Below, piece after piece: positions 1 to 64,000 of a stretch of DNA of 64,000 nucleotides. How positions within the stretch are numbered: the stretch's first letter is position 1; each line of letters begins with the position of its first letter. The position numbers and the translations under genes were made by a program. The notes beneath the pieces were generated by a model, which saw only the letters and a list, made by a program, of their open reading frames with translations, was not told where the DNA came from and ran no database searches. Origin of the DNA: Cupriavidus metallidurans CH34 (lineage in GTDB: Bacteria; Pseudomonadota; Gammaproteobacteria; Burkholderiales; Burkholderiaceae); the NCBI RefSeq assembly GCF_000196015.1, contig NC_007973.1, positions 124,001-188,000 on the forward strand, in the 5' to 3' direction.

Positions 1-744
1 AAGGCTGAAAAGCTGATGGACCTTGAGGCCGTGCTCGACGCCGCCAAGGCGGCCAAGGCCAACGGCGCCACGCGCTTCTGCATGGGCGCGGCATGGCGCG
101 AGCCGAAGGAACGCCACCTCGAGCCCGTGATCGACATGGTGCGCGAGGTCAAGGCGATGGGCCTGGAAACCTGCGTGACGCTGGGGATGCTCAAGGCCGA
201 ACAGGCGCAGCGTCTGAAGGACGCGGGCCTCGACTACTACAACCACAACCTCGATACCTCGCCCGAGTTCTACGGCAAGATCATCACCACGCGCACGTAC
301 CAGGATCGGCTGGACACCATCGGCCATGTGCGCGAAGCCGGCATCAACGTCTGCTGTGGCGGCATCGTCGGCATGGGCGAAGCCCGAGAGGCGCGTGCCG
401 GCCTGATCGCGCAACTGGCCAATATGGACCCGTACCCGGAGTCGGTGCCCATCAACAACCTGGTACAGGTGGAAGGCACGCCGCTGGCGGGCACCGAGGC
501 GCTGGACCCGTTCGAGTTTGTCCGCACGATCGCGGTGGCGCGTATCACGATGCCGCGCGCGATGGTGCGTCTGTCCGCTGGCCGCGAAGCCATGGATGAG
601 GCGCTGCAGGCACTGTGCTTCATGGCCGGCGCGAACTCGATCTTCTACGGCGAGAAGCTGCTGACCACCGGCAATCCCCAGGCTGACCGCGACCGCGCGC
701 TGCTGGCGCGTCTGGATATCCGCGCCGAGGGCTACGCGGGGTAA
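1..744 (+). CDS. bioB: Biotin synthase BioB, 3' part (5' end outside window)
   Basis: Radical SAM enzyme that inserts sulfur into dethiobiotin, the last step of biotin synthesis in the cytosol. The reading frame is open from base 1, so the start and the N-terminal CxxxCxxC cluster that binds [4Fe-4S]/SAM lie outside the window; 247 residues are visible. The [2Fe-2S] ligand motifs of the family can be read in order: [23 protein letters not shown], and the arginine of VRLSAGRE near the C-terminus. Family identity is very clear. A strong hairpin follows the stop codon. Confidence 0.97.
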
Positions 745-752
745 GCTGCCCT

Positions 753-787
753 GGCACCTGTTTTCCACAACGTGGGAAACAGGTGCC
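753..787. terminator. Strong hairpin after bioB
   Basis: The arms ggcacctgttt and aaacaggtgcc are exact complements, extended inward by further pairs (ttCC/GGga). It starts 8 bases after the bioB stop. There is no T-run after it, so it may be an RNA-stability or Rho-assisted 3' end rather than a classical intrinsic terminator. Confidence 0.5.
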
Positions 788-893
788 TCCCATCGATCCG
801 CCATGCGGAACGCGCTTCCGCAATCCAACCGCTGGCCCGCGACCTCTGCCAAAATACTTCATCCCATCCCCCAAAAAGAAAACTGGAGTCGAG

Positions 894-1835
894 ATGAAGT
901 TGCAGCTGTACGTGCCGGATGGCCGCTATGCCCCGTGGATCGATGGTTTCGCCGAAGTACTGCCGGAAGCGCAGTGCGTGACCTGGGAAGACAGCCAGGG
1001 CCAGTCCGTGGACTACGCAGTGGTGTGGCGTCCGCCGGTGGAAATGCTGCGCGGCCGTACCGATCTCAAGGCCATCTTCAATCTCGGCGCTGGTGTCGAC
1101 GGTATCCTGAAGCTGAATGCCCAGCATCCCGATGCCCTGCCGGCCGGCGTGCCGATCATCCGGCTCGATGACGCCGGCATGGCGGCCCAGATGGCCGAGT
1201 ACGTCACGGCCGCCGTGCTGCGTTACTTCCGCCGGCTCGATGTGTACGACGCGCAGGAACGCGCCGGCACGTGGAAATTCCAGAAACCGCATCGTCGTGC
1301 CGATTTCACGATCGGCGTGATGGGTGTTGGCACGCTCGGCGCCCATATCGCCCGCACGCTGGCTGGCTTCGGCTTCCCGGTGCGCGGATGGAGCCGCTCG
1401 CCGAAGACGGTGGACGGCGTGCAATCGTTCCACGGTGAAGACGGGCAGGCCGCCTTCCTCGATGGCTTGCGCGTGCTGGTCAACGTGCTGCCGCTGACGC
1501 CCGAGACCCAGGACATCATCGACACGGGCCTGCTGCATCGCCTGGCGCACGGCGCCTACCTGATCAACGTGGCGCGCGGCCAGCACCTCGTGGAAGAGGA
1601 TCTGCTCGCCGCCGTGCGTGAAGGACAGATCGCGGGTGCCACGCTTGACGTGTTCCGCACCGAGCCGCTGCCTGCCGATCATCCATACTGGCAGGAGCCG
1701 CGCATCACGATCACGCCGCACATCTCGGCGCTGACGCTGCGCGAGGACAGCATTGCGCAGATCGCCGGCAAGATCCGCCTGCTCGAGTCGGGCAAGCCGA
1801 TCGCCGGCGTGGTGGACCTGCAGCGCGGCTACTAG
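894..1835 (+). CDS. ghrA: Glyoxylate/hydroxypyruvate reductase A-like 2-hydroxyacid dehydrogenase
   Basis: NAD(P)H-dependent reductase of the D-2-hydroxyacid dehydrogenase superfamily, 313 residues, the size of E. coli GhrA. It probably reduces glyoxylate and hydroxypyruvate in the cytosol. Visible features are the Rossmann motif GVMGVGTLGAHIA near residue 145, the substrate arginine in NVARGQHLVEEDLL, and the acidic and histidine catalytic residues around FRTEPLPADHPYW and TPHISAL. I chose the ATG at 894 because ggag precedes it at good spacing; the frame is open further upstream but without family-like sequence. The exact substrate within the superfamily is inferred. Confidence 0.85.
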   Translation: MKLQLYVPDGRYAPWIDGFAEVLPEAQCVTWEDSQGQSVDYAVVWRPPVEMLRGRTDLKAIFNLGAGVDGILKLNAQHPDALPAGVPIIRLDDAGMAAQMAEYVTAAVLRYFRRLDVYDAQERAGTWKFQKPHRRADFTIGVMGVGTLGAHIARTLAGFGFPVRGWSRSPKTVDGVQSFHGEDGQAAFLDGLRVLVNVLPLTPETQDIIDTGLLHRLAHGAYLINVARGQHLVEEDLLAAVREGQIAGATLDVFRTEPLPADHPYWQEPRITITPHISALTLREDSIAQIAGKIRLLESGKPIAGVVDLQRGY

Positions 1836-1869
1836 ACCGCGACGCGCCCAGACAAAGGAGACACGATCC

Positions 1870-2367
1870 ATGAGCGAGAGCCCCACGCTTCCCGATGCCG
1901 CGCAACGCGTGGCCGATCTGTTGGTCGGCATCGGCCACGACCGCCCCGTGGTGATGCTGCCGGCCACCGGCAAGACCTCGGCGGAAGCGGCTGCCGGTCT
2001 GGGCTGCACCGTGGCCGAGATCGCGAAGTCCATCATCTTCCGCCGCGTGGAAGACGATGTGCCGGTGCTGGTGATCGCCAGCGGCAGCAATCGCGTCGAC
2101 GAGGCCAAGGTGGCGGCGCGCGTGGGCGCGCTGGGCAAGGCCGATGCGAAGTTCGTGCGCGAGAAGACCGGCTACGCGATTGGCGGTGTCTGCCCGATCG
2201 GGCACGCCGTCGCACCCGTGATGTTGCTCGATCAGGACCTGTTCCAGTACGACAGCGTGTGGGCAGCAGCGGGACATCCGCATGCCGTCTTCAACCTGAC
2301 GCCGCAACAGCTTCAGGCGATGACCGGAGCGGAAGTCGCGGACGTGGCCCAGGTGACTTCGGCATGA
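1870..2367 (+). CDS. YbaK/EbsC-family aminoacyl-tRNA deacylase
   Basis: 165-residue YbaK/ProX-like protein. Members hydrolyse mischarged Cys-tRNA(Pro) or related tRNAs as free-standing editing domains. The stretch GCTVAEIAKSIIFR and the lysine followed by GYAIGGVCPIGHA match the family core, including the G-G-[VI]-x-P-[IF]-G-H motif. It lies 34 bases downstream of the reductase with aaaggag before the ATG. Its last bases overlap the next start as ATGA, so translation of the two is probably coupled. Which tRNA it edits cannot be read from sequence. Confidence 0.85.
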   Translation: MSESPTLPDAAQRVADLLVGIGHDRPVVMLPATGKTSAEAAAGLGCTVAEIAKSIIFRRVEDDVPVLVIASGSNRVDEAKVAARVGALGKADAKFVREKTGYAIGGVCPIGHAVAPVMLLDQDLFQYDSVWAAAGHPHAVFNLTPQQLQAMTGAEVADVAQVTSA

Positions 2368-2618
2368 CCGCCGCGCAACGCCGTCTGCTGGCCGATCTGG
2401 TACGTGGCGCTGCCGCGGCACAGATCGTCGCGCCGGTGCCGTCGCCCTGCCGCAACGTCTGCAAGATGGACGCGGCCAGCGGCTATTGCGAAGGTTGCCT
2501 CCGCACGATTCCGGAGATCGCGGGTTGGTCGAAGGCCGATGACGAGGAACGCCGCCGCATCTGGGCCCTGCTGCCCGCGCGCGTGCCGCGCCTGTGCGCC
2601 GCGGGGAGCGAAGCATGA
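2364..2618 (+). CDS. DUF1289 small cysteine-rich protein
   Basis: 84-residue protein with the DUF1289 pattern: CRNVCKMD followed by a CEGCLRTIPEIAGW block. These conserved cysteines suggest a metal or iron-sulfur site, but the family function is unknown. It overlaps the preceding deacylase by four bases (ATGA) and the next gene by four bases (ATGA), so the three genes are translated as a tight operon. The first 28 residues before the cysteines are alanine-rich and not informative. Confidence 0.85.
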   Translation: MTAAQRRLLADLVRGAAAAQIVAPVPSPCRNVCKMDAASGYCEGCLRTIPEIAGWSKADDEERRRIWALLPARVPRLCAAGSEA

Positions 2619-3544
2619 GCACGCCTCCGCTGCTGCCATCGACGATGCGCGTGTTCGAACGCGGCTGGCTATCGGCAAACAACATCCTGTTCATTGACGA
2701 TGCCACCGGGGAGTCGGCGCTCGTCGATACGGGCTACGTCACACACGCAGCGCAGACCGAGGCGCTCGTGGCGGCAGCGCTCGATGGCCGGCCGCTGACT
2801 CATATCATCAACACGCATCTGCACTCCGACCATTGCGGCGGCAACGCGGCATTGCAGGCACGCTGGCAGCCCCGCACGGCGATTCCGGCGGCGGAGGCAG
2901 CGGCGGTCGCTTCCTGGGACCATGTCGCGCTGTCGTTCGATGCCACGGGCCAGCAGTGCGCGCGCTTCGGCTTCGATGCCTTGCTGCACGATGGGGACCG
3001 CCTGCGGCTCGGTGGGATCGACTGGGACGTAGTGGCTGCTCCGGGCCATGATCCACACGCGGTGATGCTGTTCGCGCCGTCGCACGGCATCCTGATTTCT
3101 GGCGATGCGCTCTGGGAAAGCGGCTTCGGCGTGATCTTTCCGGAGCTCGATGGCGAGAGCGGCTTCGTCGAGCAGGCCGCGGTGCTCGAGCGCATCGCGG
3201 CGCTCGATGCGCGCATCGTGATCCCCGGACACGGGCGGCCGTTTGACGATGTGACGGGCGCCATCTCGCACGCCAGAAGCCGGCTCGACTACCTGCAAGG
3301 CGATGGCGTGCGCAATGCCACCCACGCCGTGCGCGTGCTCGTGAAATTCAAGCTGCTGGAACTGCAGGCGGTCTCGCGCGAGGCGCTGTTCGCGTGGATG
3401 CGCGACACGCCGCTGATGCAGCGCATTCACGCACGCTTCATGGCGGGGCAATCCATCGAGGATGTGTTCGACCAGACGTTGCGCGCGCTGGCCAAGGCGG
3501 GTGCGCTGACGACCGAAGGCGATCAGGTCCGCAACCAGGACTGA
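2615..3544 (+). CDS. MBL-fold metallo-hydrolase
   Basis: 309-residue metallo-beta-lactamase-fold hydrolase. The metal-binding motif reads THLHSDHCGGN near residue 68. Downstream metal ligands are GHDPHAV, the aspartate of SGDALW and the histidine of IPGHGRPF. The C-terminal ~90 residues form an extra helical domain of the type found in glyoxalase-II-like and LACTB2-like members. Substrate is unknown. It overlaps DUF1289 (ATGA) and precedes the acetyltransferase by two bases, so it belongs to the same operon. Confidence 0.85.
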   Translation: MSTPPLLPSTMRVFERGWLSANNILFIDDATGESALVDTGYVTHAAQTEALVAAALDGRPLTHIINTHLHSDHCGGNAALQARWQPRTAIPAAEAAAVASWDHVALSFDATGQQCARFGFDALLHDGDRLRLGGIDWDVVAAPGHDPHAVMLFAPSHGILISGDALWESGFGVIFPELDGESGFVEQAAVLERIAALDARIVIPGHGRPFDDVTGAISHARSRLDYLQGDGVRNATHAVRVLVKFKLLELQAVSREALFAWMRDTPLMQRIHARFMAGQSIEDVFDQTLRALAKAGALTTEGDQVRNQD

Positions 3545-3546
3545 GA

Positions 3547-4098
3547 ATGCAGCCGCTGCGGGGCAAGGACTTCCTGTTGCGACCGTTCCGCGCCAGCGAC
3601 GTGGACCCGTTCGTTGCCGCCGTGCGGGAGTCCATGGGCACCGTGGGCGCGTGGATGCCGTGGGCGCACCCGGACTACAACACGCTCGATGCGCAGGAGT
3701 GGTTCGCGCGCTGCGAGACGTGCATGGAAGAGGGCAGCGCGTATGACGTCGGCGTGTTCTCGGCCGACGGGCGCACGCTGTACGGTGGCGTGGCCATCAA
3801 CCAGATCCGTCGCGAGGACAACCTTGGCAATCTCGGTTACTGGATTCGCCAGAGCCATCAGCGGCAGGGCCTGGCGTCGGGCGCGGCAACGATGATGGCT
3901 TGCCACGGATTCCACGCGCTGGGCCTCACGCGGATCGAGATCGTGGCAGCCGAGACCAACCTCGCAAGCCGCGGCGTCGCCGAGAAGATCGGTGCAGCGT
4001 TCGAATGCATCGCCCGTAACCGCCTGATCCTGGGCGGCCGGCCCGTGGCGGCCGCCGTGTATTCGCTCGTGCCCGAGTCATTTGATTTCAGCCGATAG
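3547..4098 (+). CDS. GNAT acetyltransferase, RimJ/RimL-like
   Basis: 183-residue GNAT protein of the ribosomal-protein-serine/alanine acetyltransferase type (Acetyltransf_3). Typical features are the N-terminal LLRPFRASDVDPF, the GYWIRQSHQRQGLASGAA segment that carries the acetyl-CoA-binding R/Q-x-x-G-x-A-like loop, and the LTRIEIVAAETNLASRGVAEKIG block. The ATG lies two bases after the hydrolase stop. The acceptor is unknown; an N-terminal or small-molecule amine is likely from the family. A hairpin terminator follows. Confidence 0.85.
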   Translation: MQPLRGKDFLLRPFRASDVDPFVAAVRESMGTVGAWMPWAHPDYNTLDAQEWFARCETCMEEGSAYDVGVFSADGRTLYGGVAINQIRREDNLGNLGYWIRQSHQRQGLASGAATMMACHGFHALGLTRIEIVAAETNLASRGVAEKIGAAFECIARNRLILGGRPVAAAVYSLVPESFDFSR

Positions 4099-4111
4099 CC
4101 GTCGTTATGCG

Positions 4112-4141
4112 CGCCCCTCCCCCGTGAGAGGGAGAGGGGCG
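4112..4141. terminator. Hairpin between convergent GNAT and TonB receptor genes
   Basis: Arms cgcccctccccc and gggagaggggcg pair with one mismatch around a gtgaga loop, followed by gtttcc. It sits between convergent stop codons and probably ends transcription from both sides. Confidence 0.6.
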
Positions 4142-4152
4142 TTTCCAGATCG

Positions 4153-6312
4153 TCAGAACATCGTCCGCATTCCGATCTTGACGCTGCGACCCGGCAGCGG
4201 CGCGATGTCGCGCAGGATCGACGTGGCGCTGCGGGCTTCCGTATTGGTCAGGTTGTCGCCGCGGAGGTAGAGCAGCGTCTGGGTACCCGACACCTTGAGC
4301 TTGTATGTCAGCGATACGCCCAGCATCGTGTATGCGTCGGTCGGCGTGTCGCCGGTCGGCACGCGGGTCTGGCGCGCGTTCCAGTCCACATTGATGCGCG
4401 CGCCCCACGGGCCGGCCGCATAGACCAGCGATCCACCCAGGCGCAGCGGTGCCAGTCGCGGCAGTGGCTCGCCGTTGTTGCGGTTTTCGCCATGCACGTA
4501 GTCGGCGCGGGCCTCGAAGTCGAGGGTGTCGCCGGTGGTCAGCATCTTCTGCAGCAGGCGCGTCTTGCCTTCCGCCTCGAAGCCATACAGCGTGGCTGGC
4601 ACGCCCGCGTACTGCAGGACAGGTAGCGCGCCGTCGCTGCCGGCCGTCACGACATTGCCTTCGGCGTCGCGGAACGTGCCCGTGTTCAGCAGGGCAAGGT
4701 AGTTCTGGAAGCGGCTGTAGTAGCCCGACACGCTGCCGCTATGATCCCCTTGCTTGAAGCGCATGCCGAGGTCGATCGACGTGGCGCGTTCCTTGTTCGC
4801 ATTCGGGTCGCCGATTTCGTAGGCGTTGGTGGCCAGGTGCGGACCGTTGGCGTACAGCTCGTAGAACGTTGGCGCGCGCTCGGTGTACGACAGGTTCGAC
4901 GTGACCGTCCAGATCGGATTGAGCTTGTACAGCAGCCCGGCCGACGCGCTGCCCGCGTTGAAGCTGCGGTTGTCGTCGGTGAAGCGATCGTTGCCGTTGG
5001 CGCTGGCCTTGACGCTGCTGTGGTCGATGCGGCCGCCAAGGTTGAGCTTGAGATCGCCCGACGAAATCAGCGGCAGTTCCTCGAAGACGAAGAGCGCGGC
5101 GTTGTCGGTGGTGGTGCTCGGGACGAAGGCTTCCTCTCCCAGCGCCGAGAAATCGGAATGGCCGAACTGCGTGCCGATCACGCCGCTCATATTGCCGATC
5201 TTGCCGTGCGTGGCCTCGATGCGCGTATCCCAGCCACGGTTCTTGAACGTCGTGCCGGTCACGCCGTCTTCGATTTCGCGGTGTTCGTAGTCGGTGTAGT
5301 TGAAGCTGCCCTTCACCGATTCGATGATGCCGTTGGTATTGCCGGCCAGATTGCGCGCCTCGCCCGCCAGGCCGATGCGGTCCTGTCGCATCTTGATGCG
5401 GGCGTCGGCCTCGGCCGGGGTGCCGTAATCGTTGCGGTAGGTCGAGTAGTTGGCGCCGAGGAACCCGTCCGCCCAGGTGTAGGAGCCGCCCATCGAGCCG
5501 CCTTCCTGATGGGAGCTCGTGTTCGGCAGCGTGCCGTAGGCCTCGCTCTCTCCTGCGGGCAGCGGCTGCGTGGCACGCAGGTTGGCGCTGCGCGCGAATC
5601 CGGGGATGCGCAGGTCGCTGGTCTGGCGGACAAAGGCGTCGGCGTGCACGGCGAAAGTGCCATTGCCCGCTTCCAGCAGGCCGCTGGCGTTGCGCCCCTT
5701 GTCGCCACCGATCGTGCCACTGACATCGGCCGCGCCGGATACCCCGGTGACGGGGTCGCGCGGGATGCGATTGTCGATCACATTGACCACGCCGCCCAGT
5801 GCATTGCCGCCGTACATCAGCGCCGCGGGGCCGCGCACCACTTCCACTTTCTCGGCAACCAGCGGGTCGATCGGCACCGCGTGGTCATAGGACAGCGACG
5901 ATGCGTCGAGCGTGGAGCCGCCGCTCTGCAGCAACTTGATGCGGTCGCCATCGAGGCCGCGGATGGAAGGACGGCTCGCGTTCGGACCGAAGTAGGTGGA
6001 GGTGACACCGGGCATGCCGTTCAGCGTCTCGCCAAGCGTGCTGGTCTGGCGCACGGTCAGCGCGTCGCCACCGAGCGTGGAGACGGGCGCGACCATCTCG
6101 TTCAGGTCGCTGCCGAGCGGATTGGCCGTGACCACCACTTCCTTCAGCGTTTGCGGTTGCGGTTGCGGTTGCGTTTGCGGCGCGGCCGGCGCTGCAGCAG
6201 CGTTGTCCTGGGCCATCGCGTGCGAGGCAACGCCGGAAGTGACGATCAGGGCGGCAAGCGCCGCCAGCGGGGTGCGACGCACCGCCGGAATACGGGTGTT
6301 GTTCGAGAACAT
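4153..6312 (-). CDS. TonB-dependent outer-membrane receptor, probable zinc receptor (ZnuD-like)
   Basis: 719-residue outer-membrane receptor. The signal peptide ends at ASHAMAQ (about residue 33), followed by a Gln-Pro repeat linker (QTQPQPQPQT), a TonB-box-like LKEVVVTANPLG, the plug domain with RPSIRGLDGDRIKLL and VEVVRGPAALMYGGNALGG, and a beta-barrel ending in a C-terminal phenylalanine (SVKIGMRTMF). The plug resembles ZnuD-type zinc receptors. Location at the end of an operon with a COG0523 GTPase in a Zur block supports zinc uptake, but the substrate is inferred. The ATG at 6312 gives a clean signal peptide; the frame extends upstream without one. Confidence 0.85.
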   Translation of the reverse strand: MFSNNTRIPAVRRTPLAALAALIVTSGVASHAMAQDNAAAAPAAPQTQPQPQPQTLKEVVVTANPLGSDLNEMVAPVSTLGGDALTVRQTSTLGETLNGMPGVTSTYFGPNASRPSIRGLDGDRIKLLQSGGSTLDASSLSYDHAVPIDPLVAEKVEVVRGPAALMYGGNALGGVVNVIDNRIPRDPVTGVSGAADVSGTIGGDKGRNASGLLEAGNGTFAVHADAFVRQTSDLRIPGFARSANLRATQPLPAGESEAYGTLPNTSSHQEGGSMGGSYTWADGFLGANYSTYRNDYGTPAEADARIKMRQDRIGLAGEARNLAGNTNGIIESVKGSFNYTDYEHREIEDGVTGTTFKNRGWDTRIEATHGKIGNMSGVIGTQFGHSDFSALGEEAFVPSTTTDNAALFVFEELPLISSGDLKLNLGGRIDHSSVKASANGNDRFTDDNRSFNAGSASAGLLYKLNPIWTVTSNLSYTERAPTFYELYANGPHLATNAYEIGDPNANKERATSIDLGMRFKQGDHSGSVSGYYSRFQNYLALLNTGTFRDAEGNVVTAGSDGALPVLQYAGVPATLYGFEAEGKTRLLQKMLTTGDTLDFEARADYVHGENRNNGEPLPRLAPLRLGGSLVYAAGPWGARINVDWNARQTRVPTGDTPTDAYTMLGVSLTYKLKVSGTQTLLYLRGDNLTNTEARSATSILRDIAPLPGRSVKIGMRTMF

Positions 6313-6342
6313 GGCTCGCGATTTTCGTTTTCGTTCATGCGT

Positions 6343-6379
6343 GCGCGGTGCTGCGCGGGCGAGATGCCCGGCACCGCGC
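6343..6379 (-). other. Strong hairpin between DUF2946-like gene and receptor
   Basis: Outer arms gcgcggtgc/gcaccgcgc and inner arms gcgggc/gcccg form a long stem in the 114-base gap upstream of the receptor. There is no T-run. It may be an RNA processing or stability element that sets receptor expression apart from the upstream genes. Confidence 0.45.
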
Positions 6380-6426
6380 CGTGAGGCAGGCGCGAGCGCG
6401 CGGCAAGATACCGCGCCCCCGGCCAA

Positions 6427-6825
6427 TCAGGCGAAAGCGAATGCGGCCGGTGGGGCGCGCGAGCGGAATGGTTGCGCGGACGGCAGGTCCGGCCAGCGCC
6501 AGGCCAGGTTGGCTGGCTTGACCGGCTTGCCGAAGGCGAGCAGCGGCAGTTGGAAGCTGCCGACGTGAATGTCGGCCACGGTTGCGCCGTCGAACAGCAC
6601 GCAGGAGTGAAGGCCGAGCTTCAGGGAAAACGGTTCGGTGTGCGTTGCATCGTCGGACGCCACCGTCAGCGCCGGCTGCGAGGCGTTGGGCAGGCCACCA
6701 TGCAACACGCGGTGGACCAGACCCGCGTGCTGGGCGAGCAGCAGGCACGCGACCAGCCACAGCACGGCCCAAAGGCTCGGGCCGCGCGCGCGCAAGCGAG
6801 AGAGGGTGCAGGACTCAGTGTGCAT
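6427..6825 (-). CDS. Small membrane-associated protein, DUF2946-like
   Basis: 132-residue protein with one hydrophobic N-terminal segment (LWAVLWLVACLLLAQHAGL, about residues 18-36). It is followed by histidines (VHRVLHGG) and a later HSCVLFDGATVAD block, the pattern of DUF2946-type proteins found next to metal-uptake receptors. Its function is not established. The start overlaps the end of the upstream COG0523 GTPase by 11 bases, so the two are coupled, and the receptor follows. A role in handling metal in the periplasm is an inference from this setting and the His/Cys residues. Confidence 0.65.
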   Translation of the reverse strand: MHTESCTLSRLRARGPSLWAVLWLVACLLLAQHAGLVHRVLHGGLPNASQPALTVASDDATHTEPFSLKLGLHSCVLFDGATVADIHVGSFQLPLLAFGKPVKPANLAWRWPDLPSAQPFRSRAPPAAFAFA

Positions 6826-7990
6826 GTCCGCAATCGCACGGCCCGTCGCCATGATCGTGGTCGTGGCCGTGATCATGGTCGTGGTCGTCGTCGAACGCGT
6901 TGCCCCAGTCGGGGAACGGATCGGGGTAGGCCGCCCATGCCTCGGGGCCGGCGGCCATTTCGTCGTCGGTGAGCAGGCACGCATCGAGCTGCGCTTCCAG
7001 CGCGTGCGCGTCGAGATCCAGGCCGATCAGCACCAGTTCCTGGCGACGGTCGCCGTACTCTGCGGGCAGGCCGTCCTCGATCAGATCGGCCTCGATGGCG
7101 GCGCGTGCCGGACCTTCGGGCGGCCATTCTTCGGCGTCGATCGCTGCCCACCATGCACCGGCGGCGCCGGGACGGCACACGCCGCCTGCCTGGCTCCAGT
7201 CGCCGGCGATGTCCATGCGGCTGGCGAGCCAGAACAGACCTTTCGAACGCAGCACGTCGCCATGCTCGCGCATCCATTCGGTATGGATCAGGTCCGCGAA
7301 ACGCTGCGGGTGGAACGGGCGGCGCCGGCGGTAGACCAGCGTCGACACGCCGGCGGCATCGGGCACCGTATCGCCCTGCAGCGCGGCTTGCCAGCCGGCG
7401 GCGTTGGGTGTGGCGTCGATATCGAAGCGTCCGGTATCCAGCACGCGTGCGGCGGGCACTTGGCCGTGGCTCGCGTCGACGATGTCGGCGCGCGGATTGA
7501 GCGCATGGAGCATCACGTGCAGGCGCCCGAGCTGGCCGGCATCGACGAGGTCGATCTTGTTGACGACGAGGACGTCGCATACCTCGACCTGGTCGATCAG
7601 CACATCGACGACCGTACGGTCGTCGTCATCGTGCGCGGCCAGTGCGCGGGCCGACAGAAAGTCGGCGTCGTGGTAGTCCTGCAAGAAGCGGCTGGCGTCG
7701 ATCACCGTGACCAGCGTGTCGAGGTGCCCCACGCTGGTGGTCTCGCCGTGCTCGTCCTCGAAGGCGAAGCCCTCGGCCAGGCCCAGCGGTTCATCGGTGG
7801 CACCGGCTTCGATCACCACATGATCGTACTGGCCGGTCTGGGCCAGCCGTTCGACTTCGGCAAGCAGGTCGCCATGGCTGTCGACCACGGCCACGCGCGC
7901 GCCGGCCTGGGCTTCCAGGTGGCGCAGCACGGTGGTCTTGCCGGCGCCGGTAAATCCGGACAGCACGGTGACGGGCAGACGAACGGCCAT
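6815..7990 (-). CDS. COG0523/CobW-type GTPase lacking the CxCC segment
   Basis: 391-residue G3E-family GTPase with a C-terminal CobW domain. Walker A is GFTGAGKT (residues 12-19), the base-specificity motif NKID is at 144-147, and the last 25 residues are metal-rich (HDHDHGHDHDHGDGPCDCG). The family delivers or senses zinc. Compared with the paralogue at 9191-10282, about 33 residues are missing directly after VAVVDSHG. This is the stretch that should hold switch I (ENEFG) and the GCICC metal motif. The usual ETTG also reads EAGA. The frame is continuous, so this is not a frameshift. A palindromic operator candidate lies 14 bases upstream of the start. Confidence 0.88.
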   Translation of the reverse strand: MAVRLPVTVLSGFTGAGKTTVLRHLEAQAGARVAVVDSHGDLLAEVERLAQTGQYDHVVIEAGATDEPLGLAEGFAFEDEHGETTSVGHLDTLVTVIDASRFLQDYHDADFLSARALAAHDDDDRTVVDVLIDQVEVCDVLVVNKIDLVDAGQLGRLHVMLHALNPRADIVDASHGQVPAARVLDTGRFDIDATPNAAGWQAALQGDTVPDAAGVSTLVYRRRRPFHPQRFADLIHTEWMREHGDVLRSKGLFWLASRMDIAGDWSQAGGVCRPGAAGAWWAAIDAEEWPPEGPARAAIEADLIEDGLPAEYGDRRQELVLIGLDLDAHALEAQLDACLLTDDEMAAGPEAWAAYPDPFPDWGNAFDDDHDHDHGHDHDHGDGPCDCGHAH

Positions 7991-8003
7991 GATGATCGAT
8001 GTT

Positions 8004-8019
8004 GATGCAACAAAGTTGC
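8004..8019. promoter_or_regulatory. Candidate Zur operator upstream of the COG0523-receptor operon
   Basis: The sequence GATGCAAcaaaGTTGC contains the exact inverted repeat GCAAC-aaa-GTTGC. It lies 14 bases upstream of the GTPase start, just downstream of an extended -10-like TGCTACAGT on the minus strand. The same GATGCAA-N4-GTTGC pattern occurs upstream of zur at 10872-10887. Assignment to Zur is inferred from gene context. Confidence 0.55.
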
Positions 8020-8121
8020 GACTGTAGCAGAAAGCCTGCCCCGGGGACAGGCGGTCATTCTGAAATCATTCTGCAATGGTAGTGTCGCAATCGTTACACC
8101 ATCAAGGCAAATACGACTCCG

Positions 8122-8155
8122 GAAAAGAAAAAGCGGCCCGGATCACCGGGCCGCC
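8122..8155 (-). terminator. Intrinsic terminator of dksA
   Basis: On the minus strand the perfect stem gcggcccgg/ccgggccgc closes a four-base loop and is followed by tttttctttt. It sits 28 bases after the dksA stop, separating it from the COG0523 operon. Confidence 0.9.
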
Positions 8156-8182
8156 GAGTTTTCCGCCTCTCGAAGGATCGAA

Positions 8183-8872
8183 TCAGTCCCCGAACAGCTT
8201 CTGGCGCAGTTCGCGGCGCTGTTGCGCTTCCAGCGACAGCGTGGCGGTCGGACGGGCCAGCAGGCGCGGCACGCCGATCGGCTCGCCCGTTTCCTCGCAC
8301 CAGCCATAGTCGCCGGATTCGATGCGCTGCAGCGATTGCTCGACCTTCTTCAGCAGCTTGCGCTCGCGGTCGCGCGTGCGCAGTTCCAGGGCGTGTTCTT
8401 CCTCGATCGTGGCGCGGTCAGCCGGATCCGGCACGATGACCGTTTCGCGCAGGTGTTCCGTCGTCTGGTCCGCATTCTTGAGGATCTCGTCGCGAAGCTG
8501 CTCAAGGCGATTTTTGAAGAAGGCGAGTTGCGCCTCGTTCATGTAATCCTTGTCGCTCATCTTCAGGATTTCAGCTTCAGTCAGAAGTTTGTTGCTGCTC
8601 ATGGTCCCTGCTGATTCTCTTGTTGATGCGACCGGCGGCGTCGTCGTCCGCTCGGGTGCAGTGGCCGTCCGCTTGCGCGGGGCGGCTGTTTCACTCTGGC
8701 TGGCTGCAGTCTTGCTGCTTCGCGTGCCTCCCTTGGCCTCGCCCGCATCGGCGTGCGCCGCCGTACTGCCGCGAGGAGCTGGCGTCGCCTTTGCAGGCGC
8801 TGCCTTGCGCGTCTCCACCGCAGCGCTACCAGTCTTGCTGCGGCTTTCCTTCGTCTTTGTTGCGGCTGTCAT
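8183..8872 (-). CDS. dksA: DksA-type RNA polymerase-binding factor with cysteine-poor finger
   Basis: DksA binds the RNA polymerase secondary channel and works with ppGpp. The conserved part, from MSSNKLL to the end, is 139 residues, the normal family length. The coiled-coil tip DPADRA is present. The zinc-finger positions read C-T-S-A (WCEETGEPIG ... TATLSLEAQ) instead of four cysteines, as in zinc-independent DksA forms. The frame from 8872 adds about 90 Ala/Thr/Lys-rich residues. The ATG at 8872 has a strong gagaggtg ribosome site, while the internal ATG at 8602 has a weaker caggga, so both starts are possible. It sits inside the zinc block. Confidence 0.85.
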   Translation of the reverse strand: MTAATKTKESRSKTGSAAVETRKAAPAKATPAPRGSTAAHADAGEAKGGTRSSKTAASQSETAAPRKRTATAPERTTTPPVASTRESAGTMSSNKLLTEAEILKMSDKDYMNEAQLAFFKNRLEQLRDEILKNADQTTEHLRETVIVPDPADRATIEEEHALELRTRDRERKLLKKVEQSLQRIESGDYGWCEETGEPIGVPRLLARPTATLSLEAQQRRELRQKLFGD

Positions 8873-9190
8873 GGGGACACCTCTCTACGCGTCGAAGAGT
8901 GACGGCGCATTGTCGAGGCGACCCCAGGCGGAGGGCGGTCTCCGCACAAAGCCCACGACCGCGCCTGCTGGCGGCCCCGCCTCATGCTGACGACGACTGC
9001 CGCCCTGCGGATACGGTTGCGGCCAAAACGTGCGCCGTCCGTATCAAATCCGGCCTATTGTACTTGAACAACTTTCCGGTAGATATGGGAGAAAACCGGA
9101 CAAAAGCCACGAGTTTTCCCTGTACCCCCTTTCGGGAGGGATTATCGGGCCGGATTTACGCAGGTGTCTGATGGCGCACTAAACGTAAAG
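8873..9190. other. 318-base intergenic region upstream of dksA
   Basis: No gene is supported here. It must hold the dksA promoter: on the minus strand a -10-like TACAAT is found at 9057-9062, without a convincing -35. A ccggt/accgg hairpin lies at 9076-9099. I see no copy of the GATGCAA-N4-GTTGC pattern here. No T-rich intrinsic terminator for the upstream COG0523 gene is obvious. Confidence 0.5.
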
Positions 9191-10282
<1,092 letters not shown>

Positions 10283-10332
10283 GTTGTGGTACTCCGAGAA
10301 AAGGGCTCGCCGTCTAAAGGTGTCTGGATGTG

Positions 10333-10842
10333 TCAGTGCGCGGATGCGTCGCCGTGCGATCGGCCGCATTCGGCGCAGATGCCGTTGACCGTCAGTTCCA
10401 CGTGTTCGACCGCAAATCCGTTGGGTACCCGGGGGGCCACGGATTTCCCGGCCGACTCCAGGCAAAACGTACGATCGCAGCGTGTGCAGTGAAAGTGGCT
10501 GTGCTGTCGATGGACTTCGGCGCGCGCCGCTTCGTGCTCCACAAGCGAGAAGCGGAACACGCGGTCGTTGCCGGCGCGTTTCTGTGCCAGGCCCTGGTCC
10601 ACCAGCCAGTCCAGCACCCGGTACACGGTCACGCGGTCCACGTCGCCTTCGGCCGGCAGGTGATCGATCACGGCCTGGTGGGTGAGTGGCTCGGGTGCTT
10701 CGATCAGGCAGGCCAGAATTGCCAGGCGCGGTTGCGTCACACGTGCGCCAAGCTGGCGCAGACGCAATTGCGCCGTGGCCAGCGGATCTCCGGGCATGAC
10801 TGCGTCATCGGACGCAGCCGCATGTGGGGTGGTGCGTGTCAT
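10333..10842 (-). CDS. zur: Fur-family zinc-responsive repressor (Zur)
   Basis: 169-residue Fur-family regulator. The N-terminal winged helix contains the recognition region VDRVTVYRVLDWLVDQGLAQK. The C-terminal dimer domain has two CxxC pairs (HCTRCDRTFC and GICAECGRSH) for structural zinc and a histidine-rich HRQHSHFH stretch. Position directly before a COG0523 GTPase identifies it as Zur rather than Fur or PerR. The start could also be the ATG at 10797 (MPGDP). A palindromic operator candidate lies 30 bases upstream, consistent with autoregulation. Confidence 0.88.
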   Translation of the reverse strand: MTRTTPHAAASDDAVMPGDPLATAQLRLRQLGARVTQPRLAILACLIEAPEPLTHQAVIDHLPAEGDVDRVTVYRVLDWLVDQGLAQKRAGNDRVFRFSLVEHEAARAEVHRQHSHFHCTRCDRTFCLESAGKSVAPRVPNGFAVEHVELTVNGICAECGRSHGDASAH

Positions 10843-10871
10843 GCGAAGGATTTAACCATAGGCCCCTACCC

Positions 10872-10887
10872 GATGCAATTCAGTTGC
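10872..10887. promoter_or_regulatory. Candidate Zur operator upstream of zur
   Basis: GATGCAAttcaGTTGC, extended to the inverted repeat TGCAA-ttcag-TTGCA at 10874-10888. It matches the site at 8004-8019 in both half-sites with identical spacing. It lies in the 132-base gap between divergent zur and the dehalogenase. Confidence 0.55.
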
Positions 10888-10974
10888 ACCAACAGGGTCT
10901 TCGAGACGGCGGTGCGCCGGGATTCAGCCTATGATCGGCACAAAGCGCCAGAAAAGAGGCCCGGAGACAAAGTC

Positions 10975-11874
10975 ATGCAGAACGATGCCAGTGCGTTGCT
11001 GTTTCCCAATTTCGAGTGGTTCCGGCTGAAGGTGGACGAGGTGGAAATCGCTGGCGTGCGTGGCGGTTCCGGCCCGCCGCTGCTGTTGCTGCACGGGTTT
11101 CCGCAAAGCCACCTGATCTGGCACAAGGTGGCCCCGGCGCTGGCCGACCGCTTCACGGTGATTGCCACCGACCTGCGCGGATATGGCAGCAGCGGCGCGC
11201 CACCGGCCAGCCCTGGGCACGAGGCCTACAGCAAGCGCGAGATGGCGCGGGACCAGGTGGAGGTCATGCGCCAGCTTGGTTTTTCCCGTTTCGCGCTGTG
11301 TGCCCACGACCGTGGCGCGCGCGTGGCGCATCGGCTCTGCATCGACCACCCCGAGGCGGTCAGCCGCGCGATGCTGCTCGATATCGCGCCGACACTGGCG
11401 ATGTACGAGGCCACCAGCATGGCCTTTGCCGCCGCCTACTGGCATTGGTTCTTCCTGATTCAGCCGGCGCCGTTCCCGGAGACCCTGATCAATGCCGAGC
11501 CCGCGTTCTTCATCGACAAGCTGCTGGGCTTGCGCCACGCGGGCCCGAGCCCATTCGCCCCCGATGCGATGGCTGCGTATGTCGCCGCGATGCAGGAGCC
11601 GGCGCGCGTCCATGCGATGTGCGAGGACTATCGCGCCGCCGCTACCATCGATCTGGACCACGACCGCGCCGACCGCGAGGCCGGGCGCAAGCTGGCCATG
11701 CCTGTGCGCGTGCTATGGGGCGAACACGGCGTGGTGGCGCGCTGCTTCGAGCCGCTGGCGCTCTGGCAGGCCCTGGGCGACGCGGTCAGCGGCGCGACGC
11801 TGCCGTGTGGCCACTATGTTCCGGAAGAGGTGCCCGAGCCGCTGCTTGAGGAAATGCTCGAATTCTTCCGTTAG
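10975..11874 (+). CDS. Haloacetate (fluoroacetate) dehalogenase-like alpha/beta hydrolase
   Basis: 299-residue alpha/beta hydrolase that by family cleaves haloacetates to glycolate in the cytosol. Active-site features known from fluoroacetate dehalogenase can all be read: nucleophile Asp and two carboxylate-binding Arg in HDRGAR, the halide pocket His-Trp in YWHWFF and Tyr in MCEDYRA, and the catalytic His in CGHYVPEE near the C-terminus. The oxyanion motif LLLHGFPQSH is present. The ATG at 10975 has cccggagac upstream. It is transcribed divergently from zur and not obviously linked to zinc. Substrate preference is inferred. Confidence 0.85.
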   Translation: MQNDASALLFPNFEWFRLKVDEVEIAGVRGGSGPPLLLLHGFPQSHLIWHKVAPALADRFTVIATDLRGYGSSGAPPASPGHEAYSKREMARDQVEVMRQLGFSRFALCAHDRGARVAHRLCIDHPEAVSRAMLLDIAPTLAMYEATSMAFAAAYWHWFFLIQPAPFPETLINAEPAFFIDKLLGLRHAGPSPFAPDAMAAYVAAMQEPARVHAMCEDYRAAATIDLDHDRADREAGRKLAMPVRVLWGEHGVVARCFEPLALWQALGDAVSGATLPCGHYVPEEVPEPLLEEMLEFFR

Positions 11875-11899
11875 ATAACAGTGGGTCACATTCTCACGG

Positions 11900-11938
11900 G
11901 TTAGCCCCTATACCTCGCAATTGTCCGGGGTTGCTAAC
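11900..11938 (+). terminator. Hairpin after the dehalogenase gene
   Basis: gttagcccc pairs with ggggttgctaac (two-base bulge) around an 18-base loop, 26 bases after the stop. No T-run follows, so termination is probable but not certain. Confidence 0.45.
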
Positions 11939-12125
11939 ATCCACCTCCGGCTCCGCCTGTCGGCGGGGTTCGCTGCCGCATATCACCACTTACATAGATA
12001 GATGCCGATGGTCATCGTGGCGATTCCACCCGGATCGCCATGTTCGGGCGTGCCATGAAGACTGGCCTGCCCGGCGGCATACGCGGCGTTGGTACGGGGT
12101 AAAGAGGGAATCAGGAGAGACGTAT

Positions 12126-13112
12126 ATGAAACGAGTTGCATTGAAATTCGCGGCCGTGCTGGCTGTTGCTGGCGTGGGCGTTTTCTCGGGAGCACAGGCG
12201 CAGGAATATCCTGCCGGCAAGCCCGTGCAGGCGGTGGTGCCGTTTGCTGCTGGCGGCCCGACCGACAAGGTCGCGCGCGAACTGACGATGGTGATGTCCA
12301 AGCACCTGGGCACCACGATCGTGATCGAAAACCTGGGTGGCGCCGGCGGCACGATTGGCGCCAAGAAGGTGGCTCAGTCCAAGGGTGACGGCTACACGAT
12401 CCTGATCCACCACATCGGCATGTCCACCGCCCCGGCGCTGTACCGCAACCTGGGCTTCGATCCGCTCAAGGACTTCGAGATGGTCGGCGAGATCGCCGAC
12501 GTGCCGATGGTGCTGGTGGGTAACAAGCAACTTCCGCCGGCCAGCTTCAAGGAGCTGGTGCCGTACATCAAGGCCAATTCCAGCAAGCTGTCGCTGGCCA
12601 ATGCCGGTATCGGCTCGGCCTCGCACCTGTGCGGCCTGCTGTTCCAGAGCGCAATCCAGACCGAACTGACCACCGTGCCGTACAAGGGTACTGCGCCGGC
12701 GCTGACCGACATCCTCGGCGGCCAGGTGAACCTGATGTGCGACCAGACCACCAACATCGCCGGCCAGCTCAAGGCGGGCGCGCTCAAGCCGTACGCGGCA
12801 ATGCAGCCGCGCCGCGTGGAAGCATTCAAGGACATCCCGACCGCCGCCGAGCAGGGCCTGCCGGGTGTGGAAGTGAAGATCTGGCACGCGATGTACGCGC
12901 CGAAGGGCACGCCGAAGCCGGTGATCGACAAGCTGTCGGCCGCGCTGCAGAAATCGGTGGCCGACCCGAACTTCCGCGCCAAGATGGCTGAACTCGGTGC
13001 CGAGGCCGTGCCGGCCCAGCGCGCCACGCCGGATTCGCTGCGCGTGTTCCTGGCGTCGGAAATCAACAAGTGGACGCCGGTGATCAAGAAGGCGGGTGTC
13101 TACGCGGACTGA
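12126..13112 (+). CDS. TTT (TctC/Bug-family) periplasmic solute-binding protein
   Basis: 328-residue tripartite tricarboxylate receptor protein. The signal peptide MKRVALKFAAVLAVAGVGV ends around SGAQAQEYPAG. The Bug-family features are VQAVVPFAAGGPTDKVAREL, VIENLGGAGGTIGAKKVA and GTAPALTDILGGQVNLMCDQ. These proteins bind carboxylates and often work with TctA/TctB permeases, but no permease gene is nearby, which is common for the many orphan Bug proteins of Burkholderiaceae. A good caggagag site precedes the ATG. Ligand unknown. A strong terminator follows. Confidence 0.92.
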   Translation: MKRVALKFAAVLAVAGVGVFSGAQAQEYPAGKPVQAVVPFAAGGPTDKVARELTMVMSKHLGTTIVIENLGGAGGTIGAKKVAQSKGDGYTILIHHIGMSTAPALYRNLGFDPLKDFEMVGEIADVPMVLVGNKQLPPASFKELVPYIKANSSKLSLANAGIGSASHLCGLLFQSAIQTELTTVPYKGTAPALTDILGGQVNLMCDQTTNIAGQLKAGALKPYAAMQPRRVEAFKDIPTAAEQGLPGVEVKIWHAMYAPKGTPKPVIDKLSAALQKSVADPNFRAKMAELGAEAVPAQRATPDSLRVFLASEINKWTPVIKKAGVYAD

Positions 13113-13138
13113 TCGGCAATCGCTGCTCCGTGCCGCAA

Positions 13139-13167
13139 AGGCCACGCGTATCGCGTGGCCTTTTTTA
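13139..13167 (+). terminator. Intrinsic terminator after the TTT binding protein
   Basis: Perfect stem ggccacgcg/cgcgtggcc with a three-base loop, followed by six T. Confidence 0.95.
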
Positions 13168-13249
13168 TTGTCCGTCCCGCCCGCAGATAGGGATGGCGGC
13201 GGGAGAACGGGCGATTTCCTATATTGGAGAACCGTATCGGCGCCGGGCT

Positions 13250-13277
13250 CTTGAAAGCTGCCGAGCCGGCGCCACCT
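13250..13277 (+). promoter_or_regulatory. Candidate sigma-32 heat-shock promoter of hslVU
   Basis: CTTGAAA at 13250-13256 matches the sigma-32 -35 consensus exactly. Thirteen bases later CGCCACCT gives a partial match to the CCCCATnT -10. Transcription would begin about 25 bases before the hslV start. hslVU is a classical RpoH target in proteobacteria; the site itself is inferred. Confidence 0.4.
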
Positions 13278-13307
13278 ACGCGGCTGACACCTATCACGGA
13301 AGGCACC

Positions 13308-13844
13308 ATGGAACAGTATCACGGCACCACCATCGTCAGCGTCCGCCGCGGCAATCAGGTCGCACTGGGCGGTGACGGCCAGGTCACGCTGGGCAATATC
13401 GTGATGAAGGGCACCGCGCGCAAGGTACGCCGCATCTACAACGGCAAGGTGCTGGTTGGGTTTGCCGGCAGCACGGCCGATGCTTTCTCACTGCTCGACC
13501 GCTTCGAAGCCAAGCTCGAGAAGTACCAGGGCAACCTGACCCGCGCCGCGGTGGATCTCGCCAAGGACTGGCGCTCGGATCGCGCGCTGCGCCGCCTGGA
13601 AGCCATGCTGATCACGGCAGACAAGGACACCACGCTGGTCATCACTGGCAACGGTGATGTGCTCGACCCCGAAGGCGGCATCGCCGCGATCGGCTCGGGC
13701 GGCGCCTACGCGCAGTCCGCGGCCAAGGCACTCGTGGAGAACACGGAGCTGCCGCCGAAGGACGTGGTCGAAAAGGCCCTGACCATCGCGGGCGAGCTCT
13801 GCATCTACACGAACACCAATTTCGTTATCGAAACCCTCGACTGA
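13308..13844 (+). CDS. hslV: HslV, peptidase subunit of the HslVU protease
   Basis: 178-residue N-terminal-nucleophile threonine peptidase that forms a double hexamer capped by HslU. The active-site region reads [12 protein letters not shown]. The catalytic Thr is preceded by a six-residue leader (MEQYHG) that must be removed, unlike E. coli where only Met is cut. GGDGQVTLG and [11 protein letters not shown] match the family. It is followed 18 bases later by hslU on the same transcript. Confidence 0.97.
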
Positions 13845-13862
13845 CGCGCTGAACGGATTCCC

Positions 13863-15194
13863 ATGTCGCACACCATGACCCCGTCGGAAATCGTTTCCGA
13901 ACTCGACAAGCACATCATCGGCCAGAACAAGGCCAAGAAGGCCGTGGCCGTGGCGCTGCGCAACCGCTGGCGCCGCCAGCAGGTGGCAGAGCCGCTGCGC
14001 CAGGAAATCACGCCGAAGAACATCCTGATGATCGGGCCGACTGGCGTCGGCAAGACCGAAATCGCGCGCCGTCTGGCCAAGCTGGCCGATGCGCCGTTCA
14101 TCAAGATCGAGGCAACCAAGTTCACTGAAGTCGGCTACGTCGGCCGCGATGTGGACACGATCGTGCGTGACCTGGCCGAAATGGCCGTCAAGCAGACGCG
14201 CGAATCGGAAATGAAGAAGGTGCGCACCAAGGCCGAAGACGCCGCCGAGGACCGCCTGCTGGACGTGCTGCTGCCGCCGCCGCGCGACATCGGCTTTGCC
14301 CAGCACGAGGAGAAGGACTCGAACACGCGCCAGGTCTTCCGCAAGAAACTGCGCGAGGGCGAGCTCGACGAGAAGGACATCGAGCTCGAGGTCTCCGCTG
14401 GGATGCCGAACATGGACATCATGGGCCCCCCGGGCATGGAAGACATGACCGAGCAGATCCGTTCGATGTTCGCGGGTCTGGGCCAGGGCAAGAAGGCGCG
14501 CCGCAAGATGAAGGTCAAGGACGCGTTCAAGCTGCTGATCGATGAAGAGGCCGCCAAGCTCGTCAATGAAGAAGAGCTCAAGCACAAGGCCATCGCCAAC
14601 GTCGAACAGAACGGCATCGTGTTCCTGGACGAGATCGACAAGATCGCCAGCCGCAGCGAAGTGGGCGGCGGCGAAGTGTCGCGCCAGGGCGTGCAGCGAG
14701 ATCTGCTGCCGCTGGTGGAAGGCACCACGGTGAACACGAAGTACGGGATGATCAAGACCGACCACATCCTGTTCATCGCGTCCGGCGCGTTCCATCTGTC
14801 GAAGCCGAGTGACCTGATTCCGGAACTGCAGGGTCGCTTCCCGATCCGCGTGGAACTCGAATCGCTGTCGGTGCAGGACTTCGAGGCCATCCTCACGCAG
14901 ACCGATGCCAGCCTGACCAAGCAGTACCAGGCGTTGCTGAAGACCGAGGAAGTGGAACTGCAGTTCTCGCCGGATGGCATTCGCCGCCTGGCCGAGATCG
15001 CGTTCTCGGTCAACGAGAAGGTCGAGAACATCGGCGCGCGCCGCCTGTACACGGTGATGGAGCGCCTGCTCGAGGACCTGTCGTTCCACGCAACGAAGTC
15101 GTCGGGGGAAACCGTGACAGTCGATGCGGCATACGTCGATGCGCGCCTGGGTGACCTGGCGGGCAACGAGGATCTGTCGCGCTACGTGCTGTAA
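13863..15194 (+). CDS. hslU: HslU, ATPase subunit of the HslVU protease
   Basis: 443-residue AAA+ unfoldase of the HslVU complex. The N-terminal [20 protein letters not shown], Walker [10 protein letters not shown] (about residue 60), Walker [11 protein letters not shown], the inserted I-domain (about 110-240, charged and helical) and the sensor-2 [17 protein letters not shown] are all present, as is the usual C-terminal -RYVL tail that docks into HslV. Size equals the family norm. Confidence 0.97.
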
Positions 15195-15215
15195 CGCAGG
15201 CCGAAGTCTGAAAGT

Positions 15216-15242
15216 AAAAGAGCCGGGTGACCGGCTCTTTTC
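15216..15242 (+). terminator. Intrinsic terminator after hslU
   Basis: aaaagagccgg-gtga-ccggctctttt: perfect 11-base arms with T-run on either strand, between convergent hslU and the YcnI-like gene. Confidence 0.9.
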
Positions 15243-15271
15243 GTTTGGGGTGGCGTCGGACGCCCGGTTAC

Positions 15272-15799
15272 TCAGTGCGAGTGCACGTGGCCGCCGGCAG
15301 GTGGCAACACCTCAAGCTCCGCTGCCGGGGTCTTCAGGTCCCGGGTGGTCTGGCCATCGGCGGGAATCTGGGTCCACTCGGACTTGCCGCTCTCGCATTC
15401 CTGTAGCACCGGGAAGTAGAGCTTGCCGCCCTGTTCGGGCAGCTTCATCAGCATGCGGAATTCGTCGAAGTGTTCGTCGGCGAGCGTGTTGCCAAACCAC
15501 CGGATCGTATGCACGTCCTCGTCGATAGTCTTGCCGTGCGAGGTATAGGGCTTGGCGAGCTTCGCCCGTTTGATCTCGAGTTGCCAGCCCGGCTTCGGTT
15601 GCGGATGCACGCCCTGTACGCCATCCGGGATTGTCACCGTTACCGCGCGCGTCGCGCTGCCGTTGCAGCCATGACCGACCAGCAACGTGCCCTTGTAGTA
15701 GCTGCCCGCGGGCGCCTGCTTCTGTTCGAAAACGATATGGGCCGAAGCCATGGGGGCGGCAACGATAAGCAACGATGCCAGCAGGGTGCGGATGTTCAT
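15272..15799 (-). CDS. YcnI-like (DUF1775) periplasmic copper-binding protein
   Basis: 175-residue exported protein. The signal peptide MNIRTLLASLLIVAAPMASA is followed directly by His (HIVFEQK); an N-terminal His after cleavage is the copper-binding residue in YcnI-like proteins. The DUF1775 core with GCNGSATRAVTVTIPDGV and KPGWQLE is clear. The C-terminus HVHSH adds histidines. Such genes often sit near PCu(A)C chaperones; one occurs 2.8 kb away here. It probably acts in periplasmic copper handling. Not in an operon with its neighbours. Confidence 0.85.
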   Translation of the reverse strand: MNIRTLLASLLIVAAPMASAHIVFEQKQAPAGSYYKGTLLVGHGCNGSATRAVTVTIPDGVQGVHPQPKPGWQLEIKRAKLAKPYTSHGKTIDEDVHTIRWFGNTLADEHFDEFRMLMKLPEQGGKLYFPVLQECESGKSEWTQIPADGQTTRDLKTPAAELEVLPPAGGHVHSH

Positions 15800-15955
15800 G
15801 GGAAAAGGTCAGGATGGCGAGCCGTGATAGCGCGTCAGTCTAGCGCCAAAGCACCCTTGCGCCGTGCGACCTGGTGACGCAGCACATGGCGAGAGGCCGT
15901 TCACGTCCTCGGCTGGGCGTTGATGTCAGCGCGATGTATTGCCTCTGCTCACGCC

Positions 15956-15982
15956 GGTAAGGTTGGTAAGCATTGGTAAGCA
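15956..15982 (+). repeat. Phased GGTAAG direct repeats
   Basis: GGTAAG occurs at 15956, 15965 and 15975; the last two lie in an exact tandem of TTGGTAAGCA. They lie about 65-90 bases upstream of the small exported protein at 16047, on one face of the helix, so they could bind a regulator. Confidence 0.4.
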
Positions 15983-16046
15983 CACTGGCGCGGTTCTATC
16001 GGGAAATGAGACCCTTGCGCATCTTGATGGTCCTGGGAGTCTGCCC

Positions 16047-16412
16047 ATGTCGCAGAACATTTCGCGAACCCCCTTTTTCCATCGCAACCAGGTGCGCAAG
16101 CGCCGAGTGGCGATGGCCACTGTTGGCGTTATGGCCGGCATTACCGCGGCAACGTTGTTCCTGTGTGTCCGTCCAACGATGGCGCAGCAGGGTGTCGCCG
16201 CATTGCCGGTGACAGATTCGGCCCATGCCGACCAGCCTGAACGTCGCGCCATGCACGAAGGTCAGGCCGCGGTGGCGGCCTTGGCGATGGCGTCCGGCGC
16301 GATGGTGACGCTGGCCGATCGCCATGCGACTGATGCCGTGCGCATTGCCGATGCGTCTGCGTCGGCGGATGCCGACGATCTTGGTTGGGATTACGTCCAG
16401 CTGCGCCTGTGA
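16047..16412 (+). CDS. Small exported or membrane-anchored protein, unknown
   Basis: 121 residues, no family recognised. A basic N-terminus (HRNQVRKRRV) and a hydrophobic segment (VGVMAGITAATLFLCV, about residues 26-41) ending at PTMAQQG look like a signal peptide or anchor. The remaining ~75 residues are rich in Ala, Asp and His with no clear motif. gggag precedes the ATG at good spacing. It converges on the RegA gene and diverges from the YcnI-like gene. Codon use and GC3 resemble the neighbours, which supports a real gene. Confidence 0.6.
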   Translation: MSQNISRTPFFHRNQVRKRRVAMATVGVMAGITAATLFLCVRPTMAQQGVAALPVTDSAHADQPERRAMHEGQAAVAALAMASGAMVTLADRHATDAVRIADASASADADDLGWDYVQLRL

Positions 16413-16453
16413 GCCAGTGCGATGGCCGCGCGGCTGGCGCGAGCCGGCCGGAT

Positions 16454-17047
16454 TCAGCGTGAAACCGGCCGCTTGCCCAGCTTGCGCTGCAAGGTGCGCC
16501 GATGCATATTCAGCGCGCGCGCCGTGGCCGAGATATTGCCCCCATGCTCGGTGAGCACACGTTGAATATGCTCCCATTCGAGCCGTGCCACCGATAGCGG
16601 CACCGGTTCCTCCAGCGCGGCCTCGGCCGCATCCTCGGAAACACCCGCCATCAGCGCGGTCAGGATCGAGTCGACATTGGCCGGCTTGGCCAGATACTCA
16701 TCAGCCCCTTGTTTGACCGCGGCCACGGCCGTGGCGATGCTTGCGTAGCCGGTCAGCACCAGGATGCGCGCATCGGGCAACGCCGCGCGCAGCGGCGCCA
16801 CCAGATGCAATCCCGATTCCGAGGCTGACGTGCCGCCCGACTCCGGCGGCGGTCCCAGATGCAGATCCAGCGTGACGTAGGCGAATGGTGTCCTGCCGGC
16901 CAGGGCCAGCGCTTCGGCGCCGTTATGGGCGACCTGCACGGCATAGCCGCGGCGCGTGAGGGCGCGGGCCAGGGTGCCGGAAAAAACTTCGTCGTCATCG
17001 ATGACGAGGAAGGGCATGGCGTCGTTGGAGGCGGTGACGTCGGTCAT
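16454..17047 (-). CDS. regA: RegA/PrrA/RoxR-type response regulator
   Basis: 197-residue response regulator. The receiver domain has acidic residues VIDDDE, the phospho-acceptor Asp in YVTLDLHLG, Thr in LVLTGYAS and Lys in YLAKPA. A Fis-type helix-turn-helix follows (HGGNISATARALNMHRRTLQRKL). RegA-type regulators control respiratory and redox genes. The start overlaps the kinase stop by one base (TGATG), so the pair is coupled. An in-frame GTG lies directly before the ATG. Confidence 0.88.
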   Translation of the reverse strand: MTDVTASNDAMPFLVIDDDEVFSGTLARALTRRGYAVQVAHNGAEALALAGRTPFAYVTLDLHLGPPPESGGTSASESGLHLVAPLRAALPDARILVLTGYASIATAVAAVKQGADEYLAKPANVDSILTALMAGVSEDAAEAALEEPVPLSVARLEWEHIQRVLTEHGGNISATARALNMHRRTLQRKLGKRPVSR

Positions 17048-18426
17048 CACGGTTGGAAGTCGGGTTGTGCGGCGATGGCGCGTTCGGATGCGGCCGTGAG
17101 CGGAAGGCGAAGTTCGAGCACCGTGCCGCCCGCCGGATTGTCATGCCACGAGATCTGGCCGCCGAGCTGGCGCGCGGCGCTCTGCGCGAGGTACAGGCCG
17201 ATGCCCTGGCCACCATGGGCGCTGGCCACCGGCGATTCGCCCAGCCTTGCGCGCAGCCCCGGCGGAAGGCCGTGGCCGTGATCAGTGACGCGGTACACCA
17301 GCGCATCGGCCTCGCGCGCGATGTCCAGCCGCAGCGGTGGCCCCTGGCGATGGTCATGCCCGGCGGCCTGCTGGCTGCGCGCGGCATTGTCGAGCGCGAT
17401 CGTCAGGATCTGGCTGATGCGTGCCGTGTCCACGGCCTGCGCGGCCGCATCGGGCGCGGCACCGGCCTGCAGGCTTGCCTGTGGATGACGCAGTTGCCAG
17501 CGTTCGACGAACGGCGCCAGCCACGCATCGATTCGCTGCGGTGCCAGTGTTTCATGGTCGGCGCGCAGCCGGGCCAGGATCGAACGGCAGAGTTCAAGCT
17601 GCTGTTCCATCGTGCGGAGGTCGGCCTGGTAGTCGGCCACCGGTGTGTCGCTGCGATTCGTGTTCTCGGCGTCGGCACGCAGTTCCCCGGCGATCACGGC
17701 CAGCGTGGCCAGCGGGGTGCCGATCTCGTGCGCCACGGCGGCGGCCTGGTCATTGAGCGCCTCCACGCGCGCCTCGCGCAGCAGCAGCTCGCGCGCCTCG
17801 TTCAGTTGCGCGTCGCGCTGGCGCAGCGCGTTGGACAGCCGCGCCACGAAGAACGCGATCATCACCGCACTGGCCACAAAGTTGAGCCACATCCCGGCCA
17901 GGTGATAGTTCACCGCGTTGTCGGGGTTGTGCAGATCGAGCGGTATGTACTCGAGCAGCAGCATCGAATAGCAGGCCAGCGCGTACGCCGCGAGCGTCAC
18001 CACCAGCCGCCACGGCAGGATGGCCGAGGCAATCGCCAGTCCGGGCAGGTAGAACGACACGAATGGATTGGTCGCGCCGCCCGTGTAGAACAAGATGGCC
18101 GACAGCGCGGTCAGGTCGACCATCATCTGCACCATCAGCTCGGCGTCGGACGGCGCCGTGCCGTGGCGCGTGTGCCAGTGCAGGCGCGCCACGGTGAACA
18201 CGTTGAACACGGTCTGGACGGCGAACAGGAACAGCAGCGGCTTGTAGGGCAGGGCGATGCCGGCCAGCGACTCGCATGACACCAGCAGCAAGGCCTGGCC
18301 CGCCAGCAGCGCCCAGCGCAGCCAGCTAAGGCGGCGCAGGCTCACCAGGCTGTGACGCTGCGGCGCCGTGCCGATGGGCGGGGCGACGGAGGGCGGTAGG
18401 GTGGACATGACGATCGGGGGATGCAT
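17047..18426 (-). CDS. regB: RegB/PrrB-type membrane sensor histidine kinase
   Basis: 459-residue sensor kinase. About six hydrophobic segments occupy residues 30-200. The H-box reads AAVAHEIGTPLATLAVI, typical of the RegB group. N-box LTIALDNAARSQ, G1 VTDHGHGLPPG and G2 GGQGIGLYLAQSAARQLGG complete the ATPase domain. It is expected to sense redox or quinone state in the inner membrane and phosphorylate the adjoining RegA. The start is uncertain: ATG at 18426 or 18408, neither with a good ribosome site. Confidence 0.87.
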   Translation of the reverse strand: MHPPIVMSTLPPSVAPPIGTAPQRHSLVSLRRLSWLRWALLAGQALLLVSCESLAGIALPYKPLLFLFAVQTVFNVFTVARLHWHTRHGTAPSDAELMVQMMVDLTALSAILFYTGGATNPFVSFYLPGLAIASAILPWRLVVTLAAYALACYSMLLLEYIPLDLHNPDNAVNYHLAGMWLNFVASAVMIAFFVARLSNALRQRDAQLNEARELLLREARVEALNDQAAAVAHEIGTPLATLAVIAGELRADAENTNRSDTPVADYQADLRTMEQQLELCRSILARLRADHETLAPQRIDAWLAPFVERWQLRHPQASLQAGAAPDAAAQAVDTARISQILTIALDNAARSQQAAGHDHRQGPPLRLDIAREADALVYRVTDHGHGLPPGLRARLGESPVASAHGGQGIGLYLAQSAARQLGGQISWHDNPAGGTVLELRLPLTAASERAIAAQPDFQP

Positions 18427-18607
18427 GGCGCGAGTGTAGCAATGCCGCGGATCGGCGCTTGCAACGTGCGACACAGTGCCGCATTCTGAACGGCGGGCGG
18501 CGCTGCCAGACTGCGAGGTTCAGATCGCGGCAAGACACGCGGGGTGCTGCGTGATCTAATGACCGCCCTCAACACCCAATTCGTGCTGAATCGTGGAGAT
18601 GTTCCCT

Positions 18608-19096
18608 ATGCAAGCCAAGTTCCGCGCGGCCCGCGCCGCATCGATCGCAACCCTCGCCCTGGCCGGTCTGCTGGCCAGCGCCCAGGCCATGGCGCAAGTC
18701 GACGTCAGCGACGCCTGGGTGCGCGGCACCGTGCCGGCGCAGACCGCGTCTGGCGCGTTCATGACGCTGCACGCGCATCAGGACGCCAAGCTGGTCGGCG
18801 TGTCGTCGCCGGTGGGCACCGCCGAACTGCATGAAATGAAGATGGAAAACAACGTCATGCGGATGCGCCAGATTCCCTCGCTGGATCTGCCGAAGATGCA
18901 GGACGTGCAACTGAAGCCGGGCGGCTATCACGTGATGCTGATGGGCCTGAAGCAGCAGCTCAAGGCGGGCGACACGGTGCCCATCACGCTGAAGTTCGAG
19001 CAGAACGGCAAGGTGGTCGAGCAGCAGGTGAGCGCGCAGGTTCGCGACATGACCGCTTCCGCGCAGGGTGGCGGCCACGGCGATCACAAGCACTGA
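18608..19096 (+). CDS. PCu(A)C periplasmic copper chaperone
   Basis: 162-residue exported copper(I) chaperone that helps metallate cytochrome oxidase. The signal peptide ends at AQAMAQ (about residue 35). The family copper site H-x(n)-M ... H-x-M is visible as ELHEMKMENNVMRM and GGYHVMLMGL. The C-terminus GGGHGDHKH adds histidines. The ATG at 18608 is preceded by ggag. It is divergent from RegB/RegA, which fits regulation with respiration, but this is an inference. Confidence 0.9.
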   Translation: MQAKFRAARAASIATLALAGLLASAQAMAQVDVSDAWVRGTVPAQTASGAFMTLHAHQDAKLVGVSSPVGTAELHEMKMENNVMRMRQIPSLDLPKMQDVQLKPGGYHVMLMGLKQQLKAGDTVPITLKFEQNGKVVEQQVSAQVRDMTASAQGGGHGDHKH

Positions 19097-19181
19097 AGCA
19101 GCGATGCGCTGATTTCCGGTGCTGATCCGGGTACGTTGAGCGTCGGCACCGGACCCCGTCAGGGGTCATCGGACGGGGTGG

Positions 19182-20117
19182 TCAGCCGCGCAGGCTGATC
19201 GCGTCGGAGCTTTCCGCTTCCGGCGCGACCGCTTGCAATACCCGTTCGCGTAGCCAGGTCAGTCCCGGGTCCGCGTCGGCCTTCGCCGGCCAGATCATGC
19301 AGAACGCGAAGCCGGGGATCGTGAACGGCGCCTCGAAGATCGCCAGACGGTCGTCTGCCAGCGCTTCCAGCGAGCGGCGCGCGGTGGTCAGGACCATGTT
19401 GGTGCCAAGGATCAGGCCGGGCGCCACGCTCCAGTGCGGCACGGTGCAGGCGATCTTGCGTCGCCCGCCCAGTCGGGTCACGGCCGCGTCGATGGCGTCC
19501 CCGCGCTCGGTGGCTGCGGTCACCAGCACGTGCGAGCGCGCCAGATAGGCCACGTGATCTAGCCGGCCCGTATCGCGAACCGTTGCGGCGTCCACGGCAC
19601 ATGCAAAATCGTCGTCGAACAGCACCGCGGTGCGCACGCCTTCCGGCTCGAATGCGAAGGCGCCGAATGCCAGGTCGATCTGGCCATCCGCTACCTGAGC
19701 GGTCATCGTTTCCAGACTGCCCTGCGTGACGGTGAGGTCAATATTGGGCGCGGCCTTGCGCACCGTGCGCAGCAGGCGCGGCAACACCACCAGCGAACCA
19801 TAGTCGGACATCGCCAGCTTGAACGTCCGCCGGGCCGTGGCGGGCTGGAAGCCACCGGGCCCCAGCAGGATGCGGACCTGCGCGAGCGCCTCGGCCAGTG
19901 GCGCGGCCAGTTCGTGGGCGCGCGCGGTCAGCACCAGGCCGCCCTGGCCACGTACCAGCAGGGGATCGTCGAGCAACTGGCGCAGCCGCGCCAGCGAGTG
20001 GCTCACGGCGGGTTGACTGAGCTGCAGGCGCAGTGCGGCGCGCGAAATATGGCGTTCCGCAAGCAGCGCTTCCAGCACCACCAGAAGGTTGAGGTCGATT
20101 CCACGAAGGCTATTCAT
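19182..20117 (-). CDS. LysR-family transcriptional regulator
   Basis: 311-residue LysR regulator. The N-terminal winged helix has LRGIDLNLLVVLEALLAERH, AALRLQLSQPAVSHSLARLR and DPLLVRG, close to the NodD/LinR-like subgroup. The effector domain spans about 90-300. There is no divergently transcribed enzyme next to it, so the target is unclear. It lies 54 bases downstream of the CWC gene in the same direction. Confidence 0.92.
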   Translation of the reverse strand: MNSLRGIDLNLLVVLEALLAERHISRAALRLQLSQPAVSHSLARLRQLLDDPLLVRGQGGLVLTARAHELAAPLAEALAQVRILLGPGGFQPATARRTFKLAMSDYGSLVVLPRLLRTVRKAAPNIDLTVTQGSLETMTAQVADGQIDLAFGAFAFEPEGVRTAVLFDDDFACAVDAATVRDTGRLDHVAYLARSHVLVTAATERGDAIDAAVTRLGGRRKIACTVPHWSVAPGLILGTNMVLTTARRSLEALADDRLAIFEAPFTIPGFAFCMIWPAKADADPGLTWLRERVLQAVAPEAESSDAISLRG

Positions 20118-20171
20118 GCCGCGAATGTTAAACCGAACTTGGGGTGTTTGGGCATTCGCTGCTCTAAAAAT

Positions 20172-20402
20172 TCAATCTGGAGCAACGGCGTCCTGGGGGA
20201 CGTCGTCCTGCCGCTGCCGAAGGCAGGTTGGACACAGGCAATGTTGGCCCGCCACGATCTTGCGCGACGGCAGCAGCGGCAGGCTGGCGCACCAGCATTC
20301 GGGCAGCCCGGCCACGTAGCCACAGACGAACGCGGCGCCGCAACGGCTGCAATGTTCGACCGGGCGCAACTGGCCTGTCTGGATCGTCGACGGATCGGTC
20401 AT
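20172..20402 (-). CDS. Cysteine-rich CWC-family small protein
   Basis: 76-residue protein with the CWC signature: EHCSRCGAAFVCG, ECWCASLP and HCLCPTCL. Eight cysteines in these clusters suggest zinc or iron-sulfur binding. The family function is unknown. The ATG at 20402 gives the usual family length; the frame is open further upstream. It is transcribed toward the LysR gene and is divergent from argB. Confidence 0.8.
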   Translation of the reverse strand: MTDPSTIQTGQLRPVEHCSRCGAAFVCGYVAGLPECWCASLPLLPSRKIVAGQHCLCPTCLRQRQDDVPQDAVAPD

Positions 20403-20449
20403 CGTATGCCACTCATCCGGATTGCAATGTGGTCGCGGGTTTCTTGTAA

Positions 20450-21529
<1,080 letters not shown>

Positions 21530-21593
21530 GCGCGTCATAGGGGAATCCGCCGCGTGCGGGTTCCCGCCTCTTCCTCCATTTCCAGATACCCGC

Positions 21594-22598
21594 GTGTTCA
21601 TTCGTCAGCCCACCCAGCGTCGCGGCGTAGAACGCGCTCGCCTGCATTCCTCCCACCGGCCGCGGCGCCATCTGGTCCGCGGCGTGGCCGGCAACACGTC
21701 TGGCGACACCGTCTGGCTGTTCGATCTCGACAACACGCTGCACGATGCCTCGCACGCCATCTTTCCGGCGATCAACCGACTGATGACGGCCTACGTGGCG
21801 CGTGTGCTCGGCTGCGACGACGCTACGGCCAGCCGGGTGCGCGTCGACTACTGGCAGCGCTACGGCGCCACGCTGCTCGGCATGGTCCGCCACCATCAGG
21901 TCGATCCGGCGGACTTCCTGCGCGCCGCGCATGATTTCCCCGAGCTGGCGGACATGGTGCGCGTGCGACGAGGTCTGGTGGCCGCACTGCGCCAGTTGCC
22001 GGGGCGGAAGATCCTGGTCACGAACGCACCGCGCAACTACGCGCGCAGCGTGATGGCGATCGCTGGCATCGATCGATGTTTCGAGCGGGTCGTGGCCATC
22101 GAGGACATGTGGGTGCACGGACACCTGCGTCCGAAACCGGACCGCCGCATGATGCTGCGATTGCTGGCGCAGATCGGCGTGGCGCCGCACCGGGCGGTAC
22201 TGGTGGAAGACACGCTGTCGCACCTCAAGCACTATGCGGGGTCGGGTATCCGCAGGGCCTGGGTGACCGGCTACCTGCGCACGATCGCGCCGTCACGGCC
22301 GCACGTGGTGGTGCCGGCTCAGGACGCCAGCGTGCCCGGCGCGGCGCGTGACGCGGTCACTCGCTCGACGCTGGCTGCCGAAGACCGCCAGCGCGTGGCG
22401 CATCTGGCGCAGGAACGGTCGGTGACGCTGGTGGCGGCCGAGAGCCAGGACCCCACCCGTGCGGCAACCACGCCACAGTCGCAGCCCGATCATTTGCCGC
22501 GTATGCGGGCACGCGTGACGAATCGGCCCGGCTATGTGGACATAAAAGTACAATCGATGCATCAACTCCTACGACGAATGTGGAGAACCGGGTCATGA
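21594..22598 (+). CDS. HAD-family pyrimidine 5'-nucleotidase-like phosphatase
   Basis: 334 residues beginning with GTG. HAD motif I is WLFDLDNTLHDAS (about residue 43), motif II ILVTNAPR, motif III lysine in LRPKPDRRMM, and motif IV LVEDTLSHLKHYA. This is the pattern of the SDT1/PPM-like pyrimidine 5'-nucleotidases. The last ~100 residues are Ala/Arg-rich and probably disordered, longer than usual. The stop overlaps the slmA start (ATGA). Substrate not proven by sequence. Confidence 0.85.
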   Translation: MFIRQPTQRRGVERARLHSSHRPRRHLVRGVAGNTSGDTVWLFDLDNTLHDASHAIFPAINRLMTAYVARVLGCDDATASRVRVDYWQRYGATLLGMVRHHQVDPADFLRAAHDFPELADMVRVRRGLVAALRQLPGRKILVTNAPRNYARSVMAIAGIDRCFERVVAIEDMWVHGHLRPKPDRRMMLRLLAQIGVAPHRAVLVEDTLSHLKHYAGSGIRRAWVTGYLRTIAPSRPHVVVPAQDASVPGAARDAVTRSTLAAEDRQRVAHLAQERSVTLVAAESQDPTRAATTPQSQPDHLPRMRARVTNRPGYVDIKVQSMHQLLRRMWRTGS

Positions 22599-23245
22599 CT
22601 CAAACCATTTCAAGCCAGGCAGAGGCGGACACGCCCGCTGGCCACTCGCCGGAAGCGGCGCCCGCGCGCAAGCGTCCGCGCCCGGGTGAACGCCGTATCC
22701 AGATCCTCCAGACGCTGGCAGGGATGCTCGAACACCCGCGCGGGGAAAAGATCACCACCGCGGCGCTGGCTGCGAAGCTCTCGGTATCCGAGGCCGCGCT
22801 GTACCGGCACTTTGCCAGCAAGGCGCAGATGTTCGAAGGCCTGATCGGCTTCATCGAGCAGACCGTCTTCGGCCTGATCAACCAGATCACCACGCAGGAA
22901 GAGCATGGGCTGCGCCAGGCGCAGGCGATCGTGCGCATGCTGCTGTCGTTCGCCGAGAAGAACCCCGGCATGACGCGTGTGCTGACTGGCGAGGCGCTCG
23001 TCGGCGAACACGAGCGCTTGCAGGAGCGCATCAACCAGATGATCGACCGTATCGAGGCGTCGCTGCGTCAGTGTCTGAAGGTGGCCGTCAGTCAGGCGGC
23101 GTTTCCGCCCGATGCCGATATTCCGTTGCGCGTGGCGCTGATCACGGCGGCCGTGCAGGGGCACTGGCATCGCTTCGTGAAGAGCGGTTTCCGCAAGGCG
23201 CCGACCGAGAATATCGATGCGCAACTGCGCATCCTGCTGGGCTGA
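22595..23245 (+). CDS. slmA: Nucleoid occlusion factor SlmA (TetR family)
   Basis: 216-residue TetR-fold protein. The family binds chromosomal sites and FtsZ to block division over the nucleoid. The helix-turn-helix reads ITTAALAAKLSVSEAALYRHFASKAQMFEGL (about residues 50-80), shown here only as landmarks: TTAALAAKLSVSEA and LYRHFASKAQMFEG. FIEQTVFGLINQI and LTGEALVGEHERLQ match SlmA. The ATG at 22595 follows gtggagaac. Coupled to the upstream phosphatase by ATGA. Confidence 0.92.
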   Translation: MTQTISSQAEADTPAGHSPEAAPARKRPRPGERRIQILQTLAGMLEHPRGEKITTAALAAKLSVSEAALYRHFASKAQMFEGLIGFIEQTVFGLINQITTQEEHGLRQAQAIVRMLLSFAEKNPGMTRVLTGEALVGEHERLQERINQMIDRIEASLRQCLKVAVSQAAFPPDADIPLRVALITAAVQGHWHRFVKSGFRKAPTENIDAQLRILLG

Positions 23246-23280
23246 TCCGAACAGGAGCAGGCACAAAAAACGGTTTGCAC

Positions 23281-23286
23281 TATAAT
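23281..23286 (+). promoter_or_regulatory. -10 element of the metX leader transcript
   Basis: Perfect TATAAT. Transcription would start near 23292, two bases before the riboswitch begins. The -35 region is poorly conserved. Confidence 0.6.
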
Positions 23287-23293
23287 GTGCGGG

Positions 23294-23385
23294 TCGCGCC
23301 GATTTGATGACTGGCTTGCGGGCGCGCGGCGATGGGAAGGGAAGTCTTCCGGTTGCCAATATAAATGCGGCTAAAGAGGTTGGGT
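23294..23385 (+). ncRNA. SAM-II-type riboswitch with long loop, upstream of metX
   Basis: P1 is cgcgcc (23295-23300) paired to ggcgcg (23321-23326). The P1 loop begins GATTT and ends CTTGCG, as in SAM-II. The conserved 3' segment is AATATAAATGCGGCTAAAG (23358-23376). Between P1 and that segment is an extra hairpin (ggaa-gtc-ttcc inside ggc/gcc arms), giving the long-loop form. A terminator lies 55 bases downstream, so binding of S-adenosylmethionine probably lowers metX-metW transcription. Function follows from the family. Confidence 0.82.
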
Positions 23386-23439
23386 CGGTGCCTCGCGGAA
23401 GATTCATGCATGGCACCGGCACGCGGGACACCGCGAACG

Positions 23440-23487
23440 CCCGACTTGGCTGCGAAGCATCACACGCACTGCCAGTCGGGTTTTTTT
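23440..23487 (+). terminator. Intrinsic terminator between SAM-II aptamer and metX
   Basis: cccgacttggc pairs with gccagtcggg (one-base bulge), followed by seven T. It lies within the metX leader and is the likely expression platform of the riboswitch. Confidence 0.85.
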
Positions 23488-23515
23488 ATGCCTGCCTCAC
23501 TCGCGGGCCCCGCTC

Positions 23516-24688
23516 ATGACCGATGTCGCTCCTCCCGCTGGTGTGCTCGACGTGCCGACCGATTCCGTCGGTGTCGTTACGCCCCAGCGCATGCATTTTT
23601 CGGAGCCGCTGCAGCTCCGCAACGGCAGCCAGATCGCCGACTACGACCTGATGGTCGAAACCTACGGCACGCTGAACGCCGCGCGGACCAATGCCGTGCT
23701 GGTCTGTCACGCGCTCAACGCCTCGCACCACGTCGCCGGCATCGCCGCGGACAATCCGCGCGATATCGGCTGGTGGGACAACATGGTGGGCCCCGGCAAG
23801 CCGCTCGACACCAACCGCTTCTTCGTGATCGGCGTGAACAACCTCGGCTCGTGCTTCGGATCGACCGGGCCGATGAGCACCAATCCGTCGACCGGGGCGC
23901 CGTATGGCGCGTTGTTCCCGGTGGTGACGGTGGAAGACTGGGTCAACGCGCAGGCGCGCGTGGCCGACATATTCGGCATTCAACAGTTCGCCGCCGTGAT
24001 GGGCGGCAGCCTGGGCGGCATGCAGGCGCTGGCCTGGAGCCTGATGTATCCGGAGCGGCTGCGCCACTGCATCGTGGTGGCTTCCACGCCGAAACTGTCC
24101 GCGCAGAACATCGCGTTCAACGAGGTCGCGCGCAGTTCCATCCTGTCGGACCCGGATTTCCACGGCGGCAACTACTACGCGCACAACGTCAAGCCGAAGC
24201 GCGGCCTGCGCGTGGCGCGGATGATCGGCCATATCACCTATCTGTCCGACGAGGACATGGCCGAGAAATTCGGCCGCTCGCTGAAGGCCGAGGACATCCG
24301 CTTCTCGTTTGACGTCGAGTTCCAGGTGGAAAGCTACCTGCGTTACCAGGGCGACAAATTCGCCGAGTACTTCGACGCGAATACCTACCTGCTGATCACG
24401 CGCGCGCTCGACTACTTCGATCCGGCGCTGGCGCACGGTGGCGACCTGACGCGCGCCATGGCGCAGACGCAGGCCGGCTTCCTGGTCGTCAGTTTCACCA
24501 CGGACTGGCGCTTTGCGCCGAACCGCAGCCGCGAGATCGTCAAGGCGCTGCTCGACAACAAGCGACCGGTGTCGTACGCGGAGATCGACGCTCCGCACGG
24601 CCACGATGCCTTCCTGCTCGACGACGCCCGCTATCACAACCTGATGCGCGCCTACTACGACCGCATCGCAGAGGAGATCGGCGCATGA
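23516..24688 (+). CDS. metX: Homoserine O-acyltransferase MetX
   Basis: 390-residue alpha/beta-hydrolase-fold acyltransferase that activates homoserine for methionine synthesis. The nucleophile elbow is [12 protein letters not shown], the catalytic His is in [10 protein letters not shown], and [14 protein letters not shown] matches the family. In many proteobacteria MetX uses succinyl-CoA rather than acetyl-CoA; I cannot settle this. It overlaps metW by four bases (ATGA). It is controlled by the SAM-II-type leader. Confidence 0.95.
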
Positions 24689-25296
24689 ACGCGGCTTCCA
24701 ATCCGAATATCCTCGCGCTGCGTCCGGACTTCCGCGCTATCGCGCGCTGGATCGAACCGAACTCCACCGTGCTCGACGCCGGCTGCGGCGACGGCAGCCT
24801 GCTGCGCGTGCTGCAGGACGAACTGGACGTTCAGGCCTACGGCATCGAGATCCGCGATGAAGAGGTACTGGCTTGCGCCCAGAAGGGGGTGCATGTCATC
24901 CAGCAGAACCTGGAAGGGGGGCTGGCGCTGTTCGAGGACCAGAGCTTTGACACGGTGATCCTGTCCCAGACGCTGCAGACCATCCACAACACGGCCCAGG
25001 TGCTGCGCGACACCCTGCGCGTGGGCCGCGAGTGCATCGTCTCGTTCCCGAACTTCGGCTACTGGCCGCACCGGCTGTCGGTGTTTCGTGGCCGGATGCC
25101 GGTGTCCGAGTCGCTGCCGTACCAGTGGTACAACACGCCGAACGTGCGTGTGCTGACGATCAGCGATTTCGAGGCGCTGGCGCCCAAGGTGGGCCTGCGC
25201 GTGCTCGACCGCGTGGTGATGCATGAGGGTGTGACGGTGAACTGGGGCGTCAACTGGCGCGGCAGCCTGGCGGTGTACCGAGTCTGCGCGGTCTGA
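24685..25296 (+). CDS. metW: MetW, methionine biosynthesis methyltransferase-like protein
   Basis: 203-residue class I SAM-methyltransferase-fold protein needed with MetX for efficient homoserine acylation in proteobacteria. SAM-binding motif I is [12 protein letters not shown] (about residue 30). [14 protein letters not shown] and [16 protein letters not shown] are MetW hallmarks. Coupled to metX by ATGA. Confidence 0.95.
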
Positions 25297-25388
25297 TGGG
25301 GTATCGGTCCGATGAGTCGATAGCTTGACGCAAGCCTCTGGCAGGCATACCGTACGTGAGTTACCGAACGATCGTACTATTTCCTGCC

Positions 25389-26207
25389 ATGACGCAAGCG
25401 CCCCTGCATCCACTCGATCAAGCACTGAAGCTCGAACCCGCTGGCGAACATCGCTATGTGGGCCATACCAGCCAGGCTTACTGGAACATGATCGGCCCGT
25501 TCGGCGGAGCCACCGCGGCCGTGATGCTGCAGGCCGCCCTGGTGCACCCAGAGCGCCTGGGCGACCCGATTGCGCTCACCGTCAACTTTGCGGGGCCGAT
25601 TGGGGAGGGTGACTTCGAGGTCGAGGCGCGGCCGTCGCGCACCAATCGCTCGACCCAGCACTGGCATCTGGAACTGCGTCAGAACGGCGAGGTGACGACC
25701 ACCGGCAGCGCCGTGTTTGCCGTGCGTCGCCAAACCTGGAATTCGGGCGAGGCCGTGATGCCGCAGGTGCCCGCCGCCGAATCGCTGCCGGTCATGAGCG
25801 GTTTCGCGCCGGTGAAGTGGCTGGGCAGCTATGACATTCGGGCAGTCCGCGGCGCCAAGCCGACCACGGCCCCCGGGACCGAGAACCCCGACAGCCTGTC
25901 CCAGTTCTGGATTCGGGACGAACCGGCACGCACGCCCGACTATGCGTCGATGGCGGCATGGTGCGACGCGTTCTATCCGCGCATCTTCCTCAAGCGCGCG
26001 GGCTTCGTGCCGGCGGGCACGGTATCCCTGACCACATATTTCCATGCCGATGCCGCCACGCTGGCGGCAGTTGGCGACAGCCATGTGCTGGGCTGCGCGC
26101 AGGCGCGCGTGTTCCGCCAGGGCTTCTTCGACCAGAGCGCGGAGATCTGGAGCGCGAGCGGCGAGTTGCTCGCTACCTCGCACCAGATCGTCTACTACAA
26201 GGAATAA
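25389..26207 (+). CDS. Acyl-CoA thioesterase (double hot-dog fold)
   Basis: 272-residue TesB-like thioesterase family protein with two hot-dog domains. PFGGATAAVMLQAALVHPER in the first domain and LTTYFHADAATLAAVGDSHVLG in the second match the family, as does the C-terminal tail SHQIVYYKE. The start is uncertain: ATG 25389 lacks a good ribosome site, and an in-frame GTG lies at 25356. It converges with ampG, and the two stop codons are one base apart. Chain-length preference unknown. Confidence 0.82.
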   Translation: MTQAPLHPLDQALKLEPAGEHRYVGHTSQAYWNMIGPFGGATAAVMLQAALVHPERLGDPIALTVNFAGPIGEGDFEVEARPSRTNRSTQHWHLELRQNGEVTTTGSAVFAVRRQTWNSGEAVMPQVPAAESLPVMSGFAPVKWLGSYDIRAVRGAKPTTAPGTENPDSLSQFWIRDEPARTPDYASMAAWCDAFYPRIFLKRAGFVPAGTVSLTTYFHADAATLAAVGDSHVLGCAQARVFRQGFFDQSAEIWSASGELLATSHQIVYYKE

Positions 26208-26208
26208 G

Positions 26209-27489
26209 TTACGCCGGGCGCGGCACCGCAGGTTCTGCCGGTTCCCGCGCCTGCGCTTCGTAGCGGTGGACGGTGTTGCGCATGGCCCAGAGCAGCGCAA
26301 CGCCGGGCACGGCCGCGATGACGGTGCCAAGGTAGAACGGCGCCCATCCCCAGGCTTCGACCATGTAGCCGGAGGTCGGCCCCACGTAGACGCGTCCGAT
26401 CGACGCCAGCGCAGATAGCAGCGCGTACTGGGTGGCCGAGAATGACCGGTTGCACAGCGTCATCAGCAGCGCCACGAAGGCCGCGGTGCCCATGCCGCCG
26501 CAGAGGTTTTCGACGGCGATCGTCGCACCCATCGTCCACAGGTGCGGCGGCGTGACGGACAGGATCCAGTAGCCCAGATTCGACACGCCCTGCAGGATGC
26601 CGAACAGCATCAGCGAACGGTACAGGCCCAGGCGCACCATCAGCGAACCGCCGAACAGCGCGCCGATGATCGTCGCGGCCAGCCCCAGCGTCTTGTTGAC
26701 GATGCCGACCTCGCCCGGATCGAAGCCCAGGCCGCGAATCAGGAACGTGGTCGACAGGCTGCCCGCGAAGGCGTCGCCGAGCTTGTACAGCACGATCAGC
26801 AGCAGCAGCCACCACGCGCCCTGGCGGCCAAAGAAATCGCGCAGCGGACCGACTACCGCTTCTTCCAGCGAGCGCGGCGCGCGCGCCGGGACGTCCGGCT
26901 CCGGCGCCCAGATCAGCGTGACCAGCCCAACGCTCATCAGCGCCGCCATCAGCAGGTACATGTGTGGCCACCCCAGCACGCGATCGGCCAGATAGAGCGC
27001 CAGCCCACCCGACACCAGCATCGCCAGCCGGTAGCCGAGCACCTTGACCGCCGCGCCGGCGCCGCGCTCGGACGGGCGTAGCACGTCGGTGCTGTAGGCA
27101 TCGAACACGATGTCCTGCGAAGCCGACAGGAAGGCGACCAGTGTGGCCAGCGCGGCCAGCGCCCACAGTGCCTCGTGGGGTGGGCAAAACGCCATCGCCG
27201 CGATGCTGCCCACCAGCCCGAGCTGCGTGACCAGCAGCCAACCGCGCCGACGGCCCAGTAGCGGCGGCGTGAAGCGGTCCATCAGCGGAGCCCAGAGGAA
27301 CTTGAAGATATAGGCCTGGCCGACCAGCGAGAAAAAGCCGATCGTCTTGATGTCCAGCCCTTCGACCGTCATCCACGCCTGCAGCGTGCCCGAGGTCAGC
27401 GCCAGGGGGAGTCCGGAGGCAAAACCGAGCGTCAGCATGGCCCCGATGCGGCGATTGCGGAAGATGTCGAGATAGTCTTGAAAAGTCAT
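26209..27489 (-). CDS. ampG: AmpG-family muropeptide permease
   Basis: 426-residue major-facilitator protein with about 12-14 hydrophobic helices, inner membrane. LGFASGLPLALTSGTLQAWM, FKFLWAPLMDRF and SASQDIVFDAYSTDVL are AmpG signatures. It imports GlcNAc-anhydroMurNAc peptides for cell-wall recycling. The ATG at 27489 fits the family N-terminus. It is divergent from the M48 protease with only about 95 bases between starts. Confidence 0.92.
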   Translation of the reverse strand: MTFQDYLDIFRNRRIGAMLTLGFASGLPLALTSGTLQAWMTVEGLDIKTIGFFSLVGQAYIFKFLWAPLMDRFTPPLLGRRRGWLLVTQLGLVGSIAAMAFCPPHEALWALAALATLVAFLSASQDIVFDAYSTDVLRPSERGAGAAVKVLGYRLAMLVSGGLALYLADRVLGWPHMYLLMAALMSVGLVTLIWAPEPDVPARAPRSLEEAVVGPLRDFFGRQGAWWLLLLIVLYKLGDAFAGSLSTTFLIRGLGFDPGEVGIVNKTLGLAATIIGALFGGSLMVRLGLYRSLMLFGILQGVSNLGYWILSVTPPHLWTMGATIAVENLCGGMGTAAFVALLMTLCNRSFSATQYALLSALASIGRVYVGPTSGYMVEAWGWAPFYLGTVIAAVPGVALLWAMRNTVHRYEAQAREPAEPAVPRPA

Positions 27490-27584
27490 GATGGCGAGGA
27501 CGGCGCGCGGCTGGCTGTGTATTATTGCATCACCAATTCCGCGCCCCCGAACAAGTCGAAATTTTCTACCCAGCGAGCCCTGCC

Positions 27585-28562
27585 TTGAACCCGAACGTGT
27601 CCGACACATCGTGCCGGTTGCGCCAGCAGGCCGTGGCCGCAGCCTTCGTACTGGCTGCCGCGCTGGGCGCCGCGCATCCGCTTCCCGCGCGGGCGCAGGG
27701 AGTTGCCGTGGTTTCCGCGCCCGACGATGGCGTGCGGGTTGATCGCCGCTATTCGAAGGTGCGGGACATCGTGCCGATGGAGGTGATCGACCAGCAGGCG
27801 GCGCGCGAGTACGAACAGGTCAAGCAGGAAGCGATCGCCAAGCACACGCTGGTCGACGAAGACGATCCGCAGGTGAAGCGCCTGCGCGAGATCGGCATCC
27901 GGCTGCTGCCGCAGACCGTGCTCTGGAATCCGCGCGCCGGGCGCTGGGCCTGGGAAATCAACCTGATCCGGTCCAAGCAGGTCAACGCCTTCTGCATGCC
28001 GGGTGGCAAGATGGCCGTCTATTCCGGCCTGCTCGATGAGCTCAATCTGACCGACGACGAAGTGGCCATGGTCATGGGCCACGAGATCTCGCACGCATTG
28101 GAAGAACACGCCCGCCAGCGCGCGGCGCAGGCCGAGATCTCGAACCTGGGCGCAAACGTGGTGTCGCAACTGACCGGCTTCGGCAACCTTGGCAATATGG
28201 ATATCGGCTCCAATGCCAAGATGCTGTCGCTGCGCTTTTCGCGTCAGGAAGAGACCGAAGCCGACCTGATCGGCATGGATATCGCCGCGCGCGCCGGGTA
28301 TGACCCCCGCGCGGCCATCACGCTTTGGCAGAAGATGGGCGCAGTGCTCAAGGCCGGCGACGAGTTCACCTCGACCCATCCGTCCGGCCGCAGCCGGATC
28401 GCCGTGCTTCAGGCGCATATGAATGAAGTGCTGCCGCTCTATGCCAAGGCCATGAATATGCCGATGGAAAAGCTGCCGCCTTACAAGGCCAATATGGCTG
28501 ACCTGCACGACGCGCCGGTCGACGCGGGTGACGAGGATCTCCAGCATCCGCTGAAAAAGTAG
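27585..28562 (+). CDS. Periplasmic M48-family metalloprotease
   Basis: About 325 residues. Signal peptide: hydrophobic AVAAAFVLAAALGAA followed by PLPARAQG. The zinc motif MVMGHEISHALEEHARQRAA contains HExxH, and the third ligand glutamate lies in EETEADLIGMDIAARAGYDP. STHPSGRSRIAVLQ is typical for the BepA/LoiP-like subgroup that controls outer-membrane protein quality. The start is uncertain: TTG at 27585 or GTG at 27597; no good ATG exists. A strong bidirectional terminator follows. Confidence 0.85.
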   Translation: MNPNVSDTSCRLRQQAVAAAFVLAAALGAAHPLPARAQGVAVVSAPDDGVRVDRRYSKVRDIVPMEVIDQQAAREYEQVKQEAIAKHTLVDEDDPQVKRLREIGIRLLPQTVLWNPRAGRWAWEINLIRSKQVNAFCMPGGKMAVYSGLLDELNLTDDEVAMVMGHEISHALEEHARQRAAQAEISNLGANVVSQLTGFGNLGNMDIGSNAKMLSLRFSRQEETEADLIGMDIAARAGYDPRAAITLWQKMGAVLKAGDEFTSTHPSGRSRIAVLQAHMNEVLPLYAKAMNMPMEKLPPYKANMADLHDAPVDAGDEDLQHPLKK

Positions 28563-28583
28563 CGGCGGTGGCCCGGACGGGCG

Positions 28584-28620
28584 AAAAAAAACCGGCTCAG
28601 ATCGAGCCGGTTTTTCTTTT
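28584..28620. terminator. Bidirectional intrinsic terminator
   Basis: ccggctc-agatc-gagccgg flanked by a run of A before and tttttctttt after. It serves the convergent M48 protease and argC genes. Confidence 0.92.
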
Positions 28621-28635
28621 GAAGCGGGCGAGACC

Positions 28636-29583
28636 TCAGGCAACGAGCCCCGTGGCTTCGTCGGCGCCGATATGGACGTTCATGCATTGCACGGCCGCAC
28701 CGGCCGCACCCTTGCCGAGGTTGTCCAGGCGCGCCACCAGGTTCAGGCGTTCTTCGTTGCCGAAGACGAACAGGTCCACGCGGTTGGTGTCGTTGTTCGC
28801 CTGGACGTCGAAGAAGCCGTTGTCCAGATTGGCGTCGCTGTTGAACGGATGGACGCGCACGAACTGCTCGCCTTCATAGTGCTTGCGGTAGATGTCGAGG
28901 ATGGCTTCCGCATCGGCCTTGCGCGACAGCAGCCCCGGATACACCGGCACCGTCACGGCCAGACCCTTCAGGAAGTTGCCGACGATCGGGTTGAAGATCG
29001 GCGCCTGCGACAGGCCGGTCTGCACACGCATTTCCGGCAGGTGCTTGTGCGCCAGACCCAGCGCGTACGGACGCGGGCTCATCAGCTTCGGATTTCCGCC
29101 GGCTTCGAACTCCGCGATCATCGACTTGCCGCCGCCGCTGTAACCGGTCAGCGAGAACGCCGAAGCCGGATAGTCGGCAGGCATCAGGCCGGCTTCCACC
29201 AGCGGACGCACGGCCAGCACGAACGCGCTGGCGTGGCAGCCCGGCACGGCGATGCGCTTGCTGCTGCGCACCTTCTCGCGCTGGCCACGGGTCAGTTCCG
29301 GCAGGCCGTAGGCCCAGTTGTCAGCCGTGCGGAACGCCGTGCTGGCGTCGATCACGCAGGTGTCGGGGTTGGTCACCAGCGACACGGCCTCGCGCGAGGC
29401 CACGTCCGGCAGGCACAGGAAAGAGACGTCCGAGGCGTTCAGGAATCGTGCTCGCTCCTGCGGGTCCTTGCGCTTGTCATCGGCAATGCGCAGCAGTTCC
29501 ACATCGGTGCGACCCGAGAGATAGTCAAGCAGCCGGAGACCGGTGGTGCCTTCCTGACCATCGACGAACACTTTGAAAACCAT
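28636..29583 (-). CDS. argC: N-acetyl-gamma-glutamyl-phosphate reductase ArgC
   Basis: 315-residue NADPH-dependent reductase, third step of arginine synthesis. This is the short type-2 form: [18 protein letters not shown] at the N-terminus, catalytic Cys in [17 protein letters not shown], and [12 protein letters not shown]. His in AHKHLPEM is the conserved catalytic base. The ATG at 29583 is chosen by family alignment. It lies 15 bases from the shared terminator. Separated from argB by 7 kb. Confidence 0.95.
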
Positions 29584-29808
29584 GGCGGACTCACTCTGAA
29601 AAATGCGAAAAGTCTCGCGTCCTTGGGGGCGGAGAACCAGCATTGTAGCGAGGTTGGGTGTCTGGTGCAGGGTTTACGCGAGAGCGGCGGCCGCAGCCAT
29701 CCGATCAGGCTGCTGAAGCTGCTGGACCGTCACCCGAACCTGTTCGATGAGACGCGCGCCATCTGAAGGCGGACGGCACCCCCGGCGTTGCGCCGGGGGA
29801 TGCGCACA

Positions 29809-30585
29809 TCACAACGGAAAATCGTAATCGATCGACAGCGGGGCGTGGTCGCTGAACTTCTCGTCCTTGTAGATCGACGTAGCCTTGGCGGTAGCCGCGA
29901 TTTTCGCCGTGGTCAGGTGGTAATCGATGCGCCACCCCACGTTCTTCGCGTACGCCTGACCGCGGTTGCTCCACCATGTGTACTGTTCGGGGCGCGGGTC
30001 CAGCTGGCGGAATACGTCGACATAGCCGTGGTTGTCGAACAGTTCGCCGATCCAGGCGCGCTCTTCGGGCAGGAAACCGGAGTTTTTCAGGTTGCCCTTC
30101 CAGTTCTTGATGTCGATTTCCTTGTGGGCGATGTTCACGTCACCGCACAGCACGATCTCGCGGCCGCTGGCTTTCAGCTCCAGCAGGTGCGGCAGGAAGG
30201 CTTCCATAAAGCGGAACTTGGCCTGCTGGCGCTCCTCCGAGCTTGAGCCGGAAGGCACGTAGACCGAGATCACGGCGAGGTGCGGATACTGCACTTCGAC
30301 GTAGCGACCCTCAGCATCGAACTCCGTATTGCCGAAGCCGATGATCACGCGCTCCGGCTTGTGGCGGGTATAGAGGCCCACGCCGCTGTAGCCTTTTTTC
30401 TCGGCATAGTGGAAGTAGCCGTGATAGCCGTGTGGCGCCAGGAACGCCTCGGTCATGTCGGCTTCCTGGGCCTTGAGTTCCTGAACGCAGACCATGTCCG
30501 CTTCCTGCTTGCCCATCCACTCGAAGAAGCCTTTCTTGGAGGCGGAGCGGATGCCGTTGAGGTTGGCGCTGATAATCCGTAACAT
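29809..30585 (-). CDS. xth: Exodeoxyribonuclease III
   Basis: 258-residue AP endonuclease/3'-5' exonuclease for base-excision repair. EEP-fold motifs: ISANLNGIRSA, VCVQELKAQ, catalytic Tyr in VGLYTRHKP, VLCGDVNIAH, and the terminal FSDHAPLSIDY with the catalytic Asp-His pair. Start ATG 30585 is fixed by the family N-terminus MLRIISANLNG. Divergent from pyrE with only 30 bases between the starts. Confidence 0.94.
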   Translation of the reverse strand: MLRIISANLNGIRSASKKGFFEWMGKQEADMVCVQELKAQEADMTEAFLAPHGYHGYFHYAEKKGYSGVGLYTRHKPERVIIGFGNTEFDAEGRYVEVQYPHLAVISVYVPSGSSSEERQQAKFRFMEAFLPHLLELKASGREIVLCGDVNIAHKEIDIKNWKGNLKNSGFLPEERAWIGELFDNHGYVDVFRQLDPRPEQYTWWSNRGQAYAKNVGWRIDYHLTTAKIAATAKATSIYKDEKFSDHAPLSIDYDFPL

Positions 30586-30615
30586 CTCGGGAAATTTTGA
30601 ATTCAGAGAGAAAAG

Positions 30616-31293
30616 ATGACGCAGCAGACGACGCCGGACGACCTTAGCCAGTCCTTCATCCGCTTTGCACTGGACGCGGGCGTGCTGTCCTTCGGCGAGT
30701 TCGTGACCAAGGCTGGCCGCAAGTCGCCGTACTTCTTCAACGCCGGTTTGTTCAACCAGGGCGCGATGCTGGGCCAGGTGGCGCAATTCTACGCGAAGAC
30801 CCTGCTGGAATCGGGCGTGCAGTTCGACGTGCTGTTCGGGCCGGCCTACAAGGGCATCACCCTGGCCTCCGCCACGGCGGTGGCGCTGGCCGGTATGGGG
30901 CGTGACGTCGGCTTCTCCTACAACCGCAAGGAAGCGAAGGACCATGGCGAAGGCGGCACACTGGTCGGCGCCAAGCTTCAGGGCAAGGTCGTGATCATTG
31001 ACGACGTGATCTCCGCCGGTACCTCGGTGCGCGAGTCGATGCAACTGATTCGCGCCGCGGGCGCCGAGCCTGCCGCCGTGCTGATCGCGCTGGACCGCAT
31101 GGAAAAGAGCGGCACGGCCGACAACATCGGCACGCATTCGGCGGTGCAGGATGTGCAGCGCGAGTACGGCATTCCGGTGATCGCGATCGCCACGCTCAAG
31201 GACCTGCTGGCGTATCTGGATGCGTCGAAAGACCCGTCGCTCGGGAACTCCCGGGAGGCTGTGGCAGCCTATCGTCAGAAGTACGGCGTCTGA
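30616..31293 (+). CDS. pyrE: Orotate phosphoribosyltransferase PyrE
   Basis: 225-residue enzyme of UMP synthesis, joining orotate and PRPP. The PRPP-binding motif VVIIDDVISAGTSVRES is clear; FGPAYKGITLA and FSYNRKEAKDHGEGG form the active-site loops. agagagaa precedes the ATG. With 30 bases to the divergent exonuclease start, its promoter must overlap the neighbour. A strong terminator follows. Confidence 0.96.
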   Translation: MTQQTTPDDLSQSFIRFALDAGVLSFGEFVTKAGRKSPYFFNAGLFNQGAMLGQVAQFYAKTLLESGVQFDVLFGPAYKGITLASATAVALAGMGRDVGFSYNRKEAKDHGEGGTLVGAKLQGKVVIIDDVISAGTSVRESMQLIRAAGAEPAAVLIALDRMEKSGTADNIGTHSAVQDVQREYGIPVIAIATLKDLLAYLDASKDPSLGNSREAVAAYRQKYGV

Positions 31294-31302
31294 CAACGAA
31301 CA

Positions 31303-31329
31303 CGGCCCCGGATGGGGCCGTTTCTTTTT
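31303..31329 (+). terminator. Intrinsic terminator after pyrE
   Basis: cggcccc-ggat-ggggccg followed by tttcttttt. Confidence 0.93.
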
Positions 31330-31340
31330 GGGAGCATGGC

Positions 31341-32669
31341 GTGGCGGTCAAGCGGCGAAACAAGGAAGCGATCCAAAGGGAAATCGGCGAACAGGGTGGT
31401 CCGCCGCAGGATTCATCGTCACCGGCCACACCGGAGCGGGCGAAACGCGGCGCCAGTGCGCGTGGCTCGGTGCTCAGCGAGCATTGCGGCCAGCCGGTCG
31501 AGCCCGGTGACGGGCCGCCGCACGAGGCCTACGCGATCCGCGCGCTGGTGCTGCAGGGCGGTGGCGCGCTTGGTTCCTATCAGGCCGGCGTCTACCAGGG
31601 GCTGGCCGAAGGGGGCATCCATCCCAACTGGATCGCGGGCATCTCGATCGGCGCGCTCAACGCGGCCGTTATCGCCGGCAATCCTCCCGAGACCCGCGTG
31701 GCGCAACTGCGCGCGTTCTGGGAATACATCTGTGCCCAGCCGTGGTTGCCCGGGCTGCCGCTGGAGATGCTTAGCGACTCCGCGCCGACATGGCCCGAGC
31801 CGATGCGAATCTGGTTCGACAGCTTCAACGCCGCGCGTGCGATCGTGGAGGGACAACGCGGCTTCTTCTCGCCGCGCGCGGTGACCGACCTCTGGGCGCA
31901 TTTCGAAGATCCCACGCGGGTCAGCTACTACGACACCGCGCCCTTGAAATCCACGCTCGAGCGGTTCGCCGATTTCGACCGGATCAATCATCCGAAGGGG
32001 ATGCGCGTGTCGGTGGGCGCCGTCAACGTCCACACGGGCAACTTCGCCTACTTCGACAACACGCGCACCACGCTGCGTCCCGAGCATTTCATGGCGTCGG
32101 GCGCGCTGCCGCCGGGATTCCCGGCGATCGAGATCGATGGCGAGTACTACTGGGACGGCGGGCTCGTATCGAACACGCCCTTGCAAGAGGTGCTGACCGC
32201 CCAGCCGCGACGCGATGCGCTGATTTTCCAGGTGGACCTGTGGAGCGCCCGTGGCGGGCTGCCGCACAATCTGCAGGACGTGGTCGAGCGCCAGAAAGAT
32301 ATCCAGTACTCCAGCCGCACGCGGGCCATCACCGACTACATGCGCGAGCAGCAGAACTATCGCCGGATGCTTGGCGAAGTGCTGGCGCTGGTGCCGCAGT
32401 CAAAGCGCAACGACCCGTGGTATCAGCGGGCAGCGGACCATGCCTGCGACGCACGGCGCAACGTGATTCAACTGATCTATCGTGACAAGTCGTTCGAGGG
32501 CAGCGCGAAGGATTACCAGTTCGGCGTGCTGACGATGCACGAGCATTGGGCCAGCGGCCTCGAGGACATTCGCGAAACGCTCAAGCACCCGAAGTGGCTG
32601 GCCATGCCGGGGCCGGACCACCCGTTCGTTACCCACGACGTGCATCGCGGCAACGGCGGCAACGACTGA
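31341..32669 (+). CDS. Patatin-like phospholipase with DUF3734 C-terminus
   Basis: 442 residues from a GTG start with gggag seven bases upstream. The ~65 N-terminal residues are charged and disordered. The patatin domain starts with LVLQGGGALGSYQAGVYQGL (oxyanion loop, about residue 72). It carries the Ser nucleophile in GISIGALNAA and the Asp of the dyad in YWDGGLVSNTPL. The C-terminal ~100 residues (ARRNVIQLIYRDKSFEG, MHEHWASGLEDI) match DUF3734. It probably hydrolyses lipids. Substrate and localisation are not evident. Confidence 0.88.
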   Translation: MAVKRRNKEAIQREIGEQGGPPQDSSSPATPERAKRGASARGSVLSEHCGQPVEPGDGPPHEAYAIRALVLQGGGALGSYQAGVYQGLAEGGIHPNWIAGISIGALNAAVIAGNPPETRVAQLRAFWEYICAQPWLPGLPLEMLSDSAPTWPEPMRIWFDSFNAARAIVEGQRGFFSPRAVTDLWAHFEDPTRVSYYDTAPLKSTLERFADFDRINHPKGMRVSVGAVNVHTGNFAYFDNTRTTLRPEHFMASGALPPGFPAIEIDGEYYWDGGLVSNTPLQEVLTAQPRRDALIFQVDLWSARGGLPHNLQDVVERQKDIQYSSRTRAITDYMREQQNYRRMLGEVLALVPQSKRNDPWYQRAADHACDARRNVIQLIYRDKSFEGSAKDYQFGVLTMHEHWASGLEDIRETLKHPKWLAMPGPDHPFVTHDVHRGNGGND

Positions 32670-32693
32670 TCCGGGCGCCTATTCCACGGTCGC

Positions 32694-33503
32694 TTATTCC
32701 ACGGCCACCTTTGCCAGCTCGGGTTTGGGCGGCGGATAGCTTGGCTTGAGTTTGTGGAACACGTCCGCAAGGATCTCCGCGACCATCAGGTTGCGGTGGC
32801 TTTTCGAGTCGGCGGGCACGATGTACCAGGGGCACGCCGGCGTGGCTGTGGCGGCAATTGCGGCCTCGTAGCTCTGCTGGTACTCCTTCCAGTACTTGCG
32901 CTCTGCCAGATCCTGCATGTCGAACTTCCAGTGCTTCTGCGGATCGGCGATGCGGTCTTCGAGTCGCCGCTTCTGCTCGGCTTTCGAAATGTGCAGGAAG
33001 CACTTGATGATCGTCGTCCCGGTCTCCGTCAACATCTCCTCGAACGCGCGGATCTGGCGGAAGCGGCGCTCGCATTCCTCGTCGTCGATCCAGCCATGCA
33101 CGCGCGTGATCAGCACGTCTTCATAGTGGCTGCGGTTGAAGATGGCGATCTCGCCCTGGCGTGGTACCTGCAGGTGCACGCGCCACAGATAGTCGCGCGC
33201 CAGTTCCTCTGCCGTAGGGGCCTTGAAGCTGGCGACACGCACGCCTAGTGGGTCGAAATTCCGGAAGACCGAGCGCACGGTGCCGTCCTTGCCGCTGGTG
33301 TCCATGCCCTGCAGGATGAACAACAGCTTGCGGCGGTGCTCGGCGTAGAAAATGTCCTGCTCCGCATCGAGTCGTGCCGACAGGTCGGCAACATGCGCAA
33401 CGTCAGCGTCCTTTTCCCCCAGGGAGAACGGCTTGCTCTCCGGGTCGAAGGCGGCAAGCTTGAACCCCTTGCCCGAGGTGATGCAGAAATCGTCCAGCTT
33501 CAT
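32694..33503 (-). CDS. ppk2: Polyphosphate kinase 2 family protein
   Basis: 269-residue PPK2-type kinase that transfers phosphate between polyphosphate and nucleotides. Walker A GMDTSGKDGT (about residue 66), Walker B region FNRSHYEDVL, and the lid KAEQKRRLEDRIADPQKHWK with arginines. The C-terminal sequence KSHRNLMVAEIL is conserved. Class (NDP or NMP phosphorylation) cannot be settled by eye. Between convergent patatin and upstream dapF; 55 bases separate it from dapF. Confidence 0.9.
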   Translation of the reverse strand: MKLDDFCITSGKGFKLAAFDPESKPFSLGEKDADVAHVADLSARLDAEQDIFYAEHRRKLLFILQGMDTSGKDGTVRSVFRNFDPLGVRVASFKAPTAEELARDYLWRVHLQVPRQGEIAIFNRSHYEDVLITRVHGWIDDEECERRFRQIRAFEEMLTETGTTIIKCFLHISKAEQKRRLEDRIADPQKHWKFDMQDLAERKYWKEYQQSYEAAIAATATPACPWYIVPADSKSHRNLMVAEILADVFHKLKPSYPPPKPELAKVAVE

Positions 33504-33558
33504 TGGTGCTCCCGAAGACGGGGCCGGGCCGGCCCCGTGTGTCTGCGAGCCTCAATGG

Positions 33559-34425
33559 TCAGGCAGGCAGCGTGGAGAGGTCAATAGTGCCTTCGAACAC
33601 GGTCGTCGCGGGGCCCGTCATCTGCACGGGCTGGCCAGCGCCTTGCCACGCGATGGTCAGGTCGCCGCCGTGGGTGTGCACCTTGACCGGAGAGTCCAGC
33701 AAGCCGCGGCGGATGCCAGCCACCACGGCCGCGCAGGCGCCCGTGCCGCACGCCAGCGTTTCGCCCGCGCCGCGTTCGAACACGCGCAGCCGCACCGTAT
33801 TGCGGTCGACGATCTGCATGAATCCGGCATTGACCCGGTTCGGGAACGACTTGTGGTGCTCGATGACCGGGCCGTCCTGAAGCACCGGGAATTGCTCTAC
33901 GTCGTCCACGATCTGCACCGCGTGCGGATTGCCCATCGACACGGGCGAGATCCACTCGGTGCGGCCGTTGACTTCGAGACCATAGAGCGTGTCCTGGGCT
34001 TCGGCGCGCGTCGGCAGGCCGTCGGCGATGAATGGCACGCGGGCGGGCGTGAGTTCGGGCTCACCCATGTCCACGGTCACCTGACCGTCGTCCTGCAGCT
34101 TCAGCGTGATGACGCCGTTCATGACTTCCACGCGGACCGACTGCTTGTCGGTCATGCCACGATCCGTGACGAAGCGGACGAAGCAACGGGCGCCGTTGCC
34201 GCAGTGTTCGACTTCGCCGCCGTCCGCGTTGACGATCCGGTAGCGGAAATCCACATCGTCGCGCGAGGATTTTTCAACGATCAGGATCTGGTCGGCGCCG
34301 ATGCCGAAATGGCGATTCGCCAGCGCGCGCCATTGCGCGTCGGTCAGGTCGAGCTTCTGGTGAATGCCGTCCAGCACGATGAAATCGTTGCCGGCGCCGT
34401 GCATCTTGGTGAACTGGAGTTTCAT
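33559..34425 (-). CDS. dapF: Diaminopimelate epimerase DapF
   Basis: 288-residue cofactor-free epimerase making meso-diaminopimelate for lysine and peptidoglycan. Both catalytic cysteines are visible: [12 protein letters not shown] and [14 protein letters not shown]. The N-terminus [12 protein letters not shown] appears as [18 protein letters not shown]. Family length. It lies just downstream of the two acyltransferase genes in the same direction (14 bases), so these envelope genes probably form one operon. Confidence 0.97.
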
Positions 34426-34439
34426 GTCCGGAATTGTAA

Positions 34440-35333
34440 TCAGTAGATGTCAGGTTCGCCGGGCGGGCGGTGCTTGAAGCGTTTGTGCACCCAGTAGTAG
34501 TCGGGCACGCGCGGACGGATGGCATCCTCGAAGAACGCGTTCATGCGCCGTGTGTCGTCGGTGACGCTTTCGCCGGGGTAGTCGTCCCAAGGCGGCAGGA
34601 TGTGCAGTACATACCCCTTGTAGTCTGGCAACTGCTCGGTGTAGATGGGTACGACCTTGGCGCCCGCAAGCCGGGCCAGCCGGGAGACCGATGTCAGGGT
34701 CAGCGCCTCCACGCCGAAGAACGGCACGAACTCGGAGTCGCGCTCGCCGAAGTCCATGTCGGAGATCAGCTGCAGGGCCTCGCCTTTCTTCAGCACGCGG
34801 AGGATGTTGCGCACGCTGTCGTTGCGCGAAATCATGTTGGCGCCAAAGCGGCCGCGCGCGACCTTCAGGAAGTCATCGAACAGCGCGTTCTTCTGCACCG
34901 TGTAGAGCGAGGCGCCCGAACGGCCCACGGTGTCGCGCAGGTGCATCGTCAGGCGAATCGCACCAGCTTCCAGGCCGGACAGGTGCAGTGTCACCAGGAT
35001 ATGGGGCGAGCCGTCGAGCGAGGGCAGGTTGCCCTGGTCGTTGATCTGCACCAGCTGGCGCATCTTTTTCTCGTTGCATGTCCAGAAGATGCCGCCCTCG
35101 GCAAAGCTGCGGAAGACCTTGCGGTAGGTCTCGCGCGACATCGCCTCGATTTCCGCATCGGTCTTGTCCGGGAAGCACAGCCGAAGGTTGGCCCGCACCA
35201 CTTCGCGGCGCGGATTTGGGATCATGAACAGAATGCTGCCCAGCGCCTCGCCGAAGCGGGCCACGAACGGGTAGGGGAGTTTGCCCAGCACCGTCAGCAG
35301 ACCGATGCCGAGCCACGTGAAGATCCGGCTCAT
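34440..35333 (-). CDS. LpxL/HtrB-family lipid A acyltransferase (second copy)
   Basis: 297-residue lysophospholipid/lipid A acyltransferase with one N-terminal hydrophobic anchor ([17 protein letters not shown]). The catalytic HX4E motif is HLSGLE (about residue 125). The C-terminal [15 protein letters not shown] is the usual family ending. It overlaps the first copy by four bases (ATGA). It presumably adds secondary acyl chains to Kdo2-lipid IVA at the inner membrane. Which of the two is LpxL or LpxM-like cannot be told from sequence alone. Confidence 0.88.
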
Positions 35334-36250
35334 TGAATGTTGTTGTTGGTAGTGGCCTGTGTAGTGGCACGTGTAGTGGCCTGTGTGGTGGCGAACGTGT
35401 CCGGCGGCAATTCCGTGCCGGTCGGACACTTGTAGCGGTTATACCCCCACAGGTACTGGGTCGGGTCGATAGTGATCAAGTCTTCGATAGCTGCATTGAT
35501 TACGGCCGACGCCGCAGCGGGATCTTCGGGCAGCATCCCGCCATCGTTCAGGATGCGCAGGTGGCCGCGATAGCCTGCGCCCTTCGGCAGGCGTTCGGCA
35601 TAGACCATCACCACCGGGGCCTTCGTCAGTTGCTGCAACCGGTGCACCAGCGTCATCGAATAGGCTGGCTTGCCGAAGAAAGGCGCCCAGGTGCCCTCGC
35701 CGCCGCTTGGCACCTGATCAGGCAGGATGCCGACAGCTTCGCCGCGCTTCAGGGCCTTGACCAGCATCCGCACGCCGCGTGGATTGGCCGGGGCCATCGC
35801 CATGTTGGGCCGGCTGCGCATCCGTTCGACGAACTCGCGCAGCCAAGCCTGGTGCGGCGGCTTGAACATCGCGGTGACGCGGCGCAGGCGCGCGTACGAC
35901 TGGGGCAGCACCTCGAAGCAGCCCAGATGCGGCGTCAGGACGATCACGCCATTGCCGGCCGCCTCCAGGCGCGCCAGTTCTGGCCAGAGATGATCGTCGA
36001 AGTTGTCCGTGCGGACCGTGATGGATTTGCGGCTCCAGAAGTACGGCATTTCCATGATCAGCCGGCCCGAATGGCGCGCGGCTTCCGCCAGCATGGCGTC
36101 GGATACATCCGGATAGGCGTGGCGGAAGTTCTCCTCCAGTCTGCGTCCATAGCGGCCTGGCAGCCGCGCCGCCAGCAGTCCCAGGGCGCCGCCGATCGCG
36201 TGGAGCGCGCGCAGTGGTAAGCGGGAAATCAGCCAGAAAATAAATGTCAT
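35330..36250 (-). CDS. LpxL/HtrB-family lipid A acyltransferase (first copy)
   Basis: 306-residue paralogue of the next gene. N-terminal anchor FIFWLISRLPLRALHAIGGALG, catalytic HX4E in TPHLGCFE, donor-pocket residues in ILPDQVPSGGEG and the ending YLWGYNRYKCP. The last ~20 residues are an Ala-Thr repeat (ATTQATTRATTQ) coded by a 12-base tandem repeat, which is unusual for this family. It is divergent from metK. Confidence 0.9.
   Translation of the reverse strand: MTFIFWLISRLPLRALHAIGGALGLLAARLPGRYGRRLEENFRHAYPDVSDAMLAEAARHSGRLIMEMPYFWSRKSITVRTDNFDDHLWPELARLEAAGNGVIVLTPHLGCFEVLPQSYARLRRVTAMFKPPHQAWLREFVERMRSRPNMAMAPANPRGVRMLVKALKRGEAVGILPDQVPSGGEGTWAPFFGKPAYSMTLVHRLQQLTKAPVVMVYAERLPKGAGYRGHLRILNDGGMLPEDPAAASAVINAAIEDLITIDPTQYLWGYNRYKCPTGTELPPDTFATTQATTRATTQATTNNNIQ
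35349..35396. repeat. 12-base tandem repeat, four copies
   Basis: Units gtagtggcctgt, gtagtggcacgt, gtagtggcctgt and gtggtggcgaac follow each other without gaps at the 3' end of the first acyltransferase gene. They encode an ATTQ/ATTR tail. Twelve bases keep the frame, so copy-number change would only lengthen or shorten the tail. Confidence 0.9.
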
Positions 36251-36368
36251 GACGCCGTCAGGGCTAAATTCGGCAGCGCGCCGGCCGAGAATAACAATAT
36301 CGGGTTCGCGTCGGCCGCCGCCTGTGGCATACCCAACATGGCACGCTGCAGCGAGGCCGGCAGGCGCG

Positions 36369-36374
36369 TATAAT
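36369..36374 (+). promoter_or_regulatory. -10 element of the metK leader transcript
   Basis: Perfect TATAAT. Start of transcription would be near 36380, exactly where the P1 stem of the leader begins. It leaves a leader of about 130 bases before the GTG of metK. Confidence 0.6.
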
Positions 36375-36379
36375 AGCCT

Positions 36380-36464
36380 GCATCGCCGAGTTAACTGACA
36401 ACTTGCGGGGCGATGCCGCTCTACCCGAGGGGCTTGAAAATACCGCTAAAGCGTCGCCGCATCG
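36380..36464 (+). ncRNA. Probable SAM-II-like riboswitch upstream of metK
   Basis: P1 is gcatcgcc (36380-36387) with ggcgatgc (36409-36416). The P1 loop starts GAgTTaA and ends CTTGCGG, matching the metX leader at 12 of 21 positions. The 3' segment AAAATACCGCTAAAG (36437-36451) matches the metX AAATGCGGCTAAAG. A second stem using gcatcg (36459-36464) would compete with P1 for cgatgc, giving a plausible switch. Assignment rests on this internal comparison and the gene it precedes. Confidence 0.68.
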
Positions 36465-36509
36465 TTTCCCGAGGCTGGCACGCAATAGCCAACTTGGAGA
36501 AACCAGATC

Positions 36510-37673
<1,164 letters not shown>

Positions 37674-37712
37674 GCGCCTGCTGCTGCGTCCGGGCGTTCT
37701 GCCGGATCAAGA

Positions 37713-37747
37713 CCCCGCCGGTCCTTCGGGAGCGCGCGGGGTTTTTT
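37713..37747 (+). terminator. Intrinsic terminator after metK
   Basis: ccccgc pairs with gcgggg around a loop that can itself pair (ccg/cgg), followed by six T. Confidence 0.9.
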
Positions 37748-37815
37748 GTTGATCTTGCTGCACAAGACCTCGGGCGCAGTAGGGGTAAAATCCGGTCCAA
37801 TCCGAACTTAATGGA

Positions 37816-38709
37816 ATGGCTATGTCTCTGGATCTGATCCGTACTCAGCCCTACACCGACTGGTCGCCCGAAGTCTCGCCGGAGACGCAGGCGACTCTGC
37901 GCCGTGAACTGGAACAAGGCGCCGTGCTGTATTTCCCGAACCTGCATTTCCGATTTGCGCCGGGAGAAGAGCGTTTTCTCGATAGCCGCTACTCGGACGG
38001 CAAGTCGAAGAACATCAACCTGCGTGCCAACGAAGGTGCCGTGCGCGGCGCGGCGGGTACCCAGCAGGACCTGACCGATCTCTACAACCTGATCCGCCGG
38101 TACGCCGAATCGACCGAGTCGCTGATTCACGCGCTGTTCCCCGAGTATGGGCCGCACATGACGCGCGCGGGTACCTCGCTGCGGCCGAGCGAGATCGCCG
38201 GACGCCCGGTGAGCTGGCGCAAGGACGACACGCGCCTGCACGTCGATGCGTTCCCTTCGAATCCGCTGCTTGGCAAGCGCCTGCTGCGTGTGTTTCACAA
38301 CATCGATCCGGAGGCACCCCGCGTCTGGCGCGTGGGCGAGCCATTCGCCGATTTCGCGGGGCGCTTCGTGCCGAAGACCCACGGGATGTGGCCCGGTCAA
38401 TCCTGGCTGATGAAGACGCTGCACATCACCAAGCGCGCACGCAGCGAGTACGACCATCGCATGCTGCAGTTGCATGATCTGGCCAAGGCCGATCTCGACT
38501 ACCAGAAGTCGGTGCCGCAACAGGAATTCCAGTTCCCGCCAGGTTCGACCTGGATCGTGTTCAGCGACCAGCTTCTCCATGCGGCCATGCGCGGCAAGGC
38601 CATGATGGAACAGACCATCTACCTGGACCCCGCCGCCATTGGTGACCGCACGCACTCGCCCGAGGCTGTGTTGTCGAAGATGCTGGGCAAGCCGATGCTG
38701 GCGGCTTGA
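37816..38709 (+). CDS. kdoO: Kdo hydroxylase (KdoO-like, Fe(II)/2-oxoglutarate type)
   Basis: 297-residue protein matching the 3-deoxy-D-manno-oct-2-ulosonic acid hydroxylase family, which converts Kdo to Ko in lipopolysaccharide. The HxD metal motif is in LHVDAFPSNP, with the further His likely in FSDQLLHAAMRG. LYFPNLHFRF, KNINLRANEG and MKTLHITKRARSEYDHRMLQ are typical of the family. Start at 37816 or the ATG two codons on. Position beside two lipid A acyltransferases supports the LPS role. Confidence 0.88.
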   Translation: MAMSLDLIRTQPYTDWSPEVSPETQATLRRELEQGAVLYFPNLHFRFAPGEERFLDSRYSDGKSKNINLRANEGAVRGAAGTQQDLTDLYNLIRRYAESTESLIHALFPEYGPHMTRAGTSLRPSEIAGRPVSWRKDDTRLHVDAFPSNPLLGKRLLRVFHNIDPEAPRVWRVGEPFADFAGRFVPKTHGMWPGQSWLMKTLHITKRARSEYDHRMLQLHDLAKADLDYQKSVPQQEFQFPPGSTWIVFSDQLLHAAMRGKAMMEQTIYLDPAAIGDRTHSPEAVLSKMLGKPMLAA

Positions 38710-38720
38710 AGGCGGGAAAT

Positions 38721-38752
38721 ACGCCCGTTCCCGTAGCGCGGGAGCGGGGCGT
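38721..38752. terminator. GC-rich hairpin between convergent genes
   Basis: acgcccgttcccg pairs with cgggagcggggcgt, with mismatches. It shares the 14-mer gcgcgggagcgggg (38736-38749) with the palindrome after ahcY at 55089-55102, so both may belong to a dispersed hairpin family. Confidence 0.5.
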
Positions 38753-38754
38753 TG

Positions 38755-40158
38755 TCAGCGCAGCAGCAGCTTCAACATCGACTCGAACCGCTTGCCATAG
38801 GGCGGCTTGAGCAGCCCGGCGCCATTAAGGCCGGCCTGATGGAAGATCGGCTTGAGCTTCGAGAACGTCTCGAAGCCGGCCTTGCCGTGATAGACGCCCA
38901 TGCCGCTCGGGCCGACGCCGCCAAATGGCAGGTCGTCCTGGGCGATATGGAATAGCGTGTCGTTGACGGTCACGCCGCCGGCTACGGTCTGGCGCATCAC
39001 ACGGTCCACCACATCCCCCGATTTGTCGAACACATAAAGCGCCAGCGGGCGCGGGCGCGCGTTCACGAAGCCGATCGCGTCCTCGATGCTGCGATACGTC
39101 ACCACGGGCAGTACCGGCCCGAAGATTTCCTCCTGCATCGCCATCACGTTGTCCGGCACATCCGTCAGCAGCACAGGTGGCAGCCGGCGCGCGGCGGCGT
39201 CCGGCGTGGCGTCGGTCAGTGGCACCGCGTGCGCCCCCGCCGCAGTGGCGGCGGCGATCATCGATACCAGCCGGTCGAAGTGACGCGGGCTGATGATGCT
39301 GGTGTAGTCGGGGTTGCGCGCGATATCGGGATAAAGCCGGCTGGCGCAGCGGCGAGCCGCCTCCGCGAAGCGGTCGCGTTGGTCGGCTTGCACCAGCACG
39401 TAGTCGGGCGCGATGCAGGTCTGGCCCGCGTTCAGCAGCTTGCCCACCAGAATCCGCTCCACGGCCCGCTCGAAATCCGCGTGCGGCCCGATGATCGCGG
39501 GTGACTTGCCGCCCAGTTCCAGCGTGACCGGTGTGAGGTTCGCCGCAGCGGCCCGCATCACATGGTGGCCGACATTGGTCGAGCCCGTGAACAGCAGGTG
39601 GTCGAACGGCAGGGTGCTGAAGGCGGCGGCCACTTCGGCGTCGCCGTTGATCACGGCCACCTCGTCGGGCGCGAAGGCCGCCTGCACCAGTTGCGCGAAC
39701 AACGCGGAGAAGCGCGGCGTGTACTCCGACAGCTTGACCATTGCGCGATTGCCGGCCGCCAGCGCGCCGGTCAGCGGTCCGATGGTCAGGTACAGCGGGT
39801 AGTTCCACGGCACCACGATGCCGACCACGCCAAGCGGCTGCGGCATCAGGCGCGAGCGGCCAGGCTTGAACCAGAGGCCGGTGCTGGCGCGGCGCACGCG
39901 CATCCAGCGCTTGCCGTGCCGCAATGCGTCATCGATCCCGGCCACGCTCGGGAACACTTCCAGCAGCGCGGTCTCCTGATGTGGACGGTTGGTGAAGTCC
40001 GCGCTGATGGCTGCGGCGATGGCGTCATGATTGGCCTGCACGAGCCTGCGCAAGCGGCGCAGCCGGTCGGCCCGCACATCCCATGGTGGTGTCTGGTCGT
40101 GCCGCGAGGCTGCGCGCATTGCATCAAACAAGGACGACATGGCGGGCACTTCTCTCAT
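38755..40158 (-). CDS. Coniferyl-aldehyde-dehydrogenase-like aldehyde dehydrogenase
   Basis: 467-residue NAD(P)-dependent aldehyde dehydrogenase. Glu of the active site is in VTLELGGKSPAI, Cys nucleophile in NAGQTCIAPDYVL, and the N-terminal IVPWNYPLYLTIGPL and C-terminal LPFGGVGPSGMG are conserved. The set resembles coniferyl aldehyde dehydrogenase (CalB). The ATG at 40158 has a perfect aaggag; a second ATG at 40140 is less favoured. Divergent from the GMC oxidase, with 247 bases between. Substrate inferred. Confidence 0.88.
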   Translation of the reverse strand: MREVPAMSSLFDAMRAASRHDQTPPWDVRADRLRRLRRLVQANHDAIAAAISADFTNRPHQETALLEVFPSVAGIDDALRHGKRWMRVRRASTGLWFKPGRSRLMPQPLGVVGIVVPWNYPLYLTIGPLTGALAAGNRAMVKLSEYTPRFSALFAQLVQAAFAPDEVAVINGDAEVAAAFSTLPFDHLLFTGSTNVGHHVMRAAAANLTPVTLELGGKSPAIIGPHADFERAVERILVGKLLNAGQTCIAPDYVLVQADQRDRFAEAARRCASRLYPDIARNPDYTSIISPRHFDRLVSMIAAATAAGAHAVPLTDATPDAAARRLPPVLLTDVPDNVMAMQEEIFGPVLPVVTYRSIEDAIGFVNARPRPLALYVFDKSGDVVDRVMRQTVAGGVTVNDTLFHIAQDDLPFGGVGPSGMGVYHGKAGFETFSKLKPIFHQAGLNGAGLLKPPYGKRFESMLKLLLR

Positions 40159-40405
40159 TGGCGGTCTCCTTCTGGGACACGGTTTGGTTCCGGGGCGGGG
40201 CGGCAGCCCGCAGGCCATCGGCCACCATAAGCCAGCCGCGCGGTTATCGCAATGGAGGGCGACTACCAAACACCGCGCGGCGACCGGGTTGGGAGAAGTG
40301 GCATCGCCGCGCTTCACGACCCCCCGCGCCAGCGCCTACACTGGATTCTCGCGACACGCGTCCGCTGGGGACTGGCAGTACGGACACCGACACGCGAGGA
40401 GACAG

Positions 40406-42088
40406 ATGGAAGCGACCTTTGACTATCTCGTCGTGGGCGCCGGCTCAGCCGGCTGCGCGCTGGCCGGGCGGCTGGCCGACAGTGGCAACGACAGTATCGC
40501 GCTGCTCGAGGCAGGCGGCCACGATCACCATGTGCTGGTACGCACACCCGCCGCGGGCGCTGCGTTCCTGCCACGGGCCGGCTCGCGCAACGTCGGATAC
40601 CGGACCGTTCCGCAGGAAGGGCTGGACGGCAGGCGAGTCAGCCAGCCGGCTGGACGCGGCCTCGGCGGCTCGTCCTTGATCTCCGCCATGATCTACACGC
40701 GCGGCCGCCCGGCCGACTACGACGCCTGGGCCGATGCCGGCTGCGACGGCTGGTCGTGGGACGACGTGCTGCCGTATTTCCGCCGCGCCGAGTGCAACGA
40801 GCGTCTGGCCGGCGAGGACGACGATCCGCTTCACGGTGGCACTGGGCCGCTGCACGTCAGCGACCTGCGCTCGCCGAACCCGTTCGCGCACCATTTCATC
40901 GACGCAGCACAGCGCGCCGGCATCGTACGCAACGGCGACTTCAACGGCGACGAGCAGGAAGGCGTGGGCTGGTATCAGGTGACCCAGCACAATGGCGAGC
41001 GATGGAATGCCGCGCGCGCCTATCTGCACGGCGGCAACGCCCGCAACCGGACCAGCAACGGCGGACGCAGCCACCTGCACGTGCTGACAGGGGTGCAGGT
41101 GCTGCGCGTGCTGTTCGAGCGCAGGCGTGCGGTGGGCGTCGTGGCGTGGCGCGACGGCAAGGAACTGGAAATCCGCGCGCGGCGGGAGGTGATCCTTGCC
41201 GCAGGCGCGTTCGGGTCTCCGCAATTGCTGATGGCCTCCGGCGTGGGGCCGATGATGCATCTGCGCGAGTTTGGCGTTCCGGTGGTCCACGATCTGCCTG
41301 GCGTTGGCGCCAATCTGCAGGATCACGTGGATGTCGCGGTGCAAAGACGCGTGCGTGCGTCCGAGCTGTTCGGCATTTCGCTGGGTAGCGCCTTCCGGCT
41401 GATTGGCGAAAGCCTGCGCTATCGGCGCGGGCGATCGGGCATGCTGACATCGAACCTGGCCGAAGCAGGCGCCTTCGTGCGCAGCCGCCCCGGGCTGGCC
41501 GAGCCCGACCTGCAATTGAGTTTCGTGGTGGGGCTCGTCGACGATGAGACGCGCCGCCTGCGCCTGGGGCATGGCTACGCGTGCCATGCCAGTGTGCTGC
41601 GCCCGCGCAGCCGTGGCGTGGTGCGGCTGGCGTCGCCGGACTCGCGCAAGGCGCCGCTGATCGATCCGCATTATCTGTCGGACCCGCAGGACATGGACGG
41701 CCTGCTCGACGGGTTGCGTATCGCGCGACGTATCCTGGCGCAGGCGCCGCTTGCGGCATTCGGCGGGCAGGATCTGCGGCTGGGCCAACTGCGTGACGAT
41801 GGCGGCAATGACGAAGCCGCGCGGGCCTGGATTCGCGCGCACGCGCAATCGGCCTGTCAGCCGGTGGGCACCTGCCGCATGGGCATGGACCCGCTGGCGG
41901 TGGTGGACCCTCAACTGCGCGTGCGCGGCATCGAGGGCCTGCGGGTGGTGGATGCATCGATCATGCCGACGCTGATAGGTGGTGACGCAAACGCGCCGGC
42001 GATCATGATCGGCGAGCGTGCCCACGACCTGATTCGCTACGCGCCGCATGTGACGTTGCGGATTCTCGAAACCGTGGCGGCCGATTGA
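40406..42088 (+). CDS. GMC-family FAD oxidoreductase (choline dehydrogenase-like)
   Basis: 560-residue flavoprotein. The FAD-binding motif is YLVVGAGSAGCALAGRLAD at the N-terminus. Signature 1 is GRGLGGSSLISAMIYTRG and signature 2 is AGAFGSPQLLMASGVGP. The active-site His lies in CQPVGTCRMG region and the C-terminal Asn/His in GDANAPAIMIGERA. Alcohol substrate is unknown. With the divergent aldehyde dehydrogenase it could oxidise an alcohol to an acid, which is an inference. gcgaggagac precedes the ATG. Confidence 0.9.
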   Translation: MEATFDYLVVGAGSAGCALAGRLADSGNDSIALLEAGGHDHHVLVRTPAAGAAFLPRAGSRNVGYRTVPQEGLDGRRVSQPAGRGLGGSSLISAMIYTRGRPADYDAWADAGCDGWSWDDVLPYFRRAECNERLAGEDDDPLHGGTGPLHVSDLRSPNPFAHHFIDAAQRAGIVRNGDFNGDEQEGVGWYQVTQHNGERWNAARAYLHGGNARNRTSNGGRSHLHVLTGVQVLRVLFERRRAVGVVAWRDGKELEIRARREVILAAGAFGSPQLLMASGVGPMMHLREFGVPVVHDLPGVGANLQDHVDVAVQRRVRASELFGISLGSAFRLIGESLRYRRGRSGMLTSNLAEAGAFVRSRPGLAEPDLQLSFVVGLVDDETRRLRLGHGYACHASVLRPRSRGVVRLASPDSRKAPLIDPHYLSDPQDMDGLLDGLRIARRILAQAPLAAFGGQDLRLGQLRDDGGNDEAARAWIRAHAQSACQPVGTCRMGMDPLAVVDPQLRVRGIEGLRVVDASIMPTLIGGDANAPAIMIGERAHDLIRYAPHVTLRILETVAAD

Positions 42089-42139
42089 CGCAGGCCGCCG
42101 CGTTGGCGGCGTACCGGGTGACCTCCGTGGACGGCGTAC

Positions 42140-43681
42140 TCAGACGCTCATCCTGAACTGGCCCACCATCTCGCGCAGCTTGCTGGCTTGTTCGTCAAGC
42201 GACTGCGCGGCGGCGGCGGCTTCTTCGACCAGTGCCGCGTTCTGCTGCGTGACCTGGTCCATCTGGCCCACTGCGTGTCCCACCTGCTCGATGCCGGTGC
42301 TCTGCTCCCGCGAGGCCGCAGAGATCTCCGTGATGATGTCCGACACACGCCTCACGGCTTGCTGGATCTCCGTCATCGTGCTTCCCACGCCATGCGCCTG
42401 CTCGGAGCCGGCACGCACGGTTTCCGCCGAGGCTTCGATCAGATCCTTGATTTCCTTGGCCGCGCTGGAAGAGCGTTGCGCGAGGCTGCGCACTTCGCCC
42501 GCCACCACGGCGAATCCGCGGCCCTGTTCCCCCGCGCGTGCGGCTTCCACGGCGGCATTGAGCGCGAGGATGTTGGTCTGGAACGCAATGCCCTCGATCA
42601 TGTTCGTGATCTCGGCGATGCGCCCGGAACTGGTGCTGATCGCGCCCATCGTCTCCACCATCTGGTTGACCGCCTGGTTGCCTTGATCTGCCACCTGCGC
42701 GGCGTTGCTGGCCAGCGACGATGCCTGCTGGGCGTTGTCGGCGTTCTGGCGGACAGTCGTGCTCAATTGCTCCATGCTCGAGGCGGTCTCCTCGAGCGAG
42801 GCCGCCTGTTGTTCCGTGCGCGAGGACAGGTCGGTGTTCCCGGCGGCAATCTGCGCGGCCGCGACGCCGACAGAATCGGTCGATCGACGTACGTCGCGCA
42901 ACGTACCCGCCACGCGCTCGAGCAGCGTGTTGAACGATTGCGCGGTAAGGCCGATTTCGTCGAGCCGGTCCACGGCGGCACGATGATCGAGGTCGAGCGT
43001 GCGGCTGACGTATTCGAGCGAGCCCTGGATCTGCGCCAGGCTGCCTCGGATCCGCCGGAACAGCATCAGCGCCATGATGGCCGTGAGGGCGACGGTAATG
43101 ACGATCACGCTCAGGGAAATGCTGACAGACCGTGCATGTTGGGCCTTGTTGTTCTCCACGGCGATCCCGCCCTGCTTGGTGTTGTACTCGAGGTGCTCGG
43201 CCACCGTTTTACGCAGCGCCAGGGAGGCCTTGAACAGCTCGCCGGCCGTCAGCATCTGCTTCGCGCCGGCATAGTCGCCGGTACGGGAGCGCTCGAAGAA
43301 GGCCGGGATCTGGTCGCGATAGTGTTTGACCGCGGCGCGATCGGCCGCAAGCATTGCGCGGTCCGTTTCGTCCGAGATGTCATCGCGCTCGTACTTGTCG
43401 ATCATCCTGTCAAAGCGCTTGCTGGCCTCGTCGAATTGTTGCTCGATCTCGGCCAGACCCTTGGCGTCCTCGCTGAGGCCGTGGCGATACAACTCGATAC
43501 GCATTGCGGCGACCGATTCGGCGACGGTATTCAGGTCATGGACGCTGCCGAGCGTGTTGTCGTTGAAGTACTCGAGGCGTTTCTCCGATTCGCCCATCTG
43601 CCAGATGCCGCCGATGCCGACAAAGAGCAGCGCGAGCAGTGCAATGGAGAGCGTAAGTAACAGACGTTTGCTGATAGTCAT
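42140..43681 (-). CDS. Methyl-accepting chemotaxis protein
   Basis: 513-residue chemoreceptor of Tsr/Tar layout. TM1 about residues 8-28 ([20 protein letters not shown]), a four-helix-bundle periplasmic sensor of ~150 residues, TM2 about 185-205 ([19 protein letters not shown]), HAMP, then the signalling domain. Its hairpin tip reads [20 protein letters not shown] and [18 protein letters not shown]. No NWETF pentapeptide is seen at the C-terminus (ends QFRMSV). Ligand unknown. Stands alone between metabolic genes. Confidence 0.93.
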
Positions 43682-43866
43682 GGGGCTATTCGACGCACGC
43701 CGCAAGGCAAGCGTCGTCCGTTGGGTGACTTGGATTTCGCAGCGGGCCGACTGCCCGTCACCTCAACGTTTACGGAGTGCACGCATCCCCATGAAGATGA
43801 GTGAATTGCGGCACATCAACTTTCGTGCGATCTCTCCACACGGTCTGTCGTTGCTTTTCGGTGGCC

Positions 43867-45552
43867 TCAGGCGGGCCAGGCGCGTGCCGCGATGCGCGCC
43901 AGCGTGCTGGCGTCGGCGTCGAGCGTGCCGAACACGCGGCCGTGTTGGCGGCCAAGCCGGCTTGCGACGAACAGCGCCGCCGATTCGGCATTGCCGTGCG
44001 CGATCATCAGCGCGGCCTGTGCCGTCAGCACCAGTCCTTGCGCAAAACGTCGCGCGCTGGTTTCGAGCTGTTCAGCGGGCCCTCGCAGCATTGCCTGCAG
44101 CGACGCCAGCTCCGCGCGCACGGCGGCGTCACCATTCGACAGCCGCGCCAGATCCTGCAGGATGCGCGCGCCATCGCCGGGGTCACGCTGGAGTGCGCGC
44201 AGGACATCCAGGCACATGATGTTGCCCGAGCCTTCCCAGATCGAGTTGACCGGCGCTTCGCGATACAGCCGCGCCATCGGGCCGTCCTCCACGTAGCCGT
44301 TGCCGCCCCAGACCTCCATCGTCTCGCCGGTGGCCTCCAGCGCGCGCTTGCAGATCCAGAATTTGGCCGCCGGGGTCATCACGCGTTTCCAGGCGGCGGC
44401 CAGCGGATCGTCGTCGGCATGTTCGAAGGCATGTGCCAGCGCCATCATCATCAGTGTGGCGGCCTCGGATTCGAGCGTCAGGTCGGCCAGCACGTTGCGC
44501 ATCAGCGGCTGGTCCGCCAGCAGCCTGCCGAACGCCATGCGGTGCCGTGCATGGTGGAGCGCCTGCACCAGACCGGCTCGCAGCAGCGCCGCGCTGCCGA
44601 TCACGCAGTCGAGTCGCGTGTTGGTGGCCATCTCGATGATTGTGGGGATGCCCCGGCCTTCCTCGCCAATCAGGATACCGGTGGTGCCGCGGAACTCGAC
44701 TTCGCTGCTCGAGTTGGAGCGGTTGCCGAGCTTGTCCTTGAGCCGCTGGATCAGGATCGGATTCTTGCTGCCGTCGTCGCGGAAGCGCGGCACGAAGAAG
44801 CACGAGAGCGGCCCGTCGGCCGCGCCCATGCGGGCGACCACCAGATGCGCGTCGCACATCGGCGCCGAGAAAAACCACTTGTGGCCTGTCAGCGCATATT
44901 CCGCGCCCCGGCCGTCGCCGCGCACGGGCAGCGCCACCGTGGTGTTGGCGCGCACGTCTGAGCCGCCCTGTTTCTCGGTCATGCCCATGCCGATCATCAC
45001 GGCGGTCTTGCCGCGCCACGGCAGGTCGCGCGCATCGTGTTCGGTGGCGTAGAGGCGCGGTTCGAGATCACAGAACAACGCGGGTTCCTTGCGCAGGACC
45101 GGAATACTTGCGAGCGTCATCGTGGTGGGACACAGCGAGCCAGATTCAACCTGGGCCTGCAGGAAGTAGCCCACCGTGCGCGCGGCCCAGACGCCGGGGC
45201 GTGGCTGGGCGAAGGGCATGGCCTGGAGTTGCTGGCTGCGCAGCAGCGCCAGCAGGTTGTGCCACGACGGGTGGAACTCCACCTGGTCGATCCGCTCGCC
45301 AGTGCGGCTGTGCGTATGCAGTTCGGGGGTAAATCGGTTGGCGTCCGCGGCCCATGCCTGCACCTCCGGATCGCCCAGCCGCGCGCCGAATGCGGCGAGC
45401 GTATCCGCGTGCCACGCGCCGCCCAGGCGATCCAGCGCGGCACGCAGGCCGGGGTCCGATTCGAACAGGTTGTAGTGCGCCAGATCGGGCACCTGGTTGA
45501 ACACCGTATGGGTTTGCGCACTGCCGGCATCGGGAAAGGATGTGGCGTCCAT
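43867..45552 (-). CDS. aidB: AidB-like acyl-CoA dehydrogenase
   Basis: 561-residue flavoprotein of the AidB branch, longer than ordinary acyl-CoA dehydrogenases. GMGMTEKQGGSDVRANTT matches the conserved M-T-E-K-x-G-G-S-D-V-R block, and LTGHKWFFSAPMCDAHLV, MEVWGGNGYVEDGPMARLYREAP and NSIWEGSGNIMCLDVLRAL are typical. In E. coli AidB is part of the alkylation response; metabolic substrates of such proteins are unclear. The ATG at 45552 agrees with the AidB N-terminus (THTVFNQVPDL). Confidence 0.92.
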   Translation of the reverse strand: MDATSFPDAGSAQTHTVFNQVPDLAHYNLFESDPGLRAALDRLGGAWHADTLAAFGARLGDPEVQAWAADANRFTPELHTHSRTGERIDQVEFHPSWHNLLALLRSQQLQAMPFAQPRPGVWAARTVGYFLQAQVESGSLCPTTMTLASIPVLRKEPALFCDLEPRLYATEHDARDLPWRGKTAVMIGMGMTEKQGGSDVRANTTVALPVRGDGRGAEYALTGHKWFFSAPMCDAHLVVARMGAADGPLSCFFVPRFRDDGSKNPILIQRLKDKLGNRSNSSSEVEFRGTTGILIGEEGRGIPTIIEMATNTRLDCVIGSAALLRAGLVQALHHARHRMAFGRLLADQPLMRNVLADLTLESEAATLMMMALAHAFEHADDDPLAAAWKRVMTPAAKFWICKRALEATGETMEVWGGNGYVEDGPMARLYREAPVNSIWEGSGNIMCLDVLRALQRDPGDGARILQDLARLSNGDAAVRAELASLQAMLRGPAEQLETSARRFAQGLVLTAQAALMIAHGNAESAALFVASRLGRQHGRVFGTLDADASTLARIAARAWPA

Positions 45553-45786
45553 GGCATCTCCTGCGTGCGGAATTCGATCGAGGGGGCAGCCTGATGCGGT
45601 TCATGGTACGGCAACAACGGCGCGCGCAACACTGCCGAATCCCGCCACAAGACCGGCCAGCCTGCTTGCATCCGCCGTTATCGTGCACCGCAACATATCG
45701 ATTCCGATACTGTGATGCATGACAGATGCAACCGATCTTTGGCTGGCGTCAGGCAGGGGCTTGTGCTTAAATTCACCCCGTTGGAT

Positions 45787-45871
45787 GAAACAGGGGTGCC
45801 GTTCGGATGGGCCGGGCGGCTGAGAGAGTCCCTTCGAACCCGATCCGGCTAGTACCGGCGTGGGAAGTTTC
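45787..45871 (+). ncRNA. TPP (thi-box) riboswitch upstream of thiC
   Basis: P1 is gaaac/gtttc. Core motifs CAGGGGTGCC, CGGCTGAGAGAGTCCCTTCGAACC and CGATCCGGCTAGTACCGGCGTGGGAAG are present in order, so the call is certain by family (only landmarks are quoted: ctgagagagtcccttcgaac, ccggctagtaccggcg). Downstream, a nested hairpin (gtcccg/cgggac, 45893-45930) and tcgtcc/ggacga (45978-46005), which would cover part of the ribosome site, are likely expression elements. In the 458-base gap upstream of thiC the rest (45553-45786) holds no gene. Confidence 0.96.
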
Positions 45872-45995
45872 AAATAGAACCGAATTGCTCTAGTCCCGCG
45901 GATTTCCACATTGATCCGCACAAACGGGACACCGCCGCCGGCCATGCCTCGCGACGGACCTCACAGGGCTCCTGGTTTCGTCCATCCCCGCATGA

Positions 45996-47888
<1,893 letters not shown>

Positions 47889-48043
47889 GCCGCTATCTGC
47901 GCCGACGTGCAGACGGGTGCGGCCCTTGTGGCCGCGCCCGGCAGTATCCGCAGTACCCGTAGCACCTGAGTCCCGCGCGCGGCGCCCCCACGCGGCGCGG
48001 CGGTATTCACCCAACCGGAGGCCGGACGGCACATACCTTTCTC

Positions 48044-49276
48044 ATGCCGCCGGCAAACAATCTCATGACAGCAGTACAGTCCTTCGATGTCGCCATCCTC
48101 GGTGCCGGCCTGGCCGGGCGGTTATCCGCCTGGCAGCTCGTGCGTGCCGGCGCCCGCGTGGCGCTGATCGAGCGTGGCGGACCCGACGGCAGCGGCTCGG
48201 CCGCGCATGTGGCGGCGGCCATGCTGGCGCCGCTGGCGGAATCGGCGATTGCCGAGCGCCGCATCGTCGATCTCGGCATGACCAGCGTCGATCTCTGGCG
48301 TACCTGGATCGGCGAATTGCCAGAGCCCGTGTTCTTCCAGGAGGACGGCACGCTGGTGGTCTGGCACGCGCGTGACCGCAGCGAGGTGTCGCTGTTCACG
48401 GGGCGTATGCGTGCCGTGGCGCCGCCCGATCTGGTGCAGCAACGCCTGCGCGCGCTCGACGGCGAAGGCGTAGGCCAGATCGAGCCGGCCTTGGCGGGGC
48501 GCTTTCCGCAAGGCCTGCTGCTGCAGGGTGAAGGGCAGCTCGACAACCGAGGCGCGATGCACGCGCTGCTGAACTGCGCCGTGACCGAGGGCTTGCACTG
48601 CGTCTGGGAGGCCGGTGACATCGATGCCGACGCCTTGCCCGCGCTGGGTATTCGCGCTGGCGTGGTGCTCGACTGCCGCGGCCTGGGCGCGCGCGCCGCA
48701 TGGACCAATGCGTCCGCGGGCGGCGAGACCGCGCTGCCGGGCCTGCGCGGCCTGCGCGGCGAAGTTGTGCGCGTCCACGCGCCGGATGTGAAGCTGCATC
48801 GCCCGGTGCGACTGCTGCATCCGCGCTACCCGATCTATATCGCTCCGAAGCCGAACGATCTCTACGTGATCGGCGCCACGGAACTCGAAAGCGAGGACGA
48901 ATCGCCAATGAGCGTGCGTTCCGCGCTCGAACTGCTCTCGGCCGCGCATTCGCTGCATCCAGCGTTCGGCGAGGCGCGCGTGCTCGAACTCAATGTCCAG
49001 CGGCGGCCAACCCGCCCCGACCATCTGCCGGCGATTCGCGTCGACCAGCAGGCACGCGTCGTGCGAGTCAACGGACTCTATCGACATGGCTGGCTGATCG
49101 CGCCGGCCGTGACGGAGGCTGCGTGTGCCGTCGTGCGCGCGATGCTCGGCGGTGACCCCGCCGCGCACGCGGTGCCAGCCGCGTTGCGCTGGCCCGGCAT
49201 GATCGAAGCCGTGCAGGAGCGTGGCACCGCGATGCTATCGGCTAGGGCCGGGGCCGGCAGCGGCCTGCTGCACTAA
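48044..49276 (+). CDS. thiO: Glycine/D-amino acid oxidase ThiO-like (thiamine pathway)
   Basis: 410-residue FAD oxidoreductase (DAO family) that oxidises glycine to the imine used for thiazole synthesis. FAD motif VAILGAGLAGRLSAWQLVRAG lies near the N-terminus (landmark: GAGLAGRLSAW). VVLDCRGLGARAAW and the C-terminal VNGLYRHGWLIAPAVTEAA are typical. Start 48044 or the in-frame ATG 48065, neither with a good ribosome site. 155 bases separate it from thiC; thiS follows 13 bases later. Confidence 0.9.
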   Translation: MPPANNLMTAVQSFDVAILGAGLAGRLSAWQLVRAGARVALIERGGPDGSGSAAHVAAAMLAPLAESAIAERRIVDLGMTSVDLWRTWIGELPEPVFFQEDGTLVVWHARDRSEVSLFTGRMRAVAPPDLVQQRLRALDGEGVGQIEPALAGRFPQGLLLQGEGQLDNRGAMHALLNCAVTEGLHCVWEAGDIDADALPALGIRAGVVLDCRGLGARAAWTNASAGGETALPGLRGLRGEVVRVHAPDVKLHRPVRLLHPRYPIYIAPKPNDLYVIGATELESEDESPMSVRSALELLSAAHSLHPAFGEARVLELNVQRRPTRPDHLPAIRVDQQARVVRVNGLYRHGWLIAPAVTEAACAVVRAMLGGDPAAHAVPAALRWPGMIEAVQERGTAMLSARAGAGSGLLH

Positions 49277-49289
49277 TCAGACAGACACC

Positions 49290-49487
49290 ATGGAAATCCT
49301 GCTCAATGGCCGACCGACCGAGTTGCCCGAAGCCGCCACGCTGGCGGACGCGGTGACGGCGGCGGCCATCGCGCCGCCGTTCGCCGCCGCGGTGAACGGC
49401 CAGTTCGTCCCGCGCACCCGCCATGCGGCCACGCTGTTGGCCGCGGGCGACCAGATCGATCTCGTGCAACCCGTGACGGGAGGCTAA
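49290..49487 (+). CDS. thiS: Sulfur-carrier protein ThiS
   Basis: 65-residue ubiquitin-like sulfur carrier with the C-terminal Gly-Gly (VQPVTGG) that is thiocarboxylated and gives sulfur to ThiG. The start MEILLNGRPTELPEAATLAD fits the family. It sits between thiO and thiG as in other thiamine operons. Confidence 0.95.
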   Translation: MEILLNGRPTELPEAATLADAVTAAAIAPPFAAAVNGQFVPRTRHAATLLAAGDQIDLVQPVTGG

Positions 49488-49494
49488 GTCCCTT

Positions 49495-50343
49495 ATGACA
49501 TTCGAACCAACTGAAACCCTGCGCGATCCGTTCGTGCTGTACGGGGAATCGTTCGCGTCGCGCCTGCTGCTCGGCACGGCACGCTACCCGTCCCCCGCCA
49601 CGCTGCAGGCGGCCGTGGAAGCCTCGCGTCCGGCCATGATCACGGTGGCGCTGCGCCGTCAGACCGCCGTGGGCAGCGGTGATGGCCAGACGCTCGGCGG
49701 CGAGACCTTCTGGCAGATGCTGCGCACGCTGGGCGTGCCGGTGCTGCCCAATACCGCCGGCTGCTTCACGGCGCAGGAAGTGATCACCACGGCGATGATG
49801 GCCCGCGAGGTATTCGAGACCGACTGGATCAAGCTGGAACTGATCGGCGACGACTACACGCTGCAGCCCGACACGCTCAACATGCCTGCCGTGGCCGAGA
49901 CGCTGGTCAAGGAAGGCTTCAAGGTGCTGCCGTACTGCACCGAGGACCTCGTGCTGTGTCGCCGCCTGCTAGACGTCGGTTGCCAGGCGCTGATGCCGTG
50001 GGCTGCCCCGATCGGCACAGGCCGTGGCGCGGTGAACCCGCACGCGATGCGCACGCTGCGCGACCGTCTGCCCGACACCCCGCTGATCGTCGATGCCGGC
50101 CTCGGCCTGCCGTCGCATGCGGCGCAGGTGCTGGAGTGGGGCTACGACGGTGTGCTGCTCAATACGGCCGTGGCCCAGTCCGCGTATCCGGTGAACATGG
50201 CGCGCGCGTTCGCGCTGGCCGTGGAAGCCGGGCGCACCGCCTACCTGGCCGGCCCGATGCCCGAGCGCGAGGTGGCCCAGGCCAGCACGCCTGTGGTGGG
50301 GATGCCGTTCTGGCACGCCGAAGGCGCGGAGGACCGCGCATGA
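49495..50343 (+). CDS. thiG: Thiazole synthase ThiG
   Basis: 282-residue TIM-barrel enzyme forming the thiazole phosphate from DXP, the ThiS sulfur and the glycine imine. The active Lys is in WIKLELIGDDYTLQPD. LLGTARYPS, NTAGCFTAQEV, MPWAAPIGTGRG and VDAGLGLPSHAAQV are conserved. It overlaps thiE by four bases (ATGA). Confidence 0.97.
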   Translation: MTFEPTETLRDPFVLYGESFASRLLLGTARYPSPATLQAAVEASRPAMITVALRRQTAVGSGDGQTLGGETFWQMLRTLGVPVLPNTAGCFTAQEVITTAMMAREVFETDWIKLELIGDDYTLQPDTLNMPAVAETLVKEGFKVLPYCTEDLVLCRRLLDVGCQALMPWAAPIGTGRGAVNPHAMRTLRDRLPDTPLIVDAGLGLPSHAAQVLEWGYDGVLLNTAVAQSAYPVNMARAFALAVEAGRTAYLAGPMPEREVAQASTPVVGMPFWHAEGAEDRA

Positions 50344-51470
50344 CACGTCAGGGTGTTGCCGCGGCCATCGACGCCGCGCTGTTCGATGACTTGATGGCGC
50401 GTTACGCCGCGATGTTTGGCCGTGACGAAACGCCATGGCGCATCTGGTCGGCGGCGAATGCTCCCGCCGCGCTCGATCGCCATGACGTGGTGCTGTCCGA
50501 TGGCGAGGCCACGGGGGATCTGATCGATCGCGTGGTGGCCGCCGATGCTGTGCTGATCGAATCGGAGCGCGAAGGCGGCCGCTGGATCGACACCGTGCGC
50601 TCGCCGATGGGTACCTGGGTGCTCGACGTGCGGGCCGACGACGACACGCCGCATTCGGCCGCGTTCGTGGCCGTGCTGCGCGCCGCGTTGTCGCTGCACT
50701 TTCCGGCGCACGACGCCCTGTGCATTGCCCGCGCCTGGCTGCCGGGCGCCACGGCCTGGCCGAACGATTTCGCGCGCTTTCCGCAGGTGCGACATGCGGC
50801 GCTGGTGCCGCCGGGCCAGACCGCGCAGCCCTTCGCGCCTTGTCCGCCGGATCTCGGTCTCTATGCCGTGATGCCGAGCGCGGCGTGGATCGAGACGCTC
50901 GTGCCGCTGGCCGTGCCGACCGTGCAGCTGCGCTTCAAGTCTGGCGATGCCGACGCGGTGAAGCATGAAGTGGCACGCGCCGCGAAGGCCGCCAAGGGTT
51001 CGCAGTCGCGCCTGTTCATCAACGATCACTGGCGTGTGGCGATCGATCACCACGCAGCTTGCGGTGGCGACAGCGGCATCTACGGGATTCATCTCGGGCA
51101 GGAGGATCTGGACGACGCCGACCTCGACGCGATCCGCGCGTCGGGCCTGCGCCTCGGGGTGTCCACGCACGGCTATGCGGAAATGCTGCGCGTGGCCGCG
51201 ATCTCGCCGAGCTACCTCGCGCTTGGCGCGATCTTCCCGACCACCACCAAGGTCATGCCAACCCAGCCGCAGGGCATGGGCCGCTTCCAGTCCTACGTGG
51301 CGTTAATGCAGCCTGTGATCCCGTCGCTGGTCGGCATCGGCGGGGTGAACGCAGGCAACATGGGGGAAGTGCTTGCGGTGGGCGTCGGCAGCGCTGCCGT
51401 GGTGCGTGCGATCACGGAAGCCAGCGATGTGCCGGCGGCGGTGGCGGGGCTCAACGCCTTGTTTGCCTGA
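50340..51470 (+). CDS. thiE: Thiamine phosphate synthase ThiE with extra N-terminal domain
   Basis: 376 residues, against about 210 for ordinary ThiE. The C-terminal part from about 177 (GLYAVMPSAAWIETL) to the end is a complete ThiE: QLRFKSGD, LFINDHWRVAIDH, GIHLGQEDLDD, LGVSTHG, and FPTTTKVMPTQPQG. It joins HMP-PP and thiazole phosphate. The first ~165 residues have no catalytic motif I recognise. Residues 95-140 (TPHSAAFVAVLRAALSLHF, AHDALCIARAWL) resemble the C-terminal helices of ThiD but lack the GTGC anion hole. Coupled to thiG by ATGA. Confidence 0.9.
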   Translation: MTRQGVAAAIDAALFDDLMARYAAMFGRDETPWRIWSAANAPAALDRHDVVLSDGEATGDLIDRVVAADAVLIESEREGGRWIDTVRSPMGTWVLDVRADDDTPHSAAFVAVLRAALSLHFPAHDALCIARAWLPGATAWPNDFARFPQVRHAALVPPGQTAQPFAPCPPDLGLYAVMPSAAWIETLVPLAVPTVQLRFKSGDADAVKHEVARAAKAAKGSQSRLFINDHWRVAIDHHAACGGDSGIYGIHLGQEDLDDADLDAIRASGLRLGVSTHGYAEMLRVAAISPSYLALGAIFPTTTKVMPTQPQGMGRFQSYVALMQPVIPSLVGIGGVNAGNMGEVLAVGVGSAAVVRAITEASDVPAAVAGLNALFA

Positions 51471-51606
51471 TCCGGACGTAGACTTTGGGCGCTGACCGGC
51501 CAGCCCGGCTGGTGGCGCCCGGCAATTGCGCATATCCTCTTTCGCTCACCATTAAAGGACTGAGGTTCCGCACTACGGAACGGAACCCTGCAGAGAGGAA
51601 ACAGCA

Positions 51607-52041
51607 GTGAACGAGATCATCCCCGCCGCACCGGGCACCCCCGATAAGCCTTACTTCGGCATTGACATTCCGTTGATGCGCCTGCTGGGCCTGCAGCCCG
51701 TGCATATGGAAGAGGGTCTGTGCCGCACGCGTCTGCCGGCCAATCCAAACGTGGTGAACAGCCGGGGCGATGTGCATGGCGGCACCCTGATGGCGGTGCT
51801 CGACTTCACGCTGAGCGGTGCGGCACGGTCTCATGCCCCGCTGGAGACCGGCGTCATCACGATCGACATGTCCACGCATTTCCTGTCCGCCGCACGCGGC
51901 GAGCTGACGTTCGAGGCGCGCATCATGCGTCGTGGCGCCAAGATCGCGTTCTGCGAAGGTGAGGCACGCGACGCGACGGGCACGCTCTGCTGCGTGGCCC
52001 GTGCATCGTTCAAGCTCGTGAAGCTGGTCGGCGGCGATTAA
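51607..52041 (+). CDS. PaaI-type hot-dog thioesterase
   Basis: 144-residue hot-dog-fold thioesterase from a GTG start with agaggaaac upstream. The motif NSRGDVHGGTLMAVLDFTLS has the HGG-x(5)-D pattern of PaaI/YigI-like enzymes. ITIDMSTHFLSAARGELTFE and AFCEGEARDATGTL complete the fold. CoA thioester substrate unknown. Not obviously part of the thiamine operon (136 bases after thiE). Its stop codon overlaps the convergent gene by four bases. Confidence 0.88.
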   Translation: MNEIIPAAPGTPDKPYFGIDIPLMRLLGLQPVHMEEGLCRTRLPANPNVVNSRGDVHGGTLMAVLDFTLSGAARSHAPLETGVITIDMSTHFLSAARGELTFEARIMRRGAKIAFCEGEARDATGTLCCVARASFKLVKLVGGD

Positions 52042-52481
52042 TCTTTCGGACCGTCCGCCGGACGGTACACCGCTTCAAATCGCGCGCGCTCGGTGATGCC
52101 ATAGTCGCCGGGCGCGTATTGCATCAGCCAGTCGCCCGGCTTGCCGGTCAGCACATCGCCGCCGGTCGAACGCGCAATCGCGAATGCGTGCGTCATCTCC
52201 TTGGCCAGCACCGGCACCGGCTTGTTGCGATAGGGGCCGGACTCGCCATGGGCGTTCGGCCCCACCGCCACATACCGTGGGTCGAAGCGCCCGCGCGAAA
52301 CCACCCAGCGATCGCCGGTGGCGCCGGTCACGATCGCGTCGCCCGGCTGATAGCGGTTTGGGCCCTCGCGGCTGATCAGTTCTCCCGGCTCGGTGGCAAA
52401 GGCCACCTGCACCGTTTCATCCTTGACGTACCAGTTGGCGGCGCGGTCTTCGCGCAGGTCGATGTTGGTCAGTGTCTGCAT
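52038..52481 (-). CDS. PGDYG-domain small protein
   Basis: 147-residue protein with the conserved motif YAPGDYGI near the C-terminus and a related block RYQPGDAIVTGATGDRWVVSR in the middle. This is the PGDYG domain family, whose function is unknown. The ATG at 52481 gives a compact single domain with no signal or membrane segment. It is 20 bases downstream of thiD in the same direction and overlaps the convergent thioesterase by four bases. Confidence 0.75.
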   Translation of the reverse strand: MQTLTNIDLREDRAANWYVKDETVQVAFATEPGELISREGPNRYQPGDAIVTGATGDRWVVSRGRFDPRYVAVGPNAHGESGPYRNKPVPVLAKEMTHAFAIARSTGGDVLTGKPGDWLMQYAPGDYGITERARFEAVYRPADGPKD

Positions 52482-52501
52482 GGTTTTCGCGATGCTCGCG
52501 A

Positions 52502-53332
52502 TCAGCCCAGCGCGCGCGGCGCGAAGCTGTGATTGAGGGGGCCGTTGCCGTCGCCAAGGCGCAGCCGGGCGCCCGAGCGGATGGCTTGCGCGACGAAGTC
52601 GAGCGCGGCGGCGACCGCATCGGGCAGCGCATCGCCCCGGGCGAGCTGCGCCGCGATGGCGGCGGCCAGCGTGCAGCCGGTGCCGTGCAGGTTCGGCGTA
52701 TCGACGCGCGGATGGGTGTAGACGCGCACGGTGCCGTCGGCCAGCATCAGCAGGTCGTCCAGGCCCAGGCTGCCGGGCCCGTCATCTTCCAGATGGCCGC
52801 CCTTGAGCAGCACCGCCTTGCAACCGAGCGCAAGCAGGTCTGCTGCGGCCGCCTCCATTTCGGCGCGGCGCGTGATGCGGCGGCCCAGCAGGTATGACGC
52901 CTCAGGCAGGTTCGGCGTGACCAGCATCGCGCGCGGAAACAGCAGTTTCACCATCGCCTGGCTGGTCGCGTCGTCGGACAGCGTGGCGCCCGAGGTCGAA
53001 ATCATCACCGGGTCCACCACAAGCTTGCGGATGCCATGCCGATCCACCGCCCCGGCCACGGCCTCGACGATCGCGGCCGTTCCCAGCATGCCGGTCTTGG
53101 CCGCGTCCACGCCGATGTCGCTGGCCACGGCGTCGATCTGCGCGGCCACCATCTCGGCAGGTATGGCGTGGACGCCGGTCACGCCGAGCGTGTTCTGAGC
53201 CGTGATCGCGGTGATCGCGCTCATGCCGAAACATCCCAGTGCCGCGAACGTCTTCAGATCGGCCTGGATACCGGCCCCGCCTCCGGAGTCGGATCCGGCG
53301 ATGGTCAGGGTGCGGGGTGGCGTGGGGAGCAT
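52502..53332 (-). CDS. thiD: Hydroxymethylpyrimidine (phosphate) kinase ThiD
   Basis: 276-residue ribokinase-fold kinase making HMP-PP for ThiE. N-terminal [31 protein letters not shown], and the anion-hole motif [20 protein letters not shown]. The ATG at 53332 is chosen by family alignment; upstream there is no ribosome site. It is divergent from ahcY and lacks its own TPP riboswitch. Confidence 0.96.
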
Positions 53333-53406
53333 GTGCAAGGTGAGGAGAGACGGAGAAAGACCGGAAAAATGTGCCTGTTCACGCCGCAAGGCGCGGACAG
53401 GCACGC

Positions 53407-53412
53407 TACAAT
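53407..53412 (+). promoter_or_regulatory. -10 element of the ahcY leader transcript
   Basis: TACAAT ending 10 bases before the SAH aptamer; transcription would start at about 53419. No clear -35. Confidence 0.5.
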
Positions 53413-53421
53413 ACCGCCACT

Positions 53422-53485
53422 CCGAGGAGCGTTGCAACGGATGGCCTCGCCTTCCGCCAGGCTCGGAATGTTTCAACGGCGCTCG
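53422..53485 (+). ncRNA. SAH riboswitch upstream of ahcY
   Basis: P1 ccgag (53422-53426) pairs with ctcgg (53462-53466). The conserved GAGCGTTGCAACGG and CCAGGCTCGGAA blocks are present, and gagcg (53427-53431) can form the pseudoknot with cgctc (53480-53484). This matches the SAH riboswitch, an 'on' switch that raises ahcY expression when S-adenosylhomocysteine builds up. The ~145 bases to the ahcY start contain further GC-rich hairpins (for example cggca/tgccg near 53545-53572) but no T-run. Confidence 0.93.
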
Positions 53486-53629
53486 CAGTTCCGTGGTTCG
53501 CACGGACGCGAGTCGACCTGTCCGCCCGCCATGCCAAGTGCTGGCGCGGCCATCGGCACCCCATCGGGGCTGCCGTCATCTTGTCGCCCTCCCGTTTCTT
53601 GCGTGACCACTTCAACTACGGAGTGACGT

Positions 53630-55048
53630 ATGAACGCAGTGACCGACCTGAAGCAAGACTACATCGTGGCCGATATCGGCCTGGCCGGCTGGGGCCGCAA
53701 GGAAATCGCCATCGCCGAGACCGAAATGCCCGGTCTGATGGCCATTCGCGACGAATTCGCCGCCGCGCAGCCGCTCAAGGGCGCGCGCATCGCCGGTTCG
53801 CTGCACATGACGATCCAGACCGCCGTGCTGATCGAAACGCTCAAGGCACTGGGCGCCGACGTGCGCTGGGCCTCATGCAACATCTTCTCGACGCAGGATC
53901 ACGCCGCCGCCGCCATCGCCGCGTCGGGCACGCCCGTGTTCGCCTTCAAGGGCGAATCGCTGAAGGAATACTGGGACTTCACGCACCGCATCTTCGACTG
54001 GGCCGACGGCGGCACGCCGAACATGATCCTGGACGATGGCGGCGACGCCACGCTGCTGCTGCACCTGGGTGCCCGCGCCGAAAAGGATGCGTCGCTGATC
54101 GCCAAGCCGACCAGCGAGGAAGAAACCTTCCTGTTCGCGGCCATCAAGGAAAAGCTGGCCAAGGATTCGACCTGGTACAGCCGCAACCTGGCCGCCATTC
54201 GCGGCGTGACCGAGGAAACGACCACCGGCGTGCACCGCCTGTACCAGATGGCGCAAAAGGGTGAACTGAAGTTCCCGGCCATCAACGTCAACGACTCGGT
54301 GACCAAGAGCAAGTTCGACAACCTCTACGGCTGCCGCGAATCGCTGGTGGACGGCATCAAGCGCGCCACCGACGTGATGATCGCCGGCAAGATCGCCGTG
54401 GTTGCCGGTTACGGCGACGTGGGCAAGGGCAGCGCCCAGGCTCTGCGCGCGCTGTCCGCGCAAGTGTGGGTGACCGAGATCGATCCGATTTGCGCGCTGC
54501 AAGCCGCCATGGAAGGCTACCGCGTGGTGACGATGGACTACGCCGCCGAGCACGGTGACATCTTCGTGACCTGCACCGGCAATTACCACGTGATCACGCA
54601 CGACCACATGGCCAAGATGAAGGACCAGGCCATCGTCTGCAACATTGGCCACTTCGACAACGAAATCGACATCGCATCGGTCGAGAAGTACGAATGGGAC
54701 GAGATCAAGCCGCAGGTTGACCACGTCAAGTTCCCGGACGGCAAGAAAATCATCATCCTGGCCAAGGGCCGTCTGGTGAACCTGGGCTGTGCCACGGGCC
54801 ACCCGTCGTACGTGATGAGCAGCTCGTTCGCCAACCAGACGATCGCCCAGATCGAACTGTGGGCCGAACGTGACAGCGGCAAGTACCCGGTTGGCGTGTA
54901 CGTGCTGCCGAAGCATCTGGACGAGAAGGTCGCGCGCCTGCAGCTCCGGAAGCTGAACGCGCAACTGACCGAGCTGACCGAGCAGCAGGCGGCCTACATC
55001 GGCGTGAAGAAGGAAGGCCCGTACAAGGCCGACCACTACCGCTACTGA
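53630..55048 (+). CDS. ahcY: Adenosylhomocysteinase AhcY
   Basis: 472-residue NAD-dependent enzyme splitting SAH to adenosine and homocysteine. [16 protein letters not shown], the NAD motif [19 protein letters not shown] and the C-terminal [13 protein letters not shown] are family signatures. The segment of about 40 residues typical of bacterial AhcY is present. It is controlled by the SAH riboswitch and followed by a membrane protein and metF. Confidence 0.98.
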
Positions 55049-55067
55049 TCGGCCACGGCTCTCGCCC

Positions 55068-55113
55068 CCGGCGCGGCTCCCCGCTCCCGCGCGGGAGCGG
55101 GGAGCCGCGCCGG
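55068..55113. repeat. 46-base perfect palindrome after ahcY
   Basis: Two 23-base arms (ccggcgcggctccccgctcc... mirrored) with no spacer, starting 19 bases after the ahcY stop. It would fold into a very stable hairpin, but no T-run follows. It may partly terminate or protect the ahcY transcript. It shares gcgcgggagcgggg with the hairpin at 38736-38749. Confidence 0.9.
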
Positions 55114-55181
55114 CCGTGCGACACGGCGTCATCAAGACCGTGCACAATTAGTGTCATCCAACCAAAAACAAAGGAGTTGCA

Positions 55182-55529
55182 ATGAGACTGTTGGCCGTAT
55201 GGATCATCAATGCCGCAGCGCTGTTCCTGGTGGGCTACCTGATCAGCGGGGTCCATCTTGGCAGCTTCGGCTCCGCCATGATTGCCGCGCTGGTGCTGGG
55301 CCTCGTCAATGCGCTGATTCGACCGATCCTCGTCATCCTGACGCTTCCGGTCACGCTGCTGACGCTGGGCCTGTTCATCTTCGTCATCAACGCGCTGCTG
55401 TTCCTGTTCGTGGGCAACCTGCTGCAGGGATTCGTCGTGGACGGTTTTGGTCCGGCGCTGCTTGGCTCGATCTTGTACAGCGTGATTGCGTGGATCCTGG
55501 CCAGCGTGCTGCTGGGCGAGCGCAACTGA
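55182..55529 (+). CDS. Small integral membrane protein, phage-holin-like family (PF04020-type)
   Basis: 115 residues, four hydrophobic segments (IINAAALFLVGYLISGV; AMIAALVLGLVNALI; VTLLTLGLFIFVINALLFLFVG; ILYSVIAWILASVLL). LVNALIRPILVILTLPVTLLTLG is the hallmark of the YvlD/phage-holin-4 superfamily protein; despite the name it is a normal chromosomal gene of unknown function. aaaggag precedes the ATG. Between ahcY and metF in the same direction, an arrangement that suggests cotranscription. Confidence 0.88.
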   Translation: MRLLAVWIINAAALFLVGYLISGVHLGSFGSAMIAALVLGLVNALIRPILVILTLPVTLLTLGLFIFVINALLFLFVGNLLQGFVVDGFGPALLGSILYSVIAWILASVLLGERN

Positions 55530-55576
55530 CGCGTTGAGACTCTTTTTCTGGGCGCCGCCACGGCGGCGTGCCAACC

Positions 55577-56407
55577 ATGACTGATCGTTACTTCAGCTTC
55601 GAATTCTTCCCGCCCAAGACGGCGGAGGGCGCGGAGAAACTGCGCAATACGCGCGCGCAGCTTGCGCCGCTGCAGCCCAAGTACATCTCGGTGACGTTCG
55701 GCGCCGGCGGTACCACGCAGCAGGGCACGCTCGATGCCGTGCTGGAGATCCAGCGCGAAGGTATCGAGGCCGCGCCGCACTTGTCCTGCGTGGGCTCCAC
55801 GCGCGACAGCATCCGGCAGATTCTCCAGACCTATCGCGATGGCGGCATCCGCCACATCGTGGCCCTGCGCGGCGATATGCCGTCGGGCATGGGCGAGATC
55901 GGCGAGTTCCGCTATGCCAACGAACTCGTCGAGTTCATCCGCGCGGAAACCGGTGACTGGTTCAACATCGAAGTGGCCGCCTATCCCGAGTACCACCCGC
56001 AGGCCCGTTCGCCGCGTCACGACCTGGAAAACTTCGTGCGCAAGGTCAAGGCCGGCGCGGACTCGGCGATCACGCAGTACTTCTTCAACGCCGATGCGTA
56101 CTTCCGCTTCGTCGACGACGTGCGCGCGATGGGCGTGGAAGTGCCGATCGTGCCCGGCATCATGCCGATCACGAACTACTCTCAGCTGATGCGCTTTTCC
56201 GAGATGTGCGGCGCCGAAGTGCCGCGCTGGGTGGCCAAGCGGCTCGAGTCGTTCGGCGATGACAAGGAAGCAATCCGCGCCTTCGGCCTGGACGTGGTGA
56301 CCGACCTGTGCACGCGCCTGCTCGAAGCGGGCGTGCCGGGCCTGCACTTCTACACGCTCAACGCCGCCGGCGCGACCAAGGCGATCTGGCAGCGCCTGAA
56401 GCTGTAA
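55577..56407 (+). CDS. metF: Methylenetetrahydrofolate reductase MetF
   Basis: 276-residue FAD enzyme reducing 5,10-methylene-THF to 5-methyl-THF, the methyl donor for methionine. SFEFFPPKTAEGAEKL, FGAGGTTQQGTL, LRGDMPSGMGE and ITQYFFNADAYFRFVDD match the family. ATG 55577. It lies behind ahcY and the small membrane protein, linking SAH removal and methyl supply. Confidence 0.96.
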   Translation: MTDRYFSFEFFPPKTAEGAEKLRNTRAQLAPLQPKYISVTFGAGGTTQQGTLDAVLEIQREGIEAAPHLSCVGSTRDSIRQILQTYRDGGIRHIVALRGDMPSGMGEIGEFRYANELVEFIRAETGDWFNIEVAAYPEYHPQARSPRHDLENFVRKVKAGADSAITQYFFNADAYFRFVDDVRAMGVEVPIVPGIMPITNYSQLMRFSEMCGAEVPRWVAKRLESFGDDKEAIRAFGLDVVTDLCTRLLEAGVPGLHFYTLNAAGATKAIWQRLKL

Positions 56408-56413
56408 TCCCCG

Positions 56414-56776
56414 ATGCCCGCCGCGCGCCGCCCGGACCCATTCGTCGAGCACCTGCTCGAGCTGATGACGCCGCTGGCGGCCAACATCGGGGCCATCGCG
56501 GCCAAGCGGATGTTCGGCGGGCATGGCCTGTTCTACGATGGCCTGATGTTCGCGCTCATCAGTGACGGCCAGTGTTTCCTGAAGGCCGATGACGTCACGC
56601 TGGCGCGCTTCGAGGCCGAGGGCAGCGAGCCGTTCCGGTATCAGTCCGCGCGCCGCGAGGTGACGATGCGTCACTACCTGAGCCTGCCAGCCGCATGCCT
56701 GGAATCGCCCGCAGCGATGACACCGTGGGCGCGCATGGCCGTGGAAGCCGCGTTGCGTCTGGGCAACGCACGCTGA
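56414..56776 (+). CDS. TfoX/Sxy N-terminal-domain protein
   Basis: 120-residue protein made only of the TfoX N-terminal domain: IAAKRMFGGHGLFYDGLMFALI and LKADDVTLARFEAEG are typical. Full TfoX regulates competence, but single-domain versions have no known function. It begins six bases after the metF stop. Family call is good; role unknown. Confidence 0.85.
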   Translation: MPAARRPDPFVEHLLELMTPLAANIGAIAAKRMFGGHGLFYDGLMFALISDGQCFLKADDVTLARFEAEGSEPFRYQSARREVTMRHYLSLPAACLESPAAMTPWARMAVEAALRLGNAR

Positions 56777-56827
56777 CGACCTGGCCACTTGGTCACTGGC
56801 GTGGCCGTTGGTGTCATACTCGGCGGC

Positions 56828-57628
56828 ATGGTCACCGCCACATTCCGTTTCTACGAGGAACTGAACGACTTCCTGGCGCCGGCACAACGTCGCCGGGATC
56901 TGTCGTGCCCCTGCGCGCGCGCCGCCACGGTCAAGCACATGATCGAAGCGCTGGGCGTGCCGCATACCGAGGTGGAGCTGATTCTCGTCAACGGCGAGTC
57001 GTCGCCGTTCGAGCGCATCGTGTGCGACGGCGACCGCATCGCGGTCTATCCAAAATTCGAATCGTTCGATATCGCGCCGCTGCTACGTGTCCGCGAGCAA
57101 CCGCTGCGCGAAATCCGCTTCGTGGCGGACGCCCATCTCGGCGGCCTGGCGCATCTGCTGCGCATGACCGGCTTCGATACGCTCTACGACAACCACTTTG
57201 AAGATTGCGAGATCGCCCGCATCGCCTCGGACGAAAAGCGCATCGTACTGACCCGCGACCGCGAACTGCTCAAGCGCCGCGGCATCACCCACGGCTGCTA
57301 CGTGCGGGCGATCCGGTCGTCATTGCAGGTCAGGGAGATCTTTTCCAGACTGGACCTGGCTCGCAGCGCCAGGCCATTCTCGCTCTGCCTCGATTGCAAC
57401 GTGCCCCTGCGTCGTATTGGCAAGACCGATGTGGATGGGCGCGTGCCGGAAGGGGTGTTCGAGCGCCACGAGCATTTCGTCACCTGCCCGCATTGCCACC
57501 GCGTGTTCTGGGAAGGATCGCACTGGCGCAAGATGCGGACGCTGGTGGAGGAGCTGATGAGCGCCCAGGCCGACCAGGTGGCCCCAGATGGTTCTGGTAG
57601 CTCAGGTAGCTCAGGTGGCCCTGGTTGA
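56828..57628 (+). CDS. Ubiquitin-like fold plus Mut7-C RNAse domain protein
   Basis: 266 residues in two domains. The first ~85 residues (TATFRFYEELNDFLAP, EVELILVNGESS, GDRIAVYPKFES) match the Mut7-C ubiquitin-like domain. The second (FVADAHLGGLAHLLRMTGFD, RIVLTRDRELLKRRG) is the Mut7-C PIN-like RNase fold with acidic residues, followed by a zinc ribbon (LCLDCNVPL ... VTCPHCHRVFWEGSHW). A Gly/Ser-rich tail ends the protein. Function unproven. ATG 56828 chosen because the ubiquitin-like strand starts there. Confidence 0.87.
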   Translation: MVTATFRFYEELNDFLAPAQRRRDLSCPCARAATVKHMIEALGVPHTEVELILVNGESSPFERIVCDGDRIAVYPKFESFDIAPLLRVREQPLREIRFVADAHLGGLAHLLRMTGFDTLYDNHFEDCEIARIASDEKRIVLTRDRELLKRRGITHGCYVRAIRSSLQVREIFSRLDLARSARPFSLCLDCNVPLRRIGKTDVDGRVPEGVFERHEHFVTCPHCHRVFWEGSHWRKMRTLVEELMSAQADQVAPDGSGSSGSSGGPG

Positions 57629-57633
57629 AATAG

Positions 57634-58242
57634 CTAGCGCGCCCCTAGTTCCGTGACCAGCCAGTCCATCGGCAGGTCATGTGACGCTGCCTGCAGCGGC
57701 GCCTCGCACGCGGCAAAGCCGATCCCGATCGCTATCGGCGTGGCGTTCGCGGCAGCCATGGCCGCCAGCGTGCGGTCGTAGAAGCCGCCGCCGTATCCGA
57801 GGCGGAACTTATTGGCGCTGAATCCGACACATGGAATGAGCAGCGCGTCGGGCGTCACGGCGCCGGTGCCATCGGGCACCGGAATGCCGTACTGGCCGAC
57901 GCGCATTGTTGTGTCTGGCGTCCAGGCATGGAAATCGAGCGGTGCGGCGGCCCGGCTCACGACGGGCAGGGCGGCCACGCGGCCGGGCATGGCGGCCAGC
58001 CATCGGGCCACGGTGTCGCGTGCGTCGAATTCCTGCTGGATCGGCCAGTAGAACCCCAGTCGTTGCACGCCGAGACGTTCGAGCAGTGGCGCGAGCGCTG
58101 CCGCGATCTGTGCATCCGCCGTCTCTCGATCGGGTAGCGCGGCGCGCAGCGCGAGCAGCCGGCGGCGCAGGGCGCGACGGTCCTCAGGGGCCGTGAAATA
58201 AAGGCTGTCCGGCCCGTTGTCCGGTGCTTGGTTTGGCGGCAT
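57634..58242 (-). CDS. 5-formyltetrahydrofolate cyclo-ligase
   Basis: 202-residue ATP-dependent enzyme that returns 5-formyl-THF to the folate pool. RRALRRRLLALRAAL at the N-terminus, DALLIPCVGFSANKFRLGYG with the phosphate-binding GYGGGFYDR, and LPMDWLVTE at the C-terminus match the family (ygfA/MTHFS). It converges on the Mut7-C gene (5 bases between stops) and diverges from the lytic transglycosylase. Confidence 0.93.
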   Translation of the reverse strand: MPPNQAPDNGPDSLYFTAPEDRRALRRRLLALRAALPDRETADAQIAAALAPLLERLGVQRLGFYWPIQQEFDARDTVARWLAAMPGRVAALPVVSRAAAPLDFHAWTPDTTMRVGQYGIPVPDGTGAVTPDALLIPCVGFSANKFRLGYGGGFYDRTLAAMAAANATPIAIGIGFAACEAPLQAASHDLPMDWLVTELGAR

Positions 58243-58380
58243 GGCGTGCAATAATGGCCATCGAACAGACATTTGAAAACAATGCTGGACGCGCAAATGA
58301 AGATGCGCGCCGGTGGTACGAATCACGAATCCTGCGTGCCTGTCGCGTGACAGGCGCGCACCCAACAAGGAATACCAAGA

Positions 58381-60348
58381 ATGCCGAAGGGAGTATATCT
58401 GCGCCGTGCCGGGCGCTTCGCCTGGCTTGCGTTCGCAGGTGCGCTGCTGGCTACCCCAGTCTACGCGCAGAAACGTACGGCGACGCCCCAGAAAGCGGTA
58501 CAGCAGCAACCGGCCGCCCTGACGATTCCGTCGGACCCGGACGATGCCTTCGTCGCGCTGCGCGAGGCCGCCCGCAAGAATGACGCGGACCGCGCCGCGG
58601 CCATCTCGGCCACGCTGGTCGACTATCCGATTCCGTCGTACGTCGAATACTTCCGCATCAAGTCGCAGATGTTCGACTCGAGCGGCCAGCCCCTGATCGA
58701 TACGCCGGATGCCGAGATCAGCGCGTTCCTGCAACGCTACCAGGGCGAGGCGATTGCCGACCGGATGCGCAATGACTGGCTGCTGGTGCTGGGCAAGAAG
58801 CGCGACTGGGCCAACTTCGATGTCCAGTATCCGCAGTTCGTGCTGAAGGACGATACGCAGGTGGAGTGCTACGCGCTGCTGTCGCGCGCGCTCAAGGGCC
58901 AGAACGTGGCCGCCGATGCGCGTGCGATGCTGGTCGATCCGCGCTACTACGGCGACGGCTGTGTCGACCTGATCAGCTACATGGCGCAGAGCCAGCAGAT
59001 CCAGCGCGGCGACGTGGCTTTCCAGGCACGCCAGGCGCTGGAGCAGAACTACACGACGCTGGCCGGCAAGATCGCCGCAGCGTTGCCCGATGCGCGCGTG
59101 GATGGCGATTCGCTGGCCACCGTGGTCAAGATGGCACGTAATGATCCCTCGCAGGCCGCCGCCTACATGGGCACGATCTCGGGCAACCTGTCGCGCGACG
59201 AGCAGGGTGCGGCCTGGGGCGTGATTGGCCAGTTCGCGGCCAAGAAGCTGATGCCGGAGGCTGCCGGCTACTACCGTCGCCAAATGGACCTGGGCGGTAA
59301 CCAGTGGCTGTCCGATGAGTCGCAGGAATGGCGCGTGCGGGCCGCGTTGCGTCAGGGCGACTGGAAGCAGGTGCGCCAGTCCATCGAATCGATGCGTCCC
59401 GAACTGCGTGCCAAGGATCCGGCATGGACGTACTGGTACGCGCGCGCGCTCAAGGCCGATGGCCGTGGCAGCGATGCCCAGCAGCAGTTCCAGTCGATCG
59501 CCGGCCAGTTCAATTTCTATGGCCAGCTGGCCAGCGAGGAACTGGGCAACCGCATCACGATTCCGACGCGGACCACGGTCAGCGATGCCGAGGCGATGGC
59601 GATGCGCTCGCGCGCCGGCTTCACGCGCGCCAAGAAGTTCTATGACCTGAACCTGCGCTTCGAAGGCAACCGCGAGTGGAACTGGGAACTGCGCGGCATG
59701 AACGATCGTGACCTGCTGGCCGCGGCCGAGTACGCGCGCAAGATCGAACTGCTCGACCGTACCGTCAACACGTCCGACCGCACCAAGGCCGAGCACGATT
59801 TCACGCAGCGCTTCCCGATGCCGTACCGGGACATCATGCAGCGTGCCACGGACGATGTCGGCCTCGACATGGCATGGGCCTATGGCCTGATCCGTCAGGA
59901 ATCGCGCTTCATCATGAATGCGCGTTCGTCGGCGGGCGCGCATGGCCTGATGCAGGTGATGCCGGCCACGGCCAAGTACGTCGCGCGCAAGATCGGCATG
60001 ACCGATTTCTCGCCGTCGATGATGGGAGACCCCAACATCAACATCATGCTCGGCACCAACTACATGAGCATGGTGCTGACCGATCTGGACAGCTCCTGGA
60101 CGCTGGCGTCCGCCGGCTACAACGCCGGTCCGGGACGGCCCAAGGCGTGGCGTACCAGCCTGTCGCGACCGGTGGAAGGCGCGATCTTTGCAGAGACGAT
60201 CCCGTTCACCGAGACGCGGAACTACGTGAAGAATGTGCTTTCGAACGCCACGTACTATGCTGCTTTAATGAGTGGCCGGCCCCAGTCCCTGAAAGACCGT
60301 CTGGGAATGGTCGCGCCGTCAGCGGTTACGACGACCAGCCTCCCCTGA
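58381..60348 (+). CDS. slt: Soluble lytic murein transglycosylase (Slt70-like)
   Basis: 655-residue periplasmic lytic transglycosylase. Signal peptide (AWLAFAGALLATPVYAQ). A long alpha-helical superhelix of ~430 residues precedes the catalytic domain. There, Glu is in YGLIRQESRF, followed by SSAGAHGLMQVMPATAKYVA and ASAGYNAGPGRPKAW. It cleaves peptidoglycan with anhydro-muropeptide release, which the nearby-encoded AmpG type permease could import. caaggaat precedes the ATG. Confidence 0.95.
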   Translation: MPKGVYLRRAGRFAWLAFAGALLATPVYAQKRTATPQKAVQQQPAALTIPSDPDDAFVALREAARKNDADRAAAISATLVDYPIPSYVEYFRIKSQMFDSSGQPLIDTPDAEISAFLQRYQGEAIADRMRNDWLLVLGKKRDWANFDVQYPQFVLKDDTQVECYALLSRALKGQNVAADARAMLVDPRYYGDGCVDLISYMAQSQQIQRGDVAFQARQALEQNYTTLAGKIAAALPDARVDGDSLATVVKMARNDPSQAAAYMGTISGNLSRDEQGAAWGVIGQFAAKKLMPEAAGYYRRQMDLGGNQWLSDESQEWRVRAALRQGDWKQVRQSIESMRPELRAKDPAWTYWYARALKADGRGSDAQQQFQSIAGQFNFYGQLASEELGNRITIPTRTTVSDAEAMAMRSRAGFTRAKKFYDLNLRFEGNREWNWELRGMNDRDLLAAAEYARKIELLDRTVNTSDRTKAEHDFTQRFPMPYRDIMQRATDDVGLDMAWAYGLIRQESRFIMNARSSAGAHGLMQVMPATAKYVARKIGMTDFSPSMMGDPNINIMLGTNYMSMVLTDLDSSWTLASAGYNAGPGRPKAWRTSLSRPVEGAIFAETIPFTETRNYVKNVLSNATYYAALMSGRPQSLKDRLGMVAPSAVTTTSLP

Positions 60349-60448
60349 GCCTGACGAGGCACTCTCGCACTCAGACGGAGGCGGTGGGCCCCGTGGCCAC
60401 GGACGCGCGCATCGATGCCTGCGTAACGTGTTCGTCACGGAGCCCACC

Positions 60449-61471
60449 ATGCAGACCAGCAATGTTCTTGTCATCGGGGGCGCCGGTTTTATCGGCAGCC
60501 ACCTGATTTCCCGCCTTGCCGGCGCAGCCACCGCCTCTGGCGCGCCGCTCGATCCGGCTTCCCATCCCGATAGTCCCATCGCGCCCGAACGCATTATCGT
60601 CGGCACGCGCAATGTCGAGCACGCCCAGCACCTGCTGCTGCTGCCGCGCGTCGAAGTGATCGAGCTTGGCCTGGCCGACGACGCAGTGCTCGACGACGCC
60701 ATCGGCTCGCTTGGCGTCGACGGTATCGTCGTCAATCTGGTCGGCGTCCTGCATGGCGAGCGTGGCGACCCGTATGGGCCGCAGTTCGCCGCCGCGCATG
60801 TCGATCTGCCGCGCCAGGTCGTCGAGTCCTGCAAGCGCACTGGCGTTCGCAGGCTGCTTCATATGAGCGCGCTCGGCGCCGATCCACAAGGACCGTCGAT
60901 GTATCTGCGCAGCAAGGGCGATGGCGGGCGGATCGTGCGCGAAAGCGGGCTCGACTGGACGATCTTCCGTCCGTCTGTCGTATTCGGTCCCGACGACCAT
61001 TTCCTGAACCTGTTCGCCCAGTTGCAGCAGATGGCGCCGGTGGTGCCGCTGGCGTGCGCCCATGCGCGGTTCCAGCCGGTGTTCGTGCTGGACGTGGTGC
61101 AGGCCTTCGTCAATGCGATGGTCCATCCCGAAACGATCGGGCAGGTCTACGAGCTTGGCGGTCCGCAGGTCTACACGCTCGAGGAACTCGTCCGCTTTGC
61201 CGGCCGCGCGTCGGGGCATCCCCGTCCCGTCATCGCGCTACCCGACGCGCTCGCGCGGATGCAGGCGGCCGTGCTCGAACACGTGCCCGGTGGCACGGTG
61301 CTGTCGCGCGACAATCTCGACTCGATGCGGCTGGACAACGTGCTGGCGCACCCGATGGCGGCCGAGCTTGGCGTGCGCCCGGTCAGCCTGGAAGTCGTGA
61401 TGACCGACGTGCTGTCAGGCCGCAACCGCGACAGCGCGCTGCAGTTCATGCGGGGCAGCGTGCATCGATGA
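60449..61471 (+). CDS. NDUFA9-like atypical short-chain dehydrogenase
   Basis: 340-residue NAD(P)-binding protein of the complex-I NDUFA9-like group. Rossmann motif VLVIGGAGFIGSHLISRL, NLVGVLHGERGD, RRLLHMSALGADPQGPS, and YLRSKGDGGRIVRESGLDWT with the modified Tyr-x-x-x-Lys region. The bacterial role is unclear. It may bind NADPH and quinone-related partners. ATG 60449 has cggag at good spacing; an upstream in-frame GTG exists. Confidence 0.88.
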   Translation: MQTSNVLVIGGAGFIGSHLISRLAGAATASGAPLDPASHPDSPIAPERIIVGTRNVEHAQHLLLLPRVEVIELGLADDAVLDDAIGSLGVDGIVVNLVGVLHGERGDPYGPQFAAAHVDLPRQVVESCKRTGVRRLLHMSALGADPQGPSMYLRSKGDGGRIVRESGLDWTIFRPSVVFGPDDHFLNLFAQLQQMAPVVPLACAHARFQPVFVLDVVQAFVNAMVHPETIGQVYELGGPQVYTLEELVRFAGRASGHPRPVIALPDALARMQAAVLEHVPGGTVLSRDNLDSMRLDNVLAHPMAAELGVRPVSLEVVMTDVLSGRNRDSALQFMRGSVHR

Positions 61472-61639
61472 CCGGGGCTCGCTCCTGATCGATGTGATTG
61501 TGGCTCACACGCTTGCGAGCGTAATTCGCTTGGAACGCGCCCCGCGAGGTCGATAGAATGACCGGTTCGGGGCGCGCGCGTCGCTTTCCGCACGTTCACC
61601 GCCCGAAAACCTTTTCGACCCTCGCCCCAAGGATCTGCG

Positions 61640-62329
61640 ATGAAGCTCGTCATCGGCAACAAGAACTACTCTTCCTGGTCGCTGCGCCCCTGGCTGTTGC
61701 TGCGCCACGCCGGCATTGCCTTCGAGGAAATCGCGGTACGTCTGTTCACAAAGGAGTTCGCGGCCGAGATCGCGCGTTATTCGCCGGCTGGCAAGGTGCC
61801 GGCGCTGATCGATGGCGACGTGACCGTATGGGATTCGCTGTCGATCAGCGAATATGTCGCCGAACGCTTTCCGGAGAAGGCCCTGTGGCCGAAGGACGCC
61901 GCCGCGCGCGCGCTGGCGCGTTCGATCTGCGCCGAGATGCATTCCGGGTTTGGCAACCTGCGCAGCCAGATGCCGATGAACGTGACGGCAATGCTGCCGG
62001 GGCTGGGCTGGAACGTCGCCGTGCAGCGTGACATCGACCGCATCGCGTCGATCTGGACCGATCTTCGCACGCGCTACGCGTCCGAAGGTCCGTTCCTGTT
62101 CGGCAGCTTTACGATTGCCGACGCGTTCTACGCGCCGATAGTCAGCCGCTTTGCCACCTACGGCGTGCATCTGCCCGAATCCGCCAAGGCGTACGCGGAC
62201 TTCGTGCTGGCGCTGCCCGCGATGCAGGAATGGGCGGCGGCGGCACGCGAGGAACGGGACTTTGTCCCGGCCGATGAACCGTATCGCACCGAGCCGGATC
62301 GTCCGGACGCGATCATCGTTTCGGGTTGA
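61640..62329 (+). CDS. Glutathione S-transferase family protein
   Basis: 229-residue GST. The thioredoxin-like N-domain has NYSSWSLRPWLLLRHAG with Ser in the usual catalytic position, KVPALIDGDVTVWDSLSISEYV with the cis-Pro loop and glutathione-binding Glu/Asp-Ser pair, and the helical C-domain contains GSFTIADAFYAPIVSRF (N-capping box). Substrate unknown. It ends three bases before cca. Confidence 0.92.
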   Translation: MKLVIGNKNYSSWSLRPWLLLRHAGIAFEEIAVRLFTKEFAAEIARYSPAGKVPALIDGDVTVWDSLSISEYVAERFPEKALWPKDAAARALARSICAEMHSGFGNLRSQMPMNVTAMLPGLGWNVAVQRDIDRIASIWTDLRTRYASEGPFLFGSFTIADAFYAPIVSRFATYGVHLPESAKAYADFVLALPAMQEWAAAAREERDFVPADEPYRTEPDRPDAIIVSG

Positions 62330-62332
62330 TTC

Positions 62333-63577
62333 ATGCAGGTGTACGCAGTGGGCGGCGCCGTCCGCGACCAGTTGCTCGGAAAGCCGAGCCAGGACCGTGA
62401 CTACGTGGTGGTGGGCGCCACGCCCGCGGACATGGAGGCCGCCGGCTTCAAGCCGGTGGGCAAGGATTTCCCCGTTTTCCTCCATCCGCACACCAAGGCC
62501 GAGTACGCGCTGGCGCGGACCGAACGCAAGACCGCGGTCGGCTACAAGGGCTTTGCCTTCTATACCGGCGCCGACGTGACCCTGGAAGAGGACCTCGTCC
62601 GGCGCGACCTGACCATCAACGCGATGGCCCAGGCGGTGGACGAGCATGACAACCTCGTCGGCCCGGTGATCGACCCCTATGGCGGCCAGAAGGACCTGGC
62701 CGCGCGCAAATTCCGCCACGTGTCCGACGCCTTCGCCGAGGATCCGGTGCGTATCCTGCGCGTGGCGCGTTTCGCGGCGCGCTTTCACGAATTCACGGTG
62801 GCGCCGGAGACCGTCGCGCTGATGCGCAAGATCGTCGACGCGGGCGAGGTGGATGCGCTGGTGCCCGAGCGCGTCTGGCAGGAACTGTCTCGCGGGTTGA
62901 TGGAGGCAAAGCCGTCACGCATGTTCGACGTGCTGCGCGAATGCGGCGCGCTGGCCCACCTGCTGCCGGAACTCGATCGCCTATGGGGCGTGCCCCAGCG
63001 CCCGGAATATCATCCCGAAGTCGATACCGGCGTGCACGTGATGATGGTGATCGACTACGCGGCCAGCGTCGGCGCATCGCTGCCGGTGCGCTTCGCCGCG
63101 ATGGCGCACGACCTCGGCAAGGGCACCACGCCCGAGGACATGCTGCCCCGGCACATCGGCCACGAGCAACGTGGCGTCAAATTGCTCGAAGCCATCTGCC
63201 AGCGCCTGCGCGTGCCGAACGATTGCCGTGAGCTGGCCCTGGTGGTGGCGCGCGAGCACGGCAATATCCATCGCAGCACGGAGTTCGGCGCGGCGGCACT
63301 GACGCGGCTGGTCGAGCGTTGCGACGCGCTGCGCAAGCCGGAGCGGTTCGCTGAGGCGCTGCTGGCCTGCGAGGCCGATGCGCGTGGACGCCTGGGTTTT
63401 GCGGATAAGGACTACCCGCAGGCGGATCGCCTGCTAGCTGCGCGTGACGCGGCGGCATCCGTGGACGCCGGCGCGATTGCCAAGGCTTGCGGGGACAAGG
63501 TCGATCAGATCAAGGACCGGGTGCACAAGGCCAGGGTGGCGGCGGTGGCGCAGCGGCTGGGAATGGCGGAGGAATAG
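62333..63577 (+). CDS. cca: CCA-adding tRNA nucleotidyltransferase with HD domain
   Basis: 414-residue class II enzyme repairing tRNA 3' CCA ends. VYAVGGAVRDQLLG, DRDYVVVGATP (nucleotidyltransferase Asp residues), RRDLTINAMAQ and the D-x-x-R-x-x-R-like block are present. The HD domain (MMVIDYAASVG, MAHDLGKGTTPEDM, HIGHEQRGVKL) indicates the multifunctional gamma/beta-proteobacterial form with phosphohydrolase activity. Length is normal. Confidence 0.96.
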   Translation: MQVYAVGGAVRDQLLGKPSQDRDYVVVGATPADMEAAGFKPVGKDFPVFLHPHTKAEYALARTERKTAVGYKGFAFYTGADVTLEEDLVRRDLTINAMAQAVDEHDNLVGPVIDPYGGQKDLAARKFRHVSDAFAEDPVRILRVARFAARFHEFTVAPETVALMRKIVDAGEVDALVPERVWQELSRGLMEAKPSRMFDVLRECGALAHLLPELDRLWGVPQRPEYHPEVDTGVHVMMVIDYAASVGASLPVRFAAMAHDLGKGTTPEDMLPRHIGHEQRGVKLLEAICQRLRVPNDCRELALVVAREHGNIHRSTEFGAAALTRLVERCDALRKPERFAEALLACEADARGRLGFADKDYPQADRLLAARDAAASVDAGAIAKACGDKVDQIKDRVHKARVAAVAQRLGMAEE

Positions 63578-63620
63578 GGGGCCAGACATAGGGGGCCAGA
63601 CATAGGGGGCCGGCCCCCTA
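63574..63620. repeat. 14-base tandem repeat and palindrome after cca
   Basis: atagggggccagac occurs twice and a third partial copy runs into the perfect 18-base palindrome tagggggcc|ggccccta-type at 63603-63620. The first copy includes the cca stop codon. It ends two bases into the DUF2905 stop region on the other strand, so it may be the shared 3' end of both genes. Confidence 0.85.
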
Positions 63621-63812
63621 CAGCAGCTTCCCGATCACCAGCGCCGCGAGCGACAACAGGATCGTCGACGCGAATGGCAGCACGTACTCGCGGCCGAACA
63701 ACCGGAACCGGACATCGCCCGGCAGGCGTCCCAGCCCGATCTTCTGCAGCCACGGCAGCGAGGCTGACAGCACGATCACGCATAGAAAGATGGTGAACGT
63801 CCAGCGCAACAT
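63618..63812 (-). CDS. DUF2905 small membrane protein
   Basis: 64-residue protein with two hydrophobic segments (FTIFLCVIVLSASLPWL and ILLSLAALVIGKLL) around the family motif IGLGRLPGDVRFRLFGREY. This is the DUF2905 family, of unknown function, often next to a MidA-like methyltransferase or cca gene as here. Start ATG 63812 by family length; the frame is open further upstream. Confidence 0.9.
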   Translation of the reverse strand: MLRWTFTIFLCVIVLSASLPWLQKIGLGRLPGDVRFRLFGREYVLPFASTILLSLAALVIGKLL

Positions 63813-63837
63813 GGCGACCCGGGCTCCCTTAGTAGAC

Positions 63838-64000
63838 TTAGAGTGCGAAGCTGCGGTCGCCGCGCGCGAAGCCGTCGAGCGGCATGGCGTCGTCGATGCC
63901 GCGGGTGAGGGCGATGACCTTGAACAGCTCACCCATCTCAGCTTCCGACAACAGTTTCTGCACCGCATTGGCCTGCGGCAGGAACGCGCGGGCATCGCTC
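63838..64000 (-). CDS. MidA-family class I SAM methyltransferase, C-terminal end
   Basis: Only the last 53 codons are in the window. The reading SDARAFLPQANAVQKLL and SEAEMGELFKVIAL, ending DGFARGDRSFAL, matches the C-terminus of COG1565/MidA-like methyltransferases (NDUFAF7 relatives), which methylate an arginine of complex I subunit in eukaryotes. The catalytic domain lies beyond the window. The stop is 26 bases upstream of DUF2905, so both are probably cotranscribed. Confidence 0.8.
   Translation of the reverse strand, partial: SDARAFLPQANAVQKLLSEAEMGELFKVIALTRGIDDAMPLDGFARGDRSFAL

Follow-up and report, generated by a model that had tools for sequence, protein, structure and literature searches.

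How is metK, the gene for S-adenosylmethionine (SAM) synthetase, controlled in betaproteobacteria? Leyn et al. (2014, PMC4239095) found no regulator for it in this group, a directed search having failed, and the question is raised again by the leader of metK in Cupriavidus metallidurans CH34. This leader was studied within a stretch of 64,000 nucleotides (NC_007973.1, positions 124,001 to 188,000), referred to here as the window, in which metK has a GTG start and occupies 36510–37673 on the forward strand, the strand that also carries all parts of the metK and metX leaders described below. The protein contains three S-AdoMet_synt Pfam domains, and its top three named relatives are all from Cupriavidus (96–98% identity).

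A first-pass annotation had placed a second SAM-II-like riboswitch here, after one upstream of metX, and all the features that it named in the metK leader are present when the window is read directly. The P1 stem of eight pairs can be formed by GCATCGCC (36380–36387) and GGCGATGC (36409–36416), of which just the inner six pairs (36382–36387 with 36409–36414) make up a conserved helix. The loop starts with GAGTT (36388–36392) and ends with CTTGCGG (36402–36408). The 3′ block AAATACCGCTAAAG at 36438–36451 has its counterpart, AAATGCGGCTAAAG, at 23363–23376 in the metX leader, and these are the sole two sites in the window at up to 2 mismatches, where shuffling expects 0.17. A −10 box, TATAAT, lies at 36369–36374, its first base 11 bases before P1. 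Within 26 bases before P1, a box of this type (at most 1 mismatch) is found in 74 of 87 metK leaders (shuffled rate, 0.091), and 61 of the 74 end 6 or 7 bases upstream of P1. This nearly fixed spacing suggests that P1 probably opens the transcript, with transcription probably starting at or just upstream of it.

Structure and distribution of the leader element

The remaining parts can be laid out as an H-type pseudoknot. The third strand L1, GAGTTAA (36388–36394), aligns with SAM-II as G8 A9 G10 U11 U12 A13 A14. P2a would join GAC (36397–36399) to GUC (36453–36455), with U36396–G36456 as a possible extra wobble pair, and P2b would join UUGCGG (36403–36408) to CCGC and AA around U36447 (36443–36450). 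Between the 3′ strand of P1 and that of P2b lies a linker of variable length (36417–36442) that ends in AAAATA and may form a small hairpin in the window copy; from TTGC to two bases before GCTAAAG, the 3′ strand of P1 included, 76 elements span 16 to 69 bases. Single-strand folding of the element, by a program without pseudoknot modeling, reveals nothing unusual (z 0.55).

The helices were compared in 80 distinct cores, aligned by fixed distance from the conserved letters and not by structure. Pairs 1–6 of P1 are formed in 76, 78, 79, 79, 80, and 72 of the 80 cores, against shuffle maxima of 74, 77, 79, 79, 69, and 50; pairs 3 and 4 are nearly invariant and say little. A conserved P1 of eight or nine pairs was rejected, as pairs 7–9 are formed in just 33, 36, and 24 cores. 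In the case of P2a (GAC/GUC), all three positions are paired in 80/80 cores. The first never varies, and the third is GC in 51, AT in 27, and GT in 2 (shuffle maximum, 70), a GC-to-AU change seen, for example, as GAAC/GUUC in Acidovorax-type leaders. P2b gains two pairs beyond UUGC/GCUAA, the first of which is paired in 80/80 cores (GC 48, AT 28, GT 3, TA 1; shuffle maximum, 67) and the second in 79/80 (shuffle maximum, 74).

In alignment A1, 98.2% of the cells of all 15 pairs are paired, while sliding the partners by 1–3 columns gives 32–47%. Changes on both sides of a pair occur in 65 cells vs 20.4 (sd 3.9) in shuffles, which, like the permutations used below, leave the relatedness of the leaders in place; 0 of 500 shuffles reached as many. 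For the pseudoknot helices alone, pairing is 100% and two-sided changes fill 33 cells, where shuffles give 10.9 (sd 2.2). Nothing can be learned from the pairs that are invariant in A1, which number two of six in P1, one of three in P2a, and four of six in P2b. The number of pairs with a two-sided change (7 vs 5.7 shuffled, reached by 27/500) does not stand out, nor does the number of further pair types (14 vs 15.1, reached by 473/500). The H-type pseudoknot with P1, P2a, and P2b that characterizes SAM-II is thus found here with all three helices covarying, including P1, whose covariation across related metK leaders had been proposed as a check. On this comparative evidence, a conserved structured RNA upstream of metK can be considered beyond reasonable doubt, and it very likely has the SAM-II fold.

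Covariance models can also reveal how widely the element occurs. MetK loci were gathered as 80 named loci and a second set of 30, giving 110 upstream regions. Without selection, 88 of these (87 distinct) contain the exact pattern GTTA..TTGC..GCTAAAG, made up of SAM-II pocket letters. A model, R1, was built with P1 as its sole helix from 37 metK leaders, all selected with a pattern in which base 10 must be G; 31 of them belong to the named loci. It matches 68/80 named loci (66 complete, L022 cut by a contig end, and L031 partial), among them Cupriavidus, Paraburkholderia, Acidovorax, Massilia, Achromobacter, Azovibrio, and others; outside the training set, 37 of 49 match. In the second set, 24 of 30 match (18/24 outside training), as do 16 of another 40 metK leaders, which were selected for family breadth. 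No R1 match was obtained at metK in 12/80 named, 6/30 second-set, and 24/40 further loci, and the 18 of 110 without a match include three Gallionella, a Nitrosomonas, two Neisseriaceae, and Chitiniphilus. The window leader scores 72.2 bits, which is not independent evidence since this leader (L089) is itself in the training set. At a wider scale, R1 matches 222/300 genomes of the GTDB order (E ≤0.01), with many of the listed places not at metK, and 65/143 genomes of the class, mostly at lower scores; seven of 40 order-level places that were fetched are metK (L139–L144, L152).

The covariance-model check at a relaxed cut-off that the first-pass annotation had put forward went against that annotation, as none of 4227 Rfam families matches the metK leader up to E 10, and the gathering cut-off of SAM-II (RF00521, SAM_alpha; 36 bits) is not reached. 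A SAM_alpha search of the whole genome (6.9 Mb, four contigs) lists 8 places, none at metK. When 11 further metK leaders were scanned with Rfam (three at E up to 0.1, eight at E up to 1), only L014 had a SAM_alpha match (22.1 bits, E 0.72). At gathering scores, the whole window yields just a TPP and an SAH riboswitch. The TPP riboswitch (45782–45883, 70.4 bits) precedes an ORF at 46011–47888 that reads as thiC by eye. The SAH riboswitch (53418–53491, 67.9 bits) precedes one at 53630–55048 that reads as ahcY by eye, and a metF-like ORF, also by eye, lies at 55568–56407; the metX, metK, and ahcY leaders fall within about 31 kb. At three other loci (L051 2718, L061 2734, L080 2744), an SAH riboswitch lies directly 3′ of metK.

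The expression platform

The first-pass annotation had proposed two exclusive folds from a pairing between part of P1 and gcatcg at 36459–36464. Such a pairing is possible in the window but is not conserved, being weaker within leaders than between them (z +2.0), and this alternative fold was rejected; two downstream helices covary instead. The first, P3, would pair GCGUCGCC (36451–36458), which overlaps the 3′ strand of P2a and would compete with it, with GGCACGC (36477–36483). The second would pair an anti-Shine-Dalgarno (anti-SD) strand, GUUUCCC (36464–36470), with the Shine-Dalgarno (SD) region GGAGAAAC (36496–36503). The platform tests cover 84 leaders, since three of the 87 lack a usable start codon. 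P3 pairing is stronger within than between leaders, with a z of −10.1 (controls, −0.2 to +0.7), as is the anti-SD/SD pairing, with a z of −9.3 (reversed −2.9, shuffled +1.9, upstream +0.4). Comparison of leaders supports P1, P2a, P2b, P3, and the anti-SD/SD helix alike.

For RNA that stops short of the SD, the minimum-energy fold contains P3 in 64/84 leaders. In 64/84, at least 80% of the best anti-SD falls within the P3 loop, and in 38/84 it overlaps a P3 strand, so the picture differs among leaders. With P3 enforced, the mean openness of the SD is 0.43, vs 0.24 with the aptamer occupied, and it is higher by at least 0.2 in 41 leaders and lower in 5. At equilibrium, the unconstrained RNA is at 0.24 as well, being more open in just 1 leader with the reverse in 5. 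A switch acting at equilibrium only was rejected because SD openness is equal in both states, and the model needs a kinetic P3. A terminator platform for metK was likewise rejected: terminator-like structures occur in 2/84 metK leaders, the window's not among them, in a screen that allows hairpins of up to 34 bases and misses the window metX terminator, whose arms (CCCGACTTGGC and GCCAGTCGGG, followed by a T run; read by eye) lie further apart.

These observations can be assembled into a model in which the metK leader, in our judgment, probably uses a variant SAM-II aptamer to switch translation off. P1 would fold first. SAM would be bound in the pseudoknot, with L1 in the groove of P2b, and P2a would close (GAC 36397–36399 with GUC 36453–36455), taking bases needed by P3. 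With P3 lost, the anti-SD strand would be free to pair with the ribosome site, and translation of metK would fall. When SAM is scarce, P3 would form during transcription and hold the anti-SD strand, and the ribosome site would stay open. The best inference has SAM as the ligand, binding that favors P2a over P3, and translational repression as the outcome.

The same aptamer and ligand could also serve another form of control, namely an ON switch at the start codon, or control through Rho or RNA stability in place of ribosome access. The 5′ strand of P3 can pair with the start-codon region as well (z −8.6; own −10.66 vs permuted −8.76; reversed control −1.1), and P2a would then take the strand otherwise engaged there, which allows the opposite direction of control; the SD is, moreover, already hidden in the unconstrained fold. 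However, the covariation of P3 inside the leader is no weaker, P3 would be made first, and part of the start-codon match falls in coding bases from +4 onward (z −4.9). Such alternatives are unlikely by comparison with the translational OFF switch, although they deserve the most weight among its rivals.

Pocket bases, tandem copies, and ligand

In SAM-II, U10 U11 U12, U20 U21 G22 C23, and G42 C43 U44 A45 A46 A47 are completely conserved; U11 and U21 contact the sulfonium, while the adenine is reached by U44 and the aminoacyl end by A47, according to the sections of PMC3764141 consulted. The contacts U11, U21, G22, U44, and A47 all fall within the pattern GTTA..TTGC..GCTAAAG, and in the window U36447 corresponds to U44 and A36450 to A47 (contacts as given in parts of PMC3764141 and PMC6061858). 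The invariant pocket bases of SAM-II are kept in the metK element, U10 alone differing; since the leader parser requires TT, TTGC, and GCTAAA, parsed leaders are no independent test of those letters. Base 10 is G in 105, U in 4, and A in 1 of 110 parsed metK leaders (111 distinct), and G in 68, U in 4, and A in 1 of the 73 without R1 training sequences, although the G10 training of R1 means that U10 elements at metK may be under-counted and the G10 share too high. Parsing failed for 1/111 metK leaders, 3/21 tandem 5′ copies, 3/21 tandem 3′ copies, and 1/18 single non-metK elements. Positions 24:41, predicted by mutual information to be a homopurine pair in SAM-II (PMC2258182, in the portion seen), are Watson–Crick or GU in 103/110 metK leaders, GG in 5, and GA in 2, with numbering assigned in this analysis.

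The metX leader of the same window provides a useful comparison. It is a classic SAM-II-like element (GATTTGA, U10) at 23295–23376, upstream of an ORF with an alpha/beta hydrolase fold (23516–24688), and apparently belongs to the published metXZ kind (PMC4239095). SAM_alpha finds it below threshold (19.8 bits, E 0.019; gathering 36), and R1 gives only 12.6 bits (E 0.11). Across metX leaders, the element pattern was seen in 10/30 loci, one of which (L208) was parsed out of register. The idea of a SAM-II-like leader before metK is borne out by covariation in P1 and in both pseudoknot helices, while that of a simple second copy of the metX leader is not, as the metK element forms a separate subtype. 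This subtype is marked by G10, A13, GACAACTTGC, two extra Watson–Crick pairs in P2b, and the lack of a terminator. The fitting name for it is SAM-II variant (metK type), because U10, the 24:41 pair, and the Rfam threshold all set it apart from SAM-II proper.

Both subtypes can occur side by side. In 39 picked loci (33 non-metK loci from the order-level search and six from the class-level search, scanned together), 21 have two elements in tandem (L119–L130, L132, L133, L137, L138, L147, L149, L157, L161, L163). The 5′ copies are classic, with U10 in 16/18 parsed, G13 in 18/18, and 24:41 as GG or GA in 11 (the other 7 have a standard pair), and a terminator-like structure follows in 19/21. The 3′ copies are of metK type, with A13 in 16/18 and a Watson–Crick 24:41 pair in 17/18; at base 10, G and U each occur in 9. 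In nine tandem loci, SAM_alpha matches six 5′ copies (26.9–36.9 bits, one above 36) and no 3′ copy. Tandem SAM-II riboswitches in which the first copy has a terminator and the second a ribosome-site platform were described by Sherlock et al. (PMC9481103; 44 doublets, some of mixed type, in the text available), so the tandem arrangement itself is not new.

Several observations were made around these loci. Many tandems are followed by a small ORF starting with MYDC or MFDC (two were scanned and have no Pfam or NCBIfam family) and then by a MATE transporter-like ORF (L127 by family match, others by eye). Elements in L134, L136, and L163 precede AAA ATPase-like ORFs, an unexpected target for SAM control (the L134 protein matches AAA_5 at 22.8 bits, cut-off 22; the other two were judged by eye). 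In L124 and L125, tandems lie some 170 bases before an HD-domain ORF resembling the hydrolase part of RelA/SpoT (the L124 protein was scanned). RF02424, the Burkholderia sRNA candidate Bp2_287, has weak matches on the opposite strand of tandems (L161, L163, L157, L128, L137; 22.1–35.0 bits, cut-off 70), which raises the possibility that this sRNA family is a SAM-II-like leader read in antisense. Of the class-level loci L164, L165, and L166, two lie before a metZ-like ORF; their Rfam scores of 26.2, 31.8, and 38.7 bits straddle the cut-off, so SAM-II may be under-annotated outside alphaproteobacteria.

The base-10 counts bear on the ligand. A pocket with G10 could belong to a separate class sensing methionine, SAH, or another adenosyl compound, which the dominance of G10 at metK would favor, as would the place of this base in the pocket: by analogy with SAM-V, base 10 would touch the adenine-binding uridine. 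In SAM-V, the base equivalent to U10 is U8, from which the adenine-binding U47 receives a hydrogen bond (PMC6061858, as far as seen), and by the same analogy a G at position 10 could likewise donate one to the adenine-binding uridine. Yet the remaining published contacts are kept, both sulfonium uridines included, the product of metK makes SAM, and G10 and U10 both occur at metK and in equal numbers in the tandem 3′ copies, which suggests that the two serve the same ligand. A ligand other than SAM is accordingly given very little credence.

Still less probable is a structured leader that binds a protein, for instance MetK itself, with no riboswitch involved. Protein autoregulation also makes use of conserved structure beside a start codon, and MetK has been proposed as an RNA-binding protein (PMC9373788, in the part consulted), but the letters that are conserved belong to the SAM-II pocket, and the same subtype also stands before other genes. 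Chance similarity of two GC-rich leaders, for which the empty Rfam search and the ordinary single-strand fold might be cited, can be set aside given compensatory change across families and the R1 matches at 37/49 named loci outside training.

Known systems and meaning

The metK element can be placed among known systems. It shares with SAM-II the H-type pseudoknot, P1, an L1 with G8 U11 U12, UUGC with GCUAAA, the kept contacts, and a place in the leader of a methionine/SAM gene. It differs in its mostly G10 base, a mostly Watson–Crick 24:41 pair, a P2b two pairs longer, the lack of an Rfam match, its location before metK, and a ribosome-site platform without a terminator. SAM-V is also alike: it is related to SAM-II, shares its ligand site, acts on translation, and occurs as a second copy after a transcriptional SAM-II (PMC6061858, PMC11508383, PMC9481103). 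However, in SAM-V the counterpart of U10 is still a U (U8) and part of the SD is contained in P2a, whereas in the metK element the SD lies ~40 bases downstream and would be reached via P3 and the anti-SD strand. The SAM-V model (RF01826) gives no match at E 10, and the SD starts at 36496 while P2a ends at 36455. Leader RNAs of the SAM/SAH, SAM-III, SAM-VI, and SAM-Chlorobi families stand before metK and control SAM synthetase in other hosts, and the leader in the window matches none of them (Rfam, E 10). The metXZ element (PMC4239095) comes from the same host group and also has a proposed pseudoknot, but it stands before metX or metZ with a terminator, while the metK element stands before metK with none.

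No published metK element of this kind was found in the main texts of open-licence papers, and one may have been reported elsewhere. The consulted portion of Barrick and Breaker (2007, PMC2258182) places SAM-II in alpha- and betaproteobacteria, where its mechanisms mostly involve terminators, and the parts at hand of Weinberg et al. (2010, PMC2864571) and of a study in S. meliloti (PMC9373788) show no SAM-II before metK. At this leader in the window the current Rfam model reports nothing, and the element is therefore probably missing from annotations of this group.

A bolder reading, which we regard as doubtful, would make the metK type its own class within the SAM-II fold. The change of U10 to G would retune the pocket to another adenosyl ligand or SAM range, tandems would act as two-input or two-threshold gates, and in betaproteobacteria metX and metK would each respond at a SAM level of its own.

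SAM is made by SAM synthetase, and a compact putative feedback element is present in most Burkholderiales-type metK leaders examined. It probably lets the cell turn the enzyme down when SAM is plentiful. With metX-type and metK-type aptamers in one genome, a few defined bases apart, these bacteria offer a natural experiment in how one fold may be tuned for transcription or for translation.
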